Assembly: GCA_029007295.1 (NCBI GenBank)
Contig: JAQXHN010000041.1
Span: 1-46,312, forward strand
From: Clostridia bacterium
GTDB taxonomy: Bacteria > Bacillota > Clostridia > Oscillospirales > CAG-272
DNA: 46,312 nt
Reading direction: 5' to 3'
The notes beneath the pieces are model-generated. The model ran no database searches. It worked only from the letters and a program-made list of their open reading frames with translations, and was not told the DNA's origin. Below, one piece after another: positions 1 through 46,312 of the stretch. The first letter of the stretch is position 1; the number at the start of each line of letters is the position of its first letter. The translations under genes and the position numbers were made by a program.

Positions 1-751
1 AAATACATGTTTTTTTCGGTGCAATATTGCAATGATCGGTTATGCTTCTGATACCGTTTTTGTCAATTATAAGTATTTCTCCCGGCGCAATATCTCGCAC
101 AAATTCAGCTCCTACCGTGGTCAGCGCACAGCTTTCCGAAGCGATTACATAGCCTCCGTCCTCTGTTTTACCGTAGCAAAGGGGACGAAATCCGTTTTCA
201 TCGCGCACGGCTATTAGCTTGGTAGGCGACATTATAACCAGCGAATACGCTCCCTTAAGGCGTCTTACTGCACGGTTTACGGCTTCTTCTATAGACGGCG
301 AGGTAAGACGCTCCTTTATTATAAGGTACGCAATAATTTCCGTGTCGCTTGTCATGTGAAAAATGGAGCCGTTTAATTCCAATTCCTGTCTTAGCTCGAA
401 GGAGTTTACAAGATCTCCGTTGTGTGCAAGGGCCATATGTCCCTTTATGTGATTGACAACTATAGGCTGGGCGTTAAGCGCACCGTTGCCGCCGGTTGTT
501 CCGTAGCGAACATGACCCACCGCCATTGTGCCCTCACCGAGATTTTTTAATACCTCGGGAGAAAAAATTGTGCTTACCAGCCCCTCGTCTTTTTTAATGA
601 AAAACAGACCGTCGTTATTTACAACAATTCCTGCGCTTTCCTGACCTCTGTGCTGTAAAGCGTGAAGTCCGTAATAAGCGTCTACAGCTACATTGGTATT
701 TTCAGGTTTAAATATCCCGAAAACACCGCATTCTTCGTGAATATTGCTCAT
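1..751 (-). CDS. purF: Amidophosphoribosyltransferase, N-terminal 250 residues (partial)
   Basis: Catalyses the first committed step of de novo purine synthesis, making phosphoribosylamine from PRPP and glutamine in the cytoplasm. The reading frame starts at base 751 and runs off the left edge. The N-terminus reads MSNIHEECGVFGIF. Cys8 is the expected Ntn-type catalytic nucleophile, exposed in the family by removal of a short propeptide. Class-II glutamine amidotransferase motifs follow: LQHRGQESAG near residue 35, GHVRYGTTG near 75 and the AHNGDLVN block near 104. The C-terminal phosphoribosyltransferase domain is outside the window. It lies 8 bases after purC and is clearly in the same transcript. 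Identification is secure; only the C-terminus is unseen. Confidence 0.95.
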   Translation of the reverse strand, partial: MSNIHEECGVFGIFKPENTNVAVDAYYGLHALQHRGQESAGIVVNNDGLFFIKKDEGLVSTIFSPEVLKNLGEGTMAVGHVRYGTTGGNGALNAQPIVVNHIKGHMALAHNGDLVNSFELRQELELNGSIFHMTSDTEIIAYLIIKERLTSPSIEEAVNRAVRRLKGAYSLVIMSPTKLIAVRDENGFRPLCYGKTEDGGYVIASESCALTTVGAEFVRDIAPGEILIIDKNGIRSITDHCNIAPKKTCI

Positions 752-759
752 TACTTGCC

Positions 760-1470
760 TCAATTTCCCAAAACTCGACGAATCATTTCATTGTATGCGT
801 CCTCAACACCGCCCATATCTCTGCGAAAACGGTCTTTGTCCAGCTTCTCATTTGTTGCGGCATCCCAAAAACGGCATGTATCGGGGGATATTTCATCGGC
901 GAGCACAATTTCGCCGTTTGATGTTTTCCCGAATTCCAGCTTGAAATCCACAAGCTTTATGTTGAGATTCAGGAAATATGCTTTGAGTACTTCGTTGATT
1001 TTTAAAGCCATACTTCTTATTTCGGCAATTTCTTCTTTGGTTGCCAGTTTTAATGCTATCGCATGGGAAACGTTAAGCAACGGGTCGTGCAGATCGTCAT
1101 TCTTATAAGATAACTCAAAAGTGGGCTCATCAAAAACAATGCCTTCTTCAACGCCGTACCGGGAAGCAAAATGACCTGCCGAAATATTGCGGACAATCAC
1201 CTCAAGAGGAACTATTGACACCTTTTTTACAACTGTTTCGTTTTCGGAAATCTCTTTTACATAGTGCGTTTTTATTCCGTTTTTCTCAAGTATCTGCATT
1301 AAATAATTTGAAATTCTGTTATTAATTGCTCCTTTGCCGGAAATAGAGCCTTTTTTTAACCCGTCAAGCGCGGTTGCGTCATCCTTGTAGGAAACAATAA
1401 CGAGATTCGGGTCGTCTGTGGCAAAGACCTTTTTTGCTTTTCCTTCATACATCTGAACGGTTTTTTTCAT
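760..1470 (-). CDS. purC: SAICAR synthetase (phosphoribosylaminoimidazole-succinocarboxamide synthase)
   Basis: ATP-dependent ligase that joins aspartate to CAIR in purine synthesis. The 236 residues match the usual bacterial length. The N-terminus carries the family hallmark YEGKAKKVF at residues 8-16. PLEVIVRNISAGHF starts near residue 88, and LVDFKLEFGK near 175 is the second family signature. The start codon follows an AAAGGAG Shine-Dalgarno site with normal spacing. It is the first clear gene downstream of a ZTP riboswitch on the same strand, though about 500 bases intervene, and purF follows directly. This fits ZTP/AICAR-responsive control of purine genes. Confidence 0.96.
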   Translation of the reverse strand: MKKTVQMYEGKAKKVFATDDPNLVIVSYKDDATALDGLKKGSISGKGAINNRISNYLMQILEKNGIKTHYVKEISENETVVKKVSIVPLEVIVRNISAGHFASRYGVEEGIVFDEPTFELSYKNDDLHDPLLNVSHAIALKLATKEEIAEIRSMALKINEVLKAYFLNLNIKLVDFKLEFGKTSNGEIVLADEISPDTCRFWDAATNEKLDKDRFRRDMGGVEDAYNEMIRRVLGN

Positions 1471-1588
1471 AGCGATTCTCCTTTATAAAATTTATAATTA
1501 TTATTTATGTTATTATCGGCTTTCTTTTTTGGGATTCGGCGTTAATGCGGCTTTCTAATTTTTATACAAGCATATTTTAAAAGCGAAG

Positions 1589-1673
1589 CGGCGTTGGGAG
1601 CTATGTCAATTGCAACGGAAGAAATCGGTATACCGAAGGTATAATCCACCGTTGAATATAAGCGCCAACGCCG
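1589..1673. repeat. 85-bp nested palindromic element
   Basis: Three nested perfect inverted repeats are stacked within 85 bases. CGGCGTTGG (1589-1597) pairs with CCAACGCCG (1665-1673). CAACGG (1613-1618) pairs with CCGTTG (1649-1654). TATACC (1629-1634) pairs with GGTATA (1638-1643) around a three-base loop. Such a symmetrical block between genes suggests a dispersed palindromic repeat (MITE- or REP-like) or a structured RNA. It encodes the last residues of the doubtful small ORF next to it. No second copy is seen in this window. Confidence 0.6.
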
Positions 1674-1963
1674 TTAATAAATCTTATTATACGGGTATAT
1701 TTTATATTTGTACTCCTGTAGTCTGTACACTTGTCCCTGCCGTGGCAGAGCTTGAAAACATTGCGGTTTTTTTTGCAGCTGCCGTTATAAAGATAAAAAG
1801 CATTTTTTGCTTCGGAGGGTAATTCTTCGTTCCTCTTCGGTATAGTGTATGCGAAAATAAAACGGTCATTATGCGGCAAAGTGCATTTTCCTTTCGATAT
1901 GACTGATTTATTTTTTAGCTGAAGATTGCTTTTATTATTCTCAGCGATTGAATATTTTTTCAT
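1601..1963 (-). CDS. Doubtful small ORF in the riboswitch leader, possibly a gene remnant
   Basis: A 120-codon frame starts with MKKYSIAENN behind a good Shine-Dalgarno site (AGGAG, 7 bases from the ATG), immediately after the riboswitch terminator. It would be the first gene of the purine transcript. I recognise no family. The N-terminal half looks like plausible protein, but the composition worsens after a run of eight A's near codon 68. The last 25 or so residues are encoded by the palindromic element at 1589-1673. It could be a gene truncated or frameshifted by repeat insertion, or untranslated leader. The frame extends upstream to base 2089, but that part overlaps the riboswitch and is not coding. 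Confidence 0.3.
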   Translation of the reverse strand: MKKYSIAENNKSNLQLKNKSVISKGKCTLPHNDRFIFAYTIPKRNEELPSEAKNAFYLYNGSCKKNRNVFKLCHGRDKCTDYRSTNIKYTRIIRFINGVGAYIQRWIIPSVYRFLPLQLT

Positions 1964-1975
1964 TAATTGTCTCCT

Positions 1976-2026
1976 AAAAAGTAAAGAAGGGCAGAAATTC
2001 ACTGTAGTCGTAGTAAATTTCTGCCC
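1976..2026 (-). terminator. Riboswitch-linked intrinsic terminator
   Basis: On the minus strand GGGCAGAAATT (2026-2016) pairs perfectly over 11 bp with AATTTCTGCCC (1999-1989) and is followed by a T-rich stretch at 1988-1976. The 5' arm begins with the GGGCA that ends the conserved 3' segment of the ZTP aptamer. Ligand-bound aptamer and terminator therefore compete for the same bases, the usual transcriptional ON-switch layout. Confidence 0.88.
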
Positions 2027-2096
2027 AGACGGTCGGCTGTAACTCATCGTGTTCCATTGTGTAAACCCACATAATTCCGTCAGTTGCACGATGGTA
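2022..2096 (-). promoter_or_regulatory. ZTP (pfl motif) riboswitch aptamer
   Basis: Read on the minus strand, P1 is CATCGTG (2093-2087) pairing with CACGATG (2051-2045). The conserved 5' core CAACTGACGG follows P1, and an inner hairpin built on ATGTG/CACA lies within. The conserved 3' segment is CCGACCGTCTGGGCA. The family norm is ACTGGCGG with CCGCCTGGGC. Here both strands are changed together (GACGG at 2081-2077 with CCGTC at 2032-2028), so the tertiary pairing is kept. The family binds ZTP/AICAR derivatives and activates folate and purine genes, which fits purC-purF downstream. Confidence 0.92.
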
Positions 2097-2110
2097 ATTA
2101 AACTGTAATA

Positions 2111-2139
2111 AGAATATCACAGATACCGAAAAAAGTCAA
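2111..2139 (-). promoter_or_regulatory. Sigma-A-type promoter of the riboswitch/purine transcript
   Basis: TTGACT (2139-2134) and TATTCT (2116-2111) are separated by exactly 17 bases. The predicted start near 2104 lies about 10 bases before the P1 stem of the ZTP aptamer. Confidence 0.75.
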
Positions 2140-2151
2140 TAAAGGGCGTGA

Positions 2152-2180
2152 AAAAACAGATGAAAATTAACGGATTCATC
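2152..2180 (-). terminator. Weak terminator after the ABC permease
   Basis: Minus-strand GATGAA (2180-2175) and TTCATC (2164-2159) can form a 6-bp stem with a 10-base loop, followed by a TGTTTTTT run. The stem is short and AU-rich, so termination may be incomplete. Confidence 0.4.
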
Positions 2181-2185
2181 AAACT

Positions 2186-4750
2186 TTATTCGATGGATTT
2201 AAGCGATTCCGCCATATTAATTTTCTTAAGCTTGAAGAAAAGCAGGATGTTTACAAGCGCTGTAAATGCAAAGGTCAGGAGGATAGAGTAAAGGTAGCTC
2301 GGCACAGAAAGTCTCGTATCAAAGGAGACTACGTCAATTTTTATCTGTGACATTACGTAGGAAAGAAGTCCGTTACCGAGCAACAGTCCGAGTACCGCCC
2401 CGAACAGGGTAAGGATTAAATTTTCCCTGTATACGTAGGAGGCGCTTTCAATAGGACGGAAGCCCAGTACCTTTATGGTTGCGATTTCCCGTATGCGTTC
2501 TGTAATGTTTATGTTGGTTAAATTGTAAAGAACAATAAAGGCAAGCGCGCCGGCGCATACAATAACCATCAGCACTATATAGTCAAGGCTGTAAAGCATA
2601 TTTGAAACCCTGTCCCGCATATCCCTGTTGACGGAAAGAGAAGCTATAAGATCGCAATCGGAGAGCTTAGCCGCAGCTTCGTGAACGTCGCTGTTCTTGG
2701 AAAAATTGATAAATGCCGTTTTGTACTGCGGACTCTCGCCGAAGCATTGCTCATAGGTTTCGGCTGAAAGATAAATATAGTTGTATACGTAATTATCAAA
2801 AATTCCGGATACCGTTACTTGCGTCCGTTTTTCATCTCCGTCCGCCAAAGTTAGCTTATCTCCGACAGAGATATCAAGCATTTTTGCAAGATTTGTGTTA
2901 ATTATGGCAAATCCTTTTTCCGGAAAGCTTACCTCACCGTCAGCATTATGAAAATTCACAAAATTGTTCAGGTCTGTTTGAGCCGGAACTCGCATCTTGA
3001 CAGATTTGGATTCTTTATCTGCCGTAACCGTGACACCGCTCTCATACATAAGAAGAGCATTAGAAATTATGTCGGAATATTCTTCTCTTATGGTATCGAC
3101 AGTCTCGGAATCTGTACTGCTCATAAAGGATACCGAGCTGTCAAACAGTTCAATTTCATCAAACTGAAAAACGGCAATATTTTGAATGGAGTCCCTTATC
3201 CCGAAGCCTGTCAGAAGCAGAGCGGTACAGCCTCCGATACCCAAAACCATCATAACAAAGCGCTTTTTGTAGCGGAAAATGTTGCGAATGGAAACCTTGT
3301 GCAAAAATTTCAGACGTTTCCAAATAAAATGAATGTGTTCAAGAAAAACACGCTTTCCGGCTTTCGGCGCCGCAGGGCGTATCAGCTGTGCCGGTACATC
3401 GGAAAAAACTTTAAAGCAATCGGCAAGGGTTGCGCCGACCGAGCAAAGCAGGGAAACGGTAAGCGATATCACGGCAAGAACGGGGTCGAAAACAGTAACA
3501 AGAGGGGCAAAGCCGTACATTATGTCAAAAACAATCCAAATAATTTTCGGTATTGTAATTGACCCCACAATAAAGCCTATTGTGCATCCTATTGCGGCTG
3601 CGCTTCCGGAATATGCTGTATATTTCCCGATAATCGCCGCTTTTCCGTATCCCAGGGATTTCAAAACACCTATTTGAGTGCGGTGGTCGTCCACCATTCT
3701 TGTCATTGTCGTCATGCATACAAGGGCGGCAACCAAAAAGAAAAATACCGGAAATACGTTGGCTATTCCGTCGACAATCTGAGAATCATTGCGAAAACAG
3801 GAATAACCTATGTTGGTATCACGCCCGAGAACATAACAAACAGGCTCCTTTGGCTTCGATAGAAGCTTATCATCTTCAAAGGAAATCCCGGTTGTTGATT
3901 TTTCCGGCTCTTTTGAGAATACGCCTGCTTCCTGTTCTGTATTTTGAATATTACCGTTGTATTCGGAAAGGGAATTGCCGTATTTATCCTTTATTTGACT
4001 GACAATATTTTTATAACGCTCGGCGGCGAGGGCTTGCGTTTTTTCGGTTAATCGGTTTTTATACACGGATACGGCTTCGTCGTATTCGTCGCTGAATAAA
4101 TAGCCGGTATCTGCAAATTTTAAAAATATTTCAGTATAGTATTCTGAGTCCCAGCCGTCCTGCGGAATGTATACAAAGGCGGAAATCGAACCGTTTTTGA
4201 GAGAGGTAGTGCCTCTTTCAAAATTCAGATAATACGGCGAGCTGACTATACCCGTAATAGTATATTTACCGTATTTAAGTTTTGAATCCTCGGATTTTTC
4301 ATTTACCGTTATAACAGAGCCGATTTGCTCCTCGGTAAAAAATCTTGAATCACCGACGCATTCGGCTCCGCCTTTAGGAAGCGTTCCGGCGCACAGCTTT
4401 AGATCATTTACTCCGGGAGTAATGGAATGAGCCCTGATTACGTACTCAACCGAATTGTCGTTGTAAATAAAATCCTCGCTCAAAGCCCCCGCAACCGTAT
4501 CAGCCTCGGGAAACTCCGAAGCAATCTTTTGTACATCATCTTTTGAAAATCCAAGCGTGGAAATAAGTCTGTAATCAAAAAGATTGTATTCGTCGGTGTA
4601 TTTATTACCTGTTTTGACCATTGCGTTCTGCGAAACCTTTAAACCCGAAAAAAAGCCGACTCCCAGTGCAATTATTGCTGTAATGGCAAGAAAACGTCCT
4701 ATACTGTTTTTAATTTCACGAAGCGCATTTTTATTGAAGGCTGAAATCAT
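2186..4750 (-). CDS. ABC transporter permease, FtsX/MacB type (854 aa)
   Basis: Integral membrane subunit of an exporter in the MacB/LolE (ABC type VII) superfamily. A first hydrophobic segment at about residues 18-36 is followed by a large extracytoplasmic domain to about 330. Three membrane segments follow at about 335-450. A second copy of the architecture begins near 480 (one segment, extracytoplasmic domain, three segments at the C-terminus). Such proteins with two FtsX domains are common in Firmicutes. It lies 9 bases downstream of its ATPase. The substrate is unknown; the class includes peptide and antibiotic exporters and mechanotransmission systems. No sensor kinase lies beside it, so a Bce-type resistance module is not supported. 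Confidence 0.88.
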   Translation of the reverse strand: MISAFNKNALREIKNSIGRFLAITAIIALGVGFFSGLKVSQNAMVKTGNKYTDEYNLFDYRLISTLGFSKDDVQKIASEFPEADTVAGALSEDFIYNDNSVEYVIRAHSITPGVNDLKLCAGTLPKGGAECVGDSRFFTEEQIGSVITVNEKSEDSKLKYGKYTITGIVSSPYYLNFERGTTSLKNGSISAFVYIPQDGWDSEYYTEIFLKFADTGYLFSDEYDEAVSVYKNRLTEKTQALAAERYKNIVSQIKDKYGNSLSEYNGNIQNTEQEAGVFSKEPEKSTTGISFEDDKLLSKPKEPVCYVLGRDTNIGYSCFRNDSQIVDGIANVFPVFFFLVAALVCMTTMTRMVDDHRTQIGVLKSLGYGKAAIIGKYTAYSGSAAAIGCTIGFIVGSITIPKIIWIVFDIMYGFAPLVTVFDPVLAVISLTVSLLCSVGATLADCFKVFSDVPAQLIRPAAPKAGKRVFLEHIHFIWKRLKFLHKVSIRNIFRYKKRFVMMVLGIGGCTALLLTGFGIRDSIQNIAVFQFDEIELFDSSVSFMSSTDSETVDTIREEYSDIISNALLMYESGVTVTADKESKSVKMRVPAQTDLNNFVNFHNADGEVSFPEKGFAIINTNLAKMLDISVGDKLTLADGDEKRTQVTVSGIFDNYVYNYIYLSAETYEQCFGESPQYKTAFINFSKNSDVHEAAAKLSDCDLIASLSVNRDMRDRVSNMLYSLDYIVLMVIVCAGALAFIVLYNLTNINITERIREIATIKVLGFRPIESASYVYRENLILTLFGAVLGLLLGNGLLSYVMSQIKIDVVSFDTRLSVPSYLYSILLTFAFTALVNILLFFKLKKINMAESLKSIE

Positions 4751-4759
4751 AATTCACCG

Positions 4760-5464
4760 TTACCATTCTATTTTTTCAACAGGAGTGGGCGCAGAGTTTT
4801 GAATAATGTCTGCGACGGTACCGTTTTTAACCTTTATGACACGGTCTGCCATTGCGGTAATAGCCTGATTGTGTGTAATAATAATAACCGTCATTCCTCT
4901 TTTTCTGCTCATTTCCTGCAAAAGTGACAGAATTGCCTTTCCCGTATTGTAGTCAAGTGCACCTGTAGGCTCATCGCAAAGCAAAAGCTTTGGATTTTTT
5001 GCAATTGCGCGGGCGATGGCTACACGCTGCTGCTCGCCGCCGGACAGCTGAGAGGGAAAATTGTCGGCCCGTTCCGACAGTCCTACCATTTCCAACATTT
5101 TTTCGGGCTCAAGAGGATCACGGCAAATCTGAGCGGCAAGCTCCACATTCTCAAGTGCGGTCAGATTCTGAACAAGATTGTAAAACTGAAAAACAAAGCC
5201 TACTTCAAAGCGTCTGTAATCCGTAAGCTTTCTTTCGGAGTATCCTGAAATTTCTTCGCCGTCAAGAAATATCTGTCCGCAGGTCAGAGAATCCATGCCC
5301 CCCAAAATATTCAGCAGTGTTGTTTTACCCGCTCCGCTGGGACCGACTATAACGCAGATTTCTCCCTTATTCACGGTAAAGGAGGCGTCGTGCAACGCCT
5401 TTATTTCCACCTCTCCCGAACGGTATATTTTGCTAACATTTTTAAATTCAACAAACGGTTTCAT
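4760..5464 (-). CDS. ABC transporter ATP-binding protein, MacB/LolD type
   Basis: ATPase partner of the FtsX-type permease that follows 9 bases later. The 234-residue length is typical. Walker A is GPSGAGKTT near residue 41, the Q-loop lies in the VFQFYNL segment, the signature is [14 protein letters not shown] near 140, and Walker B is [12 protein letters not shown] near 160. The switch histidine lies in VIIITHNQ. All catalytic elements are intact. The C-terminal tail after residue 215 is short. The transported substrate cannot be told from sequence. Expression probably starts at the consensus promoter in the duplicated repeat upstream. Confidence 0.92.
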
Positions 5465-5546
5465 TTTATACCTGCTTTACTGCTTATAAGCGTTCCTAAA
5501 TGTCAAATTGCTGTTTTGAAAAATAAGAAAACATTTTTCTAATATA

Positions 5547-5575
5547 ATTATATACTATTCAGTATATAATATCAA
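5547..5575 (-). promoter_or_regulatory. Near-consensus promoter of the exporter operon
   Basis: Minus-strand TTGATA (5575-5570) and TATAAT (5552-5547) with a 17-base spacer. The -10 box and spacer overlap the perfect inverted repeat TATACT-ATTC-AGTATA (5551-5566), which looks like an operator for a dimeric repressor. No regulator gene of a suitable family lies beside it. Confidence 0.75.
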
Positions 5576-5607
5576 GTACTTTTCAGTATATAATATCAAG
5601 TACTTTT
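5560..5607. repeat. Tandem 24-bp duplication over the promoter (2 copies)
   Basis: The 24-base unit that begins CAGTATATAATATCAAG occurs at 5560-5583 and, identically, at 5584-5607. Each copy contains the -35 box TTGATA (minus strand) and an AAGTACTT palindrome. Only the downstream copy is placed to work with the -10 box, so the other may act as a second operator. It could also be a recent replication-slippage duplication. Confidence 0.85.
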
Positions 5608-5686
5608 CCGCTTTAAATAAGCACCTTTTCCGCATTGTATGTTTTATAAAAGCGGCTTATCTTAACTCTGAAAAACCTAAAAAAAG

Positions 5687-5714
5687 AAAAAATCTGCAGT
5701 TTTGCAGATTTTTT
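5687..5714 (-). terminator. Terminator of the PF04392-type importer operon
   Basis: AAAAAATCTGCA (5687-5698) and TGCAGATTTTTT (5703-5714) form a 12-bp stem with loop GTTT. The A/T flanks make it functional on either strand; the gene ending nearest is the importer ATPase on the minus strand. Confidence 0.85.
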
Positions 5715-5793
5715 CGGTCTGATCCAAAATGAGTCAGCATTCGGGATTTTTACTATTTATTGAGAATATTAATTGTTGAATCGGGCATATTCC

Positions 5794-6588
5794 TTATGAT
5801 AAAACCATTCTGTCCGACTCTTGGTTTTGACCCGCAATTTCGGCAAATTTATTTAACAAATCCGTTTTTGTCAGCTTTGCTTTTTCTTCACCGGAAACAT
5901 CGAAGATAATTTTTCCCTGATTCATCATAATAAGCCTGTTGCCGTGTTTTATCGCATCATGCATATTATGTGTAATCATTATTGCGGTAAGGCGGTTTTC
6001 CACTACAATTTTATCGGTTAATTCCAAAACCTTTGCGGCGGTTGCCGGGTCAAGAGCGGCTGTATGCTCATCCAGGAGTAAAAGCTCAGGATTTAACATA
6101 GACGCCATTAACAGAGTTACCGCCTGTCTCTGACCTCCGGACAGTAAGCCCATTTTAGAGGACAGTCTGTTTTCAAGTCCTAAATTTAACTGAGATAATA
6201 ATTCGGTAAATTTTTTACGGTCTTTAGAACTAATCGCCCATTTAATATAACGCTTTTTACCTCTTCTCTGTGCAATTGACAGATTTTCTTCCACTAACAT
6301 ATCGGCGGCGGTTCCGAGCATGGGATCCTGAAAAACTCTGCCGATATATTTTGCTCTTTTGTGTTCCGGTAATTTCGTAATGTCCTTTCCGTTAATTTTT
6401 ATTGAGCCGCTGTCAACGGGGAAAACACCTGCAATGGCGTTCAGCATAGTAGATTTTCCTGCGCCGTTGCCTCCTATTACCGTTACGAAGTCGCCGTCAT
6501 TAAGCTTTAAAGAAACATCATTCAAGGCAGTTTTTTCGTTTATGGTTCCTGCGTTAAACGTCTTGTATATATTGTTTACCTCAAGCAT
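5794..6588 (-). CDS. ABC transporter ATP-binding protein (TrpZ-like)
   Basis: ATPase of the importer encoded with the permease and the lipoprotein upstream. The 264 residues contain Walker A GGNGAGKST near 39, the signature LSGGQRQAVTLLMAS near 148, and Walker B LLLLDEHTAALDP near 169. The DEHTAALDP form is typical of ATPases paired with PF04392 binding proteins. The switch histidine is in MITHNMHDA. Its start overlaps the end of the permease gene by 8 bases, so translation is probably coupled. The family includes tryptophan/tyrosine importers, but substrates vary and none can be assigned here. Confidence 0.9.
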   Translation of the reverse strand: MLEVNNIYKTFNAGTINEKTALNDVSLKLNDGDFVTVIGGNGAGKSTMLNAIAGVFPVDSGSIKINGKDITKLPEHKRAKYIGRVFQDPMLGTAADMLVEENLSIAQRRGKKRYIKWAISSKDRKKFTELLSQLNLGLENRLSSKMGLLSGGQRQAVTLLMASMLNPELLLLDEHTAALDPATAAKVLELTDKIVVENRLTAIMITHNMHDAIKHGNRLIMMNQGKIIFDVSGEEKAKLTKTDLLNKFAEIAGQNQESDRMVLS

Positions 6589-7504
6589 TTTTCTTACCTC
6601 TCACAATGTTTTTCTTTCCCGACGAGGATTTTATGTTTCTCAGTCCGAGGAAAAGGGCAACAACCATAGCGGATAGCATCTTAAGATATTCGCTCGGCAA
6701 GCCGATGAAAATTACCGTTTGGAAAACTATCCAATAGATAACTGCGCCTAAAACAACAAATATAAGTCTTAAGTAGAAGTTTGTCGCAAATTTAGATACG
6801 ATAGATTCTCCTACAATTACCGCGGCAAGACCGATAACAATCGCTCCACGTCCCATATTTATGTCGGCGGCGCCCTGTTGCTGTGCCAAAAGAGAGCCTG
6901 CCAACGCAACAATACCGTTAGACAAAGCCAAGCCGAATACCGTAGTAAATTTAGTGTTAATACCCTGAGCCCTGCTCATATTTTTACTGTTTCCGGTTGC
7001 TCTGAGCGAAATACCGAACTGAGTACCGAAAAACCAATACAGAATTGAAATGATAAAGAGAATAATTACAGCCAAAATAATTATTGACTTAGTTATATTA
7101 CTGCTTCCCGTAGAAATTAACAGCTTGTCCCTGTACTTAAAACCGGACAAAGCGATATTCGCTTTTCCGGACATTATAACTAAGTTTAATGACCATAACA
7201 TCAACTGCGTAAGTATACCTGCCAATATGGGCGGTATTCCTAATCTTGTGTGCAATAATCCGGTAATCAAGCCTGCGATACAGCCTGCAAAAAATGCGGC
7301 AAGCATCGCAAACCAAATGTTGAAATTTGCGGTTACAAGAACAGTGCATACCGCGGCGCCGGTACATATAGAGCCGTCAACAGTCAAATCCGCAAAGTCC
7401 AAAATTCTGAATGTAATATAGAGTCCGAGCGCCATAATTCCCCAGACAAATCCTTGACTTACGGCACCCGGTAAAGTTCCGAACCAACTTAATAATGTAT
7501 CCAT
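6581..7504 (-). CDS. ABC transporter permease (BPD_transp_2 family, TrpY-like)
   Basis: Membrane subunit of the same importer, 307 residues with about eight or nine hydrophobic segments. The branched-chain amino acid/sugar permease class is indicated by the early segment with FADLTVDGSICTGAA near residue 37, where many homologues have the same DLTVDGS motif, and by the glycine-rich ALSNGIVALAGSLLAQQQGA region near 200. It lacks a signal peptide and starts behind an AAGAGG ribosome site. A stem-loop separates it from the binding-protein gene upstream. The ATPase gene overlaps its 3' end by 8 bases. Confidence 0.9.
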   Translation of the reverse strand: MDTLLSWFGTLPGAVSQGFVWGIMALGLYITFRILDFADLTVDGSICTGAAVCTVLVTANFNIWFAMLAAFFAGCIAGLITGLLHTRLGIPPILAGILTQLMLWSLNLVIMSGKANIALSGFKYRDKLLISTGSSNITKSIIILAVIILFIISILYWFFGTQFGISLRATGNSKNMSRAQGINTKFTTVFGLALSNGIVALAGSLLAQQQGAADINMGRGAIVIGLAAVIVGESIVSKFATNFYLRLIFVVLGAVIYWIVFQTVIFIGLPSEYLKMLSAMVVALFLGLRNIKSSSGKKNIVRGKKNA

Positions 7505-7529
7505 TTGCTAACCTCTTAACTAAAGCAAT

Positions 7530-7557
7530 AACCGTTTATCCAAAAGAATAAACGGTT
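7530..7557 (-). terminator. Intercistronic stem-loop between binding protein and permease
   Basis: AACCGTTTAT (7530-7539) and ATAAACGGTT (7548-7557) form a perfect 10-bp stem with an 8-base loop in the 81-base gap between the two genes. It lacks a proper T-tract on the minus strand. It more likely gives partial attenuation or protects the binding-protein mRNA end, so that the lipoprotein is made in excess over the membrane parts. Confidence 0.6.
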
Positions 7558-7585
7558 TTGCCTATTCAAAGAATTGTATTAATAA

Positions 7586-8551
7586 TCAGTCTTCTATTGC
7601 AATGTAGCCGTTTGACTCAAGAGCAGCTGTGTCAATGCCCAATTCTGTGCATTTGGTTTTATTGTACTTCTTAACAGCGCTTGTGTATTCTACCTGCATG
7701 TTTTCAATCTTCTCTGTACCTTCGAGAATCTTTATTGCCATTTCTCCGGTTGTTTTACCTAAATCATAGTAGCTGATTGAAAGCGTAGCTACGCCGCAGC
7801 CCTTGCATATTCCTTCTTCACCTGCAATAACGGGCGTTGTGCCTATAACGCCGTTGATCGTAGACGCACAGCTTGCTGCCGTATTATCCGTCGGAATATA
7901 GATTACATCGGACATAGCGGCCTTTGTTGCGGCAACTGTAACATCGTTTGAGTCCGTAAACGCACTTTCAACAACGGTGCATCCGAGCTTTTCAACATTT
8001 TCCTTTACGATTTTAACCTGATATGCTGAGTTTGCTTCGGAAGTGCAGTAAAGAATAGAAACTGTTTTTGCGTCGGGGAAAAGCTCTTTAATCATTGCAG
8101 CCTGTTCATCAAGGGGAGCGAGGTCTGAGGTACCGGAAATGTTTGCGCCTACAGTTCCGTTAAAATCATCAATACCGAGCGCAGTACCGTATTCCGTGAT
8201 GGAAGTACCGAGAATCGGAATATCGGTTGTGCCGTTTGCCGCCGCCTGAAGAGCAGGGGTAGCGTTTGCAAGAATCAAATCGACTTTTTTGTTTGTAAAG
8301 TTGTTAATGATTGTTGTACATGTCTGTACGTCACCGCTTGCGTTCTCGTTTAAGAACTCAATCTTATCGCCGTATTTTGCCGTTAATGTGTCGATAAAGC
8401 CTTTTGTTGCGGCGTCAAGAGCCTCATGCTGTACCAACTGGCAGATACCTACGGTAATTTTCTTTTCTTCTGTTGATTTTGTTTCGTTGGAACATGCTGC
8501 AAAGCATCCGACAAGAACAAATGCAATTAATAAGGATAAAACCTTTTTCAT
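7586..8551 (-). CDS. ABC importer substrate-binding lipoprotein (PF04392, TrpX-like)
   Basis: Extracytoplasmic solute-binding lipoprotein that feeds the adjacent permease and ATPase. The signal MKKVLSLLIAFVLVGCFAAC ends in a lipobox; Cys20 (FAAC) is the likely lipidated residue, though Cys16 (LVGC) also fits. The family fold is visible in ITVGICQLVQHEALD near 33, the LANATPALQAA stretch near 95, and GVATLSISYYDLGKTTGEMA near 252. Total length, 321 residues, is typical. The LysR gene divergent from it probably controls it. The ligand is unknown; family members bind tryptophan, tyrosine and other small molecules. Confidence 0.9.
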   Translation of the reverse strand: MKKVLSLLIAFVLVGCFAACSNETKSTEEKKITVGICQLVQHEALDAATKGFIDTLTAKYGDKIEFLNENASGDVQTCTTIINNFTNKKVDLILANATPALQAAANGTTDIPILGTSITEYGTALGIDDFNGTVGANISGTSDLAPLDEQAAMIKELFPDAKTVSILYCTSEANSAYQVKIVKENVEKLGCTVVESAFTDSNDVTVAATKAAMSDVIYIPTDNTAASCASTINGVIGTTPVIAGEEGICKGCGVATLSISYYDLGKTTGEMAIKILEGTEKIENMQVEYTSAVKKYNKTKCTELGIDTAALESNGYIAIED

Positions 8552-8594
8552 TTTGACTTCTCCTTTGGTTAATAAATAATTAGTCTACTGTATT

Positions 8595-8623
8595 ATAATA
8601 ACTCTGCAGTTGACAAAAGTCAA
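8595..8623 (-). promoter_or_regulatory. Promoter of the PF04392-type importer operon
   Basis: Minus-strand TTGACT (8623-8618) and TATTAT (8600-8595), 17-base spacer. Its -35 box is one half of the palindrome TTGACAAAAGTCAA (8610-8623) shared with the divergent lysR promoter. This is a natural place for the LysR protein to act on both. Confidence 0.75.
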
Positions 8624-8638
8624 ACAAATGATTATAAT
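8610..8638 (+). promoter_or_regulatory. Perfect-consensus promoter of the lysR-family gene
   Basis: TTGACA (8610-8615), 17 bases, TATAAT (8633-8638). The -35 box overlaps the -35 box of the divergent importer promoter, so RNA polymerase can hardly occupy both at once. Confidence 0.82.
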
Positions 8639-8674
8639 AGTTACCATAAGAATTTCTAATGATAGAGGCTTAAT

Positions 8675-9562
8675 ATGTTACGATACAGAATTTTCCTCAG
8701 TGTTGTTGAAACAGGTAATTTCACAAAGACTGCTGAAATGTTCGGTTATACACAATCGGCAATCAGTCAGATAATACATTCGCTGGAGCAGGAACTTAAT
8801 GTAACACTGTTTACAAGGACAAAAAGGGGTATATATCTAACGAATGACGGTAAACAGTTAGAACCGTATATCAGAAGACTCTGTACCGATTATGTAAATA
8901 TGCTTGACAGAAGCTCCGCAATTAAAAATTTGGAAGGTTCCGTTATTCGCGTCGGGACTTTTGCAAGTATTTCCGCAAATTTTCTGCCCACGGTAATTAA
9001 AAAATTTAAACAGGAATATCCGCTTGTCAGATTTAATCTTATGCAGTCCGATTATGATACGGTAAAAAGCTGGATAAACGACACAACCGTAGATTTCGGA
9101 TTTTTAACGACAGATGTAGCTCAAAATTTAAAAAGTATTCCTATTTTGAAGGATGAAATGGTTATGATCATGCCGAAAAATCATCCCAAAGCTGTAAAAA
9201 AAGAAATTTGTCTTTCCGATTTTTCCGGAGAGCCGTTTATTTTTCTTGATCAGGGAAAAAAGAGCGAGCCGATGGAATATTTCTATAAAGCGGGCATTGA
9301 ACCGAACCAGCAGTACAGAGTATATGACGACTACACAATAATGAATATGGTAGAGCAGGGACTCGGGATTGCCATTTTGCCCGAGCTTGTGTTAAAAAGA
9401 CATCATCAGGATATTGTGATTCGGAGCTTAACGCCTGCGATTTACCGTGAAATGTGCGTAGCGTATAAAAGCGATGATTCTATATCCTACGCAGGTAAAA
9501 TATTTATGGACTATTGCGTATCATTTGCCGAAAACGAATTTAAGATGCAAAAGGATCGTTAG
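8675..9562 (+). CDS. LysR-family transcriptional regulator
   Basis: Cytoplasmic DNA-binding regulator of 295 residues, the usual LTTR length. The N-terminal winged helix-turn-helix is clear: VVETGNFTKTAEMFGYTQSA near residue 10, then ISQIIHSLEQELNVTLFTR near 29. The C-terminal effector domain (PBP2 fold) begins near 90 with VIRVGTFASISANFLP. It is transcribed away from the ABC importer across 123 bases that hold both promoters. The importer operon is its most probable target and the imported compound a plausible co-inducer, but this is inference from position. Confidence 0.92.
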   Translation: MLRYRIFLSVVETGNFTKTAEMFGYTQSAISQIIHSLEQELNVTLFTRTKRGIYLTNDGKQLEPYIRRLCTDYVNMLDRSSAIKNLEGSVIRVGTFASISANFLPTVIKKFKQEYPLVRFNLMQSDYDTVKSWINDTTVDFGFLTTDVAQNLKSIPILKDEMVMIMPKNHPKAVKKEICLSDFSGEPFIFLDQGKKSEPMEYFYKAGIEPNQQYRVYDDYTIMNMVEQGLGIAILPELVLKRHHQDIVIRSLTPAIYREMCVAYKSDDSISYAGKIFMDYCVSFAENEFKMQKDR

Positions 9563-9584
9563 TTTATTTTAAACCGACGGTCCT
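9552..9584. terminator. Shared terminator hairpin between convergent genes
   Basis: Bases 9552-9565 and 9571-9584 form a 14-position stem with one mismatch and three G-T pairs around loop ATTTT. The minus-strand 3' side continues into TTTT, so it best serves the activase operon. It overlaps the stop codons of both convergent genes. Confidence 0.6.
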
Positions 9585-12504
9585 ATTTACCTTTGGCAAC
9601 GGAAAACAGGCTCCTTAATCTTATTTTAACCGCGCCTAAATTTGTGATTTCGTCTATTTTGATTTGAGTGTATATTTTACCGCTGCTTTCCAAAATTGAA
9701 CGAACCTCGTCGCTTGTAACGGCGTCTACTCCGCAGCCGAAGGATACCAATTGAACCAAATTGATGTTGGGATTTTTATTAACCGCAACATATTTTGCCG
9801 CACTGTACAGCCTTGCATGATAGGTCCATTGATTAAGAACCGTCGTATCGAACTTATCAATTTTATGAGCTATCGAATCCTCCGTAATTAATACCGAACC
9901 GAGATTGCATATCAAATTATCAATACCGTGATTGATTTCACTGTCAATGTGATAAGGTCTTCCCGCAAGAACCGTTATGGGTAGATTATCCCTTTCTGCG
10001 ATTTCTATGTATTCGTTTGCTTTTTTTCTTATACTGTTTTTATAAGCTTCGAATTCCGCAAAAGCTTTTTTCGAGGCTTTTTTTATTATCCCGATGGGAA
10101 AAGTATATCCGTGGCTGGAAAGAATGAGTCTGAAATGCTTATCAAACTCTTTTTTATCGTGTATTCCGATAAAATCGGAAATAAATTCAACTTCCTTTAA
10201 TTTTTTTATATTTGCGCCGATAACCTCCGGATAGTAAGCTACAACGGGACAGTTATAATGATTGTGTCCTTTAGACTCGTTAACGTTATAGGACATGCTC
10301 GGATAGAAAATAATATCCGTTTTTCTTTCCAATAAATCCTCAATGTGACCGTGAAGAAGCTTAGCGGGATAACAAACTGTATCGGACGGGATCGAATATT
10401 GTCCCTTTTGATATAACTCATGCGTTGAGGGCGAGGATACGGCGACATTGAAGCCAAGCTCCTTAAAAACGGTATACCAAAACGGAAGAAGCTCGTAAAT
10501 ATTCAATCCCATCGGAATTCCGACGGTAGGCTTAGTTTTGTCGATTTCATTTTTCCTGTATGCTTCCAGCAGAGAAATTTTATATTCGTATAAATTATAT
10601 TTTTTTCTTTGATTTTCGGCATTTAAAGGTTTTTCACATCTGTTTCCCGCAATATATTTTTTACCGTCGGAAAATGTATTTACAGTCAATTTGCAACGGT
10701 TGGTGCATTTATTGCATGTAACGGCTTTCACTGTATGAGTAAACCTTGACAGTTTTTCCTTGTCTATTAGAGAGGATTTTTTGTTATCGTAATTATCCAA
10801 AGCGTATAATGCGGCGCCGTATGCTCCCATAAGTCCGGAAATACTCGGTCTTATTACCGTATGACCGAGCTCTTTTTCAAAGGCACGAAGTACTGCGTCG
10901 TTTTGAAAGGTTCCGCCCTGAACTACGATATTATTACCGAGAGCCTTGGAATCGGAGCATCTGATTACCTTGTAAAGGGCGTTTTTAACAACGCTTACCG
11001 CAAGACCCGCAGAGATGTTTTCTATTGAAGCTCCGTCCTTTTGCGCCTGTTTAATCGAGGAATTCATAAAAACGGTACATCTTGAGCCCAAGTCTACAGG
11101 CTTATCGGCAAAAAGCGCTTTTTGAGCAAATTCCTCCGTTGAAAGTCCCAAAACGCCCGCAAAGGTCTGTAAAAATGAACCGCATCCTGAGGAACACGCT
11201 TCGTTCAGAAAAATGCTGTCAACATATCCGTTTTTTATTTTAAAGCATTTTATATCCTGACCGCCTATATCAATTATAAAATCCACTTCGGGACAAAATT
11301 TCTTTGCGGCGGTATAATGAGCTACCGTTTCAACGATACCTTCGTCAACGGAAAAAGCGTTCTTAATAATTTCCTCACCGTAACCGGTTACGGCTGAGCT
11401 AACTATATTAATATCCGGATAATCCGAATAAAGGTCTTTCAAATAATCTTTAATTATGGGAATGGGGTTTCCGCTGTTTGACGTATAAAATGGTCTGAAT
11501 ATTTCTCCGAGAGCATTACATAATACGGCTTTAACAGTGGTAGAGCCTGCGTCAATTCCGAGAAACATCTCTTTGCAGGGAGCTTTTAATTCTTTGATAT
11601 GAGATTGACTGTTATGCAGCTTGATAAAATCGCCGTATTCCTCCTTGCACGTAAAAAGAGGCTCGCACGAAGCATAAGCGCCTTCGGCTTTGTAATTATC
11701 GAGCTTTTCGCTAAGCTCAAGCAAATTATACTCCTCGGAATTACGTGAGAGCGCCGAGCCTATTGAAACATAATAAAGGGAATTGTCGGGGCAGGTACCT
11801 TTTAATTTGAGAGTATTGTCAAAGGCTTTTCTGAGATAAGGGTAAAAGGTTAAAGGTCCTCCTAAGTAAAGAACGTTTCCTTCGATTTTACGTCCTTGCG
11901 AAAGACCTCCGATGGTTTGATTAACGACGGCATAAAAAATACTTGCCGCAATATCTTCTTTTTTTGCGCCCTGATTTATTAAAGGCTGAATATCGCTTTT
12001 TGCAAATACTCCGCAGCGGGAGGCTATGGTGTATATTTTTTCGGAATTATCGGCAAGAGCGTTCAAATCGCTTTGTTCAATATCCATAAGAGAAATCATT
12101 TGGTCGATAAATGCACCGGTCCCGCCGGCGCACGTTCCGTTCATTCTAACCTCGGGGTTGCCGTCAAGAAATAATATTTTTGCGTCTTCGCCGCCGAGCT
12201 CAATCACCGAATTTATATCGGGATTTAATTTATTTACGGCAATTCTCGTCGCAAAAACCTCCTGAACAAAGGGAATGTCATAAACGCCCGACATTCCCAT
12301 GCCCGCAGAGCCGGAAAGGGAAAGAAGCATTCGTTCATCATCGAATTTATTTGAAATTTCCTTCAATAAATCGGACGTCACGCCTTGAATACAAGACATG
12401 TGGCGACGGTATGATTTATATAAAATTTGATTATTCTCATCTAAAATAACGCATTTTACGGTAGTTGAACCGATATCAATTCCTACACGCTTCATTTTCT
12501 TCAT
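9583..12504 (-). CDS. Double-domain acyl-CoA dehydratase activase-related protein (BadF/HgdC type with DUF2229)
   Basis: ATP-driven electron-transfer activator of the 2-hydroxyglutaryl-CoA dehydratase / benzoyl-CoA reductase type. Two ASKHA ATPase repeats are present: GIDIGSTTVK at about residue 8 and GIDAGSTTVK at about 318. Each has a conserved Cys loop (NGTCAGGTGAF near 142; ACSSGCGSF near 440) and an SRC motif. In HgdC such cysteines bind a [4Fe-4S] cluster between subunits. A CNKCTNRC motif near 600 suggests a further metal site. The rest is DUF2229-like. The first ATG has its Shine-Dalgarno site too close; ATG 12495 (MKRVGID) fits the GGGAG better. It overlaps the upstream gene by about 29 (or 20) bases. 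The substrate is unknown. Confidence 0.88.
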   Translation of the reverse strand: MKKMKRVGIDIGSTTVKCVILDENNQILYKSYRRHMSCIQGVTSDLLKEISNKFDDERMLLSLSGSAGMGMSGVYDIPFVQEVFATRIAVNKLNPDINSVIELGGEDAKILFLDGNPEVRMNGTCAGGTGAFIDQMISLMDIEQSDLNALADNSEKIYTIASRCGVFAKSDIQPLINQGAKKEDIAASIFYAVVNQTIGGLSQGRKIEGNVLYLGGPLTFYPYLRKAFDNTLKLKGTCPDNSLYYVSIGSALSRNSEEYNLLELSEKLDNYKAEGAYASCEPLFTCKEEYGDFIKLHNSQSHIKELKAPCKEMFLGIDAGSTTVKAVLCNALGEIFRPFYTSNSGNPIPIIKDYLKDLYSDYPDINIVSSAVTGYGEEIIKNAFSVDEGIVETVAHYTAAKKFCPEVDFIIDIGGQDIKCFKIKNGYVDSIFLNEACSSGCGSFLQTFAGVLGLSTEEFAQKALFADKPVDLGSRCTVFMNSSIKQAQKDGASIENISAGLAVSVVKNALYKVIRCSDSKALGNNIVVQGGTFQNDAVLRAFEKELGHTVIRPSISGLMGAYGAALYALDNYDNKKSSLIDKEKLSRFTHTVKAVTCNKCTNRCKLTVNTFSDGKKYIAGNRCEKPLNAENQRKKYNLYEYKISLLEAYRKNEIDKTKPTVGIPMGLNIYELLPFWYTVFKELGFNVAVSSPSTHELYQKGQYSIPSDTVCYPAKLLHGHIEDLLERKTDIIFYPSMSYNVNESKGHNHYNCPVVAYYPEVIGANIKKLKEVEFISDFIGIHDKKEFDKHFRLILSSHGYTFPIGIIKKASKKAFAEFEAYKNSIRKKANEYIEIAERDNLPITVLAGRPYHIDSEINHGIDNLICNLGSVLITEDSIAHKIDKFDTTVLNQWTYHARLYSAAKYVAVNKNPNINLVQLVSFGCGVDAVTSDEVRSILESSGKIYTQIKIDEITNLGAVKIRLRSLFSVAKGK

Positions 12505-13759
12505 TCTCCCTTGCTACGGACAGCATAAGCTTAATTCTGTTTTCCTGGTTTACCTTCGACGCACTCGAATCGTAATCGATAGGACAAATATTAGCTTGCG
12601 GATATAGCTCTCTCAGGGTTCTGATCGTTCCTTTTCCGACTATGTGATTAGGCAGACACCCGAAGGGCTGGGCGCAAATAATGTTGTTATATCCGTTTTC
12701 GATAAGCTCGGCGATTTCCGCAGGCAAAAGCCAGCCTTCACCCATCTTGACTCCTCTGCCGATGACCTTATCTCCGAGCCTCCTGATTTTTTCAAATTTT
12801 GAAGGAGCTACAAAGCACGGATAATCCTTCAGAGCGTCAAGCATATAATTCTCCATTTTTGCGGCAACGCGTTCTGCGAGCTTTGCAAACAGCTTTGAAG
12901 AATATTTACCTCCGTAAAGCTCATAATCCGTCTGAATATTATCAAACATAAACTGGAAAAAGCCGATTACTCCCGGAACCATGTATTCGCAGTCTTGGGA
13001 GTCAAGAAAAGCCTCTAAACCGTTATTGCCGAACTGAGAATACTTTACGTATATTTCTCCGACTATGCCCACCTTTGTTTTCTTAATATTTTTTCTCTCT
13101 ATTTTGGAAAAGTCGTCAACAATATTTTTCAGGTTGTTTTTAAGGGAGCGTCCTATAAGACCTTTATTGTGCGAGAACTGATTTATCAGCTCGTTATTCC
13201 ACTTATCAACAACACGTTGAGTATCGCCCTCGTTTTTTTCATAGGGGCGAATCTGATTTCTCAAAAGCATCATCATGTCGCCGTAAACTATCGCCATCAA
13301 GCCTTTTGCGATCATCATCGGAGTAACTTTAAAGCCGTTTGATTTTTCCATGCGATTAAAGCTGAGTGATATTACGGGAACGTAATCCATGTTCATGTTA
13401 TGTAATGCTTTTCTGAGCATCCATATATAATTTGATGCTCTGCACCCGCCGCCGGTTTGAAATTGAATCAGGGCAACCTTATGAGGATCGTAATCCCCGC
13501 ATGTCAGGGCGTATAGCTGTTGGCCGCTCATACAAATTGCGGGATAGCACATATCGTTGTGTATATGCTTCAAGCCCTCGTCGATAATGTTACGGCCCTC
13601 ATATTTCAACACTTCAAGATTATAACCGTACATTTTAAATATGCCTTGAATCAGGTCCATATGCATGGGGAAAATATTAGGAGCAAGTATTTTATATGTA
13701 CTTTTCATTTGCTTTGTAAAATCGGCGCTTTTGAATTTATGATTTACCGAACAATCCAT
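12476..13759 (-). CDS. 2-hydroxyacyl-CoA dehydratase (HgdB/DUF2229-associated) family protein
   Basis: 427 residues resembling the dehydratase-like part of the large clostridial activase-related proteins. NDMCYPAICMSGQ near 68, QTGGGCRASNY near 100 and CAQPFGCLPNHIVGKG near 366 supply conserved cysteines that could ligate an Fe-S cluster. IDYDSSASKVNQENRIKL near 402 is typical of the family. In many Clostridia this unit is fused behind the activase domains in a protein of about 1,400 residues. Here it is a separate gene placed first, overlapping the activase gene. The pair probably works as one ATP-dependent low-potential reductase or dehydratase, with no classical acyl-CoA substrate genes nearby. 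Confidence 0.85.
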   Translation of the reverse strand: MDCSVNHKFKSADFTKQMKSTYKILAPNIFPMHMDLIQGIFKMYGYNLEVLKYEGRNIIDEGLKHIHNDMCYPAICMSGQQLYALTCGDYDPHKVALIQFQTGGGCRASNYIWMLRKALHNMNMDYVPVISLSFNRMEKSNGFKVTPMMIAKGLMAIVYGDMMMLLRNQIRPYEKNEGDTQRVVDKWNNELINQFSHNKGLIGRSLKNNLKNIVDDFSKIERKNIKKTKVGIVGEIYVKYSQFGNNGLEAFLDSQDCEYMVPGVIGFFQFMFDNIQTDYELYGGKYSSKLFAKLAERVAAKMENYMLDALKDYPCFVAPSKFEKIRRLGDKVIGRGVKMGEGWLLPAEIAELIENGYNNIICAQPFGCLPNHIVGKGTIRTLRELYPQANICPIDYDSSASKVNQENRIKLMLSVARENEENEACRN

Positions 13760-13966
13760 ATCTGTTCTCCCGTTTCATATCAATTTTCGCATACTTAAAA
13801 ATGTTTGTTTATAAGCATATTCTCAAAAAAATATATAATGTATTATTTCAGTACGAATTCAAAAAAATAAAAAAGAGACTGTTTATCCCTGATGTCTTTA
13901 AATTTAACAAAGGATAATAATAGTCCGATATTAATTATTTAATTTGAAAAGAATAAAATAGCCGAT

Positions 13967-14015
13967 ACAGATAAATTGCAGAGCCTGCTCTGCTCGACGA
14001 ATAATCTGTTTTTTT
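13967..14015 (+). terminator. Orphan two-tier terminator-like hairpin
   Basis: An inner stem GCAGAG (13978-13983) / CTCTGC (13988-13993) sits inside an outer stem ACAGAT (13967-13972) / ATCTGT (14004-14009), followed by seven T's. No plus-strand gene ends before it. It may terminate a small RNA made from 13860-13960, or be a leader attenuator for coaE. Confidence 0.45.
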
Positions 14016-14147
14016 GCGGTATTATGTATTATTATAGCACAAAAAGTAATAAAAGCAAGATAAATTTTTAATTTTACAGTTTACAAATTAACGAGGCGGT
14101 TATATAATAATTTAAGCAAAATATATAAAAAACATGTTTGAATTTCC

Positions 14148-14176
14148 TTTACAAAACAAAAATCATAGGTTATACT
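14148..14176 (+). promoter_or_regulatory. Promoter of the coaE operon
   Basis: TTTACA (14148-14153) and TATACT (14171-14176) with a 17-base spacer, about 100 bases before the coaE start codon. Confidence 0.65.
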
Positions 14177-14277
14177 GAAATAGGCTTTTCCGAAAGCTTA
14201 TGAAAAATTCGTAAATATCTATTTTTTATTTGTTTTGCCGGCAATAATATTGTATATTCGAAATTTTCGGAGGAAAA

Positions 14278-14877
14278 ATGAAAATTATCGGAATAACGGG
14301 ACCCAGCGGTGCGGGAAAGGGATATTTTTGCTCATTGCTTAAGCATCCCGGGATATTTGTTATAGACACGGACGCCGTGTACAGAAGCATTACTTCCGGT
14401 TACGGAGAATGTATGCGCCGAATTGAAGAAAGGTTCGGCGGCAAAGTTGTAAACGCCGACGGCTCTTTAAACAGAAAAGAGCTTGCCGATATTGTATTTA
14501 ACGACAGGGGGAAGCTGGCGCTTCTCAACGATATTACGCATCCCTTGATATCAAAGGAGTGTCGTGAGATAATTAATAAGAAAAGAGAGGAAGGCTATGC
14601 GGCGATTTTGCTTGATGCTCCTCTTTTGTTTGAAGCCGGGCTTGAAAAAATATGCGACACGGTTATCTGCGTCATTGCAGATAAAGAGGTACGAAAAAAA
14701 AGGATAATTTTGAGGGACAAAATATCGGAAAGAGATGCGGAAATACGCATTGAAAATCAGCACTCCAATGATTATTATTCCTCAAGAGCGGACATCACCG
14801 TTACAAATAACGAAGGTGAAATAGAGACTCAGGCAAAGAAAATTCTTGAAATTCTTACAGAACATTATAGGAGATGA
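14278..14877 (+). CDS. coaE: Dephospho-CoA kinase
   Basis: Phosphorylates dephospho-CoA, the last step of coenzyme A synthesis. The 199 residues match CoaE length. The P-loop GITGPSGAGKG starts at residue 5. It is slightly unusual in having Gly then Tyr after the invariant Lys rather than Ser/Thr. Asp32 in the VIDTDAV motif, the HPL motif near 88 and LLDAPLLFEAGLE near 109 are the expected family elements. LRDKISERDAEIRIENQ near 145 is the lid region. The start follows a clear GGAGG site. It leads a tight operon with an M18 aminopeptidase and an acyl carrier protein, whose 4'-phosphopantetheine arm comes from CoA. Confidence 0.94.
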   Translation: MKIIGITGPSGAGKGYFCSLLKHPGIFVIDTDAVYRSITSGYGECMRRIEERFGGKVVNADGSLNRKELADIVFNDRGKLALLNDITHPLISKECREIINKKREEGYAAILLDAPLLFEAGLEKICDTVICVIADKEVRKKRIILRDKISERDAEIRIENQHSNDYYSSRADITVTNNEGEIETQAKKILEILTEHYRR

Positions 14878-14881
14878 TACC

Positions 14882-16252
14882 ATGGAAAACAGTATTTTAT
14901 TTAAACAAAGAAACGTATTTGATTATATTGACGGCGAAACGAAAAAAGCCGTTTTCGATTATGCCGAAGGTTATATGGACTTTCTTGCGAACTCAAAAAC
15001 AGAGCGTGACGCCGTAAAGACGGCCGTTGCCATGGCGGAAAAGAACGGATATGTTCCGTACGATTTCGGAAATGAAATCAAGGTAGGAGGAAAATATTAT
15101 TTTAATAACAGGGGAAAAGCTCTGTATCTTTTCAAAATCGGTACCGAGGACATAGAAAACGGTATTCGTATTTCAGCTGCGCATATTGATTCTCCGCGCC
15201 TGGACCTGAAGCAAAATCCTCTTTACGAAGACGGAAACATGGCGTTCTTTAAAACCCATTATTACGGCGGAATAAAAAAATATCAGTGGTTGGCGATTCC
15301 GCTGGCACTTCACGGGGTAGTCTGTCTTCGAAACGGAAAAACCGTCGATTTAGTCGTAGGAGAAGACGACGGCGAGCCGTGCTTTTATGTAAATGATTTG
15401 CTTCCGCACCTTGGCGCAAATCAAATGTCGCAAAAGGCGAGCGAGTTTGTAAAGGGAGAGGATTTGAATATTCTTGTCGGTTCCGTACCTGTCGAGGACA
15501 AGGAGGAAAAGTCGAGAATCAAGCTTCAGGTGATGCAAGCCCTGAATGAAAAGTACGGCTTTACCGAGGAGGATTTTCTCTCGGCAGAGCTGACTCTTGT
15601 TCCCGCATATAAGCCTCGCGACATAGGCTTTGACCGTTCACTCATCGGCGCATACGGTCATGACGATAAGGTGTGCGCATATCCTGAAATTACCGCAATG
15701 TTTGAAAGTGAAAGCTCACCTCATACTCTTTTATGCATTCTTGCGGATAAGGAAGAAACAGGCTCAAACGGTAACACCGGTATGAAAAGCGCTGTTTTTA
15801 CCGATATTATGTATGAAATTTCTAAGGCTCTGGGCGCAAATTATAACAAGGTCCGTCATAATTCAAAATGTTTGTCCGCAGATGTTAACGCTGCTTTTGA
15901 CCCGAATTTTTCCGATGTTTTTGAGCGTCAAAACTCCAGCTATATAAACGGCGGCGTTGTAATGACGAAATATACCGGAGCAAGAGGTAAAAGCGGCACA
16001 AATGACGCAGGCGCAGAGTATGTGGCGTTTGTTCGTAATATTTTTGATGAAGCGGGAGTCATATGGCAAGCGGGCGAGCTCGGCAAGGTAGACGCCGGCG
16101 GCGGCGGAACGGTTGCCGCATACGTTTCCGAAAGAAATATTGATACCGTTGACCTTGGAGTAGCTGTTATCTCGATGCACTCACCTTTTGAGGTTATTTC
16201 GAAAGCGGACCTTTATATGACGTATAAGGCTCTTTTAGCATTTAATAAGTGA
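14882..16252 (+). CDS. M18-family metalloaminopeptidase (aspartyl aminopeptidase type)
   Basis: Cytoplasmic dinuclear zinc aminopeptidase that removes N-terminal, often acidic or neutral, residues. The correct start is ATG 14882 (MENSILFKQRN), 8 bases after TAGGAG and 4 bases past coaE. A longer in-frame extension from 14846 overlaps coaE and has no ribosome site. That gives 456 residues, typical of M18. Metal and active-site segments are visible: AAHIDSPRLDLK near 100, AYGHDDKVCAYP near 257, DKEETGSNGNTGMKS near 290, ADVNAAFDPNF near 335, and the C-terminal ISMHSPFEVISKADLY segment near 428. Identification is firm; peptide preference is not known. Confidence 0.93.
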   Translation: MENSILFKQRNVFDYIDGETKKAVFDYAEGYMDFLANSKTERDAVKTAVAMAEKNGYVPYDFGNEIKVGGKYYFNNRGKALYLFKIGTEDIENGIRISAAHIDSPRLDLKQNPLYEDGNMAFFKTHYYGGIKKYQWLAIPLALHGVVCLRNGKTVDLVVGEDDGEPCFYVNDLLPHLGANQMSQKASEFVKGEDLNILVGSVPVEDKEEKSRIKLQVMQALNEKYGFTEEDFLSAELTLVPAYKPRDIGFDRSLIGAYGHDDKVCAYPEITAMFESESSPHTLLCILADKEETGSNGNTGMKSAVFTDIMYEISKALGANYNKVRHNSKCLSADVNAAFDPNFSDVFERQNSSYINGGVVMTKYTGARGKSGTNDAGAEYVAFVRNIFDEAGVIWQAGELGKVDAGGGGTVAAYVSERNIDTVDLGVAVISMHSPFEVISKADLYMTYKALLAFNK

Positions 16253-16264
16253 GGCGAAAACACT

Positions 16265-16513
16265 GTGGGCGATACCATTTTTGATATAAAAGTTAAGGAA
16301 ATAATTGCAAATCAGCTCGGCATTTCCTTAGAGGAAATATTTGACGACTGCGATATTGCGGACGATTTGGGAGCTACTTCGCTCGATGTGGTTGAGCTTG
16401 TCTCGGCAATTGAAGAAACATTCGGTATAAAAATTTCTGACAGCGACATTCTTGAAAACAAAACTGTCGGAGAGGTTTGCGATTTTGTCTGCGAAAAGGG
16501 CGAAATACAATAA
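16265..16513 (+). CDS. Acyl carrier protein
   Basis: 82-residue acidic four-helix carrier for acyl chains. DDLGATSLDVVEL near residue 34 contains the Ser that receives 4'-phosphopantetheine (ATSLD instead of the commoner ADSLD). The start is a GTG, preceded by AGGCG at 8 bases, which is weak but the only reasonable site. It follows the peptidase by 12 bases and closes the coaE operon before a strong terminator. No fatty-acid synthase genes adjoin it, so its partner is open. It is distinct from the ACP at 34218. Confidence 0.9.
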   Translation: MGDTIFDIKVKEIIANQLGISLEEIFDDCDIADDLGATSLDVVELVSAIEETFGIKISDSDILENKTVGEVCDFVCEKGEIQ

Positions 16514-16525
16514 TAACTAATTTAA

Positions 16526-16560
16526 TTAAGGTGCCGTGCCGCCGGCGCCTTAAATTTATT
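16526..16560 (+). terminator. Terminator of the coaE operon
   Basis: AAGGTGCCG (16528-16536) pairs with CGGCGCCTT (16543-16551), extended by two A-T pairs, with a 6-base loop and an AT-rich but not uniform T-tract. Confidence 0.75.
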
Positions 16561-16580
16561 AAAAATTTTAAATCAAACGA

Positions 16581-16609
16581 TTTACAAATGGCGATTATTG
16601 TGTTATAAT
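16581..16609 (+). promoter_or_regulatory. Promoter of the SLH-domain gene
   Basis: TTTACA (16581-16586), 17 bases, TATAAT (16604-16609); an AAAGGAG ribosome site and ATG follow. Confidence 0.8.
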
Positions 16610-16641
16610 TTTATTAATTTAATATTTTAAAGGAGATTTTT

Positions 16642-17865
16642 ATGAAGAAAATCATTTGTTCGGTATTGTTTACCGTATTGCTTATTTTTGCCGCTTCGCT
16701 GTGTGTAAACGCCGAAACCGAAGCAGAAAAGGTATATATGGACGTTAAAAACGAAACCTGGTACGCAAAATCCTCTGTTTACTGTTTTGAACAGGGTTAT
16801 ATGAACGGAACCTCGGACGCCGTATTTTCGCCCAATTCTAAGGTTACAAGAGGAATGTTCGTTACAATCCTTTCAAAAATGAAGGGGGATAATCTTTCTT
16901 CTTATGCTAATACGGCGTCTTTTAAAGACGTTCCTTTGGGTAAGTGGTATCACAATGCCGTAGAATGGGCTTTTGCAAACGGATTTGCAAAGGGAACGGG
17001 CGGCGGATATTTTAATCCCGATTCCGCTGTTTCCCGACAGGACATTGCGGTAATGCTTTATACATACGCAAAGAAAACCTCCACCATGAATGTAAATGTC
17101 AATTTGGCAAATATTGAAAGCTATCGGGATTGTTCAAAGATTTCCGGATATGCGTTTGAAGCGTTGCGCTGGTGCGTAGGCAACAATTTGATCTCCGGCA
17201 CGAGCGATACAATGATATCGCCAAAGAGCACCGCAACACGTGCTATGATTTCGGTCATTATCAGCAATTACGATAAAAAATTTGGTCATGATTGGGTTCA
17301 AATAAGTATTATCAATAACAGAACCTGTACCGTTGACGGTAAAGTTTCATATCGCTGTACAAGATGTGAAACGGTAAAGGAGGTTACAACTAAGGCGTGG
17401 CATGTTTGGGACAGTGGCGTAATTACAGTAAAACCGACTTGCGTATCAACCGGTACAAGGGTTTACAAATGCGTTTGCTGCAACGCCTCATATTCTGATT
17501 CGGTTGCTAAATTACCTCACAGCTTTGTTAACGGACACTGCACCTCCTGTACTGCGGTTTCCGGTGCAAACGATTTGATTCTCGGCACTTGGTACAATTC
17601 TTACATAATTGATGTTGTAACCGGAACGTATTATGAAGCAATAGATATGACGGTAACATTCTACTCGAACGGCGAATGCGTAACATATATCAATGGCAAG
17701 TATTATAAAGATACGTGGGAATTTATCGAAATAGAAGATAACATTTGGTACTATTATCTCTCCGACGGTTCCGCAGTAGGCTTTTACAATGATCCGGATT
17801 TACCAATTTATAAAATGCTTGGTTACGCCATTGGTGACGATTACGTATGTGTGATGAGCAGATAA
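16642..17865 (+). CDS. SLH-domain secreted surface protein with Cys-rich repeats
   Basis: 407 residues. A Sec signal peptide (MKKIICSVLFTVLLIFAASL, cleavage near CVNA-ET at 25) targets it for export. Three S-layer-homology repeats follow, at about 30-80, 90-140 and 150-205, with motifs such as GYMNGTSDAVFSPNSKVTRG and GFAKGTGGGYFNPDSAVSRQ. These anchor proteins to pyruvylated cell-wall polymers. Two short repeats with paired cysteines (YRCTRCETVKEV near 240; YKCVCCNASYSDS near 275; HCTSC near 300) look like small zinc-knuckle or disulfide modules found in clostridial cell-surface proteins. The final 100 residues (ILGTWYNSY onward) are a lipocalin-like stretch of unknown role. It is a single-gene unit with its own promoter and terminator. 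Confidence 0.87.
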   Translation: MKKIICSVLFTVLLIFAASLCVNAETEAEKVYMDVKNETWYAKSSVYCFEQGYMNGTSDAVFSPNSKVTRGMFVTILSKMKGDNLSSYANTASFKDVPLGKWYHNAVEWAFANGFAKGTGGGYFNPDSAVSRQDIAVMLYTYAKKTSTMNVNVNLANIESYRDCSKISGYAFEALRWCVGNNLISGTSDTMISPKSTATRAMISVIISNYDKKFGHDWVQISIINNRTCTVDGKVSYRCTRCETVKEVTTKAWHVWDSGVITVKPTCVSTGTRVYKCVCCNASYSDSVAKLPHSFVNGHCTSCTAVSGANDLILGTWYNSYIIDVVTGTYYEAIDMTVTFYSNGECVTYINGKYYKDTWEFIEIEDNIWYYYLSDGSAVGFYNDPDLPIYKMLGYAIGDDYVCVMSR

Positions 17866-17873
17866 GAATAGTT

Positions 17874-17910
17874 AAAATCGGGAAAACGAAAGTTTTCCCG
17901 ATTTTTTCTT
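17874..17910 (+). terminator. Terminator of the SLH-domain gene
   Basis: Stem AAAATCGGGAAAAC (17874-17887) / GTTTTCCCGATTTT (17892-17905), loop GAAA, then T-rich sequence. Strong on the plus strand. Confidence 0.92.
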
Positions 17911-17977
17911 TTTTTGGAACTTTTTTATTTTTTGTCCGTCAAAAGAGGTAAAAACCGATTGAAAGGAAACAAATAAA

Positions 17978-19573
17978 ATGAAAAAAACATTTTCCGTAAT
18001 TTTGTTACTCACAATGCTTCTTACCTTTATCGGATGCGGTGAAACAAAAAACATGATGATGATTGACGGCGAAGATTTTTCCGCTTCGATTGACGGAGAT
18101 ACCGCCGTACTGTCGTTGAGTACAAATTGTACAACAGGATATAAATGGATTGTTGAGGGAGAAACCAACGTATTTGAAATTACCGAGGGAGAATATATTC
18201 CTAACGAAACAACTGAAGATATTGTCGGCTCGGGAGGCACTCAAAAATTCAATATCAAGGCAAAAAAAGAGGGAAAAGCAACGGTTATTTTGAAATATAC
18301 GCAGAACCGTGAAACCGAAGTGGATATTGATACCGGGTTAATTATCAGGTATTTATCCGTCGAGGTAGAAAAAAACAAAGGAGCGCTTCAAATTAAATCC
18401 CTATCCTTACCCGAATCATACGAACCAACCGAAAAGGAAGAATATTTGTTAGATAAAAGTGAATCTGACGGCTCGCTCGGCGACTATGCGGTAGTTGGAG
18501 AAAGAAGCGGCGACATAATGTCGAAAATATCGGGCGGTGAAATCCATAATGGCGTCGAAAACGATAATGCTATTTCCCACGAGCCGGGCACACTCACAGC
18601 CGGGGCATGGAACGACAATGAGAATTTCGACTTTTTTAAAAGCGTACTTGAAAGGGAAGAATGGAAAGCACTGAGCGAAAAATGGTCTATGCGTCCCGCA
18701 AAAAGATTTCGGGTACAGCTGACTGACGGTCAAACAAGCTGCAAAAATGTTAACTGTACCCTGAAGCAGGGAGATGAAATATTAGGCTGTGCGGTTACGG
18801 ATTCGGACGGAAATGCATATATATACTACGATTTAAAAGGCGACAGTAGCTATATTCCCGATAATATCATAATAGGCGATATAGGTTTGCCGGTAACAGA
18901 AGCGGATATAGAAAACGGCGGGATGGCAATTGACTGTAAGGCCGGAATAAAATACAACAATTTAGATTTGATGTTTGTCATTGATACTACAGGCTCTATG
19001 GGCGATGAGCTTCAGTATCTCAAAGCCGAGCTTGACGATGTAATAGACAGAGTAAAATCGGATAATACCGGTATTTCTATTCGCATCGGCTTTACCTTAT
19101 ATCGGGACGAGGGAGACGAATACGTAGTACGCGATTATCCTTTTAATTCCGATATAGAAGACGCAAGGAAATTTCTCGATCAGCAATTTCCCGATGGAGG
19201 AGGAGACTATCCGGAGGCGGTTGATAAAGCGCTTGAAAGCTCGTTAAACGCCGAATGGAGAGAAGATTCCGTTAAACTGATGTTTTTAGTTCTTGACGCC
19301 GGCGCACACGAGGGAACCGGGGCGTCTCTTGCAAAAAGCTATAGGCTCGCTTCGAAAAAGGGAATAAGAATTATTCCCGTAGCGTCAAGCGGGGTTGATA
19401 CCGAAACAGAATTTTTAATGAGAACGGCAAGTGCATTAAGCGGAGGAACATATCTTTTTCTGACAGATGATTCCGGAGTAGGTGAATCGCATTTAGAGCC
19501 GACTGTCGGCGATTATGATGTTAAAATGCTGAATGACATGATTGTAAATATAATAAACGGCTATTGCCGATAA
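17978..19573 (+). CDS. Lipoprotein with chagasin-like (I42) and VWA domains
   Basis: 531 residues with a lipoprotein signal (LLTFIGC, Cys20). Residues about 28-135 match the chagasin/I42 cysteine-protease-inhibitor pattern: NCTTGYKW near 50, GSGGTQKFNIKA near 87, and KATVILKYTQNRE near 104. A linker and a small beta-rich domain (VQLTDGQTSCKNVNCTL, residues 246-262) lead to a C-terminal von Willebrand factor A domain from about 325, with MIDAS-like DTTGSM, VLDAGAHEG and a following metal-site Thr/Ser region. It should sit outside on the membrane, binding a ligand through the metal site while blocking a cysteine protease. The combination is unusual. The start follows GAAAGGAAAC. Confidence 0.85.
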   Translation: MKKTFSVILLLTMLLTFIGCGETKNMMMIDGEDFSASIDGDTAVLSLSTNCTTGYKWIVEGETNVFEITEGEYIPNETTEDIVGSGGTQKFNIKAKKEGKATVILKYTQNRETEVDIDTGLIIRYLSVEVEKNKGALQIKSLSLPESYEPTEKEEYLLDKSESDGSLGDYAVVGERSGDIMSKISGGEIHNGVENDNAISHEPGTLTAGAWNDNENFDFFKSVLEREEWKALSEKWSMRPAKRFRVQLTDGQTSCKNVNCTLKQGDEILGCAVTDSDGNAYIYYDLKGDSSYIPDNIIIGDIGLPVTEADIENGGMAIDCKAGIKYNNLDLMFVIDTTGSMGDELQYLKAELDDVIDRVKSDNTGISIRIGFTLYRDEGDEYVVRDYPFNSDIEDARKFLDQQFPDGGGDYPEAVDKALESSLNAEWREDSVKLMFLVLDAGAHEGTGASLAKSYRLASKKGIRIIPVASSGVDTETEFLMRTASALSGGTYLFLTDDSGVGESHLEPTVGDYDVKMLNDMIVNIINGYCR

Positions 19574-19613
19574 AAAAACAGTTAGAATCGTTTTTCGATT
19601 CTAACTGTTTTTT
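19573..19613. terminator. Strong bidirectional terminator between convergent genes
   Basis: An 18-bp perfect stem (19573-19590 with 19596-19613) around loop TTTTT, with A-tract and T-tract on the two sides. It contains the stop codon of the minus-strand ECF gene. Confidence 0.92.
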
Positions 19614-20137
19614 ATTGTTTCGGGAAAGGCCTTTTCTAAAATGAGAACTAAAACAGGTATCAAAATTATTTGCAAAATAATACCGGGTAACGCTTCCGGA
19701 ATGGCATCAACAAAATATATCCAAATGTCAAAATCAATGTTTGCGATTTTGCATATAAAGAATTTCGCAATCCCGTATATTATTCTTCCGATTACAATAG
19801 CGGGAATGAGCGAATAATATACCCTTAGCTTTTTATTCTTGAATTTGCAGTACAAAGCAGACGCCACCAGCGCATAGGTTGCAAGCTCAAAACTCATTCC
19901 GAGTCCCTGCGGAATAATGACGGGCATTCCGAAAATAAGATAGCGAAGCAAGGGGGCAATTATTCCGACGGCAACCCCATAGGGAATACCGCAAAAATAA
20001 CCGCATATAATAACCGGAAAATGCATGGGGCAAAGAGCCTTCCCGATCTTCGGAACCTGACCGGTTAACAACGGTAAAACAAGTGCCAATGCCAATAATA
20101 CTGACGCAGTAACAAGCCTTTTTATTTTAATATTCAT
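19601..20137 (-). CDS. ECF transporter S component
   Basis: Substrate-capture membrane subunit of an energy-coupling-factor vitamin importer. 178 residues with about five or six hydrophobic segments. The family pattern shows in LVLPLLTGQVPKIGKALCPMH near 19, the following CGYFCGIPYG near 45 and PLLRYLIFGMP near 63. The shared energizing module (EcfA/A'/T) is not in the window, as expected when S components are scattered. The vitamin cannot be assigned with confidence; similar proteins are sometimes annotated as pantothenate or folate carriers. No riboswitch precedes it. Only 66 bases separate it from the foldase gene upstream, and these hold that gene's terminator. Confidence 0.85.
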   Translation of the reverse strand: MNIKIKRLVTASVLLALALVLPLLTGQVPKIGKALCPMHFPVIICGYFCGIPYGVAVGIIAPLLRYLIFGMPVIIPQGLGMSFELATYALVASALYCKFKNKKLRVYYSLIPAIVIGRIIYGIAKFFICKIANIDFDIWIYFVDAIPEALPGIILQIILIPVLVLILEKAFPETIKNS

Positions 20138-20147
20138 ATTTTTTCCT

Positions 20148-20190
20148 TAAAAAATTATCGCCGCAGAATTATATTTGCTACGGCGATAAT
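20148..20190 (-). terminator. Terminator of the foldase gene
   Basis: Minus-strand ATTATCGCCG (20190-20181) and CGGCGATAAT (20163-20154) form a 10-bp stem, followed by TTTTTT. Confidence 0.85.
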
Positions 20191-20203
20191 TAATAATGTC
20201 TTT

Positions 20204-21841
20204 TTATTCTGTTGCGGTTGAATCGGTTGAAGATGATTCTTTAGTGTCAACCGACGTATCTGCAGTAGCCTTGGTTGTATTTGCTGAGGAATTATCTTTC
20301 AATTGATATGCGTTGTAATCCGCTATCTTTGTTATTCTTGAAGAATCGTAATCTATATCGTACTTTTTGCTTAATTCGGTAAGCTTTTCGGTCATCTTAT
20401 TCTCGGAAATCTTATCTTTCGCTTCGGATTCCCATGCAACGTCTCCGTTGTCTACAAAGTAGATAAGGTGGTAACCGTACTGAGTCTTTACCATTTCGCA
20501 ATCACCGGATTTACGTCCTTGCGCAAAAATCCAATCATTGAATTCGGTAACCATATCGCCCTTTTTGACGTTTTCGTAAAGGGAGGATGAATCTTCGTTA
20601 TATTCCTCGGAAAGCTTTTCAAATGCGTCTATTGTTTTGTCGGATTCGTTCCACTTAGCTTGTAATTCGTCTGCTGTTTCTTTTGCGGCAGCCTGTTTTG
20701 CTTCATCGTCATTGGATGTGGACTTAACAAGAATATGGCGGACATTTACGGTATTGTAATCGTCACGGTAGGATGTTGCAGTGATAAAGTAAGGTGTATA
20801 TGTTCCTTCCTTTGAGGAAATAACGGTAGTGTCCCCGACCTTACGGGAGGAGTCATATAGCCATGTATCCATTTCACCGCCGTCGGTATATTTGTTTCCT
20901 ACGGTTTCGGTGGATTTAGCATTATTCATTACTGTTTCTTCGTCAAGAGGAGTATCAAGAATTGCGTTCTTTTCAAGCATATAGCTGTATATCTTTGCAA
21001 TGAATTCCTCCTCGGAAGCGGCGCTTGCAATGTCTTTCGCAGTAGCTTCGGCTTTAGCGTAAGCGGCTTGAAGTTGCTCGTCTGTCATATCGTCAGTTAC
21101 ATCCGCTTGGATATCATATGAACGGAAGTCAACCTTGTCGAAAAGCGTCTTATTCTCGGTGTAATATGCTTCGCAGTCCTGGGTTGTTATGCCGAAGGAT
21201 TCAACGAGCAATTGATTTTGCTTGTTTGCGAGCTGTGCAAGTTCCATTGCTTTTCTTACGCTCTCTTCGTTAATATTACCGTAGAGATAGTGAATGTAGG
21301 TCTCAAGGTCCATATTGTTTTCTTTGCCTTCGGCTTCAAGATTGCTAAGAGCGTCGTCAATTATCTTCTTATCCTCATCCCCGAGCTTAACACCTGCCTC
21401 GTATGCGTCCTCGGCTAAATATAGGTTCTGCATTGCGGTATTTGCTGCGGATTCAAGAAAATACTGGTGCCAAGTAGTGCCGTTTTCCTGGTCGTAATAC
21501 TGAGATGAAAGTGATTTTGAGGGATCAAACGAATAATAGTATACCATCGCATAATAATTAGACTGATAAAACTGATAAAAATTAGAAGCGTAGTAATATG
21601 TAAGCATACCGTTATCTACTTCGTAGTGGTCTGACTTAAATGCTACAAGCTCGTCCGGCGCCGCATTTTTTTCATTTACGCTTGTGACAATCAAGACCGT
21701 CGTTGCCGCTATTATTGCAACACATAAAAAAACGGCAAGAGCAATCAGTACAACATTAAGCGCGTGCGAACTGTCGGCTGCGCCGTTTTTCGGTGAAACT
21801 TTTTTTAACTCTTTTTCAAATTTTTTGCTTGAATTTCCCAT
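20204..21841 (-). CDS. Membrane-anchored peptidyl-prolyl isomerase (PrsA/SurA-like)
   Basis: Extracytoplasmic foldase of 545 residues. A single N-terminal membrane anchor at about 28-52 follows a lysine-rich cytoplasmic tail, with no lipobox, unlike classic PrsA. A SurA_N-like helical region spans about 95-260 with a low-complexity acidic stretch. The parvulin (PpiC) domain lies at about 365-480. Its family elements are VNVRHILVK near 370, LSEEYNEDSSS near 418, and GYHLIYFVD near 463. A Ser/Thr-rich tail ends the protein. It should fold secreted proteins such as the nearby SLH and VWA surface proteins. Own promoter and terminator. Confidence 0.88.
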   Translation of the reverse strand: MGNSSKKFEKELKKVSPKNGAADSSHALNVVLIALAVFLCVAIIAATTVLIVTSVNEKNAAPDELVAFKSDHYEVDNGMLTYYYASNFYQFYQSNYYAMVYYYSFDPSKSLSSQYYDQENGTTWHQYFLESAANTAMQNLYLAEDAYEAGVKLGDEDKKIIDDALSNLEAEGKENNMDLETYIHYLYGNINEESVRKAMELAQLANKQNQLLVESFGITTQDCEAYYTENKTLFDKVDFRSYDIQADVTDDMTDEQLQAAYAKAEATAKDIASAASEEEFIAKIYSYMLEKNAILDTPLDEETVMNNAKSTETVGNKYTDGGEMDTWLYDSSRKVGDTTVISSKEGTYTPYFITATSYRDDYNTVNVRHILVKSTSNDDEAKQAAAKETADELQAKWNESDKTIDAFEKLSEEYNEDSSSLYENVKKGDMVTEFNDWIFAQGRKSGDCEMVKTQYGYHLIYFVDNGDVAWESEAKDKISENKMTEKLTELSKKYDIDYDSSRITKIADYNAYQLKDNSSANTTKATADTSVDTKESSSTDSTATE

Positions 21842-21876
21842 TGAAAAATATCTCCTTGGGTTAAAATTGTTTTTCT

Positions 21877-21921
21877 ATTATACAACTCTATTGTGAACAC
21901 ATTACCGTTTTATTGTGAACA
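21877..21921 (-). promoter_or_regulatory. Foldase promoter -10 box with two direct TATTGTGAACA repeats
   Basis: Minus-strand TATAAT at 21882-21877 lacks a good -35 box. Upstream, TATTGTGAACA (plus-strand reading) occurs at 21889-21899 and 21911-21921, exactly 22 bases apart, two helical turns. This spacing suggests a pair of sites for an activator or repressor acting on the foldase gene. Confidence 0.5.
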
Positions 21922-22005
21922 TACGGTGACGAAATGAACCTGAAATATGCTTTTTTTGCCTAAAAAACGTAAAATAAAAAAATTTCACCGTAAAGTGTTT
22001 TATTT

Positions 22006-22035
22006 TTAACAATAATGATGTATATTAGATATAAT
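22006..22035 (+). promoter_or_regulatory. Promoter of the zinc-ribbon membrane protein
   Basis: TTAACA (22006-22011) and TATAAT (22030-22035) with an 18-base spacer. A perfect 11-base inverted repeat, TTTCACCGTAA (21983-21993) and TTACGGTGAAA (22048-22058), brackets the promoter. The second arm runs into the start codon. Confidence 0.6.
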
Positions 22036-22057
22036 ACGGTATGGAGGTTACGGTGAA

Positions 22058-22465
22058 ATGTTTCGGTTTTCTCAAAGAGTTAGACAGTTTATGATGGGCA
22101 GATACGGTAATGACTCATTAAACTATGCATTGTTTGTTCTCTATGCAATATTCGGGATAATAAATATTTTTGCAAGGCGATTTGTTATTTCCCTGTTTAT
22201 GATTCTTCTGTTTGCTTTAATTATGATCAGGGCGTTATCAAAAAACATTTATACAAGAATTCGTGAAAACAATAGATTTCTTAAATTCTGGAATCCCGTT
22301 AAGAGCTTTATAAAGCTTCAGTATGACCGTATTCGTGAAAGAAAGACTAATGTATACCGTAAATGTCCTGGATGTAAGGCTGTAATCCGATTGCCGAGGT
22401 CGCCGGGAAAGCATACGGTTAAATGCCCAAAATGCTCAAAAAGATTCGAAGTTAAGATAAAATAG
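22058..22465 (+). CDS. Small membrane protein with C-terminal zinc ribbon
   Basis: 135 residues of unknown function. Two hydrophobic segments (about 22-38 and 43-62) are followed by a basic cytoplasmic stretch and a C-terminal zinc ribbon, YRKCPGCKAVIRLPRS then HTVKCPKCSKRF. These are two CxxC knuckles spaced about 17 residues apart, as in MJ0042-type or rubredoxin-like ribbons. The start codon follows GGAGG at a good distance. The gene stands alone between a divergent foldase gene and mtlD. The ribbon may bind nucleic acid or another protein near the membrane; this is inference. Confidence 0.78.
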   Translation: MFRFSQRVRQFMMGRYGNDSLNYALFVLYAIFGIINIFARRFVISLFMILLFALIMIRALSKNIYTRIRENNRFLKFWNPVKSFIKLQYDRIRERKTNVYRKCPGCKAVIRLPRSPGKHTVKCPKCSKRFEVKIK

Positions 22466-22494
22466 CCGTTGCAAATTTTAAAATTTGCGACGGC
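22465..22494 (+). terminator. Hairpin after the zinc-ribbon gene
   Basis: GCCGTTGCAAATT (22465-22477) and AATTTGCGACGGC (22482-22494) pair with one T-G mismatch. It lacks a T-run, so termination is uncertain. It begins at the last base of the stop codon. Confidence 0.6.
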
Positions 22495-22500
22495 TTAATG

Positions 22501-22529
22501 TTTACAAATAACAAATTATGTGATAAAAT
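22501..22529 (+). promoter_or_regulatory. Promoter of mtlD
   Basis: TTTACA (22501-22506), 17 bases, TAAAAT (22524-22529), about 35 bases before the start codon. Confidence 0.6.
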
Positions 22530-22564
22530 GATAAAGACAGTTTATTTCAAGGAAGTGTATATCG

Positions 22565-23764
22565 ATGAATGCAGTAATGTACGGCGCCGGAAATATCGGC
22601 AGAGGATTTATAGCACAGTTGTTTTCGTTATCGGGATACAGCACAACCTTTGTTGATGTGGTTGACAGTGTTGTAAACGAATTAAATACAAAAAACGAAT
22701 ACCCTGTTTTTATTACAAAAGACGGAGAATATGAAAAGACCTGGGTGAAAAATGTCAACTGTGTTAACGGTAACGATTTATTTGCGGTAGCGAACGCCGT
22801 ATGTAATGCTGATATTATGGCGACCGCCGTCGGGGTAAATATTCTAAAATTTATTGCAAAGCCGTTATCCGAGGGCGTCAAGGCGAGGAAGAGGGCAGGC
22901 AAGGGTCCGCTTGATATAATAGTGTGCGAAAACAAAATTGACGCCAACATATATTTGCGAGGCCTGATATCCGAATACTTAAACGATGAAGAAAAGGAGT
23001 ATTTAGATGCAAATTTCGGTTTTGTCGAGGCGTCTATCGGAAGAATGGTTCCGGCTACTCCTTCCGAAATTAAAGAGCAATATCCCTTGGCGGTTTGTGT
23101 TGAGCCGTTTTGTACTCTGCCGGTCGATAAGGACGGCTTTAAAGGCAATATTCCCGATATAGTTAATTTGCTTCCGTATTCGCCGTTCGAGCTATACATA
23201 GAACGCAAGCTCTATATGCACAATATGAGCCATGCGGTATGTGCGTACATCGGCAATCTTTTGGGATACGAATATATCTGGCAAGCCGCAAATGACAGTA
23301 GAATACGCTATATTGCGTTGGCGGCATTGACGGAATCCGCCGAGGCGCTTTCCGTTCATCATAAGGCAGATATCGGACCCCTGATTTCGCATTCCTTTGA
23401 TTTACTTAAAAGATACGATAATAAGCTTCTTGCAGATACGATTGCAAGAGTGGGCAAGGATACGGTTCGTAAGCTTTCGCCTCTTGACAGAATTCCCGGC
23501 TCGATAAAGAGATGTATAGAGTGCACAATACCGTATTATTATATTTGTGCCGGTCTTGCGGCGGCGCTTCGCTTTGCACCCGAGGGGGACGAGCCTTCAA
23601 AAGAGCTTTGCGAATTCACAAGATCCTGCGGAGTAAGAGCCGCACTTAAAAAATACAGCGATCTGACAGACGAAAATGCAGTTTCTCTTTGCGAAAAAAT
23701 GTATAACCTCTTTGAAGGCGATATTGACGGTGCGCTCGACGCAATTATCAAGGAAAAGCTATGA
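22565..23764 (+). CDS. mtlD: Mannitol-1-phosphate 5-dehydrogenase-like polyol dehydrogenase
   Basis: NAD-dependent long-chain polyol-phosphate dehydrogenase that interconverts mannitol-1-phosphate and fructose-6-phosphate. 399 residues, close to the 380-390 usual for MtlD. The nucleotide-binding motif YGAGNIGRGFIAQLF lies at residues 6-20, followed by CENKID near 121 and ASIGRMVP near 158. The catalytic Lys-Asn-His motif KLYMHNMSHAVCAYIG is near 218. No mannitol PTS genes adjoin it, so it may serve mannitol made internally, or a related sugar phosphate such as tagaturonate/fructuronate-class substrates. Its 3' end overlaps the convergent membrane-protein gene by 6 bases. Confidence 0.88.
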   Translation: MNAVMYGAGNIGRGFIAQLFSLSGYSTTFVDVVDSVVNELNTKNEYPVFITKDGEYEKTWVKNVNCVNGNDLFAVANAVCNADIMATAVGVNILKFIAKPLSEGVKARKRAGKGPLDIIVCENKIDANIYLRGLISEYLNDEEKEYLDANFGFVEASIGRMVPATPSEIKEQYPLAVCVEPFCTLPVDKDGFKGNIPDIVNLLPYSPFELYIERKLYMHNMSHAVCAYIGNLLGYEYIWQAANDSRIRYIALAALTESAEALSVHHKADIGPLISHSFDLLKRYDNKLLADTIARVGKDTVRKLSPLDRIPGSIKRCIECTIPYYYICAGLAAALRFAPEGDEPSKELCEFTRSCGVRAALKKYSDLTDENAVSLCEKMYNLFEGDIDGALDAIIKEKL

Positions 23765-24325
23765 TATATAGGTAATATCGGCCTTAATTTTGTTTCTGGA
23801 AATATATTTTTTTAAGTAATAAAAATACCCGATTTTTATTTCATAGAGATTCGGCTTCAAACATTTAATCGTTGATACTCCGCCGATGAACAAATTTTTG
23901 TTAATTATAAAAACGGTATAGCCTGACTCCGAGAAGCTTTCCGACATATATCTTTGATATACCGCTTTTTTTGAAAAATAATGCTTTCCCGATTTAATAA
24001 ACATGATTTTTGAGCTTTCATGAATCAGATTTTTCGGTATCAGCCCTTTTCGTTTCGCCGAAGCTAATCCGATTATATGAAAAGCCTCCAAAGTAATAAA
24101 CGAAAGCGGGATTAAAAGCGCAAGCATCACACCGATAACGATAAGTGTTGCGCTTGCTTCAATAATAGTTAAAACAGTTGCCAGAATGCGAATTATTTTT
24201 GATATTAAAAGATAGCTTCTGGCATATCGGTAAATTCTGCAGACGGAATTTAACAGCGTATTTGCTTTAAGTCTGCCTACAGTGTAACCGAAAACAGATT
24301 TATAATCGTTAAAATGTTTATTCAT
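23759..24325 (-). CDS. Hypothetical membrane protein (188 aa)
   Basis: No family recognised. A basic N-terminus (about 1-35) is followed by two closely spaced hydrophobic segments (about 39-60 and 64-88). A predicted cytoplasmic, Lys/Tyr-rich domain ends in alternating beta-type sequence (YTVFIINKNLFIGGV; LYEIKIGYFYYLKKY). The start codon is supported by GAGGAATC just before it. It converges with mtlD (6-base overlap) and diverges from the topoisomerase gene with only 31 bases between start codons, so their control regions overlap. Confidence 0.65.
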   Translation of the reverse strand: MNKHFNDYKSVFGYTVGRLKANTLLNSVCRIYRYARSYLLISKIIRILATVLTIIEASATLIVIGVMLALLIPLSFITLEAFHIIGLASAKRKGLIPKNLIHESSKIMFIKSGKHYFSKKAVYQRYMSESFSESGYTVFIINKNLFIGGVSTIKCLKPNLYEIKIGYFYYLKKYISRNKIKADITYIS

Positions 24326-24356
24326 GATTCCTCAATAAAACCGAAAGGACTGTTGT

Positions 24357-26354
24357 ATGGCTAACAATAAAACCAAACAGGTAAGCTACGATAACGAAAG
24401 TATTACCGCCCTTAAGGGAGCTGAAAGAGTAAGAAAAAGACCGGGCGTTATTTTCGGCTCAAACGGACTTGACGGTTGTTTGCATTCCGTCTTTGAAATA
24501 ATCTCCAATTCAGTTGACGAAGCAAGAGAGGGCTTCGGTAAGGTTATTAACGTTACCGTAACCCGTGATATGGTGATTGAGGTTGAAGACTTCGGCAGAG
24601 GAGTTCCCCTCGATTTTAATGAAAAAGAAGGAAGATATAACTGGGAGCTTATTTACTGTGAGCTGTATGCAGGAGGAAAGTACGAAAATAACGACGGCGG
24701 CAACTATGAGTATTCTCTCGGATTAAACGGATTAGGTGCGTGTGCGACGCAGTATTCCTCAGAGTTTATGGATGTTAAATCCTATAAAAACGGAGTTTGC
24801 ACTGAAATTTCTTTTAAAAAGGGAGAGCCGGTAAGCGAGCTTATCAAAACCGAGCTTGAAGGAAAAAATAAAGGAAGAACCGGAACCGTTACAAGATGGA
24901 GACCGGATTTAGAGGTTTTCACCGATATTTCCATTCCTCGTGATATGTTTTCAAATGTTCTGCGCCAACAGTCGGTTGTTAACTCCGGGATAAAGTTCGT
25001 TCTTAAATGGCAGACCGAATCCGGATATGAAACCGAGGAGTATTATTACGAGAACGGATTAACCGACTATCTTTCGGAACGGATAGGAGAGGCAGGGTTT
25101 ATCGCTCCTGTTGTTTGGAGCTCGGAGGCTGTGGGACGCGACAGAGAGGATAAGCCGGATTATAAATTTAAGGTTGAAGTCGTCTTTTCCGCTTCCAATA
25201 CCCGCAGCTTTATAGAATATTACCATAACTCCAGCTTTTTGGAGCACGGCGGCTCGCCCGATAAGGCCGTGAAAGCGGCATTTGTTTATGCGGTTGATAA
25301 ATATTTAAGAGATAGCGGAAAATATCAAAAAAACGAGTCAAAGATAATTTTTACAGACATTGAAGACTGTCTTTGTCTTGTTTCAAACAGTTTTTCGACG
25401 GAAACCTCTTACGAAAATCAGACAAAAAAGTCAATAACAAATACCTTCATTGCAAAGTATATGACGGATTTTCTTAAAAAATCTCTTGAAATCTTCTTTA
25501 TTGAAAATCCTATTGACGCTGATAAATTTTGCGGTCAGGTATTGATAAACAAGAGAAGCCGCGAAAGCGCCGACAGAGAAAAGCTTAATATAAAGAAAAA
25601 GCTTACCTCGGGGATGGATATCACTAACCGAATTGATAAATTTGTTGCCTGCAGGTCCAACGACCCTTGCAAACGCGAGCTTTATATAGTTGAGGGAGAT
25701 TCGGCCTTGACCTCGTGTAAGCTCGGAAGAGCCGCTGAATTTCAAGCCATTTTTGCAGTTAGAGGTAAAACGCTGAACTGCTTAAAGAGCACCTATGACC
25801 GAATTTTTAAAAGTGAAATTATAATGAATATGCTTAAGGTCATCGGCTGTGGAGTAGAGCTGGGTCATAAAGCAAAGGGAAATTTTCTTCCCTTCAGTAT
25901 GGATTTGCTGAAGTGGAACAAAATAATTATCTGCACAGATGCAGACGAAGACGGATTTCAGATAAGGACACTTATACTGACGGTTTTTTACAGGCTGTTG
26001 CCGACGTTGATAAGGGAGGGTAAGATTTTTATTGCGGAATCACCCCTTTTTGAAATCACGACAAAGGATAATATATATTTTGCATATAATGAGTGGGAAA
26101 AAGCGGATATAACGAAGAAGCTCGAGGGCACAAAATACACTCTCCAGCGTTCAAAGGGATTAGGTGAAAACGAACCCGAGATGATGTGGAAAACCACAAT
26201 GAACCCTGCGACAAGAAGGCTTATTCGAGTTGACCCTTCGTCCGAGGAGGATACGTACAGAATATTCGACACCTTGCTCGGCGACAATCTTGAAGCCAGA
26301 AAGGAATTTATTCGCGACCACGGTTCCGAATATGCGTCAAAGGCGGATATATAA
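24357..26354 (+). CDS. GyrB/ParE-family type IIA topoisomerase B-subunit paralogue
   Basis: ATP-dependent DNA strand-passage subunit, 665 residues, near ParE length. GHKL ATPase elements: EIISNSVDEAREG near 43, DFGRGVPLD near 77, GLNGLGACATQ near 122, and the lid lysine in QTKKSITN near 355. The TOPRIM domain keeps its acidic residues in YIVEGDSALTS near 444 and TDADEDGFQIRTL near 527. KGLGENEPEMMWKTTMNP near 602 closes the core. Loops differ from the usual VEGDSAGGSAK and TDADVDGAHIRTL, so it is a diverged paralogue. No A subunit follows; addB starts 2 bases later. The partner GyrA/ParC must lie elsewhere. Promoter TATAAT at 24301-24306 is likely. Confidence 0.87.
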   Translation: MANNKTKQVSYDNESITALKGAERVRKRPGVIFGSNGLDGCLHSVFEIISNSVDEAREGFGKVINVTVTRDMVIEVEDFGRGVPLDFNEKEGRYNWELIYCELYAGGKYENNDGGNYEYSLGLNGLGACATQYSSEFMDVKSYKNGVCTEISFKKGEPVSELIKTELEGKNKGRTGTVTRWRPDLEVFTDISIPRDMFSNVLRQQSVVNSGIKFVLKWQTESGYETEEYYYENGLTDYLSERIGEAGFIAPVVWSSEAVGRDREDKPDYKFKVEVVFSASNTRSFIEYYHNSSFLEHGGSPDKAVKAAFVYAVDKYLRDSGKYQKNESKIIFTDIEDCLCLVSNSFSTETSYENQTKKSITNTFIAKYMTDFLKKSLEIFFIENPIDADKFCGQVLINKRSRESADREKLNIKKKLTSGMDITNRIDKFVACRSNDPCKRELYIVEGDSALTSCKLGRAAEFQAIFAVRGKTLNCLKSTYDRIFKSEIIMNMLKVIGCGVELGHKAKGNFLPFSMDLLKWNKIIICTDADEDGFQIRTLILTVFYRLLPTLIREGKIFIAESPLFEITTKDNIYFAYNEWEKADITKKLEGTKYTLQRSKGLGENEPEMMWKTTMNPATRRLIRVDPSSEEDTYRIFDTLLGDNLEARKEFIRDHGSEYASKADI

Positions 26355-26355
26355 T

Positions 26356-29300
26356 ATGGTAAAGCTTATTTGTACTCCTTTTCATTCCGGAAAAAGTGAA
26401 TACGTCTATTCCCAAATAGTTAAAAAGCTCTCCGAGGGTAAAAAAGTAATACTGATGGTGCCCGAGCAGGAGGCGGTAATTGCGGAAGCTGCTCTTTGCA
26501 GACTGCTCGACGGTAAAAATTCCTTGAATTTGGAAGTGTTAAACTTTAAACGGCTCTGCAACAGAGTGTTCCGTGAATACGGAGGTCTTTGCTATAACTA
26601 TGTTAACAAGGGAGGACAAGCTGTAATTTTATGGCGAGTCCTTTCTTTGTTTAAGCCTGAGCTTCGGCAAATCAAAATTTCCGAGTCCTTGGATGAGAGC
26701 TTAATTTCGGAGCTGCTTTCGCTTTTTAAAACGTTCGGGCAGTGCGGAATCACAGCCGATATGCTTGATAAGGCGTGTTCCTGCGCAAACGGGGCGCTTA
26801 AAGATAAATTAACCGATATTGCGCTTATTTATACCGAATACCGGAATATTTTATCCGAAAATTACGATGATGCAAACGATGATTTGGACAGACTGTACGA
26901 TATTCTTTGCACGCATGGTTTCTTTGCGGGCAAATGCGTATATTTTGATTCATTTTACGATTTTACGTCAAAGGAGCTTGATATTATAGAAAAGATAATG
27001 GAAAGCGCCGATATATGTGAATTTACCGTAGAGTATTTTGACGGTGAAGACTGCGTCAATTATTTAAGACCGCTTTCAATGAAGCAAACTCTTTGCTCGC
27101 GGTATCATAAATTAACAGGGCAGATGCCTGAAATAACAACGGCTCCATTTTCGTATAATGTTAATAATGCGGTAAAATACGCATATACAAATTTGTGGAA
27201 TTACTGTGCAAAGCCGTATTTAAACGATAATAATTCCGTTAAAATATATTCCGAAAATGATAAATATGCGCAGTCAAGGCGATGTGCGAATATTTGCGCA
27301 GAGCTTGTAAGACAGGGCTGCCGATACAAAGAAATTGCCGTTATCTCCCGTAACATGAGTGAATACGAAGGGATAATTGATACCTATTTAGAGGCAAAAA
27401 ACATTCCGTGTCATATTTCGAAAAGAAACAGGCTTTTCGTTCATCCCGCAGTCAGGGTGTTACTCGGAGCATTGAGTGTCATTTCACACGGATGGAAATG
27501 TGAAGAAATAATATCTTATATGAAAACGGGATATACGGGTCTTTCGGCAGAAGAAGCCGCGTTGATATCCTCATATATAAGACTCTGGAATATCAGAGGT
27601 AAAAGAAGATATGATTCGGTTTGGAATATGAATACAAAAGACCATACCGACGCTTTACCCGAAGACATTGACGTTCAGCTTAAAATAATCAATGATATAA
27701 GAGAGAAGCTGGTTGAGCCGTTGCTGACTTTATCGGATGAGCTTTTATCCTCTAAAAGCGCAACGGATACCGCCGGTTTGATATACAAATTTCTTATAAA
27801 AATAGGTCTTGACGAAAAGCTTAACAACAGTAAGGATTATATTGTCTGGAATACTCTCACGGAGGTATTGGAGCAGTATGCGGATTGCGCTCCGGATAAA
27901 ATCAATACGGAGAATCTTCTTCGCATGCTCAGGATGATAATTAATTCAACCGATATCGGAAATATCCCGGTTCGCTGCGACGAGGTAACGCTCGGAAATG
28001 CGGATATGATCCGCTTAAATAATATAAAGCATATAATCATACTCGGCGCAAACGACGGAGAATTCCCGAAGGTTATAAAGGATAATTCATTTTTCTATGA
28101 AAACGAATTGGAAACGTTAAAGGAATTCGGTATTGAAATGCCGGATAACATTGATAAACGTATAAACGACGAGAAATTCTTTTTCGCAAGAGCTATCTCT
28201 TTTGCGAGTGAAAGCGTAACTGTAATTTATTCCGGCAGACCGTCGGAGGCGGTAACAAGAATTACGGAGCTTTTCCCAAACGCCGTGAATACGAAAACTG
28301 ACATTCTAAAGGAAATTCATACGTTAAACGATGCTTTGTTACAAAGCGTGTTGACAGAAGACCCTATGCTCAAAAAGGCGCTAGACAACATAGTGGGCAA
28401 ATTGAATTTGCAAATTGAGGTGTGCGACAATGAAAAAATATCCGAAGACAATATTTCGCTTCTATACAAGGGAGATATAAAATTAACTAAGTCGCGCATT
28501 GACGCCTTGGCCTCCTGTCCGTTTAAATACCGCCTTATTTATGATATAGCCCCATCTAAAATGACATCACCCGAAATCCTCTCAAACGAAACAGGTACAT
28601 TTTTGCACTCACTGTTTGAGCGCAGTCTGAAAAGAGTTTTTTCGGAAGGCGAAATGACGGCGAGTGAAGAGGAATTTAAAAGGATAATAGAGGAAGAAGC
28701 GTTCAATTACATAAGTAAGGGCTTCGGCTCGCAGGAAAATATTGCACCGACTGTAAATGCGCTTTTCTGTGATTTGACTCAAACCGCACGCAGGATTGCA
28801 TCGAGTATGTACCGTGAATTCAGTAAGTCACGGTATATACCAACGCTTTTTGAATGCTCCATCGGAACAAGAGAGGGAGATTATGTATACCCGTATTCCG
28901 TACAGTATGACGAAAACAGAAAGGCTTTTATATACGGAATATGCGACCGACTTGATATTTTGAAGTCCGGTGATAATGCATATTGCCGTGTTGTTGATTA
29001 CAAATCCGGAAAGAACTCCTTCAACGCAAAAGAAATTAAAGAAGGAAAAAGCATGCAGCTTCCGATGTATCTTTTCTCCTTCTGCAGGACAGAGAACAGC
29101 GAGTTAAAGAAAAAGCTGGGTATAAAAGGGGAGATGCTTCCCGGCGGATTTATCTATTACAGAATGTCGGATCCCAATATAAAAATCGGAAGCGAGTGCC
29201 TGAAGGAGGTGCTGCAGTCGGACGGTGACAGCTATATTGACAATTTCATACAGAGGAGCGGCGTCAGCCTGAACGATCAAGAGGTCAGCGACGATTTAAA

Positions 29301-29508
29301 AAACAGTATTCCCAACACAAAAATGATTGAAGAAATATCCGGCGAAGGAGTTGATGAAATAGAATCCGACGTCAAAGAGGGTATTCATAAAATATGCGAT
29401 ATACTTCTTGCGGGCGAAGCTTCTAAATCCGACAATCCGAACGAATCGTATTGCCGCTCCTGCGAATACAGAACAATCTGCCGAAGGGGTGATGTATATG
29501 AGCCGTAA
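26356..29508 (+). CDS. addB: AddB subunit of the AddAB helicase-nuclease
   Basis: Inactivated helicase plus RecB-type nuclease subunit for double-strand-break repair. The true start is ATG 26356 (MVKLICTPFHSGKSEYV), 2 bases after the topoisomerase stop; a longer frame from 26230 only overlaps that gene. That gives 1,050 residues. N-terminal P-loop-like HSGKSEY and VPEQEA motifs are seen. The nuclease domain has CRVVDYKSGKNSF near 880 and SMQLPMYLFSF near 907. The four cysteines of the AddB [4Fe-4S] cluster are visible: ASCPFKYR near 721 and SYCRSCEYRTIC at the end. It overlaps addA by 11 bases. Confidence 0.93.
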   Translation: MVKLICTPFHSGKSEYVYSQIVKKLSEGKKVILMVPEQEAVIAEAALCRLLDGKNSLNLEVLNFKRLCNRVFREYGGLCYNYVNKGGQAVILWRVLSLFKPELRQIKISESLDESLISELLSLFKTFGQCGITADMLDKACSCANGALKDKLTDIALIYTEYRNILSENYDDANDDLDRLYDILCTHGFFAGKCVYFDSFYDFTSKELDIIEKIMESADICEFTVEYFDGEDCVNYLRPLSMKQTLCSRYHKLTGQMPEITTAPFSYNVNNAVKYAYTNLWNYCAKPYLNDNNSVKIYSENDKYAQSRRCANICAELVRQGCRYKEIAVISRNMSEYEGIIDTYLEAKNIPCHISKRNRLFVHPAVRVLLGALSVISHGWKCEEIISYMKTGYTGLSAEEAALISSYIRLWNIRGKRRYDSVWNMNTKDHTDALPEDIDVQLKIINDIREKLVEPLLTLSDELLSSKSATDTAGLIYKFLIKIGLDEKLNNSKDYIVWNTLTEVLEQYADCAPDKINTENLLRMLRMIINSTDIGNIPVRCDEVTLGNADMIRLNNIKHIIILGANDGEFPKVIKDNSFFYENELETLKEFGIEMPDNIDKRINDEKFFFARAISFASESVTVIYSGRPSEAVTRITELFPNAVNTKTDILKEIHTLNDALLQSVLTEDPMLKKALDNIVGKLNLQIEVCDNEKISEDNISLLYKGDIKLTKSRIDALASCPFKYRLIYDIAPSKMTSPEILSNETGTFLHSLFERSLKRVFSEGEMTASEEEFKRIIEEEAFNYISKGFGSQENIAPTVNALFCDLTQTARRIASSMYREFSKSRYIPTLFECSIGTREGDYVYPYSVQYDENRKAFIYGICDRLDILKSGDNAYCRVVDYKSGKNSFNAKEIKEGKSMQLPMYLFSFCRTENSELKKKLGIKGEMLPGGFIYYRMSDPNIKIGSECLKEVLQSDGDSYIDNFIQRSGVSLNDQEVSDDLKNSIPNTKMIEEISGEGVDEIESDVKEGIHKICDILLAGEASKSDNPNESYCRSCEYRTICRRGDVYEP

Positions 29509-32500
29509 ATGGACGCAGGCACAGCAAAATGCAATAAAATACAGTGACGGAAACCTTTTAGTATCGGCAGGAGCCGGAAGCGGAAAAAGCTCTGTCTTGG
29601 TGGAAAGGCTGATGGAAAGAATAACGAGAGAAGACAACCCCGTTATGCTTGACAGAATGTTGATATTAACCTTCTCAAAGGCATCATGCGCCGATTTAAG
29701 AGAAAAAATCGGAAACGAGCTGTTTAAGAGAATAAAGGAGGACCCTGAAAACAAGCTGCTGATTCGCCAAAAGGATAAGCTCGCATATGCGAACATCTCA
29801 ACGCTCGACAGCTTCTATTACAGCATCGTCGACAGATACCGCTTTGAGCTGGGTATACCCTCCTCCTCGCACATTTTCGAGGGCGCCGACATCGCAGAAT
29901 TGGAAACCGAAGCAATGGAGGATACTCTCGACTATATTCACTTAGGCAAAACCAAGGTGTCGACCGAGCAATTTAACGAGCTAAAGCGTGATTTTACAAA
30001 TACTGACGTTAAAAAAGCTTTTATTGACTTATATAACGAGCTGTCTTCGACTGTCAACGGAACAGATACACTGAAAAACTTCGAGAACGATCTTGAAAGT
30101 ATAAGCGACAAAACCTTTTTCAACTGTCGAATGGGCGAATTTATTGCAGAAAAAACATCGGAGATTTTTAAGCATTATCAGACAAAATACAAGGAAGCTC
30201 TTGAAATATGGGCGCTTTATCCGAAAACCGCAAAGAATTATTACGGACCCTTTGCTTCGGAAATTAATAATGCCGAGATAATCCTAAAGAAGCTGGAAAG
30301 CAAAGAAAAGTCATATACCGAAATAAAGACTCTGATTGACGGAATCTCCCCTGAAACTCTCGGAAGAGCAAAAACAGGAGAAGCGCCGCCGGAGGATATT
30401 GCAGCTTATTACAAAAAAATCAGAAAAGACTATCTCGGGGCGGTTAAATTATTACAATCCGGATATTATGCGCCCTCTGAAGATGTGCTTATTGAAATGT
30501 GTAGGACTGCGTCAGAAAAAATAAAATTCATTCATGAAATACTGACTGTATTTGATAAATTCTATTCGGATATTAAAAACAGACTCAGCGTACTGACATT
30601 TGACGATGTTACAAAAAACGCCCTAAAATTAGTATATTCAAACGGCGCCCCGACAAATGAGGCAAAAGAAATCTCTGCGCTCTATGATGAAGTATATATC
30701 GACGAATATCAGGATACGAGTCCTATACAGGATATGATAATTAACTGTATAGCACCGGAAAACTCTAAATTTATAGTCGGAGACATTAAGCAATGCATAT
30801 ATGCGTTCCGGGGCTCGGACCCGTCGCTTTTTGCCCGTTACAGAGACTTATATCAAAATTACACCGAAGGGGTCAAGGGTGACGCTACGATTTTTCTTTC
30901 TGAAAATTTCAGATGCTCCGAAAGAATTATTTCAACGGTAAACAGAGTATTTGAAACGATTTTCGGAACGGATAGCAATATCATCTCATACAAGGAAGAG
31001 GACGAGCTTCATTACAACAAAACAGACAGTAACGCTTCGGACGAAAAGGTTAAGCTGATTCTTTCCGATAAGGAGGTATGCGAGTCCGACACGGTAATCG
31101 CATCGGAAGTAAAACGCCTGATAAATAATCGGGTATCACCATCGGATATTATGATTTTGGCTCTAAAATCAAAGCAGTGCAATGCAATTTGCAATGCTCT
31201 TTCAAGCTGTGGAATTCCGTGCGCTTCGGCGAGCAAAACAACGATATCATCGGAAAATGATTTAATGATTTTGTATTCCTTACTGAAACTTATTGATAAC
31301 TACGACGATGAAATTTCAACGGTTTCCGTTCTCATGAGCCCGCTGTATCAAATGTCGCTTGACGATATTACCGCAATAAGAATAAAGTTCGGAAAGAAAG
31401 AAAAGCTTTATGATTCGCTTTTGAAATGCGAAGACGAAAGGGTTGTACAATTTATTAAAGATACCGATGAATTGCGTAACGCTTCTTACGGCATGTCGGC
31501 GAGCGAAATAGTATTATCCGTTCTTGATGAATACGGCGTGCGCAGAAAGCTTTTGTGTCAAAAGGGAGCCGACTCCGTTCGGATTCAAAATAATCTCAAT
31601 ACAATTTATGATTTGGCTTTAAAGAGCGAAGCAAGCTCCTTTAAAGGACTTCATGAATTTGTTTTGAAGCTCGATAAACTTTATAAGAATAATACCCAAA
31701 TCGGAAACGAAGACAACGCTGAAAAAGCGAACGCCGTTAAGGTCATGACAATTCATAAATCAAAAGGTCTTGAAGCACCACATGTTATCCTTGGCTATGT
31801 TGAAAAAAATTTATACGATTCCAGAGTTTCCGAAAAGGGAATAATCTTCAATCCCGAACTCGGGCTCGGACTTCAACAGAGAGCAAAAGGCGGCTTTATA
31901 AGATTCAATACTCCGCTTACGCAGTCTGTAATAGAGAATAATAAGAAAAAACAGCTCGACGAGGAGCAAAGGCTGCTTTACGTTGCAATGACGAGAGCGC
32001 AAAAATCACTTACTATAGTCGGTTCTGTGAAAAATCCGCAGGATTATCTTTCCTCTTTGAATTTTAAATCCAACGGCTATGACGGCTTTGAAATGTATAA
32101 GGATAATAATTTTCTTGACTGGATTTGCGTACCTCTTTTCAGAACGCCTGCAAGCGACGACTGTAAGCTTGAAATATTTGAAAACCAAGAGGAATGCTAT
32201 TTTTCAAAAGAGACCCAAGCCGAGGAAAAGTGCGCCTGCCGTTATAATGAGGCTGTTGAAGCGAAAATTAAAGAGAGTATTGAATATTGCTATCCTTTTG
32301 AAAAAGCGTCGAAAATCCCCGCCAAGCTTACGGTGTCAAAATTATATCCCGGTATTTTGGACGAGCTTGATGAATCAGGCGAAATAACATCTGCCGGAGA
32401 ATACAGCTTAAGAAAACCTAATTTCGACAGGCGAACCCGCAAGGACGGAGCGTTTACCGGTACCGCAACGCATTTATTTATGCAGTTTTGCGATTTTGAA

Positions 32501-32983
32501 TCCGTTGTCCGGCACGGTATTGAATATGAGATCGAAAGATTGGTTAATGATTGCTTTATAGACGCAAAAAATGCAAAAGCAATATCAAAAGAGCATTTAA
32601 AAGCATTCTTTGAATCGCCTGTATTTACAGAAATGAGAAATGCAAAATTTCTTAAAAGGGAATTGCGTTTTAATACTCTTTTGCCCGGCGAACACTTTAC
32701 AGAAAACGAATCGGAAAGGCTTGAATTATTAGGTGAAAAAATCCTTGTGCAGGGGGTAATAGACTGTTACTACGAAACGAAGGACGGAAAAACCGTTTTG
32801 CTTGACTATAAGACAGACGCAATACGAAACAGAGCCGAAGACGAATTTTGTAAAATGCTTCGCGACAGGCATTCATTACAGCTGAAATATTATAAAATGG
32901 CAATGGAAAATATTACGGGTATCAAGGTGGATAAGACCGTTTTATACTCCTTTGCATTGGGAAAAACAGTTGAGATTTTATAA
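29498..32983 (+). CDS. addA: AddA subunit of the AddAB helicase-nuclease
   Basis: Superfamily 1 3'-5' helicase with C-terminal RecB-like nuclease, partner of AddB. I place the start at ATG 29498 (MSRKWTQAQQNAIKYS), preceded by AGGGG and overlapping the addB stop. An upstream extension from 29408 lies inside addB. The 1,161 residues fit the family. Walker A is SAGAGSGKSSVLVER near 21, Walker B DEYQDTSPIQD near 390, then GDIKQCIYAFRG. VMTIHKSKGLEAPHV near 750 and RLLYVAMTRAQ near 826 are the late helicase motifs. The nuclease domain shows GTATHLFMQF near 985 and VLLDYKTDAI near 1100. A strong terminator follows at once. Confidence 0.95.
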   Translation: MSRKWTQAQQNAIKYSDGNLLVSAGAGSGKSSVLVERLMERITREDNPVMLDRMLILTFSKASCADLREKIGNELFKRIKEDPENKLLIRQKDKLAYANISTLDSFYYSIVDRYRFELGIPSSSHIFEGADIAELETEAMEDTLDYIHLGKTKVSTEQFNELKRDFTNTDVKKAFIDLYNELSSTVNGTDTLKNFENDLESISDKTFFNCRMGEFIAEKTSEIFKHYQTKYKEALEIWALYPKTAKNYYGPFASEINNAEIILKKLESKEKSYTEIKTLIDGISPETLGRAKTGEAPPEDIAAYYKKIRKDYLGAVKLLQSGYYAPSEDVLIEMCRTASEKIKFIHEILTVFDKFYSDIKNRLSVLTFDDVTKNALKLVYSNGAPTNEAKEISALYDEVYIDEYQDTSPIQDMIINCIAPENSKFIVGDIKQCIYAFRGSDPSLFARYRDLYQNYTEGVKGDATIFLSENFRCSERIISTVNRVFETIFGTDSNIISYKEEDELHYNKTDSNASDEKVKLILSDKEVCESDTVIASEVKRLINNRVSPSDIMILALKSKQCNAICNALSSCGIPCASASKTTISSENDLMILYSLLKLIDNYDDEISTVSVLMSPLYQMSLDDITAIRIKFGKKEKLYDSLLKCEDERVVQFIKDTDELRNASYGMSASEIVLSVLDEYGVRRKLLCQKGADSVRIQNNLNTIYDLALKSEASSFKGLHEFVLKLDKLYKNNTQIGNEDNAEKANAVKVMTIHKSKGLEAPHVILGYVEKNLYDSRVSEKGIIFNPELGLGLQQRAKGGFIRFNTPLTQSVIENNKKKQLDEEQRLLYVAMTRAQKSLTIVGSVKNPQDYLSSLNFKSNGYDGFEMYKDNNFLDWICVPLFRTPASDDCKLEIFENQEECYFSKETQAEEKCACRYNEAVEAKIKESIEYCYPFEKASKIPAKLTVSKLYPGILDELDESGEITSAGEYSLRKPNFDRRTRKDGAFTGTATHLFMQFCDFESVVRHGIEYEIERLVNDCFIDAKNAKAISKEHLKAFFESPVFTEMRNAKFLKRELRFNTLLPGEHFTENESERLELLGEKILVQGVIDCYYETKDGKTVLLDYKTDAIRNRAEDEFCKMLRDRHSLQLKYYKMAMENITGIKVDKTVLYSFALGKTVEIL

Positions 32984-33018
32984 AAAAGATGCGCCTTTAA
33001 ATTAGGTGCATCTTTTTT
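32983..33018. terminator. Bidirectional terminator between addA and dut
   Basis: AAAAAGATGCGCCT (32983-32996) pairs with AGGTGCATCTTTTT (33004-33017) with one G-T pair and loop TTAAATT. A- and T-tracts flank both sides. Confidence 0.9.
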
Positions 33019-33040
33019 ATATAATTAATTTTTTTAATGA

Positions 33041-33475
33041 TTATTTTTTTCCGGTAGAACCGAAGCCTTTGCTTCCCCTTTCGGTATCCGAGAGGGACAA
33101 GACCTCGGCAAAATCGGCTTTTAGATAAGGTGTAATTACCAATTGAGCAATTCTCTCACCTTTTTCGATTGATTCTGCCGACAATGAATGATTGTGCAGA
33201 GCCACAATTATTTCGCCCCGGTAATCGCTGTCAATCACGCCTACCTTATTTGCTGGAGCGAGCGAGCGCTTACAGGCGAGACCGCTTCTTGCATATACTA
33301 ATCCTACATATCCTGTCGGAATTTCAAGTGCAATGCCGGTATGAATAAACTTGGTTTCATTCGGCTCAAACAAAATTTCATCGTCTACGGAATACAAATC
33401 GGCTCCTGCGGAATCCGGCGAGCCGTATGTTGGAATAACGGCGTCCTTATGCAGCTTTAATATTTTTACTTCCAT
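33041..33475 (-). CDS. dut: dUTP diphosphatase
   Basis: Trimeric dUTPase that hydrolyses dUTP to dUMP, keeping uracil out of DNA. 144 residues with the five family motifs: SAGADLYS near 22, ARSGLA near 62, NKVGVIDSDYRGEI near 77 (catalytic Asp), GERIAQLVI near 105, and RGSKGFGSTG at the C-terminus, which closes over the nucleotide. It begins 6 bases after the NERD gene and is probably cotranscribed with it. The start codon is supported by the conserved MEVKILKL opening. Confidence 0.96.
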   Translation of the reverse strand: MEVKILKLHKDAVIPTYGSPDSAGADLYSVDDEILFEPNETKFIHTGIALEIPTGYVGLVYARSGLACKRSLAPANKVGVIDSDYRGEIIVALHNHSLSAESIEKGERIAQLVITPYLKADFAEVLSLSDTERGSKGFGSTGKK

Positions 33476-33481
33476 AATATA

Positions 33482-34150
33482 TTATTTCCTATTTGATTCC
33501 TTTTGCTTTTTCTCATAAAGCATTTTCCGTTGCTTTTTCTGAAAATGCGAAAGAACACTGTCAATATTTTTAATATCTTTTCCCGAAAGAGTGAATTTGT
33601 CATTTAAGTATGCAATGAAATCAACAATGGCTTCTGCCTTAAATAACATTTTATATTTGTGGGTAAAGCTGACGTTCTTGTCGGCGAAAACCACAACGTT
33701 GTAAACCGGTACGTTTAATATGCCCTGTTTTTTTAATAGGGCGCGAATTGCTTTGCAGTGCGTGTCATTTTGTTCAAAGGGATTTTCAAAATTTAAAATT
33801 TTGTCACGGTATATTTGTTGCCATGGACCTTGTGCGGGGTTATCTATTTTGCCCTTCATACCTTTAACCTCGATAACAACAACGCCTGCATGTGTAACGA
33901 TAACAATATCAATTTCGGAAAAATAAGTGTTATTTTGAACACGGATCGGAATATTCAAATTACGGAATACATTTTTCCTCGGAAAAGCCGATGCAATCAT
34001 TTCGTACACGTAATATTCTCTGTCTTTTCCGTACCATAATATTTGCGACGCTTCATTTTTCGCATGGCTGTTTTTAACCGATACACTTATTAAGTATGTT
34101 ACAAAAGCAGCTATTAAAAAAAGTAAAAGCGGTATGAAAAAGTATTTCAT
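33482..34150 (-). CDS. Membrane-anchored NERD-domain protein
   Basis: 222 residues. An N-terminal hydrophobic anchor (about 3-26) precedes a nuclease-related domain. NERD hallmarks are GKDREYYVYEMI near 42, NNTYFSEIDIVIV near 73 and VVVIEVKGMKGKI near 91, where Asp and Glu-x-Lys form the restriction-endonuclease-like core; NFENPFEQND near 120 is also typical. A Lys-rich tail ends the protein. NERD proteins are thought to act on nucleic acids, but their role is poorly known. Being in one unit with dut suggests a DNA-related task at the membrane. The Shine-Dalgarno site AAAGGA lies 11 bases before ATG. Confidence 0.85.
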   Translation of the reverse strand: MKYFFIPLLLFLIAAFVTYLISVSVKNSHAKNEASQILWYGKDREYYVYEMIASAFPRKNVFRNLNIPIRVQNNTYFSEIDIVIVTHAGVVVIEVKGMKGKIDNPAQGPWQQIYRDKILNFENPFEQNDTHCKAIRALLKKQGILNVPVYNVVVFADKNVSFTHKYKMLFKAEAIVDFIAYLNDKFTLSGKDIKNIDSVLSHFQKKQRKMLYEKKQKESNRK

Positions 34151-34217
34151 TTTTATACGGTTTCCTTTAATTATTGAAGGGAACGAAACAATCAGGGATA
34201 ATTCCCGTTATATTCTT

Positions 34218-34451
34218 TCAGTTTTCGAGAGTCTTTTTTTCGAGATAGTCGCATACATCCGCAACGGTAATGAATTTGTGTATGTCGTCATCGACTATTT
34301 CAATATCGAATTTTTCTTCGCAGAGAAGAATAAGGTCGGCAAGCTCCAATGAGTTTACTCCGAGATCGTTTACCAACTCTGCGTCTTCGGTGATAAGCTC
34401 GGGGGAAACCTGCATTTCCTCAATCAGGATATTTTTTATTTGCTCAAACAT
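34218..34451 (-). CDS. Acyl carrier protein paired with the acyl ligase
   Basis: 77-residue acidic carrier. NDLGVNSLELADL near 29 carries the phosphopantetheine serine (VNSLE rather than the common ADSLD). It follows the AMP-forming ligase by 27 bases and is probably its acyl acceptor or that of a linked enzyme. It differs in motif from the ACP at 16265, so the genome has at least two carriers with separate jobs. The AGGAG site before ATG supports the start. Confidence 0.9.
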   Translation of the reverse strand: MFEQIKNILIEEMQVSPELITEDAELVNDLGVNSLELADLILLCEEKFDIEIVDDDIHKFITVADVCDYLEKKTLEN

Positions 34452-34478
34452 TGTTTTTTCTCCTTTTGATGTAGTAGT

Positions 34479-36182
34479 TTATTTAACAAGAAAACGTTTG
34501 ATTTTTCTTGATGTTGTCTTTTCAAATTCTTCTTTTTTCAGTTCAACATCACGAATTTGCTTAAATGAGGGCAAATTGCGATTGATATTATTAATTCTTT
34601 CTTTGATTTGTGCAAGAATTTCATCGTCGCTTTTTCCCTCAAATCTCTCATAGTCCGGGTATACAACGGCAGTGATTACAATATCGCCGATTGCATTTTT
34701 TCTTCCTATAACAACCGCTTCGGAAATAAGCTCGCAGGTTGATAAATAGCCCTCGACCTCCTCGGGGAATACATTTTTACCGTTTGAAAGAATAATAACG
34801 TTTTTCTTTCTGCCGGTAATAAATATATATCCGTCCTTATCAATATATCCGATATCGCCCGTTTTAAACCATCCGTCGTCGGTAAACGCCTCTTTTGTGG
34901 CTTGCTCGTTTTTGTAATACCCGATCATTACATTATCGCCCTTGACGAGTATTTCTCCGGTTTCTTCGTTCGGCTTTTTGTCGATTTTTACGGAACATCC
35001 GTAAACAGGAAGGCCGACGGAACGGTATCTTTCCTTTCCGGGAGAATTAACCGCAACAAGAGGAGCGCATTCGGTAATACCGTATCCTTCAAAAATACTG
35101 ATACCGAAAGAGCGAAAATCTTTAATCAGCTTAGGGTCGATAGGAGCGCCTCCGCATACGATGCTTTTCAGATTTCCGCCCAATGCGCCGGTTATCTGAC
35201 CGAAAAACTTATCTCGCTTGTCAATTCCGACAGCGAGTAAGCCGTCGGAAAGCTTCATTGCCGCGCGAACCTTTTTGTGCATGCCTTTTTTATCTATTTC
35301 ATGCCAAATCTTTTTATACATGGTTTCAACAAACAAAGGTACGAGCATAAGAGCGTTCGGCTTAAAATAGGAAAAGCTGCGAAGCGCATTTTTCAGCGAA
35401 TCGTTAATAAAAATACTCGCTCCCAAATTTGAAATAGCAAAATGACCGCATGTTATTTCGTAGGAATGATGCATTGGCAGAACAGAAACGAAGGTATTAT
35501 TATAGTCGTATTCCATAGACTGACAGGAAGAATTGGTTGCAGCGGTAAGATTGCCCTGAGTAAGCATTACCCCCTTGCTTGTTCCCGTAGTGCCGGATGT
35601 AAATAAAATTGCCGCAAGATCCGACGCATGTATTTCATAGTCGACAAAGTCTCTGTTTCCGTTTTCCAGCTCGGTTTTACCAAGCTCGATCAAATCCTCA
35701 AATTGCCTAACCTTGTCGTTGTCGGATTCCTCACCCTTAGATATCGGGATAAAGTACCTAACGTCAGGCAGCTCATCAATCAAATCCGTAAGCTTATTGT
35801 TAAACGAAGAAGTATAGGCAATTGCTGAAATTTCAGCCAAATTACAGAAATTAACAAGCTGTTCCGTAGAAAGCTCCTTATCAAGCGGAACAATAACGCC
35901 CCCACCGTTAACGGCGGCATAATATGTAGTCATATAATCGGGGTGAGTGTCGCCTATTACCGCAATATGATTACCCATGATTCCAAGCTTTGCAAAGGCG
36001 GTGCCGAGCCAGTTCATTCTTTCCATTGCCGTATTATATGAAAACTCTCTTACCTCTTTGCTTCCGGGTTCTTTGTAGTAATAAAGTGTTTTATCTCCGT
36101 AAAGTCTTGCGTTACCGCACACAAGGTCTCGAAGGTCTGATATAAACTTCGGCTTTACGCACGCTTTTATTGTGTTCTTCAT
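34479..36182 (-). CDS. AMP-forming acyl-CoA/acyl-ACP ligase
   Basis: Activates a carboxylic acid as acyl-AMP and loads it on CoA or a carrier protein. I choose ATG 36182 (MKNTIKACVKPK) because AGGAGG lies 6 bases before it; an in-frame extension to 36284 runs through the promoter. The 567 residues contain the AMP-binding P-loop LFTSGTTGTSKGVMLTQ near 190, EGYGITECAPLV near 360, GWFKTGDIGYIDKDGYIF near 440 and GRKKNVIILSNGKNVFPEE near 459. The catalytic Lys is in TTSRKIKRF at the C-terminus. The ACP gene immediately behind suggests acyl-ACP formation, perhaps for lipid salvage or a small lipid product; the acyl chain is unknown. Confidence 0.88.
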   Translation of the reverse strand: MKNTIKACVKPKFISDLRDLVCGNARLYGDKTLYYYKEPGSKEVREFSYNTAMERMNWLGTAFAKLGIMGNHIAVIGDTHPDYMTTYYAAVNGGGVIVPLDKELSTEQLVNFCNLAEISAIAYTSSFNNKLTDLIDELPDVRYFIPISKGEESDNDKVRQFEDLIELGKTELENGNRDFVDYEIHASDLAAILFTSGTTGTSKGVMLTQGNLTAATNSSCQSMEYDYNNTFVSVLPMHHSYEITCGHFAISNLGASIFINDSLKNALRSFSYFKPNALMLVPLFVETMYKKIWHEIDKKGMHKKVRAAMKLSDGLLAVGIDKRDKFFGQITGALGGNLKSIVCGGAPIDPKLIKDFRSFGISIFEGYGITECAPLVAVNSPGKERYRSVGLPVYGCSVKIDKKPNEETGEILVKGDNVMIGYYKNEQATKEAFTDDGWFKTGDIGYIDKDGYIFITGRKKNVIILSNGKNVFPEEVEGYLSTCELISEAVVIGRKNAIGDIVITAVVYPDYERFEGKSDDEILAQIKERINNINRNLPSFKQIRDVELKKEEFEKTTSRKIKRFLVK

Positions 36183-36228
36183 GTTTACCTCCTGAGAAAA
36201 ATGTAAAACAAAGATATACAATAGTATG

Positions 36229-36257
36229 ATTATAAAGTAAGTGTTTGATTTTGTCAA
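36229..36257 (-). promoter_or_regulatory. Perfect-consensus promoter of the ligase-ACP operon
   Basis: Minus-strand TTGACA (36257-36252), 17 bases, TATAAT (36234-36229). An mRNA start near 36222 gives a 40-base leader to the ATG at 36182. Confidence 0.88.
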
Positions 36258-36331
36258 GTATGTTTGAATTGTGTTTATGTACAAAGCGTAACGAATTTTA
36301 ATAAAATATAGGTATCTTTATAATATTTTTA

Positions 36332-36340
36332 TGTTATAAT
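36332..36340 (+). promoter_or_regulatory. Extended -10 promoter giving a leaderless mRNA
   Basis: TGTTATAAT (TGn-TATAAT) ends at 36340, and the next gene's ATG begins at 36347, where the transcription start is expected. No good -35 box and no Shine-Dalgarno site are present. Confidence 0.6.
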
Positions 36341-36346
36341 TACGTC

Positions 36347-37006
36347 ATGGATAAAAAAATAACTGAAAAAAACACTGTAAAGAATAACAAAAGAAAAGTA
36401 ATACTTCTTCGGATAACTGTCGGCGCAGTTATTGCATTGCTTGCGCTTTTTGCTTTATATTCCGCACTGAAATTTGTCTCGCCTGATGAAAATGAAAAAG
36501 AAGAACAAACGGTTGAAAGACATTTTTATAAACCGGAGCCCGGCGAGGATATCCGAAACGACAAAGAATATCTTGACAAGCAGAGAGATATTACATACTA
36601 TGACGGGTACGGCAACGGTTATTATATAACCGACGGAGATTATATCAAAAGGGGAGGATTGCCCCTTGAAGTAATGCATTATTTTTTTGACGCCGTAATA
36701 AACGGAAACAGCGCAAAATTAAATGCTTTATTTTCCGAAGAATACTTAAAAAGCAAAGGTGAATTTAAAGATTTCGGACCGCAGGGAATATATGATATCA
36801 CCGTAGCTCTCGAAAACGAGGAAATTGACAAAAAAACGGGTAACACAACCACGGTTTATACGGTGTCATATAAAATAATGAAAAACGACGGTTCGTTTCG
36901 CCGAGATATAGGCAGCGATTCTTCAAGAAAACAGTATTTCAGCATACTCGAAACGGCAACGGATATATTTATAACCGAAATAGTTGATGTAAAATTGATA
37001 TTTTAA
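36347..37006 (+). CDS. Hypothetical membrane-anchored extracytoplasmic protein (219 aa)
   Basis: No family recognised. A Lys-rich cytoplasmic tail (1-20), one hydrophobic anchor (about 22-45) and an extracytoplasmic region with an acidic linker (ENEKEEQTVE) follow. The rest has NTF2-like character: PLEVMHYFFDAVINGNSAKLN near 104, then mixed beta sequence with TTTVYTVSYKIMKND near 167. Similar clostridial proteins of this layout lie before housekeeping genes. The ATG sits 7 bases from an extended -10 box, so the mRNA is probably leaderless. It is followed 18 bases later by pyk and may be cotranscribed with it. Confidence 0.75.
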   Translation: MDKKITEKNTVKNNKRKVILLRITVGAVIALLALFALYSALKFVSPDENEKEEQTVERHFYKPEPGEDIRNDKEYLDKQRDITYYDGYGNGYYITDGDYIKRGGLPLEVMHYFFDAVINGNSAKLNALFSEEYLKSKGEFKDFGPQGIYDITVALENEEIDKKTGNTTTVYTVSYKIMKNDGSFRRDIGSDSSRKQYFSILETATDIFITEIVDVKLIF

Positions 37007-37024
37007 TATTCAAGGGGGATAATT

Positions 37025-38455
37025 ATGAGAAGAACAAAAATTGTATGCACGCTCGGACCTTCATCAAGCAATGAAGAAATTATCGAGCAAATGCTGAAAA
37101 GCGGTATGAATATTGCGAGATTCAATTTTTCGCACGGAACGCACGAATCTCATAAAAAATTGATTGAAACCTTCAGGTCGGTCCGTGACCGTTTGGGTTA
37201 TCCCGCCGCCGTTATGCTTGACACAAAAGGACCGGAAATCAGATTCGGTAATTTCGAAAACGGATGCGCCGTTATAAAAACAGGGGACGAATTTACGTTA
37301 ACCGTAAAAGAATGTGTCGGAAACAGCGAAAAAGCGTATGTAAACTTCGCAAAAATTACAAAATGCGTCGGCGTCGGAGACAGAATTATTGCCGACGACG
37401 GAAAAATATCGTTTAAGGTTACTGAAGTCGGTGATATCGACATTAAATGCGAAGTAACAAACGGAGGGGAAATAAAAGACCATAAAAGCATAAATATTCC
37501 CGGAGTTTTGCTTGATATTCCGTTTATTGATGAAAAGGATAAGGCGGATTTACTGTTCGGAATTGAAAATGATGTCGATTTTATTTCAGCGTCATTTGTC
37601 CAAAGCGCCTCCAACGTAATTGAAATGAGAAAATTCCTTGATTATCACGGCGGTCATGATATAAAGATAATCGCCAAAATCGAAAATATGCAGGGAATTG
37701 TTAATTTTGACGAAATATTGGCTCAGGCGGACGGGATCATGGTTGCAAGAGGCGATATGGGCGTAGAAGTTCCTTTTGAAAGACTTCCCGGATTACAAAA
37801 GAGATTTATACGTAAGTGTTATCAGTCCGGAAAGATGGTTATTACCGCAACGCAAATGCTGGAATCCATGCTGAACAATCCCACTCCCACAAGAGCGGAA
37901 ATAACGGATGTTGCAAACGCCGTATTTGACGGCACCTCGGCAGTTATGCTATCGGGCGAGAGCGCTATGGGAAAATATCCTATAGAATCGGTTAAGACAA
38001 TGGCGCTTATCGCAGAACAAGCTGAAAATGACGCGTTTGAAATGGATGTATACAAGGATATAGGATACGAAATTGATTCCCGTGACACTACAAATGCGAT
38101 TTGCGACGCTACCTGTACTACGGCAAGGGATTTGGACGTTAAGGCAATAATTGCAGTAACCATGCGCGGAAATACAGCGCGCAGAATGAGTAAATTCCGT
38201 CCGAAGAAGCCAATAGTCGCCGCTACTCCGTTAGTAAAGACTTTTCATCAGCTGTCGCTTTCATGGGGCGTTTATCCCGTCATGGCAAGATTTATTTCCT
38301 CCTCCGATGAATTGTTTATTCATGCGGTTGACTGTGCAAAGCAAATCGACATTGTAAAGGATAACGATAAGGTTGCCGTAACCGCCGGCATTCCGCTTGA
38401 AAGCGGTGTGTCCGCAAACGTATTGCGGGTTCAAATAGTTGGCGAAAGACGGTAA
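37025..38455 (+). CDS. pyk: Pyruvate kinase
   Basis: Final glycolytic enzyme, making pyruvate and ATP from phosphoenolpyruvate and ADP. 476 residues: the standard A, B and C domains, without the extra C-terminal phosphotransfer-like domain of Bacillus Pyk. Key segments are TKIVCTLGPSS at 4, NIARFNFSHGTHE near 29 (with the conserved Arg), MLDTKGPEIR near 64, the active-site IIAKIENMQG near 217, MVARGDMGVEVPFERLP near 239 and TATQMLESM near 274. An AAGGGGG ribosome site lies 8 bases before ATG. A GC-rich hairpin follows the stop. Confidence 0.97.
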   Translation: MRRTKIVCTLGPSSSNEEIIEQMLKSGMNIARFNFSHGTHESHKKLIETFRSVRDRLGYPAAVMLDTKGPEIRFGNFENGCAVIKTGDEFTLTVKECVGNSEKAYVNFAKITKCVGVGDRIIADDGKISFKVTEVGDIDIKCEVTNGGEIKDHKSINIPGVLLDIPFIDEKDKADLLFGIENDVDFISASFVQSASNVIEMRKFLDYHGGHDIKIIAKIENMQGIVNFDEILAQADGIMVARGDMGVEVPFERLPGLQKRFIRKCYQSGKMVITATQMLESMLNNPTPTRAEITDVANAVFDGTSAVMLSGESAMGKYPIESVKTMALIAEQAENDAFEMDVYKDIGYEIDSRDTTNAICDATCTTARDLDVKAIIAVTMRGNTARRMSKFRPKKPIVAATPLVKTFHQLSLSWGVYPVMARFISSSDELFIHAVDCAKQIDIVKDNDKVAVTAGIPLESGVSANVLRVQIVGERR

Positions 38456-38461
38456 GAATAC

Positions 38462-38483
38462 GGGGCTGCGAAATCGCAGCCCC
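38462..38483. terminator. GC-rich hairpin between pyk and a convergent gene
   Basis: GGGGCTGCG (38462-38470) pairs with CGCAGCCCC (38475-38483), loop AAAT, very stable. The T-tract after it on the plus strand is weak (TAAATTATTT). Confidence 0.75.
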
Positions 38484-38487
38484 TAAA

Positions 38488-38949
38488 TTATTTCAGTATT
38501 TCGTATTTAAGAGAATTTTCCCTTGCGGAGTCTATAACGGAATTATAATCCGAATCTGAAAAGTTTTTTTCTATTGCGTCTTCAGCTACGGTGCAGTATA
38601 AATTCAACCCGTCCTGTGAATATTCGGAAAAATAATCACTCATTGCGCTCATAACACTATAATCAAAATCGGCTTTTGTCTGATCCTGATATTCTGCTGT
38701 TTGTTTCACGGCAAATAACGAACCGTCACCATCGTAATAATATATTGTAGTAAGAATTGCGTATTCAAGATCGCTGTCGGTTTTTAAGACTCTGACGGCA
38801 TTATCGAAATTTTCATCGTAAATGAATTTATCTTTCGCCGAAACGCTCTCGGTATCGGTAGTACCGTTCTTATCGGAGCTGTTACCGCAGGACTGAAAAG
38901 AGAAAATTATAAAAGACATAAGCAAAAAGGCAAGCAGTATTTTTTTCAT
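38488..38949 (-). CDS. Small hypothetical lipoprotein (153 aa)
   Basis: Signal peptide MKKILLAFLLMSFIIFSFQSC with a lipobox-like FQSC at Cys21. The mature part begins with a low-complexity Ser/Thr/Asp linker and an about 100-residue acidic domain containing AILTTIYYYDGDGSLFAVKQ and SVMSAMSDYFSEYSQDG. I recognise no certain family; it has the look of DUF4358-type clostridial lipoproteins but I cannot confirm this. A GGAGG site lies before the start. It is a single-gene unit with promoter TTGACA (39004-38999) - 17 - TACTAT (38981-38976). Confidence 0.75.
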   Translation of the reverse strand: MKKILLAFLLMSFIIFSFQSCGNSSDKNGTTDTESVSAKDKFIYDENFDNAVRVLKTDSDLEYAILTTIYYYDGDGSLFAVKQTAEYQDQTKADFDYSVMSAMSDYFSEYSQDGLNLYCTVAEDAIEKNFSDSDYNSVIDSARENSLKYEILK

Positions 38950-38975
38950 GTTAAGCCTCCAAAAAATATGTAATT

Positions 38976-39004
38976 ATAGTAACATAAACCGACCGTGCTG
39001 TCAA
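38976..39004 (-). promoter_or_regulatory. Promoter of the small lipoprotein gene
   Basis: Minus-strand TTGACA (39004-38999) and TACTAT (38981-38976), 17-base spacer, about 27 bases before the start codon. Confidence 0.65.
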
Positions 39005-39069
39005 GAGTTCGTATTATTCCGGCACAGCTTGTTCATATAAAGTTAATATTATAAAATGTAAAAATGCTA

Positions 39070-39098
39070 TTGCTTTTTAATGCGTTTTATGATATAAT
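39070..39098 (+). promoter_or_regulatory. Promoter of tRNA-Trp
   Basis: TTGCTT (39070-39075), 17 bases, TATAAT (39093-39098), about 16 bases before the mature tRNA 5' end. Confidence 0.65.
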
Positions 39099-39114
39099 TC
39101 ATTCCGTTGACTGA

Positions 39115-39190
39115 AGGGGTATAGCTCAGCTGGTAGAGCAGCGGTCTCCAAAACCGCGTGTCCAGAGTTCGAATCTTTGTGCCCCTGCCA
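39115..39190 (+). tRNA. trnW: tRNA-Trp (anticodon CCA)
   Basis: Complete 76-base cloverleaf. The acceptor stem AGGGGTA pairs with TGCCCCT, and CCA is encoded. The D-arm is GCTC-AGCTGGTA-GAGC, and the anticodon arm GCGGT-CTCCAAA-ACCGC reads CCA. The T-arm CAGAG-TTCGAAT-CTTTG has one G-T pair. It marks the boundary between host genes and the element to the right, and tRNA 3' ends are frequent integration targets. Confidence 0.97.
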
Positions 39191-39220
39191 TGATTGTGCG
39201 ACTATAAAGCACAAAAGCCG

Positions 39221-39247
39221 AAAACCCTTGAGAAATCAAGGGTTTTT
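39221..39247 (+). terminator. Terminator downstream of tRNA-Trp
   Basis: AAAACCCTTGA (39221-39231) pairs with TCAAGGGTTTT (39236-39246) around loop GAAA, followed by T. Ends the tRNA transcript. Confidence 0.9.
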
Positions 39248-39422
39248 CGCTGTTTTAAGGGCAAATTTCAAAGCATAATTTTAGGGCACAAAATTGAATA
39301 AATTGTTCGACCAAAGGGACTTGAACCGGGGTTTTGAAAATATCCCGATTTTGAGTCTCTTTTTCGCTACCCTACCGGATTTACTACCCCGCCACAGGGA
39401 TTTGAACTAAAGTTACATATTT

Positions 39423-39467
39423 AGACCGTAATTTCTTTTGTTCATAAAGATTTTACGGTCTTTTTTT
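39423..39467 (+). terminator. Terminator/attenuator upstream of parA
   Basis: AGACCGTAA (39423-39431) pairs with TTACGGTCT (39453-39461), loop 21 bases, followed by seven T's. A third copy of AGACCGTA lies at 39522-39529 and could compete for the same pairing. Confidence 0.7.
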
Positions 39468-39492
39468 ATGCCCATTTTACTCCTAAATTTGC

Positions 39493-39549
39493 GTCTGCAA
39501 GGTTTTTTGTATTTTACTTGCAGACCGTACATAGCCGCGTGTACGCGGC
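39493..39549 (+). promoter_or_regulatory. Inverted repeats in the parA leader
   Basis: GTCTGCAAG (39493-39501) and CTTGCAGAC (39517-39525) form a perfect 9-bp inverted repeat. GCCGCG (39534-39539) and CGCGGC (39544-39549) form a tight hairpin 9 bases before the GGAGG ribosome site. They may be operators for the partition proteins or leader RNA structures controlling parA. Confidence 0.6.
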
Positions 39550-39573
39550 AAATTGAATTAGGAGGTATATATA

Positions 39574-40398
39574 GTGAACTGCAAAGTAATTGCAATCGAA
39601 AATCAGAAGGGAGGCACGGGAAAATCGACTACTGCACTCAACCTCGGAGTCGGATTGAAAATGCACGGCAAAAAGGTTTTGCTTATTGACGCCGATCCGC
39701 AGGGTTCGCTTTCTATCAGTCTTGGTATTAAACGACCGGATGAGTTGGATGTTTCCCTTGCCACCCTTATGGGCAATGTCATCGACAATAATCCCTTTGA
39801 TGATGACTTCGGTATCATCCATTGTGACGAAGGGATCGACCTTATGCCCTGTAATGTGGAACTGTCCGGTATTGAAAGCTATCTGTTTACGGTTATGAGC
39901 CGGGAGTGCATTATGAGAACCTATGTCAATCAGGTTAAAAAGAACTACGACTATATTCTCATTGATTGTACTCCGTCGCTCGGACTTCTGCCAATTAACG
40001 CTTTTGTTGCGGCAGACAGTATCATTGTACCAAGCCAGCCGAGGATACTTTCAACGAAAGGTCTTGACCTACTTTTGCGTACCTATTCACAGGTAAAGCG
40101 CGGTATCAATCCCGACCTTAAAATCGACGGTATCCTATTTACAATGGTGGACGCACGAACCGTCAACGATAGGTCAGTCATTGAGTCTATGCGGGAAACC
40201 TTCGGAATGAAAATCAATGTGTTTGATACCTTTATCCCCACGTCCGTTCGTGTGACCGAAGCCAATATGGAAGGCAAAAGTATCTTTGCCTACGATAACA
40301 GGTGCAAGGTAGCGGACGCATACCGAAATCTGACGAAGGAGGTGCTGGATATTGCCGCGCGTGAAAAAGCTCGACTTAGGAATGACGGCTCTCGATGA
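39574..40398 (+). CDS. parA: ParA-family partition ATPase
   Basis: Walker-type DNA-partition ATPase, 274 residues. The deviant Walker A motif ENQKGGTGKSTTALNLG starts near residue 8, and the A' motif VLLIDADPQGSLS is near 34. Walker B YILIDCTPSLG is near 126. The start is a GTG placed 9 bases after GGAGG. No N-terminal helix-turn-helix is present, so it is the short (chromosomal/Soj-like) type. It overlaps parB by 47 bases. In this context it probably stabilises the excised circular form of the element rather than segregating the chromosome. Confidence 0.92.
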   Translation: MNCKVIAIENQKGGTGKSTTALNLGVGLKMHGKKVLLIDADPQGSLSISLGIKRPDELDVSLATLMGNVIDNNPFDDDFGIIHCDEGIDLMPCNVELSGIESYLFTVMSRECIMRTYVNQVKKNYDYILIDCTPSLGLLPINAFVAADSIIVPSQPRILSTKGLDLLLRTYSQVKRGINPDLKIDGILFTMVDARTVNDRSVIESMRETFGMKINVFDTFIPTSVRVTEANMEGKSIFAYDNRCKVADAYRNLTKEVLDIAAREKARLRNDGSR

Positions 40399-41284
40399 GC
40401 TATTTATGAACGACAAAGAGCGAGCCGAAAATAAGCTCCCGAAAATCTTTGATATTCCTCTTTCGGAGATTGACGATTTTCCCGACCATCCATACCGCGT
40501 CCTTGATGATGAAGATATGCAAAACCTTATGGAAAGTATCAGAGATCGCGGGGTTATCACTCCGGCTATGGTTCGCAAAAAGGAGGACGGCAGATATGAG
40601 ATGATTTCGGGACACCGACGGAAACACGCCTCCGAACGGCTCGGACTGGAAACCCTGCGTTGCGAGGTCGTTGAAGTCAGCCGAGATGAAGCGATTATCT
40701 TAATGGTTGACAGTAATGCTCAAAGGTCGGTAATTCTTCCTTGCGATAAAGGACGAGCATATAAAATGAAGTTGGACGCTATTAAAAGGCAAGGACAGCG
40801 GACAGATTTAACTTCTCGCCCGGTGGGCGAGAAGTTGTCAGTCACAGAACTTGCTGAAAATTCCGATGATAGCGAACGACAAATACACAGATATATCCGC
40901 CTAACCTATCTTGTGCCCGAGTTGCAGGAGTTTGTGGATAAGGGCGAAATGAAAATGCGTCCGGCGGTGGAACTGTCCTATCTCGATGAAGAAACCCAAC
41001 GGGATATTGTTGACCGTATTGACGAAACCGAAGCGTTTCCGTCGCACGACCAAGCAATCCGCATCCGCAAGGCATTTGAAGCCGGAGAAATCAACTACGA
41101 TAAGGTTCAGGATATTATGGCAGAAGAAAAGCCCAACCAAAAGCCGAAATTCAAGTTTTCCTTTGACCGGCTGAAGCCGTATATTCCAAAGGACTATAAC
41201 GACAGAATGGCTGAGGATTATGTTATAAAAGCTCTTGAATTCTATCAAAAGTATTTAAAGAAACAACGGGAGCAGGTAAGGTGA
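40352..41284 (+). CDS. parB: ParB-like partition protein
   Basis: 310 residues. The start is TTG 40352 (MPRVKKLDLGMTAL), 9 bases after AAGGAGG and within the parA end. The ParB N-terminal CTP-binding domain is visible: LSEIDDFPDHPYR near 38, NLMESIRDRGVITPAMVR near 58, and ISGHRRKHASERLG near 86. Helix-turn-helix KorB/Noc-type sequence LSVTELAENSDDSERQIHRY lies near 160. The C-terminal region is basic and helical, probably a dimer or DNA-binding tail. Targets may be the inverted repeats before parA. A hairpin terminator follows. Confidence 0.9.
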   Translation: MPRVKKLDLGMTALDELFMNDKERAENKLPKIFDIPLSEIDDFPDHPYRVLDDEDMQNLMESIRDRGVITPAMVRKKEDGRYEMISGHRRKHASERLGLETLRCEVVEVSRDEAIILMVDSNAQRSVILPCDKGRAYKMKLDAIKRQGQRTDLTSRPVGEKLSVTELAENSDDSERQIHRYIRLTYLVPELQEFVDKGEMKMRPAVELSYLDEETQRDIVDRIDETEAFPSHDQAIRIRKAFEAGEINYDKVQDIMAEEKPNQKPKFKFSFDRLKPYIPKDYNDRMAEDYVIKALEFYQKYLKKQREQVR

Positions 41285-41298
41285 CAAAGAGTGCGCAC

Positions 41299-41334
41299 AA
41301 GGCTTAGAAAGCAATAGCTTTCCCGGCCTTTTTT
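41299..41334 (+). terminator. Terminator after parB
   Basis: Outer stem AAGGC (41299-41303) / GCCTT (41326-41330) and inner stem GAAAGC (41307-41312) / GCTTTC (41317-41322), then six T's. It separates the partition unit from the pilus-type genes. Confidence 0.8.
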
Positions 41335-41393
41335 GTTGCCCTGCCCGCAATTTCACTCATATTAAAATCTTCAAAGGAAGGAGGAAAAACAGT

Positions 41394-41675
41394 ATGCAGT
41401 TTGATGTTAAAATCCGCAAGGTCATCGAGAACGGCAAGCCCCTCAAGGCAGTCGCTTCTGTCACCGTGGACGGTGCTTTTGCTATCCATAATGTCAGAGT
41501 AATCGAGACTGAAAACGCAAGGTTCGTTGCGATGCCTTATGCAACCGTTCAGGACGCCGAAGGTAAGGATGTCCGCCGTGACATCGTCCACCCCATCAAC
41601 TCCGAAGTCCGCAAGGCTTTGGAATCCGCTGTGTTTGCTGCCTATGAGCAGAAAATCAGCGAAAAGGCTGAATAA
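41394..41675 (+). CDS. SpoVG-family protein
   Basis: 93 residues of the SpoVG fold: small dimeric regulatory protein that binds RNA/DNA in other Firmicutes. Family pattern seen: LKAVASVTVDGAFAIHNVRVIE near 18-39, ARFVAMPYAT near 43, and DIVHPINSEVRKALESAVFAAYE near 61. The GGAGG-rich leader gives a strong start. SpoVG homologues are frequent on clostridial conjugative elements, where their role is not known; an effect on element gene expression is a guess. Another copy, the host spoVG, would be expected near glmU or pur genes elsewhere. Confidence 0.88.
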   Translation: MQFDVKIRKVIENGKPLKAVASVTVDGAFAIHNVRVIETENARFVAMPYATVQDAEGKDVRRDIVHPINSEVRKALESAVFAAYEQKISEKAE

Positions 41676-41730
41676 TTACAGCTACAAAAAAACAAACCAA
41701 AAAATTAAAAGAAAGAGAGGAAATTTAATC

Positions 41731-41961
41731 ATGAAAAAGTTTTTTAAGTCTATCCGCGATAAGTTCAATTCCGGCGTATGCGCAGTTCAGACTGTCATTG
41801 CCACAAAGAAAGCCGAGGGTTATGTGGATTCCGGTGTGAAGATTCTCATTGCCGTTGTTATCGGTGCGCTTTTGCTCGGCGGTCTTTACGCGTTGTTCAA
41901 CACTACGATCATGCCTACCGTGACGAGCAAGATCACCGAGCTGTTCTCGTATAACGGTTAA
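41731..41961 (+). CDS. Small pilin-like membrane peptide, copy 1 (DUF6133-like)
   Basis: 76 residues. A basic amphipathic N-terminus (MKKFFKSIRDKFNSG) is followed by ATKKAEGYVDSG at 25-36, one hydrophobic helix (about 37-56) and a polar tail ending SYNG. The layout resembles type IVb (Flp) prepilins, cut after a Gly before the helix. The natural site would be AEG|YVDSG at Gly30, though the usual Glu at +5 is missing (Asp at +3). It follows a strong GAGAGGAAA site and precedes a nearly identical second gene and a GxGD peptidase. It could also be a TrbC/VirB2-like conjugative pilin. Function is inferred. Confidence 0.75.
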   Translation: MKKFFKSIRDKFNSGVCAVQTVIATKKAEGYVDSGVKILIAVVIGALLLGGLYALFNTTIMPTVTSKITELFSYNG

Positions 41962-42009
41962 TCCGTAACACACTCAAAAATTAAAAAAGAAAGAATGAGG
42001 TAAAAGAAT

Positions 42010-42231
42010 ATGTTTAAGAAAATCAGAAACAAGGTAAACTCCGCAATTTCCACTGTCCGCGCTACTGTCGCCTGTAAAAAGGCTGAGGGTTATGTCGATT
42101 CCGGCGTAAAGATTCTCATTGCCGTCGTTATCGGTGCTCTCCTGCTCGGCGGACTGTATCTGCTGTTCAACGGCACCATTATGCCCACTGTCACCACCAA
42201 GATTCAGGGCTTGTTCAATTACGCAGGTTAA
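42010..42231 (+). CDS. Small pilin-like membrane peptide, copy 2 (DUF6133-like)
   Basis: 73 residues, a paralogue of the preceding gene. The 28 residues from KKAEGYVDSG through the hydrophobic helix to LLLGGLY are identical, and nearly all base differences there are synonymous, so selection keeps both copies. The N-terminal tails (MFKKIRNKVNSAIS) and extreme C-termini have drifted. The candidate peptidase site is Gly27. An AAGAATGAGG ribosome site lies before ATG. Tandem pilin copies are usual in Tad loci, where a major and a minor pilin occur. It may serve the machine encoded downstream. Confidence 0.75.
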   Translation: MFKKIRNKVNSAISTVRATVACKKAEGYVDSGVKILIAVVIGALLLGGLYLLFNGTIMPTVTTKIQGLFNYAG

Positions 42232-42300
42232 ACCGAACGGACGGAGGGGCGTCATAGGCGGCGTCCCTCCGCCTATTTTTTCTCAGAAAGGGGCGATACA

Positions 42301-42942
42301 ATGCAACACTTAATGATTCAGCCTATTATACCGCCAAGTATACCGAACTTAACTGAAAATCCGCTGATGCTCATAAAATGTTTTGTCCTGTTTGCGATAG
42401 CCGGTTTGACTGCCTTTGCGCTCAGCCGTTTTGCGGCAAATGAGTATAAGGGAAACAGGAAAAAAGCGGCTCTTTTCTTTGTCGGTATTACGGCATTCGT
42501 TACCCTTATGATGTTCTGTTTTTTTGGATGTGCTGCAACCGCTGTCAAGGGCATTATCTTCTGCCTGCTCCTTATGTTCTCCTCTTATGAGGATATTAAA
42601 ACAAGAGAGTGCGAGAACGATGTCCATATAATGATTGTGATTGCAGCGTTTATCGGGACGGATATGGCGGCTCTGCCGAATATGCTACTGTCGGCGCTGC
42701 TTGTAGGCGGCATTATGCTTGTAACCACCGTAATAACGAAAACCGGTATCGGCGGCGCGGATATAAAACTTTCCGCCGCGTGTGCGTTTATGCTCGGCAC
42801 AGTACAAGGAATGACAGGGCTGATGATAGGCTTGATACTTGCAGTCATTATCAATTCCATAAAAAACAGAAAGAAGAAAGACGAGGGATTTCCCTTGATC
42901 CCTTACCTTGCCGTCGGGTTTATGACGGCATATTTTATGTAG
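42301..42942 (+). CDS. A24-type prepilin peptidase (TadV-like)
   Basis: Membrane aspartyl protease of 213 residues with about six hydrophobic segments. The first catalytic Asp is in FSSYEDIKTREC near 99, and the second is in TGIGGADIKLSAA near 148, the GxGD motif (GGAD). It lacks the N-terminal zinc/methylase domain of PilD and so resembles TadV/CpaA. An AGAAAGGGG site precedes the ATG, 69 bases after the second pilin-like gene. Its presence makes processing of those two peptides likely. Confidence 0.9.
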   Translation: MQHLMIQPIIPPSIPNLTENPLMLIKCFVLFAIAGLTAFALSRFAANEYKGNRKKAALFFVGITAFVTLMMFCFFGCAATAVKGIIFCLLLMFSSYEDIKTRECENDVHIMIVIAAFIGTDMAALPNMLLSALLVGGIMLVTTVITKTGIGGADIKLSAACAFMLGTVQGMTGLMIGLILAVIINSIKNRKKKDEGFPLIPYLAVGFMTAYFM

Positions 42943-42960
42943 AAACAGGAGGTTGAAACC

Positions 42961-43683
42961 TTGAAGAACAGAACAATTATCGGCATTATCTGCATGATTC
43001 TTGCGGTTGCCATGACCTTTGCTGTCGCACCTATCGTAAACCGACTGACCAGCGACACAACTACGGTTGTCAGACTGAAGCAGGATGTCGGCAGAGGAGC
43101 TGAGATTACGGAGGAACTCGTTGAAACCGTAAAGGTTAAGACGGATACCATGCCGCAGGGCGTGTATGTGAAAATCGCTGATGTAGTCGGTAAATATGCG
43201 TCCTCCACCCTATATGCCGGAGATATTCTTACCAAAGCTAAGCTTTCCGGCGACGCGAACAGCGCCGAAGATGTATTTGCAACGCTAAACGGCACAAAGG
43301 TTGCGGTCAGCGTTACCATAGATACCTTTGCGGCGGGACTTTCGGGTAAGCTTCAAAACGGAGATATTATCTCCCTTATTGTTGTAGATAAAAATGCCGG
43401 AACTTCCACCATTCCCGGAGAGCTTAAATATATGAAGGTCATCACCACCACAACGGCGGGCGGTATCGACCAGGACTCGGTTGTGAAGAACGAGGACGGC
43501 AGCTTTGAGATTCCGAGCACCATTACGGTTCTTTGCAATACCGAACAGGCAAAGCTCCTTGCAAAGTATGAGGCGGACATTACCCTCCAAGCGGCGCTTG
43601 TTTACCGTGGAGATAACGAAACTGCAAACAAGTTCCTTGAAAAACAGGACGCTTTCTTTGCGGGAGGTGGCGCAAGTGAGTAA
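42961..43683 (+). CDS. cpaB: CpaB/RcpC-like Tad pilus assembly protein
   Basis: Secreted, membrane-anchored protein of 240 residues. One N-terminal hydrophobic segment (about 6-26) is followed by a SAF/beta-clip domain: VVRLKQDVGRGAEITEELVE near 35, then VGKYASSTLYAGDILTKAKL near 75. A second beta domain with LSGKLQNGDIISLIVVD near 120 matches the RcpC/CpaB pattern. CpaB is thought to help assemble the periplasmic or cell-wall side of Tad secretion systems. The start is TTG, 8 bases after AGGAGG. It overlaps the next gene by 8 bases. Confidence 0.85.
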   Translation: MKNRTIIGIICMILAVAMTFAVAPIVNRLTSDTTTVVRLKQDVGRGAEITEELVETVKVKTDTMPQGVYVKIADVVGKYASSTLYAGDILTKAKLSGDANSAEDVFATLNGTKVAVSVTIDTFAAGLSGKLQNGDIISLIVVDKNAGTSTIPGELKYMKVITTTTAGGIDQDSVVKNEDGSFEIPSTITVLCNTEQAKLLAKYEADITLQAALVYRGDNETANKFLEKQDAFFAGGGASE

Positions 43684-44389
43684 GATGATTGCCGTTTGCG
43701 GCGCTCCCGGCAGCGGCAAAACAACCGCCGCGCTTAAAATTGCGGAAGAAATCTATTACGCGAAGAAAGGCTCGGTTATATTTCTCTCGCCCGATCTGAA
43801 TGTACCTTGCCTTGCATTTATATTCCCGAACTGCAAGGAAGCGGAGCTTTATTCGGTCGGCGTAGCGCTTGACCGCACGGACATTTACCGTGAGGATGTG
43901 CTCCGCCAGATGAACCATGTCAAAACAATGGAGAACTTCGGCTTTCTTGGCTACAAAGCCGGTGAAAACAAGTATTCCTTTCCGCGACCTACCGAAGATA
44001 AAATCTTAAATCTGTTTTCCATTTTAAGAGAGCTTGCAGACTATGTAATCGTGGACTGTGCCGACGGGCTTATCTCCTCTATGGCGAAAAGCCATGCGGA
44101 CAGGCTCGTACAGCTCATTACTCCCGACCTTAAATGTATGGCGTACTATTCGTCCAATTCCGGAATGTTTGAACTTGGCGCCGAAAACCGCGTTAAGGTT
44201 ATGAATATTGCGGACAAGGATTTGTTTTTGCCTGTGTCAGAGGTTGCAAATCACTTTAAGGGCGTAGATTTTACACTTCCGTTTTCAAAGGCATTAAAAC
44301 AGCAGACCATTACGGGAACGCTGTCCGAACGGCTTCCCGACGCAAAGTACAGGAGCGTGGCGGCGGGCATTGCAAAGGCGGTGATCTGA
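43676..44389 (+). CDS. TadZ/CpaE-like MinD-family ATPase
   Basis: 237 residues. I choose GTG 43676 (reading MSKMIAVCG), 8 bases after GGAGG and inside the end of cpaB; a longer frame from 43505 overlaps cpaB. The P-loop is CGAPGSGKTT near 8, an ordinary Walker A with GKT rather than the deviant KGGxGK of ParA. YVIVDCADGLIS near 121 is the Walker B-like segment. CpaE/TadZ proteins localise pilus machinery to the cell pole. The N-terminal receiver-like domain of full CpaE is missing, and this short form is typical of conjugative elements in Firmicutes. It shares one base (TGATG) with cpaF. Confidence 0.8.
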   Translation: MSKMIAVCGAPGSGKTTAALKIAEEIYYAKKGSVIFLSPDLNVPCLAFIFPNCKEAELYSVGVALDRTDIYREDVLRQMNHVKTMENFGFLGYKAGENKYSFPRPTEDKILNLFSILRELADYVIVDCADGLISSMAKSHADRLVQLITPDLKCMAYYSSNSGMFELGAENRVKVMNIADKDLFLPVSEVANHFKGVDFTLPFSKALKQQTITGTLSERLPDAKYRSVAAGIAKAVI

Positions 44390-45702
44390 TGGCTCAGACA
44401 ATCGACTTTGTTTCTCTGCTTCATAAATCTCAGGAATATATCTCCGAAAACTATGCGGCGGCGCTTTCCGACCGCAGTAAGGTGGTGCAGCTTCGCTCAT
44501 ATATCGATAAATATCTGCACGACAGCGGCTTTGAGGTGGAAGGTATGACCTTCCGTGAACTATCGGACAGACTCTACTCTGAAATGGCGGAATATTCGGT
44601 GCTGACGAAATATCTCGGCCGTGATGAAATTGAAGAAATCAATATCAACGGTTGGGACGATATTGCCGTCACCTATACGGACGGTCATATTGAGAAAGCC
44701 AAAGAGCATTTCTATAATCCGCAGCATGCCGTAGATGTGGTGAAAAGACTTTTGCATCATTCCGGTATGATTATCGACAACGCAACGCCTATGTCGCAGG
44801 GACACCTGCCCGGCAACACCCGAATTACGGCGCTGAAAGAACCGCTTGTAGACGATGACCGTGGTATCAGCGTGTCAATCCGTCTGCTTCATCCGTCGAG
44901 GGTGGATATGAAAGCGCTTGTAAAGGGCGGTAATGCCACACAAAAAATGATAGACTTTCTCTGTATGTGTTTGCGCTACGGCGTATCCTTTGTGGTTGCC
45001 GGCGCGACTTCATCGGGTAAAACGACGCTTCTGAACGCACTTCTCACTTCTATTCCGGATAATAAGCGAATTTTTACCATTGAGTCCGGTTCCCGCGAGC
45101 TGTCGCTTGTTAAGGTTAAGGACGGCAAGGTAATCAACAATGTGGTGCATACGCTTTCCCGTCCGTCGGACAACCCGGCATACGATATAACCCAAGAGGA
45201 TTTGGTGGTAGCGTCTCTCCGATTTAATCCGGACATCGTGGTAGTCGGAGAAATGCGCGATACCGAGGCCTATTCGGCAGTGGAAGCAAGTCTAACCGGA
45301 CACACGGTTGTATCTACCATTCACGCAAGTGCGGCGGACGCGGCGCATATGCGCTTGGCTCTGCTTTGTCAGAAACGCTTTCCCATTAACTTTGCGACCT
45401 CGCTTATGCAGGCGGGACAGGCGTTTCCGGTGGTAGTATACGCTCATAAGCTGGAAGACAATTCCCGTAAGATTATGGACATCTCCGAGTGCGTGATTAC
45501 ACCCTCCGGCGAACGGGAATACCATACGCTTTTCCGTTATCGTATCACAAAAAACGAATTGAAACGCGGCAAGTACAAAATCGACGGCTACTTTGAACAG
45601 CCGGAGATTATGAGCGACCACCTGAAAGCAAAGCTTTTGCAGTTCGGTGTGCCGCAGAAAACCTTGGAGCAGTTTTTAGTAAAGGACGGTGATTTCAAGT
45701 GA
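44389..45702 (+). CDS. cpaF: CpaF/TadA-family secretion ATPase
   Basis: Hexameric type II/IV secretion ATPase of 437 residues that powers Tad pilus assembly or conjugation (VirB11 relative). An N-terminal domain with YLGRDEIEEININGWDDIA near 75 precedes Walker A VVAGATSSGKTTLLNAL near 203. Walker B PDIVVVGEMRDTEAYSAVEA lies near 282, followed by the His box TGHTVVSTIHAS. All catalytic parts are intact. The start codon overlaps the previous stop by one base, so translation is coupled. It is the best conserved landmark of this locus. Confidence 0.93.
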   Translation: MAQTIDFVSLLHKSQEYISENYAAALSDRSKVVQLRSYIDKYLHDSGFEVEGMTFRELSDRLYSEMAEYSVLTKYLGRDEIEEININGWDDIAVTYTDGHIEKAKEHFYNPQHAVDVVKRLLHHSGMIIDNATPMSQGHLPGNTRITALKEPLVDDDRGISVSIRLLHPSRVDMKALVKGGNATQKMIDFLCMCLRYGVSFVVAGATSSGKTTLLNALLTSIPDNKRIFTIESGSRELSLVKVKDGKVINNVVHTLSRPSDNPAYDITQEDLVVASLRFNPDIVVVGEMRDTEAYSAVEASLTGHTVVSTIHASAADAAHMRLALLCQKRFPINFATSLMQAGQAFPVVVYAHKLEDNSRKIMDISECVITPSGEREYHTLFRYRITKNELKRGKYKIDGYFEQPEIMSDHLKAKLLQFGVPQKTLEQFLVKDGDFK

Positions 45703-46312
45703 TCTTTTCATGTATAAGCTCGGCTCTCATTATTATATCTGTCGTGTGTCTTTTCGGACTAACGCCCGAACAGGTCACCGACGATTTAATGAAGCTGATA
45801 ACGCCTAACGATACAATGCGGGATAAATCCCGTAATCTTCGCGGAAACAAAAAGAAACACCGCCTTTACCGCACACTTGTGAAGATGAAAACCGCGCTTG
45901 CGGTTACGGGCAAATCTAAGCAGTTTACGATTGTCTGCTGTGCGTCGCTTATTCTTTTTGCGGCGGGAATTATTGTGTCGGTGCTGATAGATAACATCTT
46001 TCTTATGCCGGTACTGTCGGTTGCGTTTGCCCTGATTCCGTTTTTCTATACCACAAGCACGCTGTCATATTACGAAAAGAACACCAAGGAGGAGCTTGAA
46101 ACCGCGCTGTCTATCATTACCACCTCGTATGTACGCTCGGACGATATTGTTTCGGCGGTCAGAGAGAATATAAAGTATATCAAGCCGCCGCTTCGTGATG
46201 TGTTCAAGTCCTTTGAGGGCGAAGCGACCGCCATTTCCTCGAATATTAAACGCGCACTTTACAAGCTGAAGGATAAGGTGGACAATGAAATATTTTGGGA
46301 GTGGTGCGACAC
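45699..46312 (+). CDS. tadB: TadB-like inner-membrane platform protein, N-terminal part (partial)
   Basis: Starts with GTG 45699 inside the end of cpaF (reading MIFSCISSALIII) and is open at the right edge after 204 codons. A hydrophobic segment at 3-20, a basic region (RDKSRNLRGNKKKHRLYR), and two further hydrophobic segments at about 75-120 are visible. A cytoplasmic T2SSF-like helical part begins with YYEKNTKEELETALSIIT. The order TadZ-TadA-TadB is the standard core of Tad pilus loci; tadC should follow outside the window. Identification rests on position and topology more than motifs. Confidence 0.8.
   Translation, partial: MIFSCISSALIIISVVCLFGLTPEQVTDDLMKLITPNDTMRDKSRNLRGNKKKHRLYRTLVKMKTALAVTGKSKQFTIVCCASLILFAAGIIVSVLIDNIFLMPVLSVAFALIPFFYTTSTLSYYEKNTKEELETALSIITTSYVRSDDIVSAVRENIKYIKPPLRDVFKSFEGEATAISSNIKRALYKLKDKVDNEIFWEWCD

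Follow-up and report, generated by a model that had tools for sequence, protein, structure and literature searches.

Type IV secretion systems (T4SSs) of Gram-positive bacteria have been described as lacking conjugative pili and often having adhesins instead (PMC12857230; PMC8213034). In diderms, a type IV pilus aids, or is even essential for, the transfer of IncI plasmids and PAPI-1 (PMC12857230; PMC8213034). Linear plasmids of Cutibacterium acnes carry tad genes together with a VirB4-like gene; a putative pilin of these plasmids has been detected by mass spectrometry, and the link between pili and conjugation was left open (PMC5696575). Here, we analyzed a 46,312-nucleotide stretch of DNA from a Clostridia bacterium (the window, meaning the whole stretch at its full length), the last part of which had been predicted to be a mobile element equipped with partition genes of its own and machinery of the Tad type. 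The gene content of relatives supports an integrative and conjugative element (ICE) of this kind. Judging from these relatives, the last 6.7 kb of the window most likely represent the left end of a Clostridia ICE of ~45-70 kb, lying directly 3' of a tRNA-Trp gene. We consider it reasonably probable that they belong to such an ICE and that its Tad pilus serves donor-recipient contact beside a CD1110/CD1115-type T4SS and a MOB_P relaxase.

All the genes named in the original prediction are present on one strand and in the order given, from position 39574 to the contig end: parA-parB-spoVG, two DUF6133 genes, the prepilin peptidase gene, cpaB, tadZ, cpaF and the start of tadB, inside which the contig stops (Table 1). 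From cpaB to tadB, successive genes overlap or nearly abut. The tRNA gene said to adjoin them was also found, intact and just upstream of the predicted element.

Table 1. Features at the left end of the element (positions in the window)
Feature	Position	Strand	Evidence
Intact tRNA-Trp (CCA anticodon), probable chromosomal attachment neighbourhood	39115..39190	+	ARAGORN; Rfam RF00005 62.5 bits
tRNA-to-parA leader with stem-loops and two antisense tRNA T-arm-like motifs (GGACTTGAACC, GGATTTGAACT)	39191..39573		Alignment with leaders of L021, L054, L043, L057
ParA partition ATPase, GTG start	39574..40398	+	Pfam AAA_31 3e-51
ParB	40352..41284	+	Pfam ParB_N 5e-16; TIGR00180 above its cut-off
SpoVG homologue	41394..41675	+	Pfam SpoVG 2e-26
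DUF6133 peptide 1, probable Flp-type pilin	41731..41961	+	PF19629 3e-24; prepilin-like motif common to TadE/TadF
DUF6133 peptide 2, probable Flp-type pilin	42010..42231	+	PF19629 6e-25; prepilin-like motif
A24 prepilin peptidase (TadV/CpaA role)	42301..42942	+	PF01478 1e-10; candidate aspartates in YEDIKTR, GGADIK
CpaB/RcpC (RcpC + SAF)	42961..43683	+	PF16976, SAF; TIGR03177 9.5e-19
TadZ-like P-loop ATPase	43685..44389	+	Position; CGAPGSGKTT P-loop; homologues at equivalent place in plasmid clusters
CpaF/TadA pilus motor ATPase	44389..45702	+	T2SSE 7e-34; CpaF structures E 8e-29 (closest solved)
TadB platform protein, 5' part, cut at contig end	45699..46312	+	96% identical to complete 307-aa protein of G059

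The locus is identified as Tad by a CpaF/TadA motor, recognized by its T2SSE domain and by CpaF structures, and by a prepilin peptidase and CpaB/RcpC that both score above the cut-offs of PF01478 and PF16976; against TIGR03177, CpaB scores slightly below the cut-off (67.6 versus 71 bits). TadB and TadZ, neither of which has a significant Pfam model, were assigned chiefly from where they lie, from their size and from homology with annotated clusters. The TadZ homologue in one plasmid cluster is annotated as an AAA ATPase, and a sequence search for TadZ among solved structures gave no match. As for the platform pair, cpaF is followed in the relative G059 by two adjacent genes for membrane proteins (307 and 289 aa). 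The Terrisporobacter homologue of TadC is annotated as 'secretion protein F', and the T2SSF match was weak (E 0.72).

The composition of this region supports its foreign origin. Its GC content is 0.472, compared with 0.402 in positions 1-39190, where 6.7-kb windows have a mean of 0.401, a standard deviation of 0.006 and a maximum of 0.414; the element thus lies ~11 standard deviations above them. Its dinucleotide distance (0.062) likewise exceeds the maximum of the chromosomal windows (0.054).

Of the 48 loci returned by a scan with CpaF, almost all are from metagenome-assembled Clostridia. The closest relative with long flanks (locus L016 of genome G059) has a CpaF 97% identical to that of the window, and DNA identity of 85% extends over 6.7 kb from position 39568, just 5' of the parA start codon, to the window end. 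In G059, cpaF is followed by tadB, tadC, a DUF4320 gene at the TadE position and genes for a TadF-like protein, a small membrane protein, a 1094-aa secreted protein, a 2793-aa helicase/methylase, a NikA/MobC-like protein and a MOB_P relaxase (PF03432, 2e-39). The right part encodes VirD4, a Maff2-like peptide, TrbL, PrgI, VirB4 and a protein at the VirB1 position. VirB4 belongs to the CD1110 family (NF045971, 1040.8 bits; cut-off 325) and VirD4 to the CD1115 family (NF045973, 537.9 bits; cut-off 250). The same gene order on one strand is found in 11 complete or near-complete relatives, which combine relaxase, coupling protein and VirB4 on one element; the copy in the window is cut by the contig end before the position of these genes. 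The last protein of the T4SS region has CHAP or M23 domains of a wall hydrolase in most relatives, and no such hydrolase was found in G061p and G095. In elements that can be read through, VirB4 lies about 28-42 kb downstream of CpaF on the same contig and strand. In a second group (L033, L058 and G004:C26), the VirB4 is divergent and lies 12-20 kb downstream of CpaF. Terrisporobacter, C. difficile and an oscillospiraceal isolate have complete circular plasmids with a more diverged form of the cluster (CpaF 38-44% identical).

What the original prediction had proposed to look for beyond the contig end is found in complete relatives: tadC, TadE/TadF-like pseudopilins, relaxase, coupling protein and recombinases. 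One part of the prediction is not supported. The Tad machine had been proposed as a possible device unlike the VirB4-type channels, but relatives of VirB4, VirD4, PrgI and TrbL are present beside Tad in 11 of 11 elements examined, and by gene content the Tad machine appears to accompany the VirB4/VirD4 channel, not to replace it.

To our knowledge, DUF6133 has no known function. Among the sampled genomes, matches above the cut-off occur only where a CpaF match of this kind is present and, one fragmented assembly excepted, within ~4 kb of cpaF. DUF6133, DUF4320 and TadF proteins have a short basic leader, a motif of the [AG]-[DE]-[GA]-Y-[VI] type and then a hydrophobic stretch. Their common start is of the K-[KR]-[AG]-[DE]-G-Y-[VI] type, and the classical G/xxxxEY site is missing. 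A prepilin signal has this layout, although the motif differs from the classical Flp one, and the co-encoded A24 peptidase retains two candidate catalytic aspartates. Since it shares this prepilin-like motif with TadE and TadF and co-occurs with this Tad cluster, DUF6133 is probably a pilin; the best reading would have DUF6133 as the major pilin and DUF4320/TadF as pseudopilins. In the literature searched, no paper mentioned DUF6133 or an ICE of Clostridia with Tad genes, which in itself is weak evidence.

A secreted protein of 743-1503 aa is encoded soon after TadF in every element read. Conserved regions at its N and C termini flank variable repeats (List_Bact in some), and 22 sequences of the C-terminal region have 31 invariant columns in common; we noticed no LPXTG anchor. 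The C-terminal region was modeled as Ig/FN3-like sandwiches (pLDDT 87), the best match being one dextranase domain (Z 10.6, rmsd 2.2, 108 aligned), from which we make no functional call. For the model of the N-terminal region (pLDDT 70), there was no significant structural match. Our guess, with which its position and fold class agree, is that this protein might be a pilus-tip or contact adhesin.

The elements are sporadic: strong CpaF matches (56-83% identity) were found in 4 of 58 other sampled genomes. In G061, two copies of the element are on one contig.

A conserved chromosomal location in relatives would have spoken against mobility; the relatives lie next to different tRNA genes or in other places. 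A tRNA gene on the same strand precedes the element at 7 of the ~20 loci with upstream sequence, and these neighbors are of six kinds (Trp, Leu, Arg-ACG, Arg-CCT twice, Asn and Cys); other copies have no tRNA. The distance from the tRNA to the first par gene is 372-396 bp in the window (384 bp), L021, L054 and L043. Duplicates of the 3' 45 bp of tRNA-Trp are present in G009 and G032, and in the elements of G062 and G096 tandem large serine recombinases follow past the right end. Integration of the element of the window at tRNA-Trp is the likely reading. No attL/attR pair was demonstrated for the element family. As a candidate attR, a repeat of the tRNA 3' end was sought and not found in the source genome (G000), whose assembly has no second tRNA-Trp 3' end, or in 105 kb of the contig with the tRNA-Leu copy (G062:C11). 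Short repeats of 8-10 bp were about as frequent as expected by chance. A tyrosine integrase at G062:C11:15962 was a candidate for the integrase of the element, but it lies between the arms of an inverted repeat (CGTAAAGTATTTCCATTGAAG) and probably belongs to a separate small element. An integrase contig of the source genome (G000:C22) could not be connected with the element either. Members of other genera in the family have neither the element nor conserved sequence 3' of tRNA-Trp, but were too distant for a clean comparison with an empty site.

VirB4 of the CD1110 type scores above the cut-off in 5 of 59 sampled genomes, the source genome being one of the 59, and is Tad-linked only in G054. 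Since most CD1110-type VirB4 proteins in the sampled genomes have no linked Tad, Tad is an accessory of a subset of CD1110-type systems, adjoining the transfer genes in that subset; for the same reason, the CD1110-type T4SS works without Tad. In 11 elements, distances of CpaF (r 0.67) and TadC (r 0.70) correlate with those of VirB4 (p 0.0005), and the relaxase-VirB4 correlation (0.69) is equal in strength. CpaF and VirD4 distances are not correlated (n 11); VirD4 distances correlate with those of no partner tested, VirB4 included, and VirD4 is therefore uninformative.

What the 6.7 kb represent could be read in other ways. Tad loci are widespread in bacteria (PMC6668835), and the cluster might simply be an ordinary chromosomal locus of the lineage. 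However, most relatives do not have it, its location and tRNA neighbors vary, it comes with parAB and a step in composition, and plasmid forms exist, all of which makes this reading highly improbable. The source genome might instead carry a decayed or Tad-only island without transfer genes, since in the rest of its 1.75-Mb, 97%-complete assembly we found no VirB4 relative and no DNA match to 20 kb from the downstream part of G059. Yet the contig merely ends in tadB, all frames seen are intact, most being 92-97% identical to the complete G059 element, and mobile DNA is frequently missing from such assemblies. We regard such an island as unlikely and infer that the remainder of the element is present in the source genome.

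If the element is an ICE, the role of its pilus is the next question. Tad loci act as adhesins in several bacteria and are often plasmid-borne (PMC6668835; PMC5696575), so the cluster might be cargo, an organelle for gut adherence or colonization that benefits the host cell and rides on a conjugative element whose transfer is independent of it. The predominance of Tad-less CD1110-type systems would fit this view. Nevertheless, in every element read the cluster is flanked by parAB on one side and the relaxase/T4SS genes on the other and is not part of the variable region past the hydrolase gene, its distances follow those of VirB4 like the relaxase distances, and it is also paired with the second, divergent VirB4 type. 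Cargo therefore seems to us rather doubtful, and an accessory mating pilus is favored over it because the cluster adjoins the transfer genes and appears to share history with VirB4. At the other extreme, pilus and T4SS might form one DNA-transfer machine in which Tad replaces missing envelope-spanning parts. This has been proposed for PAPI-1, reviewed as a chimera of a type IV pilus and VirB4/VirD4 (PMC12857230), and would agree with the close Tad-T4SS linkage and the correlated distances. However, TrbL (VirB6), PrgI (VirB3) and wall hydrolases are also encoded, making up a seemingly complete Gram-positive channel, and related T4SSs exist without Tad, so that a hybrid channel looks improbable. 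It is also tempting to speculate, quite tentatively, that this is a true conjugative pilus, with DUF6133 as pilin, DUF4320/TadF and the secreted protein at the tip, and transfer in dilute gut contents dependent on its extension and retraction.

By analogy with the accessory type IV pili of IncI plasmids and PAPI-1, the pilus most likely promotes donor-recipient contact. We infer from the genes that the pilus is produced and acts in mating, and that the secreted protein may take part. In such a scheme, ParAB would maintain the excised circular form, and the A24 peptidase would trim both DUF6133 peptides and the DUF4320/TadF pseudopilins. CpaF, acting on the TadB/TadC platform and positioned by TadZ, would extend and retract a thin pilus, which, perhaps with the large secreted protein, would join donor and recipient. 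Relaxase-bound DNA would then cross the VirD4-VirB4-TrbL-PrgI channel, aided by the CHAP or M23 wall hydrolase.

Tad and VirB4, known together from C. acnes plasmids, are now also seen combined on clostridial mobile elements that have a CD1110-type channel. A widespread clostridial family that keeps a complete Tad cluster next to transfer genes would make the question of a conjugative pilus in Gram-positive bacteria directly testable. DUF6133 and DUF4320 would thereby also gain a function, and gut Clostridia a possible means of reaching recipients at a distance.

Among known systems, ICEs of the Tn1549/CTn type share with these elements the VirB4/VirD4 equivalogs, a MOB_P relaxase with a NikA/MobC-like partner, PrgI, a TrbL-like protein and a CHAP/M23 hydrolase; unlike them, the Tad elements have parAB-spoVG and a full Tad cluster before the relaxase. 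IncI plasmids (R64, TP114) and PAPI-1 similarly have a T4SS-unrelated pilus cluster on the same conjugative element, but theirs are diderm hosts, type IVb-class pili, PilV-type tips and a Dot/Icm-like or minimal T4SS, whereas in the Clostridia elements a Tad pilus of monoderms would be combined with a channel of the CD1110 type. The linear tad plasmids of C. acnes also have a Tad locus and a VirB4-like gene on one Gram-positive replicon (PMC5696575), in their case an actinobacterial linear plasmid with an FtsK-like translocase. Closest in layout are pTPHSE1 (Terrisporobacter) and pCd5_2 (Clostridioides difficile), in which the order A24 peptidase-CpaB-TadZ-CpaF-TadB-TadC-DUF4320-TadF is followed by a CD1115 VirD4 and a pLS20_p028-type protein; pTPHSE1 additionally shares two DUF6133 genes and a MobP2 relaxase. 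Both differ from the Clostridia elements in being circular plasmids, with CpaF only 39-44% identical and other partition/replication genes.

tRNA-Trp is an insertion hotspot, since its 3' 45 bp is duplicated downstream in other genera of the family (G009, G032), where the repeats enclose ABC transporter/subtilase cassettes in both genomes and, in G009, flank elements that carry genes for tyrosine integrase and relaxase-like proteins. In the window, the leader between tRNA-Trp and parA carries motifs that resemble a tRNA T-arm in antisense orientation (GGACTYGAACC or a variant of it; 39310-39400, minus strand). One or two such motifs are present per leader in the tRNA-adjacent copies (the window and loci L021, L054, L043 and L057). 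The strict motif was found in one of 14 other loci checked (L023). These motifs may represent either att scars or the sites of a recombinase, which would account for the use of many different tRNAs. Past the right end of the element, G096 and G062 have a tandem array of three to four large serine recombinases, mutually about 23-34% identical.

Coordinates of tRNA-Trp repeat regions and recombinase arrays
Feature	Location	Loci
tRNA-Trp 3' repeat region	G009:C1:252559-279717	L120, L121
tRNA-Trp 3' repeat region	G032:C15:70230-79820	L119
Tandem large serine recombinases	G096 element 45280-51579	from L102-L104
Tandem large serine recombinases	G062:C11:43708-47859

Contig G061:C6 (L072-L078) has two diverged copies of the element, and contigs C40 and C42 of that genome encode additional VirB4 relatives (72% identity). 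In the G060 element (L069-L071), three neighbouring tyrosine recombinases between VirB4 and the wall-hydrolase gene, followed by an ArsR-like regulator and a metal P-type ATPase-like gene, indicate a nested insertion and possibly metal-resistance cargo.

A copy of this clostridial element (L024, QKJH01000080.1; CpaF 83%) lies in a record named Alphaproteobacteria, for which mis-binning is more likely than inter-phylum transfer. PLSDB types plasmids NZ_CP154620.1 and NZ_CP037841.1 as non-mobilizable, although CD1115 VirD4 is annotated on both and a MobP2 relaxase on one of them, the Terrisporobacter plasmid pTPHSE1.
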